A program made the position numbers and the translations under genes. A stretch of DNA of 48,672 nucleotides. It comes from Coleofasciculaceae cyanobacterium RL_1_1 (GTDB lineage: Bacteria > Cyanobacteriota > Cyanobacteriia > Cyanobacteriales > Geitlerinemataceae). The notes beneath the pieces were generated by a model. It had not been told where the DNA came from. It searched no databases and saw nothing but the letters and a program-made list of their open reading frames with translations. The stretch spans positions 1 through 48,672 of the forward strand of contig JAAUPN010000003.1 in the NCBI GenBank assembly GCA_012033105.1, written 5' to 3'. This document shows, in pieces, positions 1 to 48,672 of this stretch (positions within the stretch are counted from its first letter, which is position 1; every line of letters begins with the position of its first letter).

Positions 1-3000
1 TGTCGTATCCTGCGAGAAACTTTTCGATCACGCTGGTTTTCACCGTGCGACCCGCCTGCATCGACGCCGCCTTTTGCAAACCACCGGTGTTGGCGTAATA
101 CTCCTGAATATCCGTCAAACCGTATTCCACCGAATCAATTTCCTGCACCACTTGGCCGGTGGTTTTGAGCAGTGTATCGAGGACTTCCGGTCGCGCTTGG
201 CCTTTATCGCCGCGTCCGTAACTAAAGCTGTTGCGCTGACGCCACTGATTGCCCAACTCTTCGCCCGACTCCCAGTTACCATCGACCACGCGATCGTTGA
301 CCAACGAGCCAAAATCACCGGACGGATTCGAGAACAGCCGCGCGGTGGTGTTTTCGATGCCTTTTGCCTGCAATTCCAAGGCATGTTTACGAATGAAATT
401 TTGCGCGATCGGCTCATCCGCCGCCGCCGCCCGCACGAACAAATCATCGAGCAGCTCAATAATATTGACGAAACTATCGCGGAAAATCCCCGACATATTG
501 CCCAGCACATCCACACGCGGATGACCGACCCGATCCAGCGGCATTAGCTCGTAGCGCACCACTCGCCCCGTGCCTTCCTTCACTGGCTCCGCGCCCACCA
601 GTTCCAGCAAAATCCCGATCGATTCGCCCTTCGTCTTAATCGCGTCCAGCCCCCACAGCATCACCGCCATCGTTTCAGGATAGTCGCCGTGTTCTTCCAG
701 ATATTGCGCGATTAGCTTTTTGCCGATTTCGCGGCCACGGGCGTAGGCGGCAGGGGAGGGCATTCGGTAGGGATCAAGGGCATGGATGTTACGTCCGGTG
801 GGTAGGACGCCGACCCCGTCGCGCAGCAGGTCGCCACCGGGGGCGGGGGGGATGTATTCGCCGTTGAGACCGCGTAAGAGGTTGGTGAGTTCGTCGGTGG
901 TTTGGCGCAAGAGGTCGCGGATTTGCAGGGCTTCGCGTAGGGTGGCGGTGTTATGGCCGGTGTTGGCCGTGTTGGTTTCGGCGTGGAGTAGGAAGCGATC
1001 AATCTCGGCAGTGTTGTGGTGAGCGATCGCGGCGATCGCGTCGTGGGTCAGGCGATCATCAAAATAGGCTTCTAAATACGAGGCTAATTGCTCCGGTGTC
1101 GGTGACGCTCCGAGGGTATGCAACCCCGAGGAGAATAACCGCTGTTCAACGATTTGTAAGTATTCGTAAATTTCGACAAAGTATTGATTTAAAACAGTAC
1201 GGCCAAATAAATGGGCATTTTCAAAGGTGAATTCAATGCCCAGTTTTTTAGCTTCAACAAATGGACAATCTTTTTCTAAACCAGCGTCGATAATTTTTTG
1301 AATGATCGCCTCCTTCAGCAGTTTATTTTTAATCGGATCTTCGCGATATTCGCCGATAATTTCCCGCAATGCTGCCATTTCTTTGTACAAACCGGCGCGA
1401 CCGTACGGCGGCACATTGTGCGAAATAATCACACCGTAGCCACGACGCTTGGCTAACATCGATTCTGAAGGATTATTCGCCGCGTAGATATACAAATTTG
1501 GCAAATCACCGAGCAAAATATCTGACCAGGAATAACCCGTATTACCCAACGGCGAACCGGGTAACCATTCGACGGTTCCATGCATCCCAAAATGGACGAT
1601 CGCATCCGGTTGATAGTCATTTTGTAGCCACTTATAAAAGGCGGTGTACTGCGGATGGGGTGTGAGATCCTTCTCAAACATCAAACGCATCGGATCGCCC
1701 GCAATTCCTAGTGGTGGCTGAACTCCAAACCAAACATTACCGAGCTGCACGCCGCCCAACTGAAATTCTTGATCAAAGGTTTTAATCCCCGTTTTTGTCA
1801 GATCTTGCCACTGTTTTTCAACCCGTCGTGTTAGCAAATAACCCAACCACCGCTCCAGAGTTTTTACATCCACCGAAGCGGGTTTAATCCCCGATGAACC
1901 GGGAATCCATTCGTCTGCGGCTTTGACAGCACGGATGAGAGCCTCGCCGTCGTCGGAAAGCTCACCCACGTCGTAACCCTCGGCCTGTAACGCTTCGAGG
2001 ACATTCACCAACGATCGCCCCACATTCAACAGTGCCGCTGTTCCCGTCGCGCCATATCCCGGCGGAAACCCGTAGAGAATGACCGCAATTTTGCGATCGG
2101 CGGTCGGTTTTTTGACGGAGATTAATCCAATTTTTAACCCGTCCCGTTAGGCGTTTTACCCGATCGGGAATCAGGTAAATATCCTCACCGACAAGGCCAC
2201 CAAGGGGAACCGGATCGATCGCGCCATCGAGTTCGGGCAAGGCATACAAAACGACACTTTGCAGCCCGCCAATGCCCTTGCGTGTCCAGGAATGAATATC
2301 CTGAATCAGCAGCGGTGCGGCAACAAAATACGGCACATTTTTCGCCGATAAAATCTGTTTCGCAACGGCCACCTGACGACCGGCTTCCATCGATCCGGCG
2401 GGGCCACCGACGAGGGGAAAACCGATCGTCGAGACGATCGCATCGACGCTCACGGCATCCTTTGAAAGGGATTTGGTTTCGGTGTTACCGCGATCGCGCT
2501 GTTCGGTTTCGTGGTGGCTGGTCATCCAATCGCGTACAGCAACGTGTCCTTCGACGCCATTAATAAAAATTGGCAATGGTGTTAATCCAGTCGCTTCAAA
2601 TTCACGAATGAGTTGGAGAATGTAGGGCTGATTCGTAACAACGTGCTTACGGTAAATCAGTAAGCCAACAGTCGGATTGGAGCGGCGATCAGAAAATTTT
2701 TGTTGATACCAAATTTGGTAAGCTTTGGGTGTTTCAAAATAGCCGTCGTAGTCGGGATGAAGCAAGCCCATATTGGGCGTCTCGATCGGTGTCGGAATTT
2801 CGCCCACGTTTAAGCCGAAATATTTTTCGCCGATCACCCAAAACATCGACGCAACATTGTCGGTTCCGCCCGCATTCCAATAGCCATAAATAATTAGCCA
2901 GTTCCGTAAATCCTGAACTTTTTTAACTGGGATGAATTTGAGGAGCTTCGGCCCCACTTTCAAAAAGCTGATGTAACCTACGAGTTTATCTTCTTCTTTA

Positions 3001-3371
3001 CCGCTCGAAAATTTACTCAGAATAAACTTAACCGGCTTGGGCATTCCTGCCGGTTTATCGCCAATTTTAAACGCACCAATCTGGGTCAGCGAAATCAGTT
3101 CTAAGGCTGATTCAAAGATGAGCCGGAGGGGAATATGCTGCACCCGATCGCGCAGCCACAGCACTTGGTCATAGTCAAACACAAGGCTCGCGAAAAACAC
3201 GTCGGCGGTCTGAAGCGCGGCGGCGACGGTGTTGGGCTGGGTGGTGATATCGCGATCGGTGAACGTCTTGATCGTCAGCTCGGGGCAACGCGCGACGGCA
3301 CGATCGGCGGCCTGACGATATAGGTCGGCGTTGAAGGTCTCGAAACCAGCGATGAGGACAATGCGCGTCAC
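1..3371 (-). CDS. Chelatase large subunit, BchH/ChlH family (3' end outside window; frameshifted)
   Basis: Large, porphyrin-binding subunit of a class I metal chelatase; with ATPase partners it inserts Mg (chlorophyll) or, in CobN relatives, Co into a tetrapyrrole. The gene starts with GTG at 3371 and runs off the left edge. Family blocks visible include HFGMHGTVEWLPGSPLGN, YAANNPSESMLAKRRGYG and NVPPYGRAGLYKEMAALR. The N-terminus begins directly at TRIVLIAGFETFNADLYR and lacks the roughly 40-residue extension I recall for the main cyanobacterial ChlH, so this may be a second BchH-type paralogue. The reading frame changes at an A6 run (T6 on the plus strand, 2108-2113): before it the frame reads NWINLRQK, after it PTADRKIAVILYGFPPGYGATG in the next frame. 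Removing one A joins them as RQKPTADRK. From there to base 1 the frame is open. Family assignment is firm; the choice between ChlH and an accessory paralogue is not. Confidence 0.88.
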
Positions 3372-3439
3372 GATAAGAGTTACCCGAAGTTGATCGTTAC
3401 GTTTCGTTACACCTCTAGTTTAGTTTGCTTTACGGGTTC

Positions 3440-4042
3440 TTAGCCCAAGTCTGACGGGGGGAAGCCCGAACCCGAGCCAAACTCGGGGATATCAGTATCG
3501 TCGTAGATCTCGGCGATCGTCACTTCGCAACCGACGCTCACGAGTTGAATGGAATCGGTTTTGCCCGCAAGGTTCCAATGGCCGCGATCGTCCTGTTGAA
3601 AAAGCTCGATCTGTTGGCGATCGGTGGAGATGAGAACGTATTCGGTCAGGCTGGGGATCGCGCGATAGTCGGTGAATTTTTCGGTGCGATCGAAGCGGGC
3701 GGTACTGGGGGAGAGAACTTCAATAATCAGGCGGGGATGGTTGATGTATTGGCTTTGGAATTGACGATCGCGCGGATCGCAGGTGATGACAATATCGGGA
3801 TAGTAAAAGGCATTGCGTTCTTCGACGCGGGTTTTCATATTTTCGGTAAAAATACGACAGCCGGAACCGCGTAGATGTACTTTCAAAGCCAAGAAAAGGT
3901 TACCAATGATCACGTTGTGGTTTTGTGTGCCGCCGGTCATGGCGAAAACTTCGCCGTTGCGGTACTCGTAGCGAGTGGGGCTGGTTTCTTCGGCAGCGAG
4001 GTAGTCTTCGGGGGAAATGTAGAGTGGATCGGTGGCAAGCAT
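3440..4042 (-). CDS. Uma2 family (DUF820) putative restriction-like endonuclease
   Basis: A 200-residue protein of the Uma2/DUF820 family, which has the PD-(D/E)XK nuclease fold and is greatly expanded in cyanobacteria; its biological role is unknown. Visible family features are the N-terminal segment YISPEDYLAAEETSPTRYEY, the PD at residues 82-83 in YYPDIVITCDP, and the E108 motif in LIIEVLSPST followed by a DRTEKFTDY stretch. These are the expected catalytic acid positions, so the fold appears intact. Length is normal for the family. The last 15 residues are Gly/Ser/Pro-rich and look unstructured. It stands alone, 68 bp upstream (on the plus strand) of the chelatase start and on the same strand, and shows no partner gene. 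Confidence 0.9.
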   Translation of the reverse strand: MLATDPLYISPEDYLAAEETSPTRYEYRNGEVFAMTGGTQNHNVIIGNLFLALKVHLRGSGCRIFTENMKTRVEERNAFYYPDIVITCDPRDRQFQSQYINHPRLIIEVLSPSTARFDRTEKFTDYRAIPSLTEYVLISTDRQQIELFQQDDRGHWNLAGKTDSIQLVSVGCEVTIAEIYDDTDIPEFGSGSGFPPSDLG

Positions 4043-4146
4043 TGTGGGAAACAGTGACGGAAATGAAACTAGTTTAGGCTGGAATAACGCAATAAACTAC
4101 AGTGCCATATCATCATTGGTTTCCATTATTCAGTGGGTTTCAGATA

Positions 4147-4331
4147 CAGGGCAAACGCATACTCCAAAATTCCTCGAATAAACGGTCACTTGAAGGCTGA
4201 GCGGAGTCGAAGCCTGACAGTTCTCGCGGTATGTGGCCGCACTATCTGCTTCGCAGACGCTACGCGAACGACTCCGCTCAGTGCTCAAATTCTTCATTTT
4301 TGCTTGAGAAAATTAGTATGCGTTTGCCCTG
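4147..4331. mobile_element. 185-bp miniature inverted-repeat element with target duplication
   Basis: A non-coding element bounded by perfect 17-bp terminal inverted repeats: CAGGGCAAACGCATACT at 4147-4163 and its complement at 4315-4331. It is flanked by direct copies of GTTTCAGAT at 4137-4145 and 4332-4340 (10 bp if the preceding G is counted), which fit a 9-10 bp target-site duplication. Inside is a second inverted pair, ctgagcggagtcg at 4197-4209 and its exact complement at 4269-4281, enclosing a GC-rich stretch. No transposase is present, so mobilisation would need one elsewhere in the genome. The right end lies inside the 3' end of the adjacent hydroxylase-like gene. Confidence 0.75.
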
Positions 4332-5136
4332 GTTTCAGATGACTTACTGGAAAGATAATTCGTTTCTGATAGTGGGGAGGTTTTATCGTCTTGAATATCT
4401 TGTCCCAAAATCCTTGGATACCATAGTTTCCTGTAAAGCTCGTATGATGAAGGTCATGGAAATCAGATGATATAAAAAATATCGATAATGAACTATGACC
4501 TTCTAAGTTGTAAGCATTGCCAACAAGAATCCATGCACATATTTGGTTGATATCATATCCAAATATAAAGATCGGAAGCAGATCTGTCACGGTCGTAACA
4601 ACAAATTCAACCCAGCTTTTATGGGCTGCCACAAAGCTTGATGTATCTTGAAATTCATGGTGCTTCAAATGAAATCTTAATAAAGACTTTCTGTGAAATA
4701 GAAAATGCGTTGTGTAGAAACACAAGTCAGCAACAATAATTCTCATTAGAAACCATCCGAAATTGAGAATTAAATCATTGCTTCTGTGGACTTCTGGCAC
4801 TAGATAAAGAATTACACAAGCTGTTACGATAGATTTTACCTCACCCAAGCAAAAGCCCTTGAACATGAAAGCAGGAAATTTTTGTTCTTTGACTTGGGAA
4901 ACTCTTGCACTCAGCTTATTTTTTAGAGTGTCGTTTCCCTTGATGACGCGCTCAATAAACAGGCCAATTCCATAAAAGGATAAGGAGCTAGTGATCCAAT
5001 ACAGGAACACCTGATTTGTATAGTCAATTTGTGTGTTTCCCAAAACTGCATAAAACACTTGCTGGAAGAATAGGCAAGCGATCGCAATCTTAAAATAAAA
5101 CTCAAATTCGGTCAGGATATTAAAAATTTTATACAT
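4294..5136 (-). CDS. Fatty acid hydroxylase / sterol desaturase superfamily membrane protein
   Basis: A membrane di-iron-type oxygenase-like protein of about 280 residues. The histidine clusters expected for this superfamily are present in order: HFLFH, HLKHHEF, an isolated histidine in NLEGHSS, and HDLHHT near the C-terminus. Hydrophobic segments lie between them. The ATG at 5136 (MYKIFNILTEFEF) is chosen because the longer frame starting at 5253 adds about 39 residues translated from a dispersed repeat. The gene is more AT-rich than its neighbours and lacks HIP1 density, which suggests acquisition. The C-terminal residues GQTHTNFLKQK and the stop codon are encoded by the miniature element; without it the gene would end ...SHLKPTE. 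Substrate is unknown; family confidence is good. Confidence 0.82.
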   Translation of the reverse strand: MYKIFNILTEFEFYFKIAIACLFFQQVFYAVLGNTQIDYTNQVFLYWITSSLSFYGIGLFIERVIKGNDTLKNKLSARVSQVKEQKFPAFMFKGFCLGEVKSIVTACVILYLVPEVHRSNDLILNFGWFLMRIIVADLCFYTTHFLFHRKSLLRFHLKHHEFQDTSSFVAAHKSWVEFVVTTVTDLLPIFIFGYDINQICAWILVGNAYNLEGHSSLSIFFISSDFHDLHHTSFTGNYGIQGFWDKIFKTIKPPHYQKRIIFPVSHLKPGQTHTNFLKQK

Positions 5137-5172
5137 CCAATCAACTCTGATTCTTATTATCAGAAAAAACAA

Positions 5173-5303
5173 GTAGGGTGTGTTTTGGTCACCCGCCACC
5201 AACCAATCCGCAGACAATACAAGCCTGACCAAAACGCACCGCAACCCTGTCAAGCTTATCGTAATATCCTCGGCGCGTTACGGTTGCGCCTAACACGCCC
5301 TAC
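5173..5303. repeat. Dispersed GTAGGG-bounded palindromic repeat (MITE-like)
   Basis: About 131 bp bounded by imperfect inverted ends: GTAGGGTGTGTT at the left, and at the right a sequence whose complement is GTAGGGCGTGTT. An inner inverted pair, tgttttggtca near 5181 and tgaccaaaacgca near 5226, adds further secondary structure. Repeats with GTAGGG...CCCTAC ends are common between genes in filamentous cyanobacteria. It lies between the start of the hydroxylase-like gene and the next gene, so it may carry or disturb their promoters. Confidence 0.55.
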
Positions 5304-5406
5304 CGTTTGTTGCGGCTCATATCTTCAGCTTGGTCAGTTCCCGAAACGATCGAGATCCATGTACGATCGACACCTGCCGTAGTTGATCCGTCCAAGAGCC
5401 GCCCCC

Positions 5407-6585
5407 ATGATGACCGCGCCAAACGAATTTGACGATTTACCCTTCGAGCCAGATAACTGGCCGGACTCTGGCGCAACGATCGCCGTGCAGCCTGACATCA
5501 CGACCGACGCCGAACCCGCAGCCACAGCACCATCGACACCGCCAGCCATCCCGCAAGCCGTCGTCGCAAAGTTAGGCAACCCGCAGGATCTAGCCGATCT
5601 GAATCTCGAAGTTCCTGACCCGGAAGATGCGGATCTACCGGATTTTGAATTTCATGAACAGATCGATCGCGCCTGGTTCGTCTGCGATCGCTTCGACCTG
5701 CAAACCGATATTTGGCGCGGGCGAATTTTACGAGCCGTGCGCGATCGCGAAAAAATTGGCGGCGAAGGACGCGGGCGCGGCTTTCTGAAATGGCTCGGCG
5801 ATCGCGAAATCGCCAAAACTCAGGCGTATTCACTGATTGAACTCGCCGACAGTGCCGATACATTGCTGGCCGATCAAACCCTCGAAGCCGACGCGATCAA
5901 CAACTTCAGCAAACGCGCCTTTGTCGAAACCGCCAAATCGCCGATCGAAGTCCAACAACTCGTCGCCAGCAGCGCCCAAGATGGCAACCACATCACCCGC
6001 CGCGAGGTCAAACAGCTTTCGGACGAATGGCTTTCGATGACCTCCGATCTGTTGCCCGACGAAATCAAAGCCAAAACCGCTGATCGCTCCCTGCCCCCAC
6101 AGCAAGTTGCCCCCCTCGTGCGCGAGCTGGAAAAATTACCAGAAAACCACCAAGCCGAGATTCACCGCGCGATCGCCGAAACCCCCGACCTCGACACCGT
6201 CAAACAACTCACCGCCGACGCCAAAAACCTGACCCGCTACCTCGACTCCGCCGCCCAATCCCAAACCCTGCGCGAAGGCGGCGTCGATATCGAAGCCGCC
6301 CTCGAAGAAGCCCTGCGCCTCGGTTGCCTCGATATCACCACCGAACTCGTCCGCCAAACCGCCCAACTCGAACAGGCCGTCACCAAGCTCTACACCACCT
6401 GGAAACGCCTCGGCAACTCCGCCGATCGGCTTTACGTCGATACCGGAGCCAGCACACCGAACCTGCGATCGCTCGTCGCCTGCGTCGAACGCATCACCGG
6501 CAAACTGATCGAAGTCTCCCTTGATGACACCGGTGACAACAGCATCCGCCTGCAAATCCTCAACGACGGGGATCGCCTAGCCTAG
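5407..6585 (+). CDS. Conserved hypothetical protein, possible ParB/DUF3102-like helical region
   Basis: I do not recognise the family with certainty. The protein is about 392 residues. The first 80 or so are acidic and Pro/Ala-rich. A charged core follows with FLKWLGDREIAKTQAYSLIE, which reads like the helix-turn-helix segment of ParB-type or DUF3102-type proteins that act on DNA. The rest is strongly helical, with an acidic C-terminal domain beginning near SADRLYVDTGAS. Codon use and HIP1 content match the surrounding core genes. An in-frame TTG at 5383 exists, but the ATG pair at 5407/5410 (MMTAPNEF) is more likely. It is followed 70 bp later by pedR in the same direction. A DNA-binding role is inference only. 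Confidence 0.7.
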   Translation: MMTAPNEFDDLPFEPDNWPDSGATIAVQPDITTDAEPAATAPSTPPAIPQAVVAKLGNPQDLADLNLEVPDPEDADLPDFEFHEQIDRAWFVCDRFDLQTDIWRGRILRAVRDREKIGGEGRGRGFLKWLGDREIAKTQAYSLIELADSADTLLADQTLEADAINNFSKRAFVETAKSPIEVQQLVASSAQDGNHITRREVKQLSDEWLSMTSDLLPDEIKAKTADRSLPPQQVAPLVRELEKLPENHQAEIHRAIAETPDLDTVKQLTADAKNLTRYLDSAAQSQTLREGGVDIEAALEEALRLGCLDITTELVRQTAQLEQAVTKLYTTWKRLGNSADRLYVDTGASTPNLRSLVACVERITGKLIEVSLDDTGDNSIRLQILNDGDRLA

Positions 6586-6654
6586 CGTCATTACGCTGCG
6601 TATCATTCCCTCAAGTATGCCCCCCAAACCCGCGTACAATTGCGGTAGGTAGAT

Positions 6655-6942
6655 ATGCAGAGTAGTAGTACGGATATGACGAACCCTCGTAGCCCAGCCC
6701 AGCCCGTCTTGTCTGATCGAGAATTGCAGGTGATTGAGCTGGTCGCAGCCGGTCTCACCAACCAAGACATCGCCGCGCAGCTCGAAATCAGCAAGCGCAC
6801 CGTAGACAACCACATCAGTAATATCTTGCACAAAACCCAGACTGATAACCGTGTCGCCCTTGTTCGCTGGGCTTTACAGTGGGGCAAAGTTTGCCTAGAT
6901 GAGGTGAATTGCTGCACCTTGCCGAATCAGGACAGTCTGTAG
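6655..6942 (+). CDS. pedR: PedR-type redox-responsive LuxR-family small regulator
   Basis: A 95-residue protein that is essentially one LuxR/NarL-type DNA-binding domain with no receiver. The helix-turn-helix is seen in LSDRELQVIELVAAGLTNQD and ISKRTVDNHISNIL. The tail WALQWGKVCLDEVNCCTLP carries cysteines at residues 80, 86 and 87. This matches the cyanobacterial PedR family, in which a cysteine at about this position is reduced through thioredoxin when photosynthetic electron flow rises, altering DNA binding. Length and cysteine position agree with that family. It sits immediately upstream of a partner-switching gene set. Its target genes cannot be read from the window. The main alternative is another orphan LuxR regulator, but the cysteine tail argues against it. 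Confidence 0.78.
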   Translation: MQSSSTDMTNPRSPAQPVLSDRELQVIELVAAGLTNQDIAAQLEISKRTVDNHISNILHKTQTDNRVALVRWALQWGKVCLDEVNCCTLPNQDSL

Positions 6943-7053
6943 AGTCTAAAAATTCTAGCTAACCTTCATGAAGAACTTCAAGGACTTATATGATGGGAGA
7001 GGAAAGCGTAATTCTACGTCAAATACACGACACTGTCTCGTCAGTACATCAGC

Positions 7054-7373
7054 ATGACTCAAAACGTTCAAGTGGTTGAAGCCGAAGGTATTCTAGACGG
7101 CGATCGGGCAACACAAATTCGACGTGAAATATCAGAATGTCTGAAAAGAAAGCAGATATTATTTTGCTTGATTTCAAAGATGTCACCTTTATTGATAGCT
7201 CTGGATTAGGAGCCTTGGTTGCCGCTTTAAAAACAGTTCGATCGGCAAAGGCACAGCTCTATATATGCTCGATTTGTGATCAGGTCAAAATTTTATTTGA
7301 ACTGACAAGCATGAATCGAGTTTTCCAGGTTTTCCCCGATCGAGCCACCTTTGAAAGTGAGGTCTTATCTTAA
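7054..7373 (+). CDS. STAS-domain anti-sigma factor antagonist (frameshifted)
   Basis: A SpoIIAA/RsbV-like protein of about 106 residues, which would bind or be phosphorylated by an anti-sigma-type kinase. The N-terminal part reads MTQNVQVVEAEGILDGDRAT from ATG 7054. The core DFKDVTFIDSSGLGALVAAL, with the conserved phospho-acceptor Ser in DSSG, lies in another frame. The frames meet at A4 (7144-7147); one extra A gives SECLKKKADIILLDF, a seamless STAS sequence. Two STAS partners follow: a receiver-PP2C phosphatase and a HATPase. This combination resembles the IcfG/RsbU-type modules of cyanobacteria. If the frameshift is real, the gene is dead, since the core alone lacks the first strand and helix. 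Confidence 0.8.
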
Positions 7374-7527
7374 GAAGTAATCTGATAAGTAGGCCAAGAA
7401 AATTAAAGTGACTTCAGACACGTAACTCAAACATCCTGGTTACAGACAAGCTAGACACTTGTGTTACGCATCGTCTCGATTAATTAGCTTGGCCTATTTA
7501 AATTTAAGTAGTAGATTTGATCATCTT

Positions 7528-8718
7528 TTAGGATTCAGAGAAATTAGGCTCAATTTGAATGCGGAGGAGCGACAAATCATCGTCAAAAGTCAAATCCTGG
7601 TTATACTGACTAACAAATTGAACAATGTCAGGTAGTGATCTGTGACAGTTCGGATCTTCCGCCAGAAGCGCTCCGAAAGATTCAATTCCCCAAGCTTTCC
7701 CCTTGATCGTCAAAAAGTCGCAAATCCCATCGCTAAATATATATAGTGAACTTCCGGGTTCTAGTGTTCTTGATTGAGAGGTGTAGGTCACATCAGGAAA
7801 TAAACCAATCGGTAAACTTGGATCTCCGAGAGTTTGAAGGTTTGACGGTATCTCACTATTCTTTTGTGGAGTAATAAGTTGAGCCGGAGGGTGACCCGCA
7901 CTGGAGTAGGTCAAGGTACGGGTAGAGATGCGGTAAACGCCGTACCAAATTGTGAAATATTTTTCATTAAAAAAAGTATTGGTCGCACCTAGCGTATCCT
8001 GAACCTTGGTCTGAAATGCGTTATTGAGGGCTTCAAGAACTGTGTGTGGCTGCGAAAAATCACTATCCGGTAAGAGTTGAGCATGGAGTAAATTAAACAC
8101 AGAGATCGAAAGGAGCGCCGAACCTACCCCATGTCCGGATGCATCAATTAAGTAGATGGCAAGATGATCATGATCTAGCCACTGAAAGTCATAACAATCT
8201 CCACCCAGTTGAGCTGAAGGAATAAAGCAAGTTTCAATGCTCAACCGATCGTAGGCAAAGGGAGGAGGGAGAAGTGTTTGAACGTAATCTGAGGCTTCTG
8301 ATAGTTCTTTTTGAAGATGTTGCGTTTGTAATTGAAGATCGCGGCTCAGTTCAGTGATTCTCAATCCAGCTCTCACACGAGCTAGCAATTCACCAATATC
8401 GATCGGCTTTGAGAGGAATTCATCCGCACCAGTATCCAATCCCACAATACGATCTTCCAAACCACCACGTGCTGTGAGTAAGATAAAGAACGTAGTTGAA
8501 AGACTCGATGATTGCTTGATCTGCCGACAGACTTCCAGTCCATCTGTTCCAGGCATCATCCAATCACAAATAATTAGCCCTGGCTTTGTCTTGTGCGCAA
8601 TGTCAAGACCCTGTTCTCCATCATTCGCGACAATAATGTCATACCCTTGCCGCTGCAAGGCTCGCTTGAGCACCAGGCGCGTTGTTGGATCGTCGTCGAT
8701 AAGCAAAATCTGGGTCAT
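7528..8718 (-). CDS. Response regulator with C-terminal PP2C (SpoIIE/RsbU-type) phosphatase domain
   Basis: A 396-residue signalling protein. Residues 1-120 form a receiver domain with acidic residues D8-D10, phospho-acceptor D52 in IICDWMMPGTDG and K104 in FLSKPIDI. A short helical linker (LQLQTQHLQKELSEASDYVQ) leads into a PP2C-type phosphatase domain, where metal-binding motifs are visible in LGGDCYDF, DASGHGVGSALLS and SDGICDF. Such proteins dephosphorylate a STAS antagonist when the receiver is phosphorylated. The candidate substrate (STAS protein) lies 155 bp away on the opposite strand, and the candidate opposing kinase is divergently transcribed 84 bp upstream. The input histidine kinase is not obvious nearby. 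Confidence 0.9.
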   Translation of the reverse strand: MTQILLIDDDPTTRLVLKRALQRQGYDIIVANDGEQGLDIAHKTKPGLIICDWMMPGTDGLEVCRQIKQSSSLSTTFFILLTARGGLEDRIVGLDTGADEFLSKPIDIGELLARVRAGLRITELSRDLQLQTQHLQKELSEASDYVQTLLPPPFAYDRLSIETCFIPSAQLGGDCYDFQWLDHDHLAIYLIDASGHGVGSALLSISVFNLLHAQLLPDSDFSQPHTVLEALNNAFQTKVQDTLGATNTFFNEKYFTIWYGVYRISTRTLTYSSAGHPPAQLITPQKNSEIPSNLQTLGDPSLPIGLFPDVTYTSQSRTLEPGSSLYIFSDGICDFLTIKGKAWGIESFGALLAEDPNCHRSLPDIVQFVSQYNQDLTFDDDLSLLRIQIEPNFSES

Positions 8719-8802
8719 GGCCTTGTAGCGGTTAACATACGGAATCTAACATGATGTCCGTTTCTCAGCTTTCAATTTCGTGTTAAGGCTTGATCTCAAG
8801 AG

Positions 8803-9246
8803 ATGCCAGACAAACCCAAAACATTGCAATATTCCATTTCAGTTTCGAGCAAGTTAACAAATCTTGTCAGCGTGTTGGAGTGGTTTGAAACGTGTCAATC
8901 TGACTACATGCCGAATTCGCTGTGGTTACCTAGCAAAATTGCTCTTGCAGAAGCGTTTACCAATGCGGTTCGCCATGCCCATCGAAGGCTCCCTGAAAGT
9001 ACACCGATCGAGATCGATCTACGCATCTCCAAAACGGAGTTGGAGTTAAAGGTAATTGATTATGGTGAGCCTTTTAATCTGTTGGCACATCTTGCGAAAC
9101 AGCCGAAGGTTTCGGATTTATATGCAACTCACGGTCGAGGTCTGAAGCTGTTGCAAAGCATTGCCGATCGGCTAGAGTATCGGCGCTTGCATGATAATCG
9201 AAACTGTCTTTATTTTCAAAAACACTACAAACACACCATTTCATGA
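8803..9246 (+). CDS. Anti-sigma factor-type serine kinase (HATPase, RsbW/SpoIIAB-like)
   Basis: A 147-residue single-domain GHKL ATPase. The N-box is LAEAFTNAVRHAH, followed by LKVIDYGEPFN (G1 region) and THGRGLKLLQSIADRLEY (G2 region). It has no dimerisation/phospho-acceptor histidine domain, so it is a serine kinase/anti-sigma-type protein rather than a sensor kinase. By analogy with RsbW it would phosphorylate the nearby STAS protein and be opposed by the PP2C protein. It may or may not bind a sigma factor. It is divergent from the phosphatase gene, so the 84-bp intergenic region probably carries both promoters. Confidence 0.87.
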   Translation: MPDKPKTLQYSISVSSKLTNLVSVLEWFETCQSDYMPNSLWLPSKIALAEAFTNAVRHAHRRLPESTPIEIDLRISKTELELKVIDYGEPFNLLAHLAKQPKVSDLYATHGRGLKLLQSIADRLEYRRLHDNRNCLYFQKHYKHTIS

Positions 9247-9455
9247 TCTTGTATTTTTTTAAATGGGTTAAACCGACCCTAACAAACAAAGGAAAATGCG
9301 CTAGGAGCTGGTATCAAGGCACATAGATATACAAGCGTTGAGGCATACCAGTATCGAAACATATAACAATACCGTAGGTGATCCACAGATAATGTACGAG
9401 CGGTATTGAGAGGCTGCATTTTGGGTATCTTCTCTTCGTAAAATTAACGCCCGAG

Positions 9456-11108
9456 TTAATGGAGTTGCCCCGATCGCATGATTGTGATTAGCAAAATCAG
9501 GCCGATTAAACTCGCTGCTCCGAAGAGAATATCGGTAATTAAATCGAGTTGTGGTGTTGTTTGGGAGCTGGTTGAGACGATCGCGGCACCAAGGATCAAG
9601 GCGCTGAGAACGGTTCCAAAGGTACGACGGTTGGCTGCTGCATCAAGAGTACGCTGAATTTTATCAAGACCTTGGATCTTGAGGTTAAATTGCAAGGTCT
9701 CTTGACTCAAGCGTTCGAGCAAAAAACCAATTTGACGCGGCGATTCAAGCGAGAGCTGCTTAAATTCTAGAGCAGTCCGAAACAGGGCTTGGGTCAGGTT
9801 GTCGCCGATGATTTCACGACGAAATAGATCGCTCATCAGGGGCGTGAGTTCGTCGATGACGTTCACACTTGGGTCAAATTGGCGAGCGACACCTTCGAGA
9901 TTGCCAAGTGCTTTGGCAAAGAGGCCGATATTTCCCGGCCAACGCAGGTGGTTGCGTCGGGCAGCTTGGAGAATTTCATAAAAGGCTTCGCTGGTGTTGA
10001 GATCGTCTAGGCTGAGGTTGTAGTAACGACGCAGTAGGCGATCGTAGTCGCGTTCGATGCTGGCGAGGTTGAGGGTTTGGGTGGGTTCGGCGAGTCGCAG
10101 GCTGAGTTGGGTGCAGCGCGAGGCGTCGGCATCCACGATCGCCAGTAGCATTTCGGTGAGTGACGATCGCGTTTTGCGATCGAGCGATCCGACCATCCCG
10201 CAATCCAGTAGGGCGATACGCCCATCATTTAAATAGAAAATATTACCGGGGTGTGGATCGGCGTGGAAAAAACCATCGGTGAGAAACTGCTGGAAAAATA
10301 CCCGAAAAATGGTGCGCGTAATTTCTCGACGTTCGGCGGTCACATCACCCTGATGGCGACGCCCATCTAGTTTTGCTTCCAGTAAGGGCTTGCCGTCCAG
10401 CCATTCCATCACCAAGACTTTCGGACGGGTGAGGGTTAGATCTACTTCAGGAACTTTGATTAAATCCGCATCAAACCAGTCACTTTGAGCGAGATTTTGG
10501 CGTAGCTTGTTGGTATGTTCGGCTTCAAGGGTGAAGTCTAACTCGGCATAGAGAGCTTGGGTGAACTCGTCGGCAAGGCCAACGGTGTCGTATTCTTTGC
10601 CAAAATCGGTGGCGGCGACGAGCTTGGCGATGTTTTGAATGAGGGCAACGTCTCGGGCGACGAGGGTGTCGATGCCCGGTCGTTGCACTTTGAGCGCCAT
10701 TGGTTTGCCATCGTGTCGGATAACGCGATGCACTTGGGCGATCGAACCGGCAGCAACGGGTTGATGATCGATCGAAGTAAAAGCCTGAGCGATCGGCATG
10801 GGCAAACTGGCTTTGATCACCTGTTCAATTTCTGACCAGGGGATCGGTGGGACATCGGATTGCAGGGTTTCGAGGGCTTCGAGATAGTCGGGAGGCAGTA
10901 GGTCGGGACGGGTGCTCATCAACTGACCGAGCTTGACGTAAACTGGGCCAAGATCGGTCAGAATGTTGCGTAAAACCGCCGGGGGGGGTAGCTCTGGCTC
11001 ATCGGCTTTATCACCACTGAGCAGACGGCGCATGAAATCCCAGCCGTTACTAAAAACGACTTCGAGAATTTCAGCTTCGCGAGAGTTGCGGCGGGCGATA
11101 TCGAGCAT
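9456..11108 (-). CDS. ABC1/UbiB (AarF) family atypical kinase
   Basis: A 550-residue ABC1 atypical kinase-like protein. It shows the family KxGQ motif in LGPVYVKLGQLMSTRPDLLP, the alanine-rich loop AAGSIAQVHR, the ALKVQRPG lysine segment, and the catalytic/metal motifs HADPHPGNIFYLNDG and ALLDCGMVG. Two hydrophobic segments at the C-terminus (around residues 495-545) should anchor it in a membrane. Members support quinone/prenyl-lipid metabolism; in photosynthetic organisms they work in thylakoids or plastoglobules. Cyanobacteria have several paralogues and this one cannot be assigned to a specific role. A coiled-coil protein gene lies 82 bp upstream on the same strand and may be co-transcribed. 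Confidence 0.92.
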   Translation of the reverse strand: MLDIARRNSREAEILEVVFSNGWDFMRRLLSGDKADEPELPPPAVLRNILTDLGPVYVKLGQLMSTRPDLLPPDYLEALETLQSDVPPIPWSEIEQVIKASLPMPIAQAFTSIDHQPVAAGSIAQVHRVIRHDGKPMALKVQRPGIDTLVARDVALIQNIAKLVAATDFGKEYDTVGLADEFTQALYAELDFTLEAEHTNKLRQNLAQSDWFDADLIKVPEVDLTLTRPKVLVMEWLDGKPLLEAKLDGRRHQGDVTAERREITRTIFRVFFQQFLTDGFFHADPHPGNIFYLNDGRIALLDCGMVGSLDRKTRSSLTEMLLAIVDADASRCTQLSLRLAEPTQTLNLASIERDYDRLLRRYYNLSLDDLNTSEAFYEILQAARRNHLRWPGNIGLFAKALGNLEGVARQFDPSVNVIDELTPLMSDLFRREIIGDNLTQALFRTALEFKQLSLESPRQIGFLLERLSQETLQFNLKIQGLDKIQRTLDAAANRRTFGTVLSALILGAAIVSTSSQTTPQLDLITDILFGAASLIGLILLITIMRSGQLH

Positions 11109-11190
11109 AGGGGAGCGTCAACCAAGGAAAAAACAAGAATCCTCCCGCAAAGACTGCGAGAGGAGCAAATTTCGGAGCCGAAGCCCAGTG

Positions 11191-11694
11191 CTATGCAGCT
11201 TTTGAGTCGTCGTTATCGCTTGGTGTTGGATCTTCTGCGACTGTTTCAGTGGCTTTGGCTTCCTCTTCGTGCTTCGTAACGATTTTCCAGGCTTCATTCG
11301 CTGCTTTTTGCAGGCGATTCGTAAAGTCTTCGGCTTCTTTGGTCAGCTCTGTCCAGCGTTCAAAGGCTTCATCTTGTAAGCTTTTGACCGATTCTTCAAG
11401 CTGCGTTTGACGTTCACGGGCGAACTGTTCGGTTTGCTCGATCGTCTCTTTGGCTTTTTCGACGGCCTGCACGCGCCAATCGCTGACGTTGCCTGCTTCC
11501 GCTTTCGCTCGACGTTCGATCGCCTCAATCAGCTCCGCAAACTTTTGTCGGACTTCATCATCATCAATGGCTGAGGGGGCATCGGCGTCCGTCGCTCGCA
11601 CATCAATGATCTCGATATCGTTGCTCGGATCGCTGCTGTCGGTCTCGGGACTGCTAGCGATCGGGGTTTCTGGAGTGGGGCTATCGGTCGTCAT
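11191..11694 (-). CDS. Hypothetical acidic coiled-coil protein
   Basis: A 167-residue protein with no recognised enzymatic motif. The N-terminal 45 residues are Ser/Thr/Pro/Asp-rich and probably disordered. Residues of about 45-140 form a continuous charged helix with heptad-like spacing, seen in EAIERRAKAEAGNVSDW and ARERQTQLEESVKSLQDEAF. The end is again acidic and disordered. The look is that of a phasin-like or apolipoprotein-like helical protein. It precedes the ABC1 kinase gene by 82 bp on the same strand, hinting at a shared role at a membrane or lipid surface; that is inference. Confidence 0.72.
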   Translation of the reverse strand: MTTDSPTPETPIASSPETDSSDPSNDIEIIDVRATDADAPSAIDDDEVRQKFAELIEAIERRAKAEAGNVSDWRVQAVEKAKETIEQTEQFARERQTQLEESVKSLQDEAFERWTELTKEAEDFTNRLQKAANEAWKIVTKHEEEAKATETVAEDPTPSDNDDSKAA

Positions 11695-11961
11695 AGAACG
11701 GTTTCTCCCAAGTCGAACTTGCCACTAATCTAATCGACTCTTTCATTTTTTGCTATGTCATTTGTGGGCGATCGAAGTGGTGAAGCCCGAACCTAGGGAA
11801 TTTCAGCAAGGGGAGTTGGGTTGGGCTCACGCCTAGGAAAAACTCTCTCGCGATTAAGACTGCTAGAGTGTTCGCAATCTCTTCGTAACTGCGATACGTT
11901 CGCTATCGTGGCGCTACGATCGCCCACTATTACCACATCTGCTAGCGCTAGCACGGTTGTC

Positions 11962-13206
11962 ATGTCCCACGAACGTGATCGGTTATTCCGACTGTTACAT
12001 CGCGGCTTATTGCTGCCCATCCTGTTCCTGAATGGCTGGCTATTGGCGATCGTGATCGATCGCCTAGACCCACTCGTCGGTAATGCCGTTGCCGCGATTC
12101 TGCTAGCCTTTATTCTCGACTATCCGATCCTCTTTCTCCAGCGTCACGGCTTGCGTCGTCCCTGGGCGATCGCCACCGTGTTTCTCGGCGCAGCGGCAGT
12201 GATTGCGGTACTGGCCATCGGTCTTGTGCCTTTGCTTGTGGCAGAACTACGGGATTTAATGATCAATCTGCCCCGCTGGTTCGATATCGGCAGTGCTAGA
12301 CTCGCCAGCCTAGAAGACTGGATCAATACCACCGAACTACCGATCGAGATCGACCTTAACAACGCCATCACCCAGACGATTTCTCGTCTGAGCGTTGTTT
12401 TGCAATCCCTCAGCGGACAACTGCTCACCCTGCTTACCCGCGCACTCAATAGCCTGTTCGACTTTCTCACCATTAATGTTTTGGCCATCTTTCTGATCTT
12501 TGGTGGCGAACAGGTTTGGGATGGCATTTTTTCGCGTGTGCCGTCGCGCTGGCACTTTACCCGATCGCTCCTACGCCAAACGTTTCAGGACTATTTCATC
12601 GGTCAAGCGATCCTCGCCAGTCTCCAAAGTGTGGTGATGATCGTGCTGTTCGCCTTGCTGAACGTTCCCTACGCTTTGCTATTTGGCCTAACGATCGGCC
12701 TGACGACCCTAGTGCCATACGCAGGAGCCGTCAGCACGATCGCCGTCGCCATCGTGTTGGCATTCAACAGCCCCGCCCTCGCGCTCAAAGTGGCGATCGT
12801 TTCGATTATTATCGGCCAAATCATCGATACCGCGATCGCACCACGTATCGTCGGCGATGCCACTGGTCTTAACCCCGTTTGGCCGATCGTCGCTCTGCTC
12901 GTTGGGGCAAACCTCGCAGGCTTTCTCGGCTTGTTGCTCGCGGTTCCCACAGCCAGCTTTGTTAAGCGCCTAACGGATCGTCTCCTCGATGGACTTCCCC
13001 CCGAAACACCCAGGGCGATCGCATCTCAGCTTTCGAGCGAACCTCGGCGATCGGCTCATCTACCGCAAACCCAGCCACCAACCACCACAGCACCTCACCT
13101 GTCCGACCACGACACCTCGATCTCGACTGCACCACTCCCCCAAACTCCCCCAAACTCCCCAAACTCCCAAGACCCCCACTCCAATCTGGATCATGATCTG
13201 CCTTAA
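11962..13206 (+). CDS. AI-2E (PerM) family transporter with Pro/Thr-rich tail
   Basis: A polytopic membrane protein of the AI-2E exporter/PerM family, with about seven hydrophobic segments, including the family-typical LLFGLTIGLTTLVPYAGAVS and the late GQIIDTAIAPRIVGDATGLN. ATG 11962 (MSHERDRLFRLLHRGLLLP) is preferred to the frame opening at 11821, which adds 47 residues without membrane character. The last 55 residues are low complexity (Pro/Thr/Ser/Asn), partly encoded by a tandem repeat. Its stop codon overlaps the stop of the convergent histidine kinase gene. Transported substrate unknown; many family members are unrelated to autoinducer transport. Confidence 0.87.
   Translation: MSHERDRLFRLLHRGLLLPILFLNGWLLAIVIDRLDPLVGNAVAAILLAFILDYPILFLQRHGLRRPWAIATVFLGAAAVIAVLAIGLVPLLVAELRDLMINLPRWFDIGSARLASLEDWINTTELPIEIDLNNAITQTISRLSVVLQSLSGQLLTLLTRALNSLFDFLTINVLAIFLIFGGEQVWDGIFSRVPSRWHFTRSLLRQTFQDYFIGQAILASLQSVVMIVLFALLNVPYALLFGLTIGLTTLVPYAGAVSTIAVAIVLAFNSPALALKVAIVSIIIGQIIDTAIAPRIVGDATGLNPVWPIVALLVGANLAGFLGLLLAVPTASFVKRLTDRLLDGLPPETPRAIASQLSSEPRRSAHLPQTQPPTTTAPHLSDHDTSISTAPLPQTPPNSPNSQDPHSNLDHDLP
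13136..13169. repeat. Short tandem repeat, about 10-bp unit CCCCCAAACT
   Basis: Three to four slightly degenerate copies of an about 10-bp CCCCCAAACT unit lie in the 3' end of the permease gene and encode a Pro/Asn/Ser-rich tail. The unit length is not a multiple of three, so copy-number change would shift frame, but only near the end of the protein. Confidence 0.65.
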
Positions 13207-15401
13207 CTATCCTGTTCCGCAGCCGTTTCATTGTTCAAAGCCGACGATGCTAAAGCCGGGGTATGACCATTCGTTTTGGAGGTTTTGGATAAGGGAATTT
13301 CGATCGTGACGGTCGTTCCGCGATTCAACCCAAGACTATTGATGGCAATCTGTCCGTCCATCATTTCCAACAAATTGCGCGAGATGGCTAGCCCTAACCC
13401 CGTACCACCAAACTTACGGGTCGTGGTTCCATCAACCATGACAAAAGGCTCAAACAACTTATCGTGTACACGAGGATCAATACCAATTCCCGTATCCTGC
13501 ACCTCGATCACGGCATACAGCGCGGATGGTTGGATTCGACTAGCCGCCGCTGAGAACAACGTAGGCGGTCGGACTTGAAGCGAGACAGAAATTTGACCCA
13601 CCTCCGTAAACTTAATCGCATTCCCGACAATATTGACTAAAACACGACGCAACTTAGAAGGGTCAGCGTAGATCGTGACATTCGATTCACCCAAACTGAG
13701 ATTGAGTTCGAGCGCTTTCGTATCAATTTCATGCTGCTGCAATTCAACCGCTTCAAGTACCACCTCGCGTACATCAATTAGCTCTGGAACCATCGTGACG
13801 GTTCCAGATTCGATCTTTGAAATATCGAGAATGTCATCAATGATGGCCAGCAAGTGCAACGCAGAATCATCGGCACGTTGAAGAAAATCGAGTTCTTCCT
13901 CCCGATCTTCACAAAAGCCATCGCGCACGAGGCGTAAACTGCCGATAATTCCGTTGAGGGGAGTCCGCAACTCATGGGAAATTGTGGTTAAAAATTCATT
14001 TTTAAGCTGGTTGGCTTGACGGGCATTTTGCCATGCTGCCGACAGTTCATTTGCCCACGACTTGAGCCGCTCGATCGAGGCATTCATTACCGCCGCAAGC
14101 TGGTTAAACTCCTTGATCGCAAATCGAGCGGGCAACGCTTCCGGTGTCACATTGCATTCAATATTGCGAGCATAGCGTCCAAGCCGCTCCAGCGGGCGAG
14201 CTAGATCACGGGTCAGAAATAGCGTGGCGATCAAATTTGCCGCCAGCAGCAACAGCACCAAATTAAACATCACCCCACGTACACCGGCGAGGTTATTCAA
14301 GGCAAGTTCAAGATCGGCAACGGCCATCACGACCCATTCAGAGTTGCTTGCGTTAGCTCGGTCATCATCTTGGGGATTAAGCGTCGGATCTGGAATCCGC
14401 ACATGGCCAACGATCGCCTGACGCGTGTGATTATCCAACTTGAACACACTCGCATTCAACACCGCTCGCTGCGCAAACTCTGCGGAACTTTCCTCCGTAA
14501 GTTGCACGAGGCGATCGTACCCCGGTAAGTCATTGAGATGCTGGCCAACATAACCCGCGATCGGATAGGACAAAATCGTATTCGTCGCATCCGCAATCAG
14601 CGTTGCATTACTGAGCAAACCCAAGCTCGCCGTATCATCATTGCGATGCTCTGGCGGAAGCTGCGCTGTTAACCGCAAAACATATTGAGGTTCAGCACCA
14701 GTCTGGGGCATGACCGGAGCATTCAACAAAAAGTAAGTACCCTGTTCTGCCTTTGATTCGCGTTGCAGTTCAGGCTGCGGCTTGGGCTGCGATTCAGTCG
14801 GTGCTTCAGATTGCGATTCGGGCTGCGATTCAGACGGTGGTTCAGGCTGTGGCTCAGACTGCGATTCGGGCTGCGGTTCGGGTGTTTGTGTTGTGAGATT
14901 CGCTTGGGGTCTTTCCACCGTACTGAAGCCGATCGCCTCGCCCACAGGCGCTAAAAATGTCTGCATCTCGATCGCCTCTTGAGGGCGATCGGGTGTAAGC
15001 GGCTTCGCCTTTTTTTCGTACGCTGGTACATCTGCATCGACCATCTCGCACGTATTCGCCACCACCCGCCCATCCGCGATCGACTCTAGCCAAATACACT
15101 CCACACCATCTGGCAACTGCTGGATCAGACGTTTAAAAAAAGCTTCACTACCCGCAAAGTCCCCTGTCGTTACCGCCGAAGCCTCACGAGCCACACTCGC
15201 ACTCAGACGCAACGTCGTCAAAAAACGCGACAGATCATCACCCTTTCGCTGCGCACTCTGAACCAGACTATCGTGCGTCGCCGCCAACAAGCTCAGACGC
15301 ACCTGACGATAGGTCAAAAATTGTCCAATCAGCAAGACCGGCACACTCAGTAAAAGAATGCGCGACAGTAAAATTCGACGAAAAGAAATCGGACCAAACA
15401 T
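13203..15401 (-). CDS. Membrane-bound sensor histidine kinase (HAMP, HisKA, HATPase)
   Basis: A sensor kinase of about 732 residues. An N-terminal membrane segment (SRILLLSVPVLLIGQFLTY) and a second one (VMFNLVLLLLAANLIATLFL) bracket a large external sensor region. HAMP follows at DLARPLERLGRYARNIE, then HisKA with the phospho-acceptor in TISHELRTPLNGIIGSL, and HATPase motifs in VLVNIVGNAIKFTEVG, DTGIGIDP and KFGGTGLGLAIS. There is no receiver domain, so it needs a separate response regulator. ATG 15401 (MFGPISFRRILL) is preferred over 15434. The sensor region carries a Pro/Glu/Ser/Gln-rich insertion of about 45 residues. The gene converges on the AI-2E gene with overlapping stops. Signal unknown. 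Confidence 0.9.
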   Translation of the reverse strand: MFGPISFRRILLSRILLLSVPVLLIGQFLTYRQVRLSLLAATHDSLVQSAQRKGDDLSRFLTTLRLSASVAREASAVTTGDFAGSEAFFKRLIQQLPDGVECIWLESIADGRVVANTCEMVDADVPAYEKKAKPLTPDRPQEAIEMQTFLAPVGEAIGFSTVERPQANLTTQTPEPQPESQSEPQPEPPSESQPESQSEAPTESQPKPQPELQRESKAEQGTYFLLNAPVMPQTGAEPQYVLRLTAQLPPEHRNDDTASLGLLSNATLIADATNTILSYPIAGYVGQHLNDLPGYDRLVQLTEESSAEFAQRAVLNASVFKLDNHTRQAIVGHVRIPDPTLNPQDDDRANASNSEWVVMAVADLELALNNLAGVRGVMFNLVLLLLAANLIATLFLTRDLARPLERLGRYARNIECNVTPEALPARFAIKEFNQLAAVMNASIERLKSWANELSAAWQNARQANQLKNEFLTTISHELRTPLNGIIGSLRLVRDGFCEDREEELDFLQRADDSALHLLAIIDDILDISKIESGTVTMVPELIDVREVVLEAVELQQHEIDTKALELNLSLGESNVTIYADPSKLRRVLVNIVGNAIKFTEVGQISVSLQVRPPTLFSAAASRIQPSALYAVIEVQDTGIGIDPRVHDKLFEPFVMVDGTTTRKFGGTGLGLAISRNLLEMMDGQIAINSLGLNRGTTVTIEIPLSKTSKTNGHTPALASSALNNETAAEQDS
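14763..14884. repeat. Intragenic degenerate repeat encoding Pro-Glu-Ser-Gln-rich linker
   Basis: About ten degenerate copies of a 12-bp unit close to GATTCGGGCTGC are tandemly arranged inside the histidine kinase gene. On the coding strand they give alternating PEPQ/SESQ-like tetrapeptides. The 12-bp unit keeps the frame, so copy number can vary without breaking the protein. Confidence 0.75.
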
Positions 15402-15556
15402 AATTGATAGGAGATGCCCAGAGCGATCTGACATTCACATACCCGAAGCTTAAGTGATAAAAAAACGTCTTGCGAAATACTTTGCTTGGGTCAGACCCGC
15501 ATCGTTCCTGCTTAGACTCAATAGACTGTTACGTTCTATAGTCACAATCGGTCAAG

Positions 15557-15618
15557 TTAGGACAAGTCAAAAGTGGTATCTTGAGCGCTGAGCGGAGTCG
15601 AAGCGCGGCATGTCCCAA
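15557..15618. repeat. Short dispersed element with TTAGGACA ends (62 bp)
   Basis: Left end TTAGGACA at 15557-15564 and right end TGTCCCAA at 15611-15618 form imperfect inverted repeats (one mismatch). The interior contains gctgagcggagtcgaagc, the same core found inside the element at 4147-4331 and, inverted, in the one at 18160-18258. It accounts for part of the 15402-15746 gap, in which I see no gene. Confidence 0.55.
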
Positions 15619-15746
15619 CCGAAGTGCGAGCGACTATAGAAGCCAGCCAATTGATCACAGACACGCAATATAGGCCGTCATCAAGGTGAGATACAGCTCA
15701 CTTTTACTGGTGTCAATACTAACGCCTAGCAGTACACACTTCTTAA

Positions 15747-16022
15747 TCAGTACGTGTGTACCAAGTCAACAGACAAGCGATCAAGCAAAGTTGTGCGATC
15801 GCCCGCATCTCCTATAGAAGTAAACCCATAAAAGCGAATACGTAACCGGCGTATGGGTTTAGTGTACAGGCGATCGCCTAGCACTTCAGGAATATCCTCA
15901 GTCAAGGTGACCCTCAAACAATACCCAGAAAATCGCTGACACTCCCGCAGAACTAATCTCAAAGGCATAGTGTCGGCTTCTAGCGGATGCCAGCGAATCC
16001 AATTACGTTGCGAGCTGGGCAA
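15747..16022 (-). CDS. Small hypothetical protein
   Basis: A 91-residue frame with balanced composition (NWIRWHPLEADTMPLRLVLR near the start), no membrane segment and no motif I recognise. Possible starts are at 16022 or at the internal Met of MPLRLVLRE. It lies alone between a dispersed repeat and the glycosyltransferase-like gene. Coding status rests on length and on a protein-like amino-acid pattern; it could be spurious. Confidence 0.4.
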   Translation of the reverse strand: MPSSQRNWIRWHPLEADTMPLRLVLRECQRFSGYCLRVTLTEDIPEVLGDRLYTKPIRRLRIRFYGFTSIGDAGDRTTLLDRLSVDLVHTY

Positions 16023-16113
16023 CCTAACGATTTATCCGCTCCAAATATCCTCTCAGAATTTTGACTGAACCGTTACACCTCAACTCAAACCTCAGTCTAA
16101 TCGCTAACAAGCA

Positions 16114-17055
16114 CTACTTTGGGAGTGAACCTTTTAGCTTTCGAGCAACCCCTCGCAGGTGATTCGTAAACTGCTGAAGCGGGCTATCCGGTGGCGGTGG
16201 TGCCAAGTTTCGGAGCGGCTCAGACGTATTTTTGAACCGATAGTGATACCACACATCCCAGTATGACCCACCGGGCTTCATCGGAGTTCCCGCCCAATGT
16301 AGGTAACGCAGCGGTCGATCTTGATCGTATAGACGGTGATCATCGCGTTCTTGGAAATGGGAACTCCCCCCCCAACTGCCCGGCTCCTGTGGATTTAACT
16401 TAACGATATTGGCGCGATGCTCGATCGCCGTCAAGATCAAATAATTCATGATGGGCTGATCCGTTGTTCCGCTCGAAAAGTCAAAGTATTCTCGATGAGC
16501 CGCGCAATCTCGTAGGATATTTAGCATTTGCTCATAAGAGAATATGCCCTTGCGCGACCCCCAAAAGCCACTATTAAATACATCCTGAAGATCCGCATCC
16601 GAAAAAATATTCTGCTCACGAATCGTTGAGGAAAATACATCGGATAAACCGCGACCCTTGAAATGAAAGTCACAGCATAAAAAGTCAGCATGATCAAGAT
16701 AACTCAGTGTATCTTCGATACTTTGAAATAATAGGATATCCGTATCGATATAGATGAATTCATCGAGAGGCCCAAACCAGAGCGCCAATTTTCGCATCTT
16801 GTTTGGCAGCTTGAGAAAGTCCCGTGGGAAAATATCAGCAATATCTTGGGTAAGCTGATTTAAGAATGAAAGATCAGGGAAGATTTGAACATCAAACGTT
16901 GTGGTTAGAATGTCCGAGATACCCTGGCAATTCTCATCAAACGGAATCATAAAAACGGGTAAGCCCGGATCGAAATCTCGTAGGCTAGTGAGTAATGCAA
17001 TCGCTTGATCAAACACGCGATCATTTGCAACAATATAAACACCACGCTGAGTCAT
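16114..17055 (-). CDS. Putative sugar nucleotidyl/glycosyltransferase-like protein (Npun_R2821/R2822-type)
   Basis: A 313-residue protein with a glycosyltransferase-A-like pattern: start MTQRGVYIVANDRVFDQAIA, then the DxD-type metal/sugar-nucleotide motif in EFIYIDTDILLFQ, and a later NSGFWGSRKGIF. The sequence resembles a cyanobacterial family named after Nostoc punctiforme Npun_R2821/R2822, whose members occur in polysaccharide loci; that identification is from memory. It is 93 bp downstream of a sulfotransferase gene on the same strand, which suggests the two decorate a cell-surface glycan. It has no membrane segment or signal peptide, so it should act in the cytoplasm. Confidence 0.72.
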   Translation of the reverse strand: MTQRGVYIVANDRVFDQAIALLTSLRDFDPGLPVFMIPFDENCQGISDILTTTFDVQIFPDLSFLNQLTQDIADIFPRDFLKLPNKMRKLALWFGPLDEFIYIDTDILLFQSIEDTLSYLDHADFLCCDFHFKGRGLSDVFSSTIREQNIFSDADLQDVFNSGFWGSRKGIFSYEQMLNILRDCAAHREYFDFSSGTTDQPIMNYLILTAIEHRANIVKLNPQEPGSWGGSSHFQERDDHRLYDQDRPLRYLHWAGTPMKPGGSYWDVWYHYRFKNTSEPLRNLAPPPPDSPLQQFTNHLRGVARKLKGSLPK

Positions 17056-17148
17056 CGCTTACTCTTTACCTCTAGATTTATTCCGTAGATTAACCCATTA
17101 AAATAAGACTTGATCTTGATTCAAGTTCAAATCAAGCTGACTTGCGGT

Positions 17149-18057
17149 CTAATCATTCCATTCGTAGGCGCGATTTTCTTCGCCTGCGATCGATTCAAAC
17201 AAGGCGCGATTTTCCTCAGATAGTTCATCTCGCCAACGAAGGTCTAGCTTAATTTCTAACTTTGATTGAGCATAATAATCACCATGCACACTATTGACAT
17301 CATCACTCACTTGACCTTTCTGGTATTTTTCAATACTTGATTTTGTCCCAACACTTCCTGCAATTTGATGATGCTCATGCTTCCAATATTCCAGCATGTC
17401 TGACTCAAAGGTAATACCAATAAAATCACAGACAGATTGAGTAATGAGCGTGGGATTACTCGCTAGCTCCTCGTAGCGGACTGTCATTTTATGGGAATCA
17501 GGAACACTCTCATAAAGCTGCTCTCGCTCTTGCTTAAGTCTTACCCATTTATGGCAAAACTCTCGCGGCTGAATTTCAGGGTAACGTCTGAGGTATGAGT
17601 TCATGACGGAACGACCATCACGGCAGACATGAATGAGCCGGTAATCTAACAGCCCTTTCTTAAATTCAGACGAAACAATCTTCTGAGAAACCCAACTGTG
17701 GTATTTACTCGAATCGACTAAGATACTTTGGTCAATCTTTGATAGTAGTTGGGAGTAAGAATGTAAGATGTGATCTCGATTGATGACTTCTCGTACCCAG
17801 CGTTCGAGTTTCAGAGGAATAAATTTGTGAATTCGATGATTACTAATGCCTGCAATGAAGCGCTCCTTCTCGCGTGGGGTAAATTTTTGATCCCAAAAAT
17901 CATTCCCTAAAATCCCCATTTTATGATAAATCTCGGCAATTTTACTAATTTCCCCCAAAGAGAAACATTGAGTATGACTTCCAACTATAAAATCGAGTAA
18001 AGTCGATCCAGATCGACCAATGCCAAAGATAAATACGACTTTTTGCTTCTGAGACAT
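17149..18057 (-). CDS. Sulfotransferase family protein (PAPS-dependent)
   Basis: A 302-residue sulfotransferase-like protein that would move sulfate from PAPS to a hydroxyl, probably on a glycan or lipid. The 5'-phosphosulfate-binding loop is visible at the N-terminus (FIFGIGRSGSTLLDF), and the 3'-phosphate-binding segment in HVCRDGRSVMNSYLRRYP. The gene is markedly AT-richer than neighbouring core genes and has few HIP1 sites, as expected for a horizontally acquired surface-polysaccharide gene. It precedes the glycosyltransferase-like gene. An APS kinase that makes PAPS is encoded elsewhere in this window. Acceptor unknown. Confidence 0.83.
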   Translation of the reverse strand: MSQKQKVVFIFGIGRSGSTLLDFIVGSHTQCFSLGEISKIAEIYHKMGILGNDFWDQKFTPREKERFIAGISNHRIHKFIPLKLERWVREVINRDHILHSYSQLLSKIDQSILVDSSKYHSWVSQKIVSSEFKKGLLDYRLIHVCRDGRSVMNSYLRRYPEIQPREFCHKWVRLKQEREQLYESVPDSHKMTVRYEELASNPTLITQSVCDFIGITFESDMLEYWKHEHHQIAGSVGTKSSIEKYQKGQVSDDVNSVHGDYYAQSKLEIKLDLRWRDELSEENRALFESIAGEENRAYEWND

Positions 18058-18159
18058 GTATCGCTAACTGAATGAAGAGATGAATGAAATCGACCGGGTT
18101 GATTAAAAAATCGATTAATGGGTGACTCTCATATTTTGGTAGAGTAGGTAGCAATTAGA

Positions 18160-18258
18160 TTAGGACATTCTTATCTAAGCTTAAAACCGCACTATTCGCT
18201 TCGCGAAGGCTACGCCAACGACTCCGCTCAGTGCTCTCAGTTTCTTTACATGTCCTAA
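18160..18258. repeat. Short dispersed element with TTAGGACAT ends (99 bp)
   Basis: Perfect 9-bp inverted ends: TTAGGACAT at 18160-18168 and ATGTCCTAA at 18250-18258. The interior holds cttcgcgaaggctacgcc and cgactccgctcag, the latter the same core as the other two elements. It lies between the sulfotransferase gene start and the next gene, so it sits where a promoter would be expected. Confidence 0.62.
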
Positions 18259-18361
18259 CCAAATCGTTTTTTGCTATATGAGGCACAATTTTTACTGATT
18301 TTAAATCCAGGCTGTTTACAACGGTTTGAGGAGTTCGTAAAGCCGTCACCCTTCGCCGATT

Positions 18362-18390
18362 TTTATCAAAAATTTATCAAAAATTTATCA
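18362..18390. repeat. 11-bp direct repeat TTTATCAAAAA, about 2.6 copies
   Basis: Two full copies and one partial copy of an AT-rich 11-mer. It lies in the 18058-18434 gap, which otherwise holds the TTAGGACAT element and no recognisable gene. Confidence 0.6.
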
Positions 18391-18434
18391 GGGACTGATT
18401 GATGTATTAGAGATATCAGCCATCATAGCAAAGC

Positions 18435-18878
18435 TTATATCTTATGATGGGGCTTTGTTGGCGAGGGGTGGGTGATACGGAACCAGAGCCACAATGTACT
18501 GCGAGTTCGCTGATGCTGTAGGTGTTGCGCATAGCGCTCTAATCGATCGAGTTCAGAGGGGGAGAGTCCCCACAGAATGTTACGACTTTGCCAAACTAAG
18601 GTTGCAAGGAACATTCCCAAGCAGAGTCCCAAAGCGAAGCTAGACCAGGGATGAGCGCGAAAGCTGTACCACAGAGCTACCCACGTAAAGTTTTCGCGCC
18701 ATAGACTAATTTCGCTGCGTAGAAACCAGAGCGCAGGAATGCCAAGACTAAGCCAGAGCAGAAGTACGATGATCCAGCGTCCGATCGCTGTGCAGCGATG
18801 AACGAAGGCGATCAGGTCGCTATCAAAGGCGGCGTCGGGATGGAGGTTGTGTTTTGTGATTGGGTGTTTTGGGCGCAT
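18435..18878 (-). CDS. Hypothetical membrane protein with two transmembrane segments
   Basis: A 147-residue protein. Two hydrophobic segments are clear: IGRWIIVLLLWLSLGIPALW and, after a hydrophilic loop, SFALGLCLGMFLATLVW. The C-terminal third is basic and rich in Arg/His/Gln. No domain is recognised. It starts 66 bp after the secF stop on the same strand, so it may be the last gene of the pdhB-secD-secF run. A function in protein export is only a positional guess. Confidence 0.65.
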   Translation of the reverse strand: MRPKHPITKHNLHPDAAFDSDLIAFVHRCTAIGRWIIVLLLWLSLGIPALWFLRSEISLWRENFTWVALWYSFRAHPWSSFALGLCLGMFLATLVWQSRNILWGLSPSELDRLERYAQHLQHQRTRSTLWLWFRITHPSPTKPHHKI

Positions 18879-18944
18879 GGGATCGCCCTCGATAATCGTG
18901 TTACGTGTCGATCGGGTGGGTCGATGGGTGCAAGATCTAGGTCT

Positions 18945-19910
18945 TTAGACGACGGCGTCACTGCTAGGAGGTTCGACGATATCGGCGCCAAACGGATCGC
19001 CAGTTTTGTTACGCCAGACGGCGAGCAGTGAGCTGGCGATAAAGATACTGGAGTATGCACCCAGCAAGAAGCCCACAATCAGGATTAAGGCGAAATCTTT
19101 GAGGGTGGCGCCGCCAAAGATGAAGATGGCAAGCAACGGTAAGACCGTTGTTAAGGTGGTGTTGATGGATCGGCCTAGGGTCTGGTTAACGGCCTGATCC
19201 ACGATTTGATTGGGGGTTAGTTCTGGGTTGGCTTTGCCGGTTTCACGGACGCGATCGTAAATCACGACGGTGTCGTTCACCGAGAACCCTACGATTGTGA
19301 GTAAGGCCACCATAAACAGACTATCCGCTTCAAAGCCTGCGGTCAGCCCCAGGATGGAAAAGACGCCAGCGGTGATCCAAACATCGTGTAGCAGGGCGAT
19401 GATTGCGAAAATGGCGTAATCCAACTGAAAGCGTAAGCTGAGATAGGCGACGATCCCGGCGCTGGCGACGATCAGTGATAGTAAACCTGCGCTCAAAAGC
19501 TGTTGGCCAACGGTGGGACCAACGGTATCGATCTGGGTTTTGCGAGTATCGAAAGTCCCGAGTTGATCGGCGAGCGCCTGTTCAAGAGCGGTGCGTTGCT
19601 CTACGTTGAGGTTTGCGGTACGAATGGCAACGCCGGTTTTATTTTCGCCAATGACCTGGATATCAGCGGCGAGATCCAGTTCGTTTAACGCGGCGCGAGC
19701 TTCGTTGAGTTCGATGCGTGTGTCGCAGTTGCCATTGATCGTACAGTCGAGTTCGAGTTGGAGCCGTGTTCCGCCTGAGAAGTCTAGGCCGAGAGCGACC
19801 GGGGAGCTGAAGCGTGAAAAGGAGATGCCCATTGCGATCGTCCCGACAAGGGCAAGGCCGATCGAGATAGACCACCAAAGTTTGCGTTGTTCCGTTATGT
19901 TCAGTTGCAT
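18945..19910 (-). CDS. secF: Protein translocase subunit SecF
   Basis: A 321-residue SecF, the smaller of the two proton-driven membrane proteins that pull secreted proteins through SecYEG. Family features: an N-terminal membrane helix, the P1-like domain with [18 protein letters not shown], and C-terminal membrane helices with [16 protein letters not shown], the conserved SecF signature. Length is normal. It follows secD by 118 bp on the same strand. In cyanobacteria SecD and SecF serve both plasma and thylakoid membranes. Confidence 0.96.
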
Positions 19911-20028
19911 CGATCGCTCTCGGATTCTCTAAACGGTAAGTGTGAAGATGTCAGGTTTGAATCGGGTCGTAGACGCGGCTGACCCTGAGTCCTAACTTAC
20001 GGAAACAGCAGGCCAATGCACGTAGAAT

Positions 20029-21441
20029 TTAAGATTCTTTGGTCTGTAAATTCGGACAGAACAGGTCGATTTTTTTAAATTCAGGCTTACTGATGGCGTA
20101 GAACATTAACGTTCGACTACAGGTAATGGCTGTAAACATACTGATACCAACCCCAACACCAAGCGTCAGGGCAAACCCTTTCACCAGCCCCGCACCAAAC
20201 CAGAACAGGGCGGCGCAAGCAATCAGGGTGGTGACGTTACTGTCGAGAATGCTGGAGAAGGCACGGTAAAAGCCGGATTCGACCGATCGATACAAACTCT
20301 TACCGGATTTGAGTTCTTCGCGGGTGCGCTCAAAGATCAACACGTTGGCATCGACAGCCATACCGATACTGAGGATAAACCCGGCGATTCCCGGTAGGGT
20401 CAGGGTGACGCCGAGGAGGGAATAGGCGGCAAGGGTGAAGAGAGCGTACAGGGCGAGGGAAATATTGGCGATCGCACCGGGCAAACGATAGTAGACCACC
20501 ATAAAGATCAAGACGAGAATCAGTCCTGCAATCCCGGCATAAATGCTGCGGCGGATGCTGTCGCGCCCGAGGGTTGCCCCCACCGTGCGGTTTTCCACAA
20601 TTTCCACAGGAACCGGTAACGATCCACCTCGAAGCTGGGCGACCAGGTCGCTTGCGCGTTCGAGGGGAAAGTTACCGTCAATTCGAGCGCTATTGCCGGT
20701 GATCCCGGTGCTGGCATACTCAGCGCTGACCCCGGCGGCACTAATCAGTTCCCCATCCAGGAAGATGCCGATGCGTCGCCCGGTTCCGGCGATGCGCTTC
20801 GTGAGTTCAGCGAACAGTTGGCCGCCTTCACGATCGAAGTCAATGCCGACACTCCAGATATCTGGGTTCGGCGTCGTCAACACATTCGCATCCGTGAGAC
20901 TTTTGCCAGTCAAACCGACTTTTTTGAAAATCTGTTCGTTCAGCTCATCGAGTTCTTCGTTTTTGGCCTCGATTTTCGCTTCCAGGGTGGCGATTTCTTC
21001 CGGTTGGCCGGAGTCTTCGAGGGCTGCGAGCTGCTGGAGTAGTTCGGCGAGTTCATTTTCCCGGACGACGAGCTGCGCCTGCACTTCGCCATCACTCCCC
21101 TCTTCGCGGAATTCGAGCTGGGCAGTTCCGCCCAAGACTCGTTCAGCCTGAGCCGGATCGTCAATGCCCGGTAGCTGGACGAGGACGCGATCGGTGCCTA
21201 CCGTTTGGACGATCGGCTCACTCACACCGAGCTTATCCACACGGTTTCGCACCACAGTCAGCACTGCGTCAAGTTCGCGCGAGCCAATCACCTGAATTTC
21301 TTCGTTAGGCTGAACTTGAATCGTGAGCTGGGTTCCGCCTTGCAGATCGAGCCCCAAGCGCAGCCCAATTTGCGACAGGACGAAAATTGAGCCGATCGCC
21401 AGCAGGGCGATGACGGCTAGGAGGGCTTGTTTGTTGCGCAT
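20029..21441 (-). CDS. secD: Protein translocase subunit SecD
   Basis: A 470-residue SecD, partner of SecF. It shows an N-terminal helix, RLGLDLQGGTQLTIQV, the periplasmic P1 domain with a charged coiled stretch (about residues 125-170), and six C-terminal helices with GIAGFILSIGMAVDANVLIF and RTREELKSG. Start ATG 21441 (MRNKQALLAVIALLAIGSIF). It lies 52 bp downstream of pdhB on the same strand; pdhB-secD-secF is a recurrent order in cyanobacteria, so the three are likely co-transcribed. Confidence 0.96.
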   Translation of the reverse strand: MRNKQALLAVIALLAIGSIFVLSQIGLRLGLDLQGGTQLTIQVQPNEEIQVIGSRELDAVLTVVRNRVDKLGVSEPIVQTVGTDRVLVQLPGIDDPAQAERVLGGTAQLEFREEGSDGEVQAQLVVRENELAELLQQLAALEDSGQPEEIATLEAKIEAKNEELDELNEQIFKKVGLTGKSLTDANVLTTPNPDIWSVGIDFDREGGQLFAELTKRIAGTGRRIGIFLDGELISAAGVSAEYASTGITGNSARIDGNFPLERASDLVAQLRGGSLPVPVEIVENRTVGATLGRDSIRRSIYAGIAGLILVLIFMVVYYRLPGAIANISLALYALFTLAAYSLLGVTLTLPGIAGFILSIGMAVDANVLIFERTREELKSGKSLYRSVESGFYRAFSSILDSNVTTLIACAALFWFGAGLVKGFALTLGVGVGISMFTAITCSRTLMFYAISKPEFKKIDLFCPNLQTKES

Positions 21442-21493
21442 GGGTCGATCATGAAAGGGCGTTAGGAGCGTTAAAAGTAAACGAAATACGAAA

Positions 21494-22474
21494 CTAGACC
21501 TTTAGCGCCGCCATATCTTTGACTGCATCCACAATCTGATTTGGCTGAATAATGGTCAGGCGTTCGAGCGCACCATTATAGGGCGTCGGGATATCCTGCG
21601 AGGAAAGACGCAATACGGGCGCATCGAGTTCATCAAACAGATGATCATTAATCGTGGCGGTCACCTCTGCGCCGATACCACCGGTTTTCATGCATTCTTC
21701 AACGACGATGACGCGGTGGGTTTTGCGTACGGATTTGGAGATGGCTTCGAGATCGAGGGGTTTGAGGGAAATCAGGTCGATGATTTCGGGATCGTAGCCG
21801 TCGGCTTCGAGGGTTTTCGCGGCCTGGACGCAGTGGTGGCGCATCCGTGAGTAGGTCAGGATAGTAACGTCTTTGCCTTCGCGGACGATTTCGGCTTGAT
21901 CGAGGGGGAGGTAGTACTCCTCTTCCGGCAGGTCTTCCTTGAGGTTGTAGAGCAGGACGTGTTCAAAGAAGAGGACGGGGTTATTGTCGCGAATGGCCGA
22001 TTTGAGCAGACCTTTGGCGTTATAGGGGGTCGAGCAGGCGACAATTTTGAGGCCGGGGACTGCTTGGAAGTAGGCTTCGAGGCGTTGGGAGTGTTCCGCA
22101 CCAAGCTGACGACCGACACCGCCGGGGCCACGAATGACGATCGGGACGGTGAAGTTACCACCCGAGGTGTAGCGCAACATCGAGTTGTTGGAGATTTGGT
22201 TAAAGGCGAGGAGCAAAAAGCCCATGTTCATGCCTTCAACGATCGGACGCAGGCCGGTCATCGCAGCGCCAACAGCCATACCCATAAAGCTGTTTTCGGC
22301 GATCGGCGTGTCGAGGAGTCGGAGATCGCCGTATTTGTCACACAAATCTTTGGTCACCTTGTAGGAACCACCGTAGTGACCCACGTCTTCACCGAGGACA
22401 AACACGGTCTGATCTTTCGCCATCTCTTCGTCAGTGGCTTCTCTGAGGGCGTTGAAGAATACGGTTTCTGCCAT
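21494..22474 (-). CDS. pdhB: Pyruvate dehydrogenase E1 component, beta subunit
   Basis: A 326-residue E1-beta of the pyruvate dehydrogenase complex, which with E1-alpha and thiamine diphosphate decarboxylates pyruvate and acetylates E2. Diagnostic stretches are [67 protein letters not shown] and VVVEE-type strand [16 protein letters not shown]. Start ATG 22474 ([12 protein letters not shown]) is chosen over an in-frame start at 22600 that adds an Arg/Ser-rich leader lacking family similarity. No pdhA is adjacent, as is usual in cyanobacteria. Confidence 0.96.
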
Positions 22475-22748
22475 TGTTTGGGATGGGGATCGGTGATGTG
22501 GATGCGTTCGATATGAGCGACGCTGAGACATTTTACCGCTTAGAAGCACTTTTGATAGGGATCGCAGACGACGATCAAGCCTGCGATCATCCGGGTACAA
22601 ACGGTGTGAAAAATTCGAGGCGGGTCATGGAGTGACGCGCAGATATCAAAGCGATCGAGCCAAGGCGGTAAGCTGGCGCGATCTAGCGTGATCTGGCGCA
22701 ATCCGGTTTGTGAGTTGAGGGTTGATTGCGACACGGTTGGAGATGGGT

Positions 22749-23500
22749 TTAGTCTGCGATGCCTTCGATCGAGTCCGCTGGTGCGGGATGCGCCGCGATC
22801 GCCTGCTGACAATCCACCACACTCGCCCGATCGCCCATCGCAACGACCAGTGCATCGTAGGCATCGCGATATCGCTCTAGCATGGCTTTCGCCTGGACGA
22901 TCGCCCAACGTTCGCGCTGCTGACCTTCCTGGGGCGAAAACTTCAGCCCGCGTAACATCGCTTGCAATTGTGATCGATCGTTATCTCCCCCGATCGACCG
23001 CTCATAAAACAGCTCTTCCGCTGCAATCCCAGCCATTAAGACCATCGCCGCTTGATCCACCCAGCGTCGTGAAATCGTCGCCGCCGCGCTAGTGGCCGAT
23101 CGGGTTGCACCGGACTCGATCGCCTGCACTTGCCGGTTAAACGATGCTTCCAGATCGAAGCGCACACCGCCATCGCCCGGATGTCCCTGGCGTAGCGATT
23201 CCCAAGCATCGAGAGCATAGCCCTCAATCGCAATCTCAAACAGGTGAGCGAGTAAAAAGTGACCCGCTTCGTGGCGTAGCACCCGTTCGCGACGTTCAGG
23301 ATTTCGCCCCGTTAGCCGATCGCGTACGCGCGGGTGACCTGACCATCCGCGAGAACTGTATCGAGACCGATCGCGCTGAGGAGGGCGAAGGCCAGACTCG
23401 CGGTGAGATAGGGCGAAAGATCGAGGATGGGCAGCACCAGACTGGCAAAAACGAACAGCCCGATGGCAAGGGCAATGAGGTTGAGCGATCGAGTATCCAA
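22749..23500 (-). CDS. Membrane-anchored HEAGH (M41-like) putative metalloprotease, no AAA domain (frameshifted)
   Basis: About 250 residues after repair. The N-terminal part, from ATG 23500, carries two hydrophobic helices (LNLIALAIGLFVFASLVLPI and YLTASLAFALLSAIGL). It reads to GQVTRA and then stops in its own frame near 23312. The downstream part in another frame carries RRERVLRHEAGHFLLAHLFE, a zinc-binding HExxH as in the protease domain of FtsH, then AAMVLMAGIAAEELFYER with an acidic candidate third ligand. The frames meet in CGCGTACGCGCG (23321-23333); adding one base or removing a CG joins them as VTR-VRDRLTG. It lacks an AAA ATPase. Such stand-alone M41-like proteins occur in cyanobacteria; substrate unknown. 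The long upstream extension in the second frame (to 23672) is not coding. Confidence 0.75.
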
Positions 23501-24352
23501 TGGCTTGATAACGCGGAGGGTTTACAGTGGGCGAATTCGATGAAGAATTGAGTCGATCTCGTGCATCCTCGTCCATAAACAAGCCGATAGCGACGGTAAC
23601 TGGAGATGCTTGATCAAGGGATTCAAACTCACCATCGGCGAGGCTGTGAGGTACAGGACTGATTGGGGACAATTTCCAAATTGGAACAAGTTAGTTGGGT
23701 TTAACCTGCGAGCTATCGAACGATCGCGCCATAAAAATCAATAGAGATTGGTCAATATATCGAACCGATCTTAAAAGTGGTTACAAGATCTCCGGGTTGG
23801 GTACAGGAATAGATGAGGATTGCATTGAGCGCGACAGACACACGGTGAACCACCGCAGCCTCCGCGCACACATTCTTTCAATGCTTTCTGCCACCTGACC
23901 TATGATGAACATTTTTGACTTTGTCCCCTCCCACCTTTGGGCAACCCAAGCTAGCAAACGCACTGAAGTGGAATCGAAAAATGCAGCGTCAATGTCAATC
24001 CACTCATCGCCCTCCAAAATGCCTGGATCAGGTGTATCATCGTCTGTCACAAAACTCGAGCAATACACACTCATGCTTCAGGAATGGGAGCAGACGTGTT
24101 ACTCAGAGTGGGTTGAGATGGAGCAAGATATTAGTCTGTTTGCACTCCAGTGCGGCGAATAAACGTGAGTTCAATGAGCCATCATGCAATGTGTGGCGTG
24201 GTTTATGACTGCTCTCGCAAAGAAGATGCTGCCCGAAACGGATGTTCTCCCACCTCCGACGATCGCCATCTTTCGGTGCATCACATCCTGACGCTAGATT
24301 CACTCACTTCACATCATCGAACTCACGCTAATGATTCAAATTCTCACAGCGC
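23501..24352. other. Long intergenic region, no supported gene
   Basis: About 850 bp between the HEAGH protein and the 2H phosphoesterase-like gene. The only candidate is a weak 86-residue plus-strand frame at 23902-24162 (MMNIFDFVPSHLWATQ), whose composition is protein-like but without recognisable family, signal or convincing ribosome site. I see no tRNA, terminator or repeat here. Confidence 0.4.
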
Positions 24353-25144
24353 CTAACTTGCAACCCAATTCAATACCGGCCATTCGGGTTCACGAGTATA
24401 GGCCGTCATATCCTCAAACCGTCGCAACTCGGCGCGATCGAGGCTGAGAATGACATCGTTTTGGGCAAAATATTGATTGGCTTTGCTGAGGGTCTTGGCG
24501 AGGGCAGCTCGATCGAGATTCGCTGAAATATCGCCAAAGTAACCAAGGGTGACGTGAGCCGTGAAGTGATATTGCTGGTCAATGCCCAAACCCATCATCG
24601 CTGAGTCTTGATAGATCGATCGTCGGACACGAACTGTACGCCGGTAGGACGCTTCATCCGTGGGAATCAGGCAGACCCCGATCGCCCGAGGCATCACCAC
24701 AAACCCAAGCACCTGCCAGGATACTCCGGTCGGTCCGATGACCTGCGGCTTGACATCGGTAAAGAGTGTCGTGAGGCGATCGCGCAGCTTGGCATCATAC
24801 GCCGGATCAAAGCTGAGGTCACGATAGGCGCTATCCCAAATCAGATCGGCGATCGTCATGTGATAGCTCGTCGGCGGCAAGCCAATCAACAACCCCTCGG
24901 GTAGCTGGCTCGCCAGTGCATCACTGGCCGCCTGAATCGCGTCGTACGCGCTCGCATTGACCGTATCGTCCTCACTCGTGGGTGAAATCAACGTGTAGCC
25001 GGGAAAGGCGACCGCACGAACCACGCCATCAGCCGTACGCGCAAACTTCGGTGATTTGCACAAATACTGCAAGGTGGAATGGTAGCTGTCGGGCTGTACC
25101 ATTTTCGAGAGCCGTTCGAGATACGCTTGATACGAATCATCCAT
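24353..25144 (-). CDS. 2H phosphoesterase superfamily protein (DUF1868-like)
   Basis: A 263-residue protein with the two H-x-(T/S) motifs of the 2H phosphoesterase fold: SYHMTIADLIW near the middle and FTAHVTLGYFG toward the C-terminus. This superfamily acts on cyclic phosphates or RNA 2',3'-ends; the DUF1868 subfamily has no settled substrate. ATG 25144 (MDDSYQAYLERLSKM) is preferred over a start at 25174. The gene is divergent from holA, with about 160 bp between the starts. Confidence 0.82.
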   Translation of the reverse strand: MDDSYQAYLERLSKMVQPDSYHSTLQYLCKSPKFARTADGVVRAVAFPGYTLISPTSEDDTVNASAYDAIQAASDALASQLPEGLLIGLPPTSYHMTIADLIWDSAYRDLSFDPAYDAKLRDRLTTLFTDVKPQVIGPTGVSWQVLGFVVMPRAIGVCLIPTDEASYRRTVRVRRSIYQDSAMMGLGIDQQYHFTAHVTLGYFGDISANLDRAALAKTLSKANQYFAQNDVILSLDRAELRRFEDMTAYTREPEWPVLNWVAS

Positions 25145-25307
25145 AGTGTTCTTGCCTAGTTGCGCCCAAACCAACGCAATCGAATGACGCTACGCCCGTT
25201 TGGGATTTGAGTTTGATCGTGGCACATCACGGGGATCAACGCCTAAAAATACAGCTCGATTCACTGCATTTGAGATCCTATCGTTAAATTTTCATCCGAC
25301 GCTCACC

Positions 25308-26314
25308 ATGCCAATTTATCTGTACTGGGGTGAAGATGATTTTGCTCTAGAGCGAGCCGTAACATCGCTACGTGAAGCCACCCTCGATCCGGCGTGGGGT
25401 TCGTTTAATTACGACAAAATTGATGGCGATGGATCGGAAGCGGCGATCGCGGCGCTAAATCAGGCGATGACGCCGCCGTTTGGTAGCGGTCAGCGCTTTG
25501 TGCATCTGCCGGAGTCGCGCATTACTCAGCAGTGTTCGGCAGATTTACTCACGGAACTCGAGCGAACGATCACGCAAATTCCGGAGAGTTCGGTTTTACT
25601 CTTTGTCTCGTCCAAAAAGCCGGATGGACGGCTAAAATCGACCAAATTACTGAAAAAATACGCTGAAATACGCGAATTTTCGCCAATTCCGCCCTGGAAT
25701 ACCGATGAGTTAGCCCAGCGGGTTAAAACGATCGCACGGGAACTGAAGGTCAAGCTCACACCTGCGGCGATCGAGCTGCTCGCAGAGTCGGTCGGGAACA
25801 ACACCCGCCAACTGTTTGGCGAACTGGAAAAGTTGCATCTCTTTGCGGGAGACAGTGATACTGCGATCGAAGCTGCTGCGGTGGAAACGTTGGTCGCAGC
25901 GACCAGTCAAAATAGTTTGCAACTGGCCAAGGCGATCCGTGATGGTCAAACCAGCACGGCGCTAACCTTGGTCTCGGAACTAATCGCTCGCAATGAGGCC
26001 GCATTACGGATTGTGGCGACACTTAACGGGCAATTTCGCACCTGGCTATGGATAAAATTAGCGATCGAGTCCGGTGAACGCAGCGACAAGGCGATCGCCG
26101 ATGCTGCTGAATTGGGCAACCCCAAGCGCGTTTACTTTCTGAAAAAGAAGTCGCTTCCCTCTCCCTCGCTTCTCTCCAAGCCGCCATGTCAGTGCTGCTC
26201 GATCTCGAATACAGCCTGAAACGCGGCGGCGACGACCTAACCACCTTACAAACTAAAACGATCGAACTATGTCAGCTTTTTTCCACAGCGCCCGCTTCCC
26301 GCTTCGGTCGCTGA
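25308..26314 (+). CDS. holA: DNA polymerase III subunit delta (frameshifted near 3' end)
   Basis: Clamp-loader delta subunit, which opens the sliding clamp. ATG 25308 (MPIYLYWGEDDFALERAV) is chosen; the longer frame from 25200 adds an unrelated leader. The Walker-like N-terminus, FVHLPESRI, the VLLFVSSKKPDGR stretch and the helical C-terminal domain (SELIARNEAALRIVATLNGQ) fit the family. After PKRVYFLKK the annotated frame turns into a Ser/Pro-rich tail. Adding one A to the A5 at 26142-26146 instead gives KKEVASLSLASLQAAMSVLL and an expected end at 26314, for about 335 residues. The repaired gene overlaps the start of the next gene by 46 bp. It should be essential, so the frameshift is probably not real. 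Confidence 0.87.
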
Positions 26315-26757
26315 CCCGTCACCTGATCGCCACAGGCGCGATCGCCCTCACCGCGATCTCGCTCACCGCCTGCGGTTCCAACTCATCCGATCCAGCCGAA
26401 ACCGCCACCACGGGCGCACCGTCTCCGGAACAGACGATCGCCTACGCCCGCGCTCTGTGGGAAATTGAACGCGAACGCACTGCCGCTTACGATGCCCTGA
26501 CCGCAGAAATTGCCAGTGATAAGCTCCCAGCTCTGATCTGTGATCAGCCGAAAAGTTTGCAAGTCTTGCGCGGAACGGCTCGCGATATTGCAGTAGAGTT
26601 TTGCAATACGGCGCAATCTATCGTTGAACGGACGCGGTTAACGTCGGAGGAGTTTAACGAATTGACCCGAGCCCGTGAGGCCGACCCGACGTTACAAGCT
26701 GCGATCGACACAGAGCTATTGCGGATTCAAGCCGATGAAGCGAAACTCACGAATTAG
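26269..26757 (+). CDS. DUF4168-type lipoprotein
   Basis: A 162-residue exported lipoprotein. A basic start and hydrophobic stretch lead to the lipobox LTAC near residue 35, followed by a Ser/Thr-rich linker. The mature part (residues about 55-160) matches the pattern of DUF4168: IAYARALWEIERERTAAYDA, a cysteine pair (LICDQ... and VEFCN...), and regular helices. Function of the family is unknown. Its ATG lies inside the 3' end of repaired holA, so the two are probably translationally coupled. Confidence 0.78.
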   Translation: MSAFFHSARFPLRSLTRHLIATGAIALTAISLTACGSNSSDPAETATTGAPSPEQTIAYARALWEIERERTAAYDALTAEIASDKLPALICDQPKSLQVLRGTARDIAVEFCNTAQSIVERTRLTSEEFNELTRAREADPTLQAAIDTELLRIQADEAKLTN

Positions 26758-26906
26758 CTGGCGATCGTTACAATTAAATCAGGTCGTTCAGTCCGTCCAT
26801 CCCGTCCAGACCGCGAGTTACGCCAAACCATTTCGTTCGTTCCGTTAGGCCATCCCGTCACGCGAATCAGCCCGTGAATTAAGCCAGACCATTCAGTCAT
26901 GAACTT

Positions 26907-27487
26907 GTGATGAATAAAAAAACGTCAGATTCGGGATTTAAGGAGTACAAAAACGTGCAGGAATTTCCCCTACGCGTTGATCAGCTCTCGCACGATGAAA
27001 TTGTGGCGCTGTATGCGGATATACGTCAGGAATATAAGAAATTATCGATTAGTCGCGGCCAACTCGTTAGGAGACGGATCGAAGGGAAGCAAAAAGTTTC
27101 GGATCTGAAGCGGACGATCGCATTAGTCAGTTCGGACGTAGAGGCGATCGAGCAGGAGCGCGATAAATTTCAGCGATCGCTACAGCACAGCATCAACGTC
27201 CAAGGGAAAATGCAAACCGAACGGGATACCCTATCCCAGCACGTCCAGAGCTTACGTCAAAAGCTGAATGCAACCCAGTTGCTAATCCGCGATTTTGAAG
27301 CAGTATACGAATCCGTCGTGACTGAAGAGCGTAGTTTTTCGGGCTTTTTTCGGTTGTTACAAGCCGCAAAGCGACTGTTAACCACTGATTTAAAAGAACT
27401 CACGATGAAGCGAGCGGAGCCGGAACCGATCGAAGATTTTTACGGGAAGATCCGGCCAGTATTAATCGTCGTTTATTGGATGATTAG
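26907..27487 (+). CDS. Hypothetical coiled-coil protein (probably frameshifted near 3' end)
   Basis: About 193 residues after repair; start GTG 26907 or ATG 26910. Residues of about 30-125 form a long coiled coil (VSDLKRTIALVSSDVEAIEQ and following). A short amphipathic segment, FSGFFRLLQAAKRLL, could touch a membrane. After IEDFYG the annotated frame becomes hydrophobic; one extra G in the G3 at 27444-27446 instead gives an acidic end EDPASINRRLLDD with a stop at 27487. No domain is recognised. A second coiled-coil unknown follows after about 60 bp in the same direction. The preceding 26758-26906 stretch is rich in short CCGTCC/CCCGTC motifs. Confidence 0.65.
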
Positions 27488-27545
27488 CCGAGATTGCGCT
27501 GGTGAGTGTCAAGATTGAGATCAGTACTAAAAGTAAAGGGTAATT

Positions 27546-28061
27546 ATGGGGCGTTTAACCGACTCACTGCGCGAAACAAGCGACGAACTTGAGGCGATCG
27601 AGTCTGGGATTGATCGGATGAATGCCTTCGGTCAAGAACTTTTAAAAAATACTGCGGAGGTGGCACAGTCTGCGTTAAGTGTTGGCTACCTGGTCGGCAA
27701 GCAAGAGGTGAAAATGGCAGAGCCAGAGAGTAACGATTCGCTCAGTACCGATCCGGACATTTCCTATCCAGCATTACCCGCGATCGAAGAGCTACAGGCA
27801 GAGCTTAAGCAGTTGCGATCAAGTCAAAGTTCGCTACGCACAGCTAATGACCGCTATCGCCTGCAAAAGATCATGGTGCAGATTTACTTAAAACAGGCCA
27901 ACCTTGACCCGAAGATCCTGGCGCAGGTCGATACAATTTACCAGCTTTCCAGTATTCGATCGGCTCCATCCCTCGCCTCAAGTTTCCTCAACTTCGATCG
28001 CTCTCAAATCCTCAAACTATTGCGCCAGGTGGTTGTTTACTCCAAGCACCTCATCCAGTGA
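27546..28061 (+). CDS. Hypothetical helical protein
   Basis: A 171-residue protein, not recognised. An N-terminal helix (LRETSDELEAIESGIDRM), an Ala/Val-rich segment QSALSVGYLVGKQE, an acidic disordered stretch around residue 65, and a coiled coil (IEELQAELKQLRSSQSSLRT) lead to a helical C-terminal domain with SSFLNFDRSQILKLLRQVV. It follows the other coiled-coil gene in the same direction and probably shares its transcript. Confidence 0.68.
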   Translation: MGRLTDSLRETSDELEAIESGIDRMNAFGQELLKNTAEVAQSALSVGYLVGKQEVKMAEPESNDSLSTDPDISYPALPAIEELQAELKQLRSSQSSLRTANDRYRLQKIMVQIYLKQANLDPKILAQVDTIYQLSSIRSAPSLASSFLNFDRSQILKLLRQVVVYSKHLIQ

Positions 28062-28128
28062 TGCGCCTGCCATCAGTCAACGTCGGTCTTCAATCGCTTG
28101 AAGACCCCGCCATTAACCCATCTTCCTG

Positions 28129-28527
28129 ATGCTTCAGCTCCCGCGCAAGCTCCCCAAACGATTGGGTCTGATCACCCTATCCCTATTTTTTATCCTGGCA
28201 GGCATCAATCACTTTGCCGCCACGGACTTCTATCTACGCCTAATGCCCAACTACCTCCCAGCTCATCTCGAACTGGTTTATATCAGTGGAGTCTTTGAGA
28301 TTTTGGGCGGTGTCGGTGTGTTGGTTCCGTCGGTTCGATCGATGGCCGGGTGGGGGTTGGTCGCGCTACTCATCGCGGTCTATCCCGCTAACATTCACAT
28401 GGCGCTGCATCCAGAACTGTTTCCGGAATTCTCGCGATCGGCGCTCTATGGCCGACTTCCCCTACAGTTTGTGCTGATTGCCTGGGCATACTGGGCTTCT
28501 CGTCCAGAATCAGATGCGGGTTTGTAA
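28129..28527 (+). CDS. DoxX family membrane protein
   Basis: A 132-residue protein with four hydrophobic helices. The pattern LFFILAGINHFAATDFYLRL, the loop MPNYLPAHLELVYISGVFEI and AVYPANIHMALHP is typical of the small DoxX/DoxX-like family. Biochemical role is uncertain. It starts 67 bp after the helical unknown and is followed by a strong hairpin, so it likely ends this transcription unit. Confidence 0.8.
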   Translation: MLQLPRKLPKRLGLITLSLFFILAGINHFAATDFYLRLMPNYLPAHLELVYISGVFEILGGVGVLVPSVRSMAGWGLVALLIAVYPANIHMALHPELFPEFSRSALYGRLPLQFVLIAWAYWASRPESDAGL

Positions 28528-28567
28528 CCCAACCCTATGCATTTCACCCACCATGCCATCAATTAAA

Positions 28568-28610
28568 AAGCCTCCACCTTGAGAGCTTTTAGAGTTCAAG
28601 GCGGAGGCTT
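28568..28610. terminator. Bidirectional hairpin between doxX-like gene and ndhB
   Basis: AAGCCTCCACCTTGA at 28568-28582 pairs with TCAAGGCGGAGGCTT at 28596-28610, leaving one mismatch. It lies between the 3' ends of two convergent genes. A-rich and T-containing flanks suggest a terminator in either direction. Confidence 0.72.
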
Positions 28611-28673
28611 GGAGTTATCACAGAACCGTCAATTCAGGAAGGTGACAGTGAATTCGTAATTCATGAGTTGTGA

Positions 28674-30235
28674 TTAACGCGCATCCACATTGATCACGGG
28701 CTTGATCGTTGCAACCGTGGTCGTACTTTCAAGACTCGATTGTAAAATCGGCGAGTTAACGACAGCATCATTGGCGATCGTAAACAGTGGATTTGACAAC
28801 ACCCCAGCCAGCGACGTTGCCACCACCGACAACACAAGACCCACCTGGAGCGGACGCATCCCGCGTAAATCCCAGCTCACATCTGGGTAATTCTTCACAG
28901 CCTCAGACATTTCGTGCGGCTCTTTGACCACCATCATCCGCACAACACGAATGTAGTAGTAGATCGAGACCACACTCGTGACCAGACCGAGAATTACGAG
29001 GCCGTAAAGGTTCGCTTGCCAGCCCGCCCAGAAGAGATAGATCTTACCGAAGAAGCCTGCCAGGGGCGGAATGCCGCCAAGCGAGAGCAGACAGAGGCTG
29101 AGACCCAGCGTGATCAGCGGATCTTTTTGGTAGAGACCAGCGTACTCGCTGATGCGATCGGTTCCCGTCCGCAGCGAGAAGAGAATAACGCAGGTGAACC
29201 CACCGAGGTTCATGAATAGGTAAATCAGCAGGTAAAACACCATGCTGGAATAACCGTCGGTGGTTCCAGCCAGAAGACCGATGATCACAAAACCAGCCTG
29301 CGCGATCGAGGAATACGCCAGCATCCGCTTCATACTGGTTTGCGATAGGGCAACAACGTTGCCGAGCAACATACTGAGGATCGCCAGCGCCGTGAAGACA
29401 AAGTGCCATTCGTCGCTAACACTGTAGAACGCGGTGACAAGCAAGCGAATCGCCAGGGCGAAACCCGCTGCTTTCGAGCCGACGGACAGGAAAGCAACCA
29501 CAGGTGTGGGCGATCCTTCGTAAACGCCGGCGTCCATTGGTGGAACGGTACGGCGGAAATTTTGAAGGCGATGCCGGTGATCGTGAACACGAGGGCGAGA
29601 GCGAGACCGAGGGAGGCTTCGCTATCCACCAGAGCAACAGCAATTTTATCGAGCTGGACTTCGCCGCCGGACAAACCGTAGAGCAACGAAACACCGTAGA
29701 GAAACACGGCTGAACTCGATGCGCCGATCAGCAAATATTTCAGTGCGGCTTCGTTCGATCGCGAGTCGCGCTTCATGTAGCCCGTCAGCAAGTAGGACGA
29801 GATACTGAGGGTTTCAAGCGAGACGAAAATCGTCACGAGGTCATTCGCGCTCGACAGGAACATCGCGCCCAGGGTTGCAGAGAGCAAAATGGCGAGAAAT
29901 TCAGCGAGGGACGTGCCGCTTTGCTCCACGTAACGGATCGACATCAGAATCGTCGTCACAGTGGAGAGGGCGATGATACCCCGGAAGACCAGGCCGATCG
30001 GGTCGCTGTTAAACGCGCCGAGAAAGCCGATCGCGTCGCCTGCGGCCTGCCATTGCACGACGATCGCGGCAATGCTAGCGAGGAGACCGCCGATCGCGAT
30101 GTAGGGCGTCCAAGGCACGGATTTACGACCGGCGATCAGGTCGGTGACGAGGACAGCTAGCAGCGTGATGATGACGATCCCCTCCGGCCAGATCGTCCCG
30201 GCGTTTAGCTGGGAAGCGAGATTTGCAACATCCAT
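28674..30235 (-). CDS. ndhB: NAD(P)H-quinone oxidoreductase subunit 2 (NdhB), frameshifted
   Basis: Membrane proton-channel subunit of the photosynthetic NDH-1 complex (cyclic electron flow, respiration, CO2 uptake). Start ATG 30235 ([20 protein letters not shown]). The upstream frame runs through many hydrophobic helices to [10 protein letters not shown] and then loses family character. The downstream frame begins [20 protein letters not shown] and continues to the normal end. The join is at the GCCGGCG around 29526-29532; one inserted base (for example CCG-GAC-GTT) restores [13 protein letters not shown], a conserved NdhB sequence. Repaired length, about 520 residues, is normal. Single-copy ndhB is functionally important, so this is most likely a sequence error. 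Confidence 0.92.
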
Positions 30236-30370
30236 AGGTAAGTTCGGGTCGAGCGGTAATCGGTTTGATGTGAACGAAAGCAAGGAAATTTAAGACCAGT
30301 TCGCGCGATGACGGTCTCGCACATTCCAAATCTTAGCGTTTCGACGGTGACCATTCTGGGGGGTGGGTCT

Positions 30371-30590
30371 CAAGCCCCGGACTTTTAGTCCGCATCTTGG
30401 CTCTATTTTGTTAGAGTATACGAAAGTCGCCGGGGGATACTCGGAGACTCAAAACGAACGTGGAGGGTGCATAAGACTAGCTTGCTAGCAATGCCCGTTG
30501 AAGCGTTAAGCCACAAAGTGGAGCAGCAGCCTAGCCTGTTCGCCTAGCTTTAGAATCCTCGGACTTTAAGTCCGGGGAGCATGTCAATAA
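30371..30590. mobile_element. IS200/IS605-like relic lacking transposase, with possible orphan guide-type RNA
   Basis: Left end: a hairpin CGGACT-TTT-AGTCCG at 30378-30392 preceded by CAAGCCC. Right end: a hairpin at 30558-30577 (CCTCGGACTTTAAGTCCGGGG, stem with the same CGGAC/GTCCG core) followed by AGCATGTCAA. Imperfect subterminal hairpins and a GGGGAG..GTCAA right end are, from memory, the pattern of cyanobacterial IS200/IS605-type elements. No TnpA or full TnpB is present. The 90 bp before the right hairpin still read as a short TnpB-tail-like frame (AMPVEALSHKVEQQPSLFA, stop at 30546-30548), the region that in complete elements overlaps the guide (omega) RNA. Extent is approximate. Confidence 0.55.
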
Positions 30591-30664
30591 CGCGGTGCTA
30601 AGACTTACCGCTGGAACGGCTGTTGAGAGTCGCGTGTCAATAGCGACGCTCAACCACTGTCCAG

Positions 30665-33600
30665 TTAGAAGTGACCATTGATAGCGGGAACGCAGCGTTC
30701 ACACAGGGTGGAATGCTCGTGATTCGTGCCGACTTTATCAGAGTAGTTCCAGCAGCGTTCGCATTTTTCACCATCAGCCGCGACGATCGCCACACCACAG
30801 GTCTCGGTGATTTCGCTGTAGTCCGAGGCGGAAATCGCCTCGGGTGTGGTGACAAGCTCGACCTGTGAACAGATAAACAGGTAGCGCAGTTCATCGACAC
30901 CGTTACCCGTCGAGGCGAACTGTGTTGAGGTCAGCTCGGGTGAGGTTGGCGCGGGAGGGGCAACAGGCTCCGGAGTTGGGGGAATGATCGGTGCTTCGGT
31001 TTGGATGGCCGGTGATTCAGGTTCGATCGCCATGTCTGCGATCGGCTCCGGTTCGGCGACCGAGTCTGTCATCACGGGTTCTTCCGTCTGCGGTAAAGCC
31101 GCGATCGGCTCACTCGCCGCCGTTAGGATCGTTTGAGTCGATCCCAAGAGGCGAGCTTTGTAATCGTTAAATTGCTCGATCGTGCGGCGACGATCGCGGG
31201 CAAACAGCCACTTTTTATAGATAAACCAGCCGCTATAGCTCACCCCGATGAACGATAAGGCGGTCGGCAATAGAAATAGGCCGTTAACCGCACCGAGCAG
31301 ATCGCTACAAATGTGCAAAATGACAAAAATGGCGAAGACCAGACCGAGGTTGATGACCACTTTCTGCGATCGGCTCCAGACCCACACCAAAAATCCAGGC
31401 GCATCGACGATAAGTTGAGCGATCGTCTGGGGGGTAAGGTTGTCCAAGTCAGGAAGGTCGGGGCGATCGACATTCGCTTTCTGAGTCGGAGTGATGGGCG
31501 TAAACGCAAGCGCGACGGTTTCGGGTGCGGGTTCCGGTGCGGGTTCCGGTTCCGGTTCAACCATTGCAACAGTAGCGATCGATTCCGGCTCCGATGCTGA
31601 TACTGAAACCGTATCGGCAATGGGATCAGTTTCCGGCTCAGGAGTTGGGGACGCCTCGATCGCGAGATCCGCCGAAACCTCCGCCGAAACCGTTGAGGCG
31701 GGCGATGATTCTGCCGGATCGGCATCCGACTCGATCGCCTCCCACTGCGGATTCATCGCCGCCAACGCCGCCCGCGCCGCCTCATCTTCGACGTAAAGCA
31801 AGACCTTTGCATCCAGCGACGAGCCGATTTTCTTCTCGGCGCGAGCCTGTTCCATGACCTTATTGACGACCGTGCGATATTCCCGCTTTTTCGCCCAGGA
31901 TGCCGCGAGCGCCTCATCGCGCCACCCCTCCGGACGTGAGATCCAGCCCGCTTGGAAGACCGAATCAAACCCCGTTTCGTAGGGCAGATTTTGCCAAATG
32001 TCTTCGGCCATGTGGCACAGAACCGGCGCGATCGCCCGTGCGAGACTTTCGACGATCATCGCGATCACGGTCTGGCAGCTTCGACGGCGCGGAGCATTGG
32101 GGGTGCTGATGTAGAGCCGATCTTTGGCGATATCGAGATAGAAATTCGAGAGGTCAACGACGCAGAAATTTTGCACCGTTTGGAAAAAGCGGAAAAACTG
32201 ATAGCTCTCGAACGCGTCGGTAATTTCGTCCATCACTTCGCAGGTGCGATGGAGCATGTAGCGATCGAGTTCCGGCAAATCATCGTAGGCGATGGTGTCG
32301 GTAACTGGGTTAAAGTCGTTGATATTGCCGAGCAGGAATCGCGCTGTGTTGCGAATCTTGCGGTATACATCCGACATCTGCTTCAGGATGGTTTGACCCA
32401 GGGGAACATCGGAGGAATAATCCACCGACGAGACCCAAAGGCGCAGCACATCCGCACCGTAGGGCGGCTCTTGCTTTTGGTTTTTGCCCCCTTCGATCAC
32501 GATCGCCGGATCGACCACATTGCCGATCGACTTGCTCATCTTGCGGCCTTTTTCATCCAGCACAAACCCGTGCGTTAGCACCGTTTTGTAAGGCGCATGG
32601 CCTTCGCTGGCGACACTGGTTAGCAGGCTCGACTGGAACCAACCTCGGTGTTGATCCGATCCTTCGAGATAGAGATCCACGGGATAGCCGAGACCCCGCT
32701 CACGCGCCACCGCAGCCCAGGACGATCCCGAGTCAAACCACACATCCATCGTGTCCTGGCCTTTTTCGTAGCGATCGGCCTCAGCCTTGAGTGCGTCGGG
32801 CAGTAAGTCCGCCACGGACAGCTCCCACCAGGCATTCGATCCATGCTCCGCGACGATGCCTTGGATATGGGCGATCGTCTCCGCATTCATCAGCGGCTCA
32901 CCGGTTTCTTTGTCGTAAAACACCGGAATCGGCACGCCCCATGATCGCTGCCGCGAAATGCACCAGTCCGATCGATCACCAACCATCGCCGCAATTCGAT
33001 TCGCACCCTTTTCTGGAATCCAGGTGACATCGGCGATCGCGCTTAACGCCGCATCACGGAACCCTTCGACTGACGCAAACCATTGATCGGTAGCACGGAA
33101 GATGGTCGGCTTTTTCGTCCGCCAATCGTAGGGATATTTGTGTTCGTAAGGCTCTCGCAGCAGCAGCGATTGACTTGCGGCGAGGGCTTCGATGATTTTG
33201 TCGTTGGCGTCAGTGAGAACGTTGAGTCCGGCAAATTCTGCGCCCGCTTCTTCGGTAAAGCGTCCGGCGGCATCTACGGGCGACAGAATCGGCAAGCCGT
33301 AACGTTGACCCACGATGTAGTCATCTTGACCGTGACCTGGAGCGGTATGAACTAAGCCTGTACCTGAATCGGTGGTGACGTAATCACCGCCAATCACGAC
33401 CTCACTTTCACGATCGAAGAGCGGATGTTTGTACTTACAGTGTTCGAGGCGCTCGCCCTTAATCGTGTCAAGTATGGTTAGTTTGGCCTTAAACGTTGTT
33501 TCGAGACGTGGGATGGCATCAGCCGCCACGAGCAGAAACTTACCGGCAGCCGCGTCGAATTCCAGATCCGTTTCAACCACGGCATAGGTCAGTTCGGGAT

Positions 33601-34372
33601 TGACACTAACGGCTAGATTCGCCGGAATCGTCCACGGCGTCGTCGTCCAAATCGCCACCCACAAATCGGGGATGTAATCCTCCAAAATATTAGTCGCTTT
33701 GTCGGACAGGCTCGTGAGCTGAAACGCAGCGTAGATACTGGGCGAAACGTGACCTTCGGGGTATTCCAGTTCGGCTTCAGCTAGAGCCGTGCGCGAGCTT
33801 GGACTCCAGTGGACGGGTTTTCGACCGCGATAGATGTGACCTTTGGTGACCATTGCTCCGAAGACGCCGATCTGCGCGGCTTCGTATTCTGGCGTCAGGG
33901 TCAAGTAAGGATTATCCCAATCGCCCCAAACTCCGTAGCGCTTGAAACTTTCGCGCTGTTCCTCTACGGTTTTGCGGGCAAATTCGGCGGCTTTCGCGCG
34001 TAGGGTTAACGGTGTAAGCTGCTGACGCTCACTTGACTTCATGCTTTGCAGCACTTTGAGTTCGATCGGTAGACCGTGGCAGTCCCAGCCCGGTACATAG
34101 CGAACTTTCCGCCCCTGAAGGATCTGGTAACGGTTAATAATGTCTTTGAGAATTTTATTGAGAGCGTGGCCAATATGCAGCGCACCGTTGGCATAGGGTG
34201 GCCCATCGTGCAGTACGAAGGGTTCACCGCTGCCTGCGGCTTGGGTCTCGTAAATGGCGTGATCAGCCCAAAATTGCTGGAGTTCCGGTTCGCGCACGAC
34301 GGCGTTAGCGCGCATGGAAAACCCCGTTTCGGGCAAATTAACAGTGTCTGAATAGCGTTTTTCTTCGGCCAC
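30665..34372 (-). CDS. ileS: Isoleucyl-tRNA synthetase with internal CAAD membrane domain
   Basis: A 1235-residue class I synthetase charging tRNA-Ile. HIGH is at residues 66-69 ([13 protein letters not shown]) and KMSKS at 611-615. A zinc-binding end follows with cysteines at 1204, 1207, 1224 and 1227. Typical IleRS is about 940-960 residues; the excess sits between roughly 881 and 1150. It consists of a Pro/Glu/Ala-rich linker, a CAAD domain (about 1006-1077: [20 protein letters not shown], a second helix through [20 protein letters not shown], then the basic [16 protein letters not shown]), and another Pro/Glu linker. CAAD is a known cyanobacterial domain that ties some synthetases to thylakoid membranes. 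Here it is inserted upstream of the zinc finger, not at the extreme end. Start ATG 34372. Confidence 0.95.
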
Positions 34373-34582
34373 GGTTCGCTCTCGTTATCCCTCACGATCG
34401 TGTGTGTCGATGCGCTAATCGAGTGACCAGCCAAAAAGTTTAAGGAACAAGCCAAACGGCGATCGAGCGTACACTATCTTACAGAGTTCCTGAAGCAAAG
34501 CACACTGAATTCAGAACTGGATTAGAGTAAGCCCTGAGATTGAGACCGGTTAAGCGGGCTGAAATCAACACCTATCAAGCGT

Positions 34583-35179
34583 ATGCTTCAATGGACACAA
34601 TCTGTAACCTCTCACGAGTTTGACTTGCTTATGCGCTCGCTCCAGTCACTCACCTCCGCCGTTGTCGCACTTTCGATCGCGACGGGAATCGCTACACCTT
34701 CCCCCGCCGTCGCTGCGCCCTCCAATGACCAGACCCAGACGACATTGATCGCCCGTCCCGTTGCCAGCCGCACGACAATCACCCTCCAAAAAGCCGCCAA
34801 CACCTGGCTGTCTCCGATCGCGGATACCAATCAGTTTGAGCGCTACTTTGAACAATGTGCCAATGCCGCACCAGAAGAAGCCTTGAGCGCCTGTGAGCAG
34901 GCCACAACCCTAGAACCGGATGTTGCGATCGCCTGGGATAATCTCGGCGCAGTGCTCGAACAACTGGGACGTTACGAGGATGCCCTTGCCGCGCTGAATC
35001 GTGCGGTAACCCTGACGCCGAATGATGCCAACATTTGGTACAACGTCGGCGTTGTGCTGGCAAAGCTGCACCAGTATGAGTCTTCCGTTGCCGCGTTTGA
35101 AGAAGCCTATCGCCTCAACCCAGAGGATGAACTCGCACGTAAATACGCCGAGCTACTGCGTGATCAATTCGGCAATTAG
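34583..35179 (+). CDS. Exported TPR-repeat protein
   Basis: About 198 residues from 34583, or about 182 from the ATG at 34631, which puts a signal peptide (LTSAVVALSIATGIATPSPA) at the very start and is therefore preferred. Two clear TPR units follow: AIAWDNLGAVLEQLGRYEDA and NIWYNVGVVLAKLHQYESSV, each with the W-G-Y-A/P spacing. A cysteine pair near residues 90-102 precedes them. TPRs mediate protein-protein contacts; partner unknown. scpA begins 38 bp after the stop in the same direction. Confidence 0.8.
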   Translation: MLQWTQSVTSHEFDLLMRSLQSLTSAVVALSIATGIATPSPAVAAPSNDQTQTTLIARPVASRTTITLQKAANTWLSPIADTNQFERYFEQCANAAPEEALSACEQATTLEPDVAIAWDNLGAVLEQLGRYEDALAALNRAVTLTPNDANIWYNVGVVLAKLHQYESSVAAFEEAYRLNPEDELARKYAELLRDQFGN

Positions 35180-35217
35180 CTCGCCTGAAGTCTGCCGGTG
35201 TCAGCGAGGATTGTGCC

Positions 35218-36063
35218 TTGAGCGAGGAAAAATCGTTAACCCAAGATGCGATCGCCCTATTGCTTGATTTAGCAGAGCGTGGCGAGATCGATCCCTGGGA
35301 TGTGCAAGTCATTGAGGCGATCGATCGTCATCTACGTCCGCTGATTCCGTCCGAGGAACTAGAAGCCGCCAGCAGTGGTACGGGGCGATCGCCCTACGGT
35401 GCGGATCTGTCGCGATCGGGGCAAGGTTTTCTCTATGCATCGATGCTGTTATTGCTCAAAGCCGATGCCTTACTCGAAGCCGAGTCCTATGCTGACGCAC
35501 CGGAACCAGAGCCAGAACTTTGGGATCACAGCGATGATCCCAGTGTCCTACCGCTAAACCTCGAAAAAGCCCTCCGCCGTCGCGCCGTCGCGCCACCACC
35601 TCGCAAGCGCCCGGTGACCCTCCAAGAGATGATCCACCAGATCCAACTCATGGAGAAGACCCTCGCCGATAAACCCACTCGTCCGCGATCGCCCCGTCAT
35701 CTCAAACAAGGCAGCAAACAAGCTGCCCGTCAGATCAGTCAGCTCGCCCACTCGGAAAACCTGACGGAAACTGCCGACGATATTGACCTATTTTTGTCCG
35801 AAAACTGGCCGCAACTGTCCCAGGGTGAGTCCTGGATCAACTTCGATCGCCTCGTTGCCGCTTGGTCACCCAACGTCGTGACCCCAGCCCAGGATCAATC
35901 TCATCCGGATCATGAACCCTCACCCGCCCATCATCACGTCGGCACATTCTGGGCGTTGCTGCTGCTCGCCTCCCAATCCCGCGTCGAATTGCAGCAGGCT
36001 GAATTTTATGGCGAGATTAAACTTCGACCGATCAATCCGGCGCTAGAAGTCTCCGTCTTGTAA
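35218..36063 (+). CDS. scpA: Segregation and condensation protein A (ScpA)
   Basis: A 281-residue kleisin that bridges SMC heads for chromosome condensation. The start is TTG 35218 (SEEKSLTQDAIALLLDLAER). The N-terminal helix with AERGEIDPWDVQVIEAID is the ScpA signature, followed by YASMLLLLKADALLEAES. The middle is a basic Pro/Arg-rich linker, and the C-terminal winged-helix part ends with WALLLLASQSRVELQQAEFY. Length is typical for cyanobacterial ScpA. No scpB is adjacent. It is followed by the sugar nucleotidyltransferase gene after about 100 bp. Confidence 0.88.
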   Translation: MSEEKSLTQDAIALLLDLAERGEIDPWDVQVIEAIDRHLRPLIPSEELEAASSGTGRSPYGADLSRSGQGFLYASMLLLLKADALLEAESYADAPEPEPELWDHSDDPSVLPLNLEKALRRRAVAPPPRKRPVTLQEMIHQIQLMEKTLADKPTRPRSPRHLKQGSKQAARQISQLAHSENLTETADDIDLFLSENWPQLSQGESWINFDRLVAAWSPNVVTPAQDQSHPDHEPSPAHHHVGTFWALLLLASQSRVELQQAEFYGEIKLRPINPALEVSVL

Positions 36064-36162
36064 GGTAACGATTCGCCAAAGGGTATCGTATAAACTACGC
36101 CATAGGTCTCCCTGTGGATGATCGGGCTGACTTAGAACGGACTAAAATCCCATCCAAAAATT

Positions 36163-37347
36163 ATGAAAGCAATGATCTTGGCTGCGGGTAAAGGTACTCG
36201 CGTTCGCCCGATTACCCAAACCATCCCCAAACCGATGATTCCCATCTTGCAAAAGCCAGTGATGGAATTTTTGTTGGAGTTGCTGCGGCAACATAGCTTT
36301 ACACAGGTGATGGTCAATGTGAGCCATCTGGCGCACGAGATCGAAAACTACTTTCGGGATGGTCAGCGTTTCGGGGTTGAAATTGGCTATTCCTTTGAAG
36401 GGAAAATCACCGCCGAGGGAGAGCTACAGGGCCAAGCGCTCGGTTCGGCGGGCGGGATGAAACGCATCCAGGATTTTAAGCCGTTCTTTGATGACACGTT
36501 TGTCGTGTTGTGCGGTGATGCGCTGATCGATCTTGACCTTACTGAAGCGGTGCGTTGGCATAAGGAGAAAGGATCGATCGCCACGATCATCATGAAGACT
36601 GTACCGATCGAGGAAGTGCCGAGCTACGGTGTCGTCGTGACGGAAGACGATGGGCGGATTAAGACCTTCCAGGAAAAACCAGCGATCGATCAAGCCCTCA
36701 GTACGACAATCAACACTGGGATTTATATCTTCGAGCCGGAGATTTTTGATTACATTCCCTCGGGACAGGAATTTGACATCGGGAGCGATCTGTTTCCGAA
36801 ACTGGTGGAAATGGATGCGCCATTTTACGGGCTGGCGATGGATTTCCAGTGGGTTGATATTGGGCGTGTGCCGGACTATTGGCGGGCGGTGCGGAGTGTG
36901 TTGCGCGGGGATGTGAAGAACGTGTCGATTCCGGGTAAGGAGGTCGCACCGGGGATTTATACGGGGATTAATGTCGATGTGAATTGGGACAAGGTGGATA
37001 TCACGGGGCCGGTGTATATCGGGGCGATGACGCGAATTGAGGACGGGGCGAAGATTATCGGCCCGAGTATGATCGGCCCGAACTGTTGTATCTGCGGCAA
37101 TTCGACGGTGGATAATAGCGTGATTTTCGAGTATTCACGCCTCGGGCGCGGGGTGCGGCTGGTCGATAAGCTGGTGTTTGGTCGGTATTGTGTCGATAGC
37201 AAGGGCAATGCGATCGATGTGCAGGCGGCGGCGCTGGACTGGCTGATCACGGATGCGCGACAAGATCCACCGACGCGGGTTCCGGCAGAACACCAGGCGA
37301 TCGCCGAGCTGCTGGGCGGTGATGGTAATTCACTGGTTGGGGATTAA
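36163..37347 (+). CDS. Mannose-1-phosphate guanylyltransferase-like NDP-sugar pyrophosphorylase
   Basis: A 394-residue nucleotidyltransferase that likely makes GDP-mannose or another NDP-sugar. The N-terminus MKAMILAAGKGTRVRPITQT carries the GxGTRxxPxT-type nucleotide-binding loop, then KPMIPILQKPVMEFLLELL; the acidic metal site lies in VVLCGDALIDLDL. The C-terminal left-handed beta-helix repeats (GPVYIGAMTRIEDGAKIIGP) are present. Unlike some relatives it has no fused phosphomannomutase domain. It sits between scpA and a Gfo/Idh/MocA oxidoreductase in the same direction, consistent with sugar-nucleotide metabolism. Exact sugar and nucleotide are not determined. Confidence 0.85.
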   Translation: MKAMILAAGKGTRVRPITQTIPKPMIPILQKPVMEFLLELLRQHSFTQVMVNVSHLAHEIENYFRDGQRFGVEIGYSFEGKITAEGELQGQALGSAGGMKRIQDFKPFFDDTFVVLCGDALIDLDLTEAVRWHKEKGSIATIIMKTVPIEEVPSYGVVVTEDDGRIKTFQEKPAIDQALSTTINTGIYIFEPEIFDYIPSGQEFDIGSDLFPKLVEMDAPFYGLAMDFQWVDIGRVPDYWRAVRSVLRGDVKNVSIPGKEVAPGIYTGINVDVNWDKVDITGPVYIGAMTRIEDGAKIIGPSMIGPNCCICGNSTVDNSVIFEYSRLGRGVRLVDKLVFGRYCVDSKGNAIDVQAAALDWLITDARQDPPTRVPAEHQAIAELLGGDGNSLVGD

Positions 37348-37374
37348 CCCTCCCCGTCCAAGCGTCATTGAACT

Positions 37375-37395
37375 GGTGGGCATTGCCCACCCTAC
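37375..37395. repeat. Small palindromic repeat GGTGGGC-ATT-GCCCACC-CTAC
   Basis: A 7-bp perfect stem (37375-37381 with 37385-37391) followed by CTAC. Short GTGGGCAATGCCCAC motifs are scattered between genes of many cyanobacteria. It lies just before the oxidoreductase start, so an upstream frame opening at 37368 is translated from this repeat and is not used. Confidence 0.6.
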
Positions 37396-37400
37396 CTTTT

Positions 37401-38491
37401 ATGGCATCTGCGAAAAATAGCCCAATCGCGATCGCGATTCTTGGCGCAGGCCGCTGGGGTCGTCATTTAATTCGGAATTTTCACCAAATCCCTGACGCGC
37501 AAATTCTGGCCGTCATTGACCCCGATCAGACACGCCGATCGGCGGTGATGACAGAGATCGGGATTGGCGATGATGTGGCCGTTTGCGACAGTTGGGCTGC
37601 GTTCTGCGATCGTGAAGATCTCGCCGACCAACGTGATCGGCCTGACGCGATCGTCATCGCCACACCCGCGACCGCCCACTACGCCACGATCGCCGATGCC
37701 CTCCAGCGCGGCTACCACGTCCTGTGCGAAAAGCCCCTGACCCTAGACTATGGCGAATGCCGCCACCTCTGCGACCTAGCAGAACAGCAGCACCGCCAAT
37801 TATTCATCGACCACACCTACCTGTTTAACCCGGCAGTACAACGCGGTGCGGAACTGATCCGCGAAGGCGCGATCGGCGAGCGACGCTATGGCTACGCCGC
37901 AAGGGTTCACCTAGCCCCGGTACGCCGAGATGTGGATGTGGTCTGGGATTTGGTCATCCACGACATTAGTATTTTGAATCATTGGCTCGGGGAAATGCCC
38001 CAACGTCTCAGTGCGATCGGTCAAGCATGGCTACAGCCCACAACTCCCGAACACGCCCCGATCGATTTATTTCCCAACGGGTTGGCCGATGTCAGCTTTA
38101 TTCGTCTCGTGTATCCTAGCGGCGTGACGATCCAGGTGCATTTGTCCTGGTTTAACCCGGATAAACAGCGCCGCCTCGCTGTCGTCGGCAGTCGTGGCAC
38201 ACTGGTGTTTGATGAGCTGGCAGACTCACCGCTGACGTTACATCGTGGGCAGATGGAGCAGCAGCCGTCCGGTTTTTGGGAACCGATCGATCAGGCGATC
38301 GAGCCGATTGTGCTGGATACCGGAGAACCGTTGCGTAATGTTTGTACGAGTTTTTGGATTGTATTCGGAACGATCGCCCCTCAGAGATTTCCTCGGGAGC
38401 CATTGGCGCAGAACTGGTGCGGGTCTTGCTGGCAATTTCGCGATCGGTCAATGCGGATGGTGCATGGGTTGACGTAGCATCGATCGTCTAG
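37401..38491 (+). CDS. Gfo/Idh/MocA family oxidoreductase (frameshifted)
   Basis: An NAD(P)-dependent sugar or sugar-nucleotide dehydrogenase of about 363 residues after repair. The Rossmann start is AIAILGAGRWGRHLIRNF; the family EKPLTLDYGEC (catalytic lysine) and the later DLVIHDISILNHWLG (conserved histidine) are visible. After LRNVCTSF the frame becomes unlike the family. Adding one T to T5 at 38351-38355 gives LDCIRNDRPSEISSGAIGAE and a typical helical end stopping at 38491. ATG 37401 (MASAKNSPIAIAI) is chosen. It follows the nucleotidyltransferase gene, suggesting a joint role in nucleotide-sugar or polysaccharide synthesis; the substrate is unknown. Confidence 0.88.
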
Positions 38492-38551
38492 GCCGATCGC
38501 TTCGGTTGATCGGTGCGCCGGTTTGCGGGTTGCTACCAAAACGAAAACGGA

Positions 38552-39013
38552 TTAACCCACGAACAGCAGCCGACTACATACACCGATCGCCAGACCGATG
38601 GCGATCGCCATTCCCAGCGCCAAACTTGCCGTACCCGAATTCACACCGTGCTGTTGCGTCATGGCATGAGTCCGCAGGGTAAAAACGGTTAACGCCGCCG
38701 GGATTGAGCCAAACAAAATGAGTACGAGCAAACCGGCAATCAAACCCGCGACGGCACGACCGAGCCCTTGCAGCGCCAGCCCCGACAAGGTGAACACCCC
38801 GATCACCACACCCGTTAACCCGATCGCCCCAACCCCTAAACCCACCACAATCTGCCAGAGTGGCCGCGTCGCCAGCATCGCACTGACCCTGGGTTTCGGC
38901 GCTAGCTTTGGGGTTAACGGTGATTTGGGAGCAGACACGATCGGAGCGTGTCCGGCGATGTCTTTCGCATTAGAGCCAGATTCAGAATCAGAACTTTGCA
39001 TCGGGATAGACAT
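38552..39013 (-). CDS. Hypothetical membrane protein, about three to four helices
   Basis: A 153-residue protein with an AAGGAG ribosome site just upstream of ATG 39013. The first 45 residues are polar and Pro/Lys-rich. Hydrophobic segments follow: WQIVVGLGVGAIGLTGVVIG, AVAGLIAGLLVLILFGSIPA and LALGMAIAIGLAIGVCS. A short loop RTHAMTQQHGVN lies between the last two. I do not recognise a domain. It sits on the opposite strand, between the oxidoreductase and the CbiX gene. Confidence 0.7.
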   Translation of the reverse strand: MSIPMQSSDSESGSNAKDIAGHAPIVSAPKSPLTPKLAPKPRVSAMLATRPLWQIVVGLGVGAIGLTGVVIGVFTLSGLALQGLGRAVAGLIAGLLVLILFGSIPAALTVFTLRTHAMTQQHGVNSGTASLALGMAIAIGLAIGVCSRLLFVG

Positions 39014-39097
39014 ACACTCCTTGTTGATCCGTTGATCCGCGTGAGGATTCTCAACTCCGACAGCAAAAGCAGGTATAGCTGCTTAATCGCGCCAGAC

Positions 39098-39925
39098 TTA
39101 ACGGGTGCGTTGATTGGAAGAGTCGGCAACCGATCGATCCGACGGAGTGGCCTCGATGATCCAATCAACTAAATTATGCCGCCACTCATCCGCCTCACCC
39201 CAGGTCTTCAAATAAACAAACGTCGCCTCGGGAGATTGTGCCGCGATCGCCTGAATGGTTGTGTGGATTGCATCGGTCAGCCTGCCAGGAAACAAGAAGT
39301 GAGGTAACAAACCGATTGTTTGATGACCCCGCGCGAGCAATTCTTGGATCTGTTCGCTCACTTGACCCGCTTGAGACCAATAGGCGACACGATGGGGACA
39401 GCTCATTTGGCTTTGAATACGGGTTGCGATCGCTTCGATCTCGGCATTCCCCCCCACCCGTCGGCTACCATGCGCGATCGTAATCCAGGCATCAACCTCA
39501 GGATACTGCTGCATCCGCTCCCATGCCGAACGGGCAACATCGATCGCAGTACCCAGATGCGGCAAGGTCACAAGCTTCGGGAACGGTTTCACTCGCGGCA
39601 AGGGAGACAAACCCGCCTCCTGTGGTGCAATGGCCTGCGATAAACCTGATCGCGCGATCGAGACTTGCTCCGGAATATCATCACAAACATGCACCCCCGA
39701 CGACAGAAACAACGGCAGGAGATAAATCTGCTCGACCTGCTGCCTACGGGCAAACTGCTTGATTTGCACCGCCAGTGATGCCTGACCAAACTCCAAGATC
39801 GCCCAGCCCACAGGACAAGCCCAAACTTCGGACAAATGCTGGGCTAAAGCCGCGATCGTCGCTTGCGGACGTGGATCGCGACTGCCATGAGACACAAGCA
39901 GATACGCCGTCGTCAGATTCAACAA
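39098..39925 (-). CDS. Sirohydrochlorin chelatase, CbiX/SirB type
   Basis: A 275-residue class II chelatase that inserts cobalt (or iron) into sirohydrochlorin for cobalamin or siroheme. Two tandem CbiX domains are visible. The first has YLLVSHGSRDPRPQ with the metal-binding histidine and later LPLFLSSGVHVCDDIPEQ with the second. The second domain has ITIAHGSRRVGGN and LLPHFLFPGRLTD. The HGSR pairs match two-domain cyanobacterial CbiX. Gene order gives no clue to Co or Fe. The frame begins at 39925 (MLNLTTAYLLVSHGS); an in-frame start a few codons later is possible. Confidence 0.88.
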   Translation of the reverse strand: MLNLTTAYLLVSHGSRDPRPQATIAALAQHLSEVWACPVGWAILEFGQASLAVQIKQFARRQQVEQIYLLPLFLSSGVHVCDDIPEQVSIARSGLSQAIAPQEAGLSPLPRVKPFPKLVTLPHLGTAIDVARSAWERMQQYPEVDAWITIAHGSRRVGGNAEIEAIATRIQSQMSCPHRVAYWSQAGQVSEQIQELLARGHQTIGLLPHFLFPGRLTDAIHTTIQAIAAQSPEATFVYLKTWGEADEWRHNLVDWIIEATPSDRSVADSSNQRTR

Positions 39926-40203
39926 ACCGTCATTACCTCAGAAACATCACAGCACAAATCATCCAATGGCGGCGTGCTAATTCCATCGGTTAATTTTATC
40001 GACTCTGGCAACCTTTCTGCATCGAAATAAACAAAAAAAACGGGAACATTTCACGGCTGTCCCTCACCCTAAAATCCCCTGCGAGACACACAGGATATCG
40101 CCTCCTTAAGGTAAGACTTCCCAACCTCAAAGAAGCAACATCCAGCGATCGTCCACAAGAAAATATAGAGCCACGGAGCCGATCGCAATGTTCCCAGCTT
40201 CGC

Positions 40204-40410
40204 TTAACTCATGCTGGCAGAACTGCGATCGCATGACGCACTGATGTCGTGACTAGGCTTGCCTTGAATGTGACTCCAACGGCTCGTCGCATCCATCGGA
40301 ATTCCAGCTTCTGCCGCTGTGCGATCGAGCAACGATTGCTGGCGATTTTTGATGTGGCTGTAGTGGCCATGCATGAGAGCACGGGCTCGAGCTTTGATTG
40401 ATGTAGACAT
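40204..40410 (-). CDS. Small hypothetical protein
   Basis: A 68-residue basic protein (starts MSTSIKARARALMHGHYSHI) with a GAGG-type ribosome site a few bases before ATG 40410. The N-terminal half is a charged helix, and the rest is Ser/Arg-rich. No family recognised. The overlapping 75-76-residue frames in the same stretch lack a ribosome site. It is isolated between intergenic regions. Confidence 0.5.
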   Translation of the reverse strand: MSTSIKARARALMHGHYSHIKNRQQSLLDRTAAEAGIPMDATSRWSHIQGKPSHDISASCDRSSASMS

Positions 40411-41020
40411 AGGAGCCTCTGTTCGTTAGTGCAGGACATGTTGCAGGCAAAGCCAGACAGCCAGAGTCATCTCACTTGCCATCGTTCCTCCTAGGCTAAT
40501 TGAAGTTTCTGTATAAATCGATACTTTTTAATATTTGTAGATTTTACTTTATATAAATCCATGTTGATTTTTTGGCAATTGAAGGTAATCACAACTTTTC
40601 GCTGAACTGTGATCCCCGCTCTGTTTGTCGATCTGCGATGTCCAAAGGTTAATCACTCTAGATGCATCCATATAAAGATTGCGCGGGGTCTTTAAGAGAT
40701 AGCGCTCATCTCGGACTTTAAATCTGTATGGGGATCGCACAAGTTCGGGGATCACTACACGCGATAAACACAGTTTGAAATCTATCGTAAACCTTAAGTA
40801 ATCAGTCAATCTTATAAAGTGAATTAGGATAAGGAAGAACTCTAGTCCTTGTTTTATAAGCGTTCTCCACTTTTTTGTCGATAGCACAGTCCTTTTTTGA
40901 TCCTCATTTAAACGTGATTGTAGTTTTCAAAAACGTACGTTCTTCCCTGACAAATTCTCTGAACGCTTCTGTAAGCCATGCTGATCTCAGATGCCATTTA
41001 TGCTAGGAGGCAACATCGTT
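40411..41020. other. AT-rich intergenic region
   Basis: About 600 bp, more AT-rich than its surroundings, between the small basic protein and the zinc-ribbon gene. A 112-residue minus-strand frame at 40549-40887 (MLSTKKWRTLIKQGLEFF) is the only candidate; it has no ribosome site or family and is doubtful. Otherwise I see nothing specific. Confidence 0.4.
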
Positions 41021-41224
41021 ATGAATTGTCAATATCAAGTTGCATGTCCCAATTGTGGCCGAGAAGCACAACGAATTTTCGTCCAGGACAGCCACATCGT
41101 ACGGACACAGTGTTCATCCTGTGACTACCTACTCATTCTAAGCTCTGAAACTGGGCAAGTCATTGAAGCGTATTCTCCCGGTATCTCCGCACATACATTG
41201 AAACAAAAAGTTACATGCTCCTGA
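41021..41224 (+). CDS. Small zinc-ribbon protein
   Basis: A 67-residue protein from ATG 41021 (MNCQYQVACPNCGREAQRIF), supported by an AGGAGG site at 41005-41010, which excludes the earlier in-frame ATG at 40991. Cysteine pairs CPNC and CSSC are spaced like a zinc ribbon (residues about 9-12 and 32-35). The last third is polar. No enzymatic domain. It precedes cysC by about 360 bp in the same direction. Confidence 0.68.
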   Translation: MNCQYQVACPNCGREAQRIFVQDSHIVRTQCSSCDYLLILSSETGQVIEAYSPGISAHTLKQKVTCS

Positions 41225-41583
41225 GTCAAGCAAAGCCAGGGGGTTGGAGCCAACCAGACAACCTACAGGTCTTGGGAATAGACCCATGAGAAGTTTGGGT
41301 GAGGCAGGATTAATCGACGCATCGTCTGCTTGGTTTGACGCCATTGAGACAGGTGAATCGATCTTCGATGCCAACCGGATCGGAGACCTCATCATTCAGG
41401 AAAATCCCTCAGTTTTCATACCTGTCCGATCGGATGGATCGGTATCGCACTCATCCTTCCGGTTTCTGCAAGATAGACGCGGTATTGTTTTAGAATTGAC
41501 AGCGCTTTGCTCGGTCGTACGGCTTCATGCTGTGTCCCGACTGATGCATTGCCATTTTTGACGTTCTTTGACAAGGAGTGATC
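41225..41583. other. Intergenic region before cysC, weak reading frame
   Basis: Contains a 105-residue plus-strand frame (41244-41561), with a start possible at the Met of MRSLGEAGLIDASSAWFDAI. Its first half has a protein-like, acidic pattern and the end is Leu/His-rich, without recognised family or clear ribosome site. It could be a small real gene or leader sequence of cysC. No hairpin is obvious. Confidence 0.35.
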
Positions 41584-42120
41584 GTGAAACAACGCGGTGT
41601 AACGGTTTGGTTCACTGGATTGAGTGGAGCAGGCAAAACGACGATCAGCCAAGCAGTCTCAAAGCGTCTGATTGACGCGGGCTGCAAGCTGGAAATCCTT
41701 GATGGTGATATTGTTCGGACAAACCTGACCAAAGGGCTCGGCTTTAGTAAGGAAGACCGCGATGAAAATGTTCGCCGGATTGGTTTCGTGTCACATTTGC
41801 TAACACGCAACGGTGTTATTGTTCTCGTGTCGGCGATTTCGCCCTATCGCAATATTCGGAATGAAGTTCGCGATCGAGTGGGGGATTTTGTCGAGGTGTT
41901 TGTGAATGCGCCGCTGAATGTCTGCGAAGATCGGGATGTGAAAGGTCTCTACAAGAAGGCGCGATCGGGTGAAATTCCACAGTTCACCGGTATCAGTGAT
42001 CCCTATGAAGAACCAGAAAACCCGGAAATTGAATGCCGTACTGACCTTGAATCTCACGAGGAAAGTGTCAATAAGGTAATCGATTCACTCAAACAATTGG
42101 GTTATTTGGCAGACGAGTAA
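41584..42120 (+). CDS. cysC: Adenylylsulfate kinase (APS kinase)
   Basis: A 178-residue kinase that phosphorylates APS to PAPS for sulfate reduction or sulfation. Walker A is in [15 protein letters not shown]; the family motifs [31 protein letters not shown] and [14 protein letters not shown] follow, then [20 protein letters not shown]. An AAGGAG at 41573-41578 lies about five bases before GTG 41584, so this GTG is preferred over the overlapping GTG at 41578. It stands alone, followed by two hairpins. PAPS made here could feed the sulfotransferase at 17-18 kb, though that link is only biochemical. Confidence 0.94.
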
Positions 42121-42247
42121 CGTCAGGCAGACCCTATCGGTAGCCCATGACTCATGGCGATGAAATACGCTGATATCGGCGATCGCCAGAATTAGAATCA
42201 TTCAAAATTTCTCTAATTCAACTAGTCTCTACACCGGTCATAACAAT

Positions 42248-42274
42248 AAAAAAGTCGCCTCGTGCGACTTTTTT
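42248..42274 (+). terminator. Rho-independent-like terminator after cysC
   Basis: AAAAAAGTCGC (42248-42258), loop CTCGT, GCGACTTTTTT (42264-42274): a perfect 11-bp stem ending in a T-run, 127 bp after the cysC stop. Confidence 0.85.
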
Positions 42275-42300
42275 ATTGCAATCATGCACCAGCAAGTGCG

Positions 42301-42333
42301 AGACCTTTGAGGTTTCCAAAACCTCAAAGGTCT
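42301..42333. terminator. Perfect 15-bp hairpin between cysC and response regulator
   Basis: AGACCTTTGAGGTTT (42301-42315), three-base loop CCA, and the exact complement (42319-42333). It is just past the stop of the convergent response regulator gene (42366). It may end that transcript, although no T-run follows in either direction. It lies 26 bp from the cysC terminator. Confidence 0.65.
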
Positions 42334-42365
42334 TACGGTTACGGACGATCGTTAATTTGGCGTGA

Positions 42366-42926
42366 CTACTTCAGTTTTTGTTTGATGAACGTCAGAATCT
42401 GATGATTTTGCTTTTTCAAGGCTTTAATTTCAGCTTCAAGCGTCGCAACTCGTGCTTCGAGTGCAGCGACATTTCCACCGCCCGTAGCACCACTATCCAC
42501 TAGTTTTACTTCAGCTTTGGAGGGGGATGCTGCTACAGCTTGGCGTGGTTTTTTCGCCTTAGCCATCGCCGTTTTTATTGCGCCGATAAGCTGTTTTTTC
42601 TCGAATGGCTTTTCGATGAATTCAAAGAATTCAAACGGCTCAGGGATTTTTTCCGTCACTTCTTCGCGACGGCCAGACATCAAAACAAGCGGAATTTTAA
42701 TCAGGTCGGGGCTGGCCTGAATTTCCTGGAAGACTTCCCAACCGCTCTTTTTCGGCAGTAGAAAATCAAGCATGATCAGGCTGGGTTTTTCTGAGCGAAT
42801 TTTATTAAATCCGTCTTCCCCATCTTTTGCTTCAACCACGTCAAAGTTGCCGGGAGGAAGCATGCTTTTTACGGTTTTCTGGATCACGCGGCTATCGTCG
42901 ATGACCAAAATTTTGTGACTTGCCAC
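42366..42926 (-). CDS. Response regulator with C-terminal coiled coil
   Basis: A 186-residue CheY-like protein. Acidic residues D10-D11 (ILVIDDSRVIQKTVKSML), phospho-acceptor D54 in LIMLDFLLPKKSGW, and K106 in EFIEKPFEKKQL are present, so the receiver is complete. After about residue 120 come an Ala/Lys-rich linker and a coiled coil (NVAALEARVATLEAEIKALK) rather than a DNA-binding or enzymatic output. It therefore probably signals through protein-protein contacts. No kinase is next to it. Confidence 0.88.
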   Translation of the reverse strand: MASHKILVIDDSRVIQKTVKSMLPPGNFDVVEAKDGEDGFNKIRSEKPSLIMLDFLLPKKSGWEVFQEIQASPDLIKIPLVLMSGRREEVTEKIPEPFEFFEFIEKPFEKKQLIGAIKTAMAKAKKPRQAVAASPSKAEVKLVDSGATGGGNVAALEARVATLEAEIKALKKQNHQILTFIKQKLK

Positions 42927-43119
42927 AACAAACTCCTTAAAAGCGTTGGCGGGATTGAGCTACCCGGCTGACTGAAGATTTCGTGTCTAGCTTACCCTCA
43001 TCTCGTGGCGATCGGCTAGAAAACCTTGGCAAGCTTGGGGTAAGTGCATACTGAGTTTGAGTGTATCAAGGGTTGGCCATCGCAGAAGAAAAAGGTGGCT
43101 GTGCGAGTCAAAAAGATGA

Positions 43120-44281
43120 TTAGGTGCGATCGAATTCCATCACACCGAGGACGTATTCGCCTTCATTGAGGCTGCAATTTCGCGCTACGTCAAACACGAT
43201 GCCGCGTCGGGGGGTGCAGACTTCGATCGTTTCGGGTAGGTTGCCATCGCGATTGAAGGAGACGAGCTGATAGAGTTGCTGTCCTGCGGGGACGATCGCG
43301 CCGATCATGGGGCGCTGGCTGAGGGTTCCACCGCGAGGGGCGTAATAATTGACGAGTTGCGAGCGATCGAAGAGCTGTGTGCGGTGTGAGAGGCTCTGAA
43401 CGAGGGGGAATTTGGGGAGGTCAAGGACGCCTTTGGTGACGAGGTAGTTTTTGATGCCGCGTAGTCCGCGATAGATGGCGTCTGGGTCGGCGTCCATGCC
43501 GGAGCCGATTTCGAGTGTCCAGGCTTCGATGTCGAGGATGGTCGGGCGATCGAGTTTTTGCAAGCTCGCGTTCGAGGGCGAGCCAGGGTTTACAAAAGGC
43601 TTCGTCAAAAGCGTCTCCGTCGTAGTCGTGCATCAAAACGCCGTACTGTAGTAGGAAGGCGTCGGCGCTGGGTTGGCGATCGTGGAAGCAGTAGAGGTAA
43701 TTTCCGGCGAGGTTGCTGCTACTGTGGCAGTCGATGACGTAATCGGCGTCAAGGCAGAGATTTTGGAGGTGGTAGCGGTAACGTTGTTCGAGGGGGAGAC
43801 CGTGGGGGGTGTGGAAGTTATCAGCGATCACGTCAAAGGCACGGCGCATTTGCTGGCGAAAGCTCTGGATGAGTTGTGCGGGGCTGTCATCTCGGTGTTG
43901 CTTGGCAAAGGTGGCGATACTGTCGGTTTGGGGCTGGGCGGCGCCGTGTTTTTCGTAGTCCCAAAAAATGCGGTTCCAGTCGTGCCCGGTGTAGGGGTTG
44001 TAGCGTCCGCTGGAAAAGTGGTGCGATCGCTGGTTGGCGGAGAAGGGGTTACAGTTCGGAACAATCCAGATCTCGCCATGCAGTTGGGAGGCGTCGAGGT
44101 TGCACAACAGCGTGATCAGTTGTTGTAAGACGACATTGCCGGAGACCTCGGAACCGTGAAGGTTGGACTGGAGATAAACCTTTTTGCCGGGATGAGCGCC
44201 AATGAAGCGATAGAGCTGAATGCCGAGGGTATCGCCGGAGGCAAGATGCGCGATCGGGTGGGTTTGAATGTCGGGGATCAC
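43120..44281 (-). CDS. Succinylglutamate desuccinylase/aspartoacylase (M14) family protein, frameshifted
   Basis: A zinc-dependent deacylase-like protein of about 386 residues after repair. Zinc ligands appear in VYLQSNLHGSEVSGNVVLQQ (HxxE) and VIDCHSSSNLAGNY. After ERELAK the first frame turns into an Arg-rich tail. The other frame continues as LDRPTILDIEAWTLEIGSGM. The two meet at an A5 run (T5 at 43555-43559 on the plus strand); removing one A gives ELAKLDRPTILDIEAWTLE. The repaired C-terminus (beta-rich, GGTLSQRPMIGAIVPAGQQL) is normal for the family. Substrate not determined. It is followed on the same strand (28 bp gap from the TspO stop) and may share its transcript. Confidence 0.85.
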
Positions 44282-44309
44282 GAGCGATAAAGGTGCGCGG
44301 TGGCGTAAA

Positions 44310-44859
44310 TCACCATTCGCTGGGATTAATTTGTCCCAGAACCCAGGTGGTGTATGTACCGATCGGACTCCACAAGAGGTAGGGAGCGAGGAGAGCGGCA
44401 GCGATCGGCGAGAGAGGGAAGACTGTTATGCACAGCATGGCACATAAAATTAAGCCTGTACCGCCAATGAGTGTACCGACGCGCAGGCAGCGGGTTTGGC
44501 ACATGATCGAGGTGTAGGCTAGGGTTGTCAGCTCCAGGCCGAGGTAGTAGGCCATTAACCACCAGGCGGTGGTGCGATCAGGGCTGGCATTCCAGGCGAT
44601 CGTGGCGGAGGCGGCTCCACAGATAAAAATCGTCGTCCAGATCAGGGGAATGAAGCGTTCAAAGGTCAGCCAGGTGGGGCGTTGTAGCTCGCGAAACCAG
44701 CGGATCTCCTCGCGTCCGAGTCCCACGCCGCTGAGAAACACGAGCGCGATCGTAATTCGTACCGATCACTGACCAGGCGGGAATCAGACCAGAGAAAAAA
44801 GGAGAGCGATCGCGTTGGGGGTGCGTCGGGGCGGGTGGGGTAGCGACTGAAGGGGACAA
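44310..44859 (-). CDS. TspO/MBR family membrane protein (frameshifted)
   Basis: A tryptophan-rich sensory/translocator-like protein of about 182 residues after repair. The first frame from 44859 reads MSPSVATPPAPTHPQRDRSP and then GLIPAWSVIGT; the second continues as ITIALVFLSGVGLGREEIRW. They meet at the AA/TT near 44754-44757, where removing one base gives VIGTITIALVFLSGVG. The second part has ELQRPTWLTFERFIPLIWT and the ending PYLLWSPIGTYTTWVLGQIN, typical of cyanobacterial TspO homologues, with five hydrophobic helices. Such proteins bind tetrapyrroles. The window also encodes tetrapyrrole chelatases, but at a distance. Confidence 0.83.
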
Positions 44860-44924
44860 AAATCATAGGGTGATCGGCGAGTCAAGCGCATACAGTATCA
44901 ACAATCAACCCATCCAGAACCGAT

Positions 44925-46705
44925 TTAATGGCATGAATGGGGGCGTAACTGCACGATATCGAATTTCAGGAGATAGGTCAGGGTGAGGTAAACCCGACGG
45001 CGTAGGGTTTGGGGGGGATCGGCGGGTGTCTCGGGCTTGGCAGAACTGGCAGGATCGGAGAGATTTGGCGATGTTCCGACGGGGGCAGGACGTTGGGCGA
45101 TCGCTGCAATCAGTTCGCTAACCCGGTGATCGCGTGTTTTAAGCAGATCGAATAATCTTTCGAGATCGGCGTCGGCGAGACGGTGGCGATCGCCGATCCG
45201 GTTTGCCCAGATGTTACGGAGGGTCTGAAATCGATCGGGTGCAAAGTTAACCCCAAGGGCGATCATGTCATGATCCTGAAGGATTTGGCTCGGGTAGTGG
45301 GCGAAGGCACTAAACGGATCTTCGATCGCTAGAATGGCGGGATGGTTCGGCTGGCGGGGAGCCCGCTCAAGTTCCGAAGAACGGCGATCGCGCATCTGCT
45401 CCCAGAGATCATCATAGCTCGCGATCACCTGTCGCCAGTCGTACACCGATCGCGCTCGCTGCCGACCATTCGCCCCGAGCTGACGACGTAGGTCAGGGTT
45501 CTCGATCAGCTCGACGAGCGATGCCGCACAGCTCTCAATATCGATCGCCACCGCGTTCGCACTTTCGCCCACATAGGTGCTGTAGTTAATCCGATCCTCG
45601 TAGTAGTCCCACGCCAAATTCACACCACTACCGGGCGGCGGCGTCACGGTCGGCACACGAAACCCGTCGATCCCGTGGCGTACCGATTCCTTATAGCCAT
45701 TCCAGTCCGACACCACCACGGGCAAGCCAGCCGCCATCGCCTCGATCGGCGTCAGGCCAAAGGTTTCCTGGATATTGTCCGCCAGGGAAATAAAAATATC
45801 AGCGGCTGACCAAATCGAATCGCGCACGTGGCGATCGCGCCCATCCAAGAAAATACCGTTCACACTCGGACACAGCGTCGGCATCGTTTCCTTAAACATG
45901 GCCTCATCGCGTTCGCTTTCAAACCACCCGGCTTGAATCAGGTGAATTCGTCGCCCCGTGCTGTCTGTACACCGCGCGGCTCGCTCGATCGCGTCATACA
46001 TCGGGATCGGATGCGCCTTGGCATAGGCAATTAGCCGCCCAACAAACAGAATAACGATATCGTCATCGGCAATTTCCAACTGTTGCCGCCACCGCTGCCG
46101 TCGATCGCGCTCCGTCTCACCCGAACCCGCCACAAACCGATCGCAATCCACCCCCAACGGAATCACCGGCAACTCCAGGGCAACCCGAGGCCGACGACCA
46201 AACTGTTGGGCCAGATACTCCGACCAGTGATCGATCACCCGCTCCACCCCGGTTCGCACCGCTTGAGAGGTACAAATTAGCGCATCCCACGGCTGCACCG
46301 GCGCGATCGCCAACTGCCCGATCGACTCCATCACCGCGCGACTCGCCGTCGTGTGGGTTACGCCACAGAGACCGTAGCCTCGCTGATTGCCCATCCGGCG
46401 TCGCCATGCCAGATCGCCCAAACCGGGCGATGGATGATACAGTATATCGGCCTGGTTCGCATTCCGGGGATCTTCTGCGGCTAGCCAATCGATCTCATCG
46501 GGATCAAGCCCCCACGCCCGAACCCGTTGCTGAAAATCCTCAAACGCAGCGCGATCGTAGGTGTAGCAAAACAGCGATCGCAACGACTATGACGTAAAAC
46601 CGCCTCGAGAAATCCCTCCCCAGCAGCTTGACGACCCAGCAGGCGTTTACCACCTGTGTCATAGCCATCCGGAACATAAAAAACAGCGGCAGACAGTGAG
46701 TGCAT
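44925..46705 (-). CDS. Family 4 glycosyltransferase (frameshifted near 5' end)
   Basis: About 593 residues after repair. The N-terminus reads MHSLSAAVFYVPDGYDTGGK and RLLGRQAAGEGFLEAVLRHS from ATG 46705; the main frame continues with RSLFCYTYDRAAFEDFQQ. The switch is at 46578-46590; one inserted base (for example TTG from TG) restores RHSR-x-RSLFCYTYD. The core shows a GT-B fold: NTGYGLCGV-like N-lobe (MGNQRGYGLCGVTHTTASRA), VILFVGRLIAYAKAHP, HLIQAGWF, and the sugar-nucleotide motif ETFGLTPIEAMAAGLPVVVS. A Pro/Ser-rich linker leads to a small C-terminal helical tail. Acceptor unknown; surface polysaccharide work is likely. Confidence 0.87.
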
Positions 46706-46768
46706 CACGCAATAATTCAGATTGAATAATGGAACCGGATGACCGATTCATCGCTCATTGTTCAATAC

Positions 46769-47398
46769 TTAAGTCTCACGAACAAGAACACCATTGAGAA
46801 AAATATCGGCTAGTCCTTCGGCCATATCTTTCATCGCTTCCGGGGACATCTCGTCCGCTTGCAGGGTATCGTGACTAAATCCGGCAACCATGAAGAGTCC
46901 GAGGAAGACATGGGCGATTAAGCGTGGATCGAGCGGACGATAGACGCCGCGATCGATCCCCGTTTGAACGAAAGCTTCGGCAACGTCAGTCATTTTGGCA
47001 ATCACGTCTGTTTGGATCTTCTCGCGTAATTCCGGGTGAAATTGCGCTTCGAGAAAGCAGACCCGAAACAGATCGTGATTGTCCCGTAGGTGCAACATCC
47101 GACGGCGCATCATCTGAGCAACCGCTTTGTAGCTACCCATTTCGCATAATTCGGTCAGTAACTCCGTGAGGATATCGATCCAGCCAGCGGTCGCCACTTC
47201 GATCAAAACCGCCTTTTTATTGTCAAAATGTCTGAAGAGTGTCCCCTCCGCTACCCCAGCGGATTGAGCAATCTCACGTGTCGTCGTGCTGTCGTATCCT
47301 TTACGAGCAAACAGACGTTTTGCGGCACTGAGAATCTTTTGGTGCGTCGTGGATTCTCGTGTAGGTGGAGAAACTGAAATTGTTTTCATGGGGATCAC
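46769..47398 (-). CDS. TetR/AcrR family transcriptional regulator
   Basis: A 209-residue regulator. The N-terminal helix-turn-helix is clear: ILSAAKRLFARKGYDSTTTR, EIAQSAGVAEGTLFRHFDNK. The C-terminal domain is helical and Met/Leu-rich (MMRRRMLHLRDNHDLFRVC), suited to a hydrophobic ligand. The start at 47398 or the Met four codons later are both possible. It is divergent from the M16 peptidase gene, about 145 bp apart, so it may control it or itself; no operator palindrome is obvious. Confidence 0.9.
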   Translation of the reverse strand: MIPMKTISVSPPTRESTTHQKILSAAKRLFARKGYDSTTTREIAQSAGVAEGTLFRHFDNKKAVLIEVATAGWIDILTELLTELCEMGSYKAVAQMMRRRMLHLRDNHDLFRVCFLEAQFHPELREKIQTDVIAKMTDVAEAFVQTGIDRGVYRPLDPRLIAHVFLGLFMVAGFSHDTLQADEMSPEAMKDMAEGLADIFLNGVLVRET

Positions 47399-47544
47399 CG
47401 CAGCTCGTACTTGTATTGTGAGCGACAGGATGGTGTGGGCAACACGGCTTTTATAGAACGTTATCGGACGTTACATAAATCTTCGTCACTGCTCGTGGTT
47501 TCTCTATTTTTGTGTTTTTTGTTTGCCTTCTGAGTTTTGTTTTT

Positions 47545-48672
47545 ATGCGATCTGTGAATTTTTGGGGCGTTTGTTATCGCGCGATCTCGCTTTGGTGCTG
47601 GCGGTTCACCCTCGTCGTCATGACCGTGGGGGTGATCCTGTTCGGGGATGGATTCGTCGTGCCAGCGGTGGCACTGGCCGATCGCCTGCCGATCCAGTCC
47701 TACATCGATCGCACGATCGCCAACGTTACAGACTTTACGCTCGAGAACGGGATGCAATTCATCGTGCTAGAACGCCATGAAGCGCCCACGGTTTCGTTTA
47801 TCACCTATGCCAATGTCGGCGGGGTAGACGAACCAGCGGGAAAAACGGGGATCGCCCATTTTCTCGAACATTTGGCCTTTAAGGGAACCACACGCATCGG
47901 CACGACCAATTATGTTGCCGAGCAGCCGTTACTCGATCGCCTTGATGCTTTACACCACGAGATCGAACGCAAACAGGCAGCAGCGGCAGACTCGGACGAA
48001 CTCGCCGCCCTCAAAGCGGAGTTTGCCCAGCTCGAAACCGAAGCCAACAGCTACGCCATCCAAAATCAATTCGGCCAAATCGTCCAGCAAGCGGGCGGTG
48101 TCGGCCTCAATGCCACCACCTCCGCTGACGCCACCCGCTATTTTTACAGCTTCCCAGCCAACAAGCTGGAACTCTGGATGTCGCTTGAATCGGAGCGTTT
48201 TCTCGATCCGGTGTTTCGTGAGTTTTATAAAGAACAGCAGGTTATCCTCGAAGAGCGTCGTTTACGAACGGATAATTCGCCGATCGGCGCCACGATCGAA
48301 GCGTTTCTCGCCACCGCCTTTACCACTCATCCGTACCAACAGCCAACGATCGGCTACGCTGCCGACATTGAAGGCTTAAGCCGTGATGAGGTGCAGGAAT
48401 TTTTCAATACCTACTACGTACCGAATAACCTCACGGTGGCGATCGTCGGTGATGTCGATCCGGTTCAGGTGCGTCGGTTGGCCAAAACATATTTTGGGCG
48501 CTACAAAGCCGGAGCGATGCCGCCCCAGGTTACCCAAGTAGAACCGGAGCAAACCCAGGAGCGATCGGTTGAAGTGCGGATGCAAACGGAACCTTGGTAT
48601 CTCGAAGGCTATCATCGTCCGTCTTTGAACCATCCCGACAACGCCGCCTACGACGCGATCGCCTCAATCCTC
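47545..48672 (+). CDS. M16 family zinc metallopeptidase, N-terminal part (continues beyond window)
   Basis: An open frame of about 376 residues running off the right edge. A signal/anchor segment (FTLVVMTVGVILFGDGFVVP) follows the start MRSVNFWGVCYRAISLW. The M16 inverted zinc motif HxxEH is in IAHFLEHLAFKGT, about residue 110, with the downstream glutamate in the EQQVILEERRLR stretch. The rest of the first M16 domain (YYVPNNLTVAIVGDVDPVQV) follows. A charged insertion between the zinc motif and the glutamate (DRLDALHHEIERKQAAAADS) is longer than in short family members. It probably acts in the periplasm. The catalytic pattern is intact as far as it can be seen. Confidence 0.9.
   Translation, partial: MRSVNFWGVCYRAISLWCWRFTLVVMTVGVILFGDGFVVPAVALADRLPIQSYIDRTIANVTDFTLENGMQFIVLERHEAPTVSFITYANVGGVDEPAGKTGIAHFLEHLAFKGTTRIGTTNYVAEQPLLDRLDALHHEIERKQAAAADSDELAALKAEFAQLETEANSYAIQNQFGQIVQQAGGVGLNATTSADATRYFYSFPANKLELWMSLESERFLDPVFREFYKEQQVILEERRLRTDNSPIGATIEAFLATAFTTHPYQQPTIGYAADIEGLSRDEVQEFFNTYYVPNNLTVAIVGDVDPVQVRRLAKTYFGRYKAGAMPPQVTQVEPEQTQERSVEVRMQTEPWYLEGYHRPSLNHPDNAAYDAIASIL

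Follow-up and report, generated by a model that had tools for sequence, protein, structure and literature searches.

The window, a stretch of 48,672 nucleotides from the genome of Coleofasciculaceae cyanobacterium RL_1_1, carries on its minus strand a fatty-acid-hydroxylase-like gene (PF04116; 4294–5136) that encodes 280 amino acids from a start common to its homologues, and the 3' end of this gene runs into a repeat element of 185 bp (4147–4331). The last 11 codons (GQTHTNFLKQK) and the TGA stop of the gene lie inside the element (4294–4329, minus strand), and a Uma2 gene (PF05685) is located downstream of it. Both terminal inverted repeats of the element read CAGGGCAAACGCATACT, the left one (4147–4163, plus strand) being followed by C and the right one (4315–4331, minus strand) by AA, just as in the ISAs1 element L143 described below. 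The initial annotation had proposed perfect 17-bp inverted ends and a flanking duplication of 9–10 bp; indeed, the two arms are complementary at 17/17 positions, and the duplication could be defined as 10 bp with one changed base, since the left copy GTTTCAGATA (4137–4146) and the right copy GTTTCAGATG (4332–4341) match at 9/10 positions and differ in the last base, while other copies of the element show perfect 10-bp duplications. The coding content of the element amounts to fragments at most, with no transposase, and no Rfam matches were found in 3900–5400. Being short and transposase-free, with terminal inverted repeats, a target duplication and many copies of the same family in the genome, the element belongs to the MITEs.

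A search of the own genome (G000) with the end pattern, allowing up to two mismatches, resulted in 54 occurrences compared to 2 for a reversed-pattern control, so the ends are not a product of chance. The element itself gave 43 matches, many of them to its internal module only. We read 41 loci around the end matches, the window locus included, with the pairs at L228 and L233 excluded from the survey of target duplications as spurious (7–8 mismatches at one end). At 15 of the 41 loci, 4147–4331 being one of them, the ends are paired and flanked by 10-bp duplications that agree at 9/10 positions or better, and in 11 of these 15 the duplication is perfect; the others comprise one locus with a 7/10 duplication, seven pairs without duplication and otherwise solo or spurious ends. 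Further copies with the same 17-bp ends, for which a genome search had been suggested, therefore do exist and carry 10-bp duplications. Twelve aligned copies share a common body and differ in their modules, as a 24-bp palindromic insertion is absent in three of them and a 17-bp tandem duplication is present in three. The closest copy (98% identity over 155 of the 185 bases) sits at a contig end, and as the genome is a draft of 349 contigs one might ask whether the 17-bp ends and flanking repeats were assembled falsely from collapsed repeats, but matching 10-bp flanks are not expected from a false join and the same structure is found in 14 other copies of this genome, which makes such an artefact extremely improbable. 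The internal module (4237–4286), a palindromic repeat of about 50 bp, is also dispersed without the ends of the element, at 18187–18236 of the window and in many contigs of G000, as if the MITE were hosting a second repeat family.

A transposase with matching ends had been proposed as a further check. We first considered DDE_Tnp_1 matches from five genomes as partner candidates, but most of them are without such ends and were rejected, and for this reason the ISAs1 transposase profile NF033564 was searched in 59 genomes with a cut-off of 70 bits, giving matches in 39 of them. The match at L143 in a genome of the same order (G052; 438.6 bits) belongs to a 1213-bp ISAs1 element with a transposase ORF of 375 amino acids, terminal inverted repeats identical to those of the MITE at both ends (17/17) and a 10/10 target duplication. 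When the ends are compared side by side, the outermost 18 bases at the left end of the MITE and the outermost 19 at its right end are those of L143, with the polarity kept, showing that the slight asymmetry of the IS has been kept too; inward of the ends no similarity between the MITE and L143 was found. Duplications of 10/10 are also present at L146 and L159, whereas the other 8 of 11 IS copies have none or run off a contig edge. The features of a MITE related to ISAs1 (type I), namely the ends of an ISAs1 IS and a duplication of 10 bp, were thus both found, and since L143 combines identical 17-bp ends with this duplication and the MITE has no transposase, the element at 4147–4331 is, judged by its sequence, an ISAs1-type MITE. 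The matching transposase was found in another genome, but in the own genome (86.55% complete) we found no ISAs1 element whose ends are exactly these, and the only ISAs1 copy there has ends mismatched at 6/17 positions, so that the partner would have been lost, be unassembled or be located elsewhere. Given the incompleteness of this genome, the missing partner weakens only the claim of a resident one. We also observed a broken ISAs1 transposase gene with a MITE-type end some 30 bp beyond its limits (L124, G053:C406:82-133), perhaps a nested or degenerate element.

The minus-strand ORF ends ...SHLKPGQTHTNFLKQK* at 4294, its reading frame continuing from the gene into the right end of the element and reaching the stop after 11 codons, and thus both frame and coordinates agree with the earlier claim that this end supplies GQTHTNFLKQK and the stop. 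The FA_hydroxylase domain (PF04116, 80.9 bits with a cut-off of 31) covers residues 130–250 and lies upstream of the insertion. Homologues are 58–65% identical, and the 280 codons are uninterrupted with start and core conserved. We compared the C-termini of 26 homologue loci, in which some species may be represented twice, by different sources, and of which L180, L181 and L197 were read only in part. All share a common core up to FP(V/T/A/M/I), followed by 8–33 poorly conserved residues, and given this hypervariability the element landed in a region where changes to the protein are tolerated. The tail GQTHTNFLKQK is present in none of the 26 loci, in line with its origin from the element. Joining the flanks after removal of one duplication gives ...P-T-E-stop and so supports the reading of the pre-insertion end as ...SHLKPTE-stop, but the ending LKPTE occurs in 0 of the 26 loci and this allele is therefore a reconstruction. 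Counted after FPV, the new tail has 16 residues, which is within the range of the homologues, and the presumed old tail 7, one fewer than the shortest homologue tail (8); the net change would be small, +9 residues if TE was replaced by GQTHTNFLKQK. An empty site for the gene, which the initial annotation had hoped to find in relatives, was not found, the nearest homologue being about 65% identical. Neither of the other two genomes of the genus has the gene, nor does any other genome of the family searched, so that no empty site could be read there. The distribution of the gene is patchy, with 18 of 386 genomes in a sample of the phylum, the own one included, and horizontal acquisition is possible; no relatives were found in a viral collection at the sensitivity used.

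Its absence from these genomes of the genus and family may also mean that the gene is a dispensable acquisition, and the element, when folded as RNA on the strand of the gene, forms a strong hairpin (-84.6 kcal/mol, z -7.5) that is now part of the 3' end of the message. Both points would fit a decaying pseudogene, with the element merely marking its 3' end, an irrelevant tail and a protein that is not made or not used. Against this stand the uninterrupted codons, the conserved start and core, the identity to the homologues and the complete Pfam domain, and we regard a pseudogene as unlikely. The hydroxylase-like enzyme presumably still works, since the insertion is downstream of its entire conserved core. 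The 3'-end hairpin could affect the processing of the message between the hydroxylase and Uma2 genes. An AlphaFold model of the 280-aa protein based on an alignment of 8 sequences was useless (mean pLDDT 37.9) and was discarded.

Very probably, then, an ISAs1-type MITE was inserted in trans at the last codons of the hydroxylase-like gene and donated its tail and stop. Directly observed are the element with its ends, duplication and relatives, and the frame that leads from the gene into the right end, where 11 codons precede the stop. From the identity of the ends to those of an ISAs1 element we infer that an ISAs1-family transposase acting in trans moved the non-autonomous MITE. Its insertion into the last codons of this membrane fatty-acid-hydroxylase-like gene would have made the 10-bp target duplication in an earlier allele that had GTTTCAGAT once and ended ...SHLKPTE-stop, and the residues TE would then have been replaced by GQTHTNFLKQK together with the internal stop of the element.

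To see the hydroxylase gene in the context of its genus we surveyed 147 distinct MITE ends in three genomes (60 in G000, 47 in G001 and 40 in G002; end matches left out include C93 and C99 of G000, C171:13488 and C491 of G001, and C84 of G002). Altogether 17 ORF records of at least 80 codons enter one of these ends, and a Pfam scan of 13 of them (left out were one of two at L248, two at L307 and one at L309) revealed a Pfam family in two ORFs, the hydroxylase and a response regulator. The response regulator (PF00072 and PF00486; L220, 2528 region, G000:C176) ends ...KRDRGS-GQTHTRL-stop at a solo MITE end, which donated its last 7 codons and the stop. Its orthologue in G001 (L279), which is 88% identical, ends ...KRDRSSGQEQAH and has no MITE end, and the one in G002 ends ...AKGDR; at the sequence level, the comparison of G000 with G001 is a near-empty-site comparison for this gene. 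A third ORF of 263 amino acids (L268, 2065 region, G001:C56) ends QGKRILV-stop in a MITE end; it has no Pfam match and a single homologue, in G002, which is 60% identical and carries an unrelated tail. Homology-supported genes are hence closed by 3 of the 147 ends in the three genomes, and in our judgement the remaining ORFs entering ends are probably shadow ORFs. Depending on the frame, the conserved MITE end reads QGKRIL, RANAY or GQTHT. The idea that such elements create new C-termini without destroying the gene has thus gained two more cases in the genus and is already in print elsewhere. That C-termini in the genus repeatedly derive from ISAs1-type MITEs, forming a recognisable class of tails that selection may in part maintain, is a tentative suggestion that we would rather doubt at present.

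In the focal element 5/6 entering frames stop within 18 codons, and three genes of the genus end in such codons, as might be the case if the ends were built to give stops in all frames and insertion at gene ends had been selected as a safe landing. Over 15 copies, however, 49/90 entering frames stop within 18 codons compared to 45.4 (sd 4.5) in resampled sequence, which is no enrichment, and so few of the surveyed ends close a homology-supported gene that we consider a selected safe landing very improbable. Without stop enrichment, donation of a C-terminus seems to follow incidentally when an insertion falls close to a gene end, and not from a built-in property of the element.

MITE-donated C-termini have already been described for the QMITEs of Coxiella and as in-frame fusions in Rickettsia (PMC5896051, PMC10969869). 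QMITE1 and QMITE2 of Coxiella burnetii overlap the 3' ends of genes, as does the focal MITE, but they belong to other element families in another host; the C-terminal 33 residues of EnhC from the Dugway strain are presumed to be derived from QMITE2 with a stop just after them (PMC5896051), whereas here the stop lies inside the element. The palindromic elements of Rickettsia are, according to a review, small, inserted within ORFs and read in frame (PMC10969869), and thus are fused with host genes like the focal element, which in contrast ends its protein. ISAs1-family ISs are described from cyanobacteria, ISAsp2 from Anabaena sp. 90 (PMC3542288) and ISPlr1 from Planktothrix (PMC9366434); they represent the family of the presumed donor but are autonomous and larger than 1 kb, unlike the transposase-free focal element. 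For Anabaena sp. 90, MITEs of 77–541 bp have been reported, with 15/147 inside ORFs, insertions that make pseudogenes and no relation of the MITEs to the inverted repeats of the ISs in that genome (PMC3542288); in the last two points they differ from the focal element. The focal end sequences gave no match in the open-paper literature, and in those open papers, as far as their text was accessible, no ISAs1-type MITE from cyanobacteria was found.

In summary, the hydroxylase gene is a clean case, in which one can see the insertion as well as the change that it made to the reading frame. The link to the ends of ISAs1 provides a plausible mobiliser for these abundant miniature elements, and the three cases offer peptide signatures that would allow C-termini made by transposons to be counted in cyanobacterial genomes at large.

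Follow-up and report, generated by a model that had tools for sequence, protein, structure and literature searches.

The window analysed here is a stretch of 48,672 nt from Coleofasciculaceae cyanobacterium RL_1_1 (contig JAAUPN010000003.1). Between two genes of the minus strand it carries a non-autonomous element of 236 bp (30352-30587, plus strand). Profile matches confirmed the neighbours named in the initial annotation: ileS and a gene for an NDH-1 subunit (NCBIfam NF002701), which had been called ndhB and is termed subunit N in NCBIfam. The NDH-1 subunit gene (28674-30283) consists of two overlapping frames, 29330-30283 and 28674-29537, both matching adjoining parts of NF002701; the split near 29530 is either a frameshift or an assembly error. 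IleRS (30665-34372) contains a cyanobacterial CAAD domain near its C-terminus, which confirms the cyanobacterial host. Within the element itself no ORF of at least 50 aa was found and there is no transposase gene. Its features are listed in Table 1.

Table 1. Features of the element and of its borders (positions of the window; percentages are alignment cells paired among 22 tnpB-less loci).
Feature	Position	Strand	Sequence	Remarks
Target tetranucleotide, first half of the donor joint	30348-30351	+	TGAC	Directly 5' of the element; presumed TAM (transposon-adjacent motif)
Left-end (LE) subterminal hairpin	30378-30392	+	CGGAC-TTTTA-GTCCG	Kept in the copies and in the left ends of C144 and C152; expected TnpA binding site
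Extended -10, promoter-like	30409-30417	+	TGTTAGAGT	TGTTAGAAT in the C117 copy; 8 nt before the scaffold
ωRNA/reRNA scaffold, complete	30426-30587	+		162 nt; covariance model R1, positions 1-162; 181.8 bits by construction and not independent, the window sequence being among the eight seeds
Stem 1	30426-30434 / 30440-30448	+		87.5%; corresponds to ISDra2 stem 1 (PMC10097598)
Pseudoknot	30436-30438 (stem-1 loop) / 30583-30585	+	GAU with GUC	
Stem 2	30457-30460 / 30504-30507	+	AACG/CGTT	98.9%; encloses stems 3a and 3b
Stem 3a	30465-30470 / 30491-30496	+		80.6%
Stem 3b	30475-30480 / 30485-30489	+		99.1%
Right-end (RE) hairpin	30556-30578	+	TCCTCGGAC-TTTAA-GTCCGGGGA, then GCATGTCAA	Also stem 4 of the ωRNA; expected TnpA binding site
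Stem 4 (helix 5)	30556-30564 / 30570-30578	+		Identical with the RE hairpin
Right cleavage site	30583-30587	+	GTCAA	Kept in all copies; GUC is the 3' strand of the pseudoknot
Predicted guide	30588-30603	+	TAACGCGGTGCTAAGA	First 16 nt of the right flank, outside the element

Copies, insertion sites and partner elements

The borders were determined by alignment of six copies with unrelated flanks. Apart from the window copy, a BLAST search of the region retrieved five near-full copies in the same genome (contigs C117, C225, C321, C343 and C288; 90-97% identity, E 6e-87 to 4e-110), and a seventh copy is present in a sister genome (G001:C68, 94%). Since five near-full copies of such identity lie in unrelated surroundings, the hairpins are not a chance finding. 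The initial annotation had placed the element at 30371-30590 and described two subterminal hairpins with a common CGGAC/GTCCG stem and a right end of the form ending in GTCAA. These hairpins exist and are kept among the copies, and the element is indeed located there; only its extent had to be redrawn to the borders given by the copy alignment. TGAC precedes five of the six copies in the own genome and the copy in the sister genome (6/7 in total), and the C343 copy has TTAC instead. Stem 4 shows scattered changes in the copies on C288 and C321. Two scraps in the own genome (C86 and C335) consist of the ends without the full scaffold; a pair of ends can thus persist without it.

In two sister genomes of the same genus, G001 and G002, the orthologous ndhB/ileS interval is without the element; its sequence has diverged too far for the joint to be read there. 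As the insertion is absent from the sister genomes, a recruited host function of the window copy was rejected. The joint can be read for the C117 copy, whose empty site in G001 is ...TTGTCCCCCTTGAC / AGCCAGGGTTTGATAAACTTTTAT (the slash marks the border) compared with TTGAC / element...GTCAA / AGCCAGGGTTTGATAAACTTTTAT in the own genome. The empty site is thus TTGAC / AGCCAGGG, a clean joint without target duplication. The would-be guide of this copy matches the empty site in G001 at 24/24 positions, adjoining the TAM-like TTGAC. IS200/IS605 peel-and-paste transposition is recognised by insertion 3' of a fixed target with no duplication (PMC8612924), and the exact C117 joint shows this pattern. 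The element is an intact, multi-copy, recently inserted MITE; the term "relic", by which it was first described, is not borne out by such a family, whose window site is empty in two sister genomes.

A second right-end hairpin ending in GTCAA was seen 24 nt to the right of the C117 MITE (L031, about 790-895). It splits the C117 flank relative to G001, which suggests another very short insertion.

The initial annotation had tied its reading to related IS605 or TnpB sequences elsewhere in the genome, and a search for elements with the same ends found them. Contig C144 contains a full element with LE, a divergent intact tnpA, an intact tnpB and RE. Its ends are 86% (LE) and 87% (RE) identical to those of the MITE, making it the autonomous partner with matching ends. 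The tnpA encodes 137 aa (PF01797; NF033573, Y1 HUH transposase), and the tnpB matches PF12323, PF01385, PF07282 and NF040570. The nearest natural relative of this TnpB with a solved structure is ISDra2 TnpB (PDB 8h1j and 8bf8, E 6e-60). By reading, the RuvC-type Asp/Glu/Asp motifs and the zinc ribbon are kept, and the protein looks like a nuclease. A second tnpB of the C144 type runs off the end of contig C152 (residues 57-343) and continues from the beginning of C320 (residues 341-432); a contig break of the assembly has apparently divided a single element. The last 136 nt of the MITE are 87% identical to the C320 RE, and similar to that of C144.

Guide-RNA scaffold and its conservation

A covariance model, R1, was built from eight seeds, mainly tnpB-less loci: two MITE copies, the right ends of C144 and C320, C236, C108, C242 and a fragment of C91. 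Matches were obtained in 37 of 59 relatives and in 168 of 245 genomes of the order, and in other genomes the model picks out the 3' termini of dozens of tnpB genes. Typically the first 80-125 nt of such a match overlap the last ~80-125 nt of the tnpB ORF, hence R1 describes the TnpB ωRNA/reRNA of these cyanobacteria. R1 covers the right part of the window element up to its last base, so the initial annotation was right that a region overlapping the TnpB guide RNA is kept and the tnpB gene is missing.

Together with their flanks, 111 R1 matches were read. A TnpB protein match was found just upstream in 56, although a few of these are short matches to the scaffold's own frame, and L067 and L116 are really tnpB-less. 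Another 48 are without tnpB and have at least 300 nt of upstream sequence, and seven are too near a contig end. About half of these related guide-RNA loci therefore occur without tnpB; tnpB-less loci with a complete fold are found in many genomes, some with a leader. Searched against Rfam 15, the window element gave no match at the gathering threshold or at E ≤ 0.1. The tnpB-linked RNA of C144 (L022) also has no Rfam match, so Rfam seems to lack this form of guide RNA; nor is a TnpB ωRNA defined by matching an Rfam family. An IStron was rejected, as no Rfam intron match was obtained in the window element or in the longer class II loci scanned. An IscB ωRNA was rejected as well: there was no HEARO match, the partner is TnpB and the RNA lies at the tnpB 3' end.

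For covariation, 22 tnpB-less loci of several families were aligned using MAFFT, without fitting the alignment to the structure. The fold is kept among them: 88.2% of the cells pair compared with 72.7% after shuffling, both-sided changes occur in 21 of 32 pairs, and the covariation score is 0.461 compared with 0.196 for shuffled alignments (0/500) and at most 0.107 with partners slid. Much of this covariation may have arisen while the ancestral loci were still tnpB-linked and have been inherited since. The pseudoknot is paired in 130/135 tnpB-less and 133/138 tnpB-linked cells (263/273 overall), and no slid arrangement exceeds 67%. L038 and L071 have UUC at the end and GGA in the loop, which keeps the pairing. 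Thermodynamic folding of single sequences did not reach significance (z between -0.7 and -1.5, and +1.0 for C242), since wobble pairs and a pseudoknot are part of the native fold; comparative evidence took its place.

Two details concern the origin of the MITE. The U-G form of the pseudoknot (GAU) is uncommon, being limited to the MITE copies, C236 and its G001 counterpart, L062 and, by reading, C144 and C320; this shared form ties the MITE to the C144 type of TnpB. Stem 1 of the MITE resembles the tails of another TnpB type (V-A-G-G-H-S-E-T) and not that of C144. The MITE may therefore be a chimera, with only a putative fit to the TnpB of C144.

All seven MITE copies have AACG/CGTT in stem 2, compared with GACG/CGTC in the tnpB-linked C320 relative. 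This paired change is present in 13/55 tnpB-less and 0/56 tnpB-linked loci (Fisher p 5e-5, a value which overstates independence, since seven of the 13 are the MITE copies and three more come from G017). Read in the frame of related TnpB tails (VAGGHSETxNGRG), the change would replace Gly by Glu; the frame of the MITE has a stop within stem 3b. This fits an RNA kept for its fold after loss of the protein.

Promoter-like sequence, guide and related loci

A standard σ70 two-hexamer scan of the window element found nothing, including no -35 motif, and a terminator scan of the window was likewise negative. The promoter argument therefore rests on the extended -10 across families. Many of the tnpB-less loci have such a motif behind the LE hairpin. 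In 20 tnpB-less elements whose LE hairpin could be recognised, the 40 nt following it were scanned; the anchors were hand-picked and a few of the elements are related. The best extended -10 scores added up to 115.5, compared with 80.0 (sd 5.4) for shuffled sequences (0/300). The -10 of the window copy (TAGAGT) is weaker than those of the other copies. Given its distance from the scaffold, a transcript would start at about the first scaffold base.

The last ~16 nt of the ISDra2 reRNA originate from the flank (PMC8612924), and the guide was positioned according to this layout. The initial annotation had expected it to start just beyond the right end, which is correct (30588). The predicted target of the window guide is TGAC plus TAACGCGGTGCTAAGA. 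The joined 14-mer TGAC plus TAACGCGGTG has no exact occurrence in the own genome, and near matches there are not above control.

Guides were also compared at orthologous sites. G000:C288:2083-2320 (L035) and G001:C253:4501-4657 (L103) harbour different guide-RNA-only elements upstream of the same gene. Their right borders fall on the same nucleotide and their guides are nearly the same, which may reflect repeated targeting, replacement at the right end or coincidence. The tnpB-less guide RNAs L024 (G000:C236) and L097 (G001:C224), as well as L028 (G000:C108) and L098 (G001:C130), occupy the same place with the same guide in both sister genomes, which makes them older shared insertions.

A larger tnpB-less class was noted (L064, L067, L072, L159-L164, L169, L171, L172, L175 and others). 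Here the LE hairpin is followed about 4 nt behind by an extended -10 (TGnTATAAT), a leader of ~155-180 nt, the ωRNA and GTCAA. The leader shows paired double changes and occurs in three subtypes with a common GGGCAATGG...TCCAACCC. The class has no ORF, the members scanned gave no relevant Rfam match, and a search of the leader (class II) for TnpA remnants gave no significant match. Leader and ωRNA together are possibly a new composite RNA.

Interpretation and relation to known systems

The element is probably a self-promoted, guide-RNA-only MITE or PATE of the IS200/IS605 type, mobilised by TnpA and retained by TnpB, both acting in trans, with the order left end, putative promoter, complete TnpB guide RNA, right end. 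Starting from the observed anatomy, copy number, insertion behind TGAC without duplication, partner element and covarying scaffold, we infer the following cycle. TnpA of the C144 element would excise and insert the MITE in trans at the LE and RE hairpins. RNA polymerase would start at the extended -10 and read through the scaffold into the flank, yielding an ωRNA whose guide begins with the first flanking base. A TnpB of the C144 type would bind this ωRNA in trans and, after excision, cut the empty donor joint (TGAC plus flank) on the sister chromosome, upon which repair from the intact copy would restore the MITE. It would use two proteins encoded elsewhere and carry only its own address label. 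The proposal of the initial annotation, an orphan guide RNA that could serve a TnpB from another place in the genome, is thus supported as a likely reading.

A rival account is a passive MITE, mobilised by TnpA in trans, in which the scaffold is left over between the ends of young copies and gives no working ωRNA. The copies are young (90-97% identical), the two ends suffice for IS200/IS605 transposition, stem 4 carries the scattered changes of C288 and C321, and transcription of the scaffold is a prediction. Such an account nevertheless appears less likely, as several unrelated tnpB-less families across the order have the same full scaffold, complete with pseudoknot and covariation, the paired stem-2 change of the MITE lineage is absent from all sampled tnpB-linked loci, and the promoter motif has a set place after the LE hairpin.

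That the helices were selected as single-stranded DNA hairpins for TnpA, and not as RNA, would agree with the role of the LE and RE hairpins as TnpA sites in this family and with stem 4 coinciding with the RE hairpin. Stems 1-3 and the pseudoknot, however, reach as far as 160 nt inward from the right end, and they have counterparts in the TnpB-bound ISDra2 ωRNA (PMC10097598). In tnpB-linked loci they are situated inside the tnpB ORF and on its 3' side, and selection as DNA is very improbable. The ndhB/ileS copy might also be a domesticated guide RNA that leads a TnpB-like protein to a target in the host or in a phage, given that guide-directed regulators derived from TnpB exist (TldR) and that the RNA would run antisense into ileS. 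Hardly any weight is given to this idea: the insertion is specific to its own genome, the guide is plain flank behind an intact TGAC, no second site of TAM plus guide exceeds control in the own genome, and the C144 TnpB looks like a nuclease.

If the guide-RNA-only reading is right, a MITE can be a parasite not only of a transposase but also of an RNA-guided nuclease, and ends plus a self-promoted guide RNA suffice for copying back into every site left. TnpB acting in trans for many elements, and guide RNAs selected apart from the nuclease gene, become testable. Any path leading from TnpB to CRISPR-type systems, in which guide loci stand apart, would need the latter step too. R1 provides a means to annotate guide RNAs which have no Rfam match here. 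Tentatively, and with some doubt, the view may be widened: cyanobacteria would carry widespread guide-RNA-only transposons, parasites of TnpA and TnpB encoded elsewhere, with one nuclease serving many addresses. This class would comprise a promoter after the LE hairpin, the TnpB guide RNA and the right end; the window element would be its minimal form, and the larger form would add a structured leader of ~160 nt which is not in Rfam.

The ISDra2 ωRNA consists of stem 1, a pseudoknot between the stem-1 loop and nt -5 to -3, and stems 2, 3a/3b and 4 (PMC10097598). The window scaffold has all these parts, stems 1-4 and the pseudoknot, in the same order. The ISDra2 scaffold is formed by the tnpB 3' end and the RE, its guide is taken from the flank, and its target adjoins a 5' TAM which is identical with the insertion site (PMC8612924, PMC10097598); the window element has the corresponding scaffold and is predicted to have the same kind of guide and target. 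Cutting of the donor joint followed by repair was proposed in cis for ISDra2 (PMC8612924) and has been called retention (PMC11870625). In ISDra2 the RNA is encoded in cis with tnpB, whereas the window element has no tnpB; the TAM is TTGAT in ISDra2 and would be (T)TGAC here.

Stand-alone IscB ωRNAs and ωRNA-bearing PATEs of Geobacillus IS605 elements were reportedly described by Altae-Tran in 2021 and Meers in 2023. They are said to share with the window element guide RNAs located away from the nuclease and one TnpA/TnpB set for many elements; IscB, unlike the system discussed here, reportedly has a 5' guide and is another protein.

PATE-like elements are already known, and the window element is a variant and not a new kind. 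In Halanaerobium hydrogeniformans, a PATE-like IS605 element of 271 nt, present in a single copy and described as ends-only, combines a left-end hairpin with the final 58 nt of tnpB and the complete 160-nt right end (PMC7290912). That description predates the discovery of the TnpB guide RNA. Like the window element it is short and has no ORF, and by position it would also hold the reRNA. The window element differs from it in several ways: it belongs to a multi-copy family for which an empty site has been mapped, it has a promoter motif, its full scaffold is supported by a model, and further independent families exist in other genomes.
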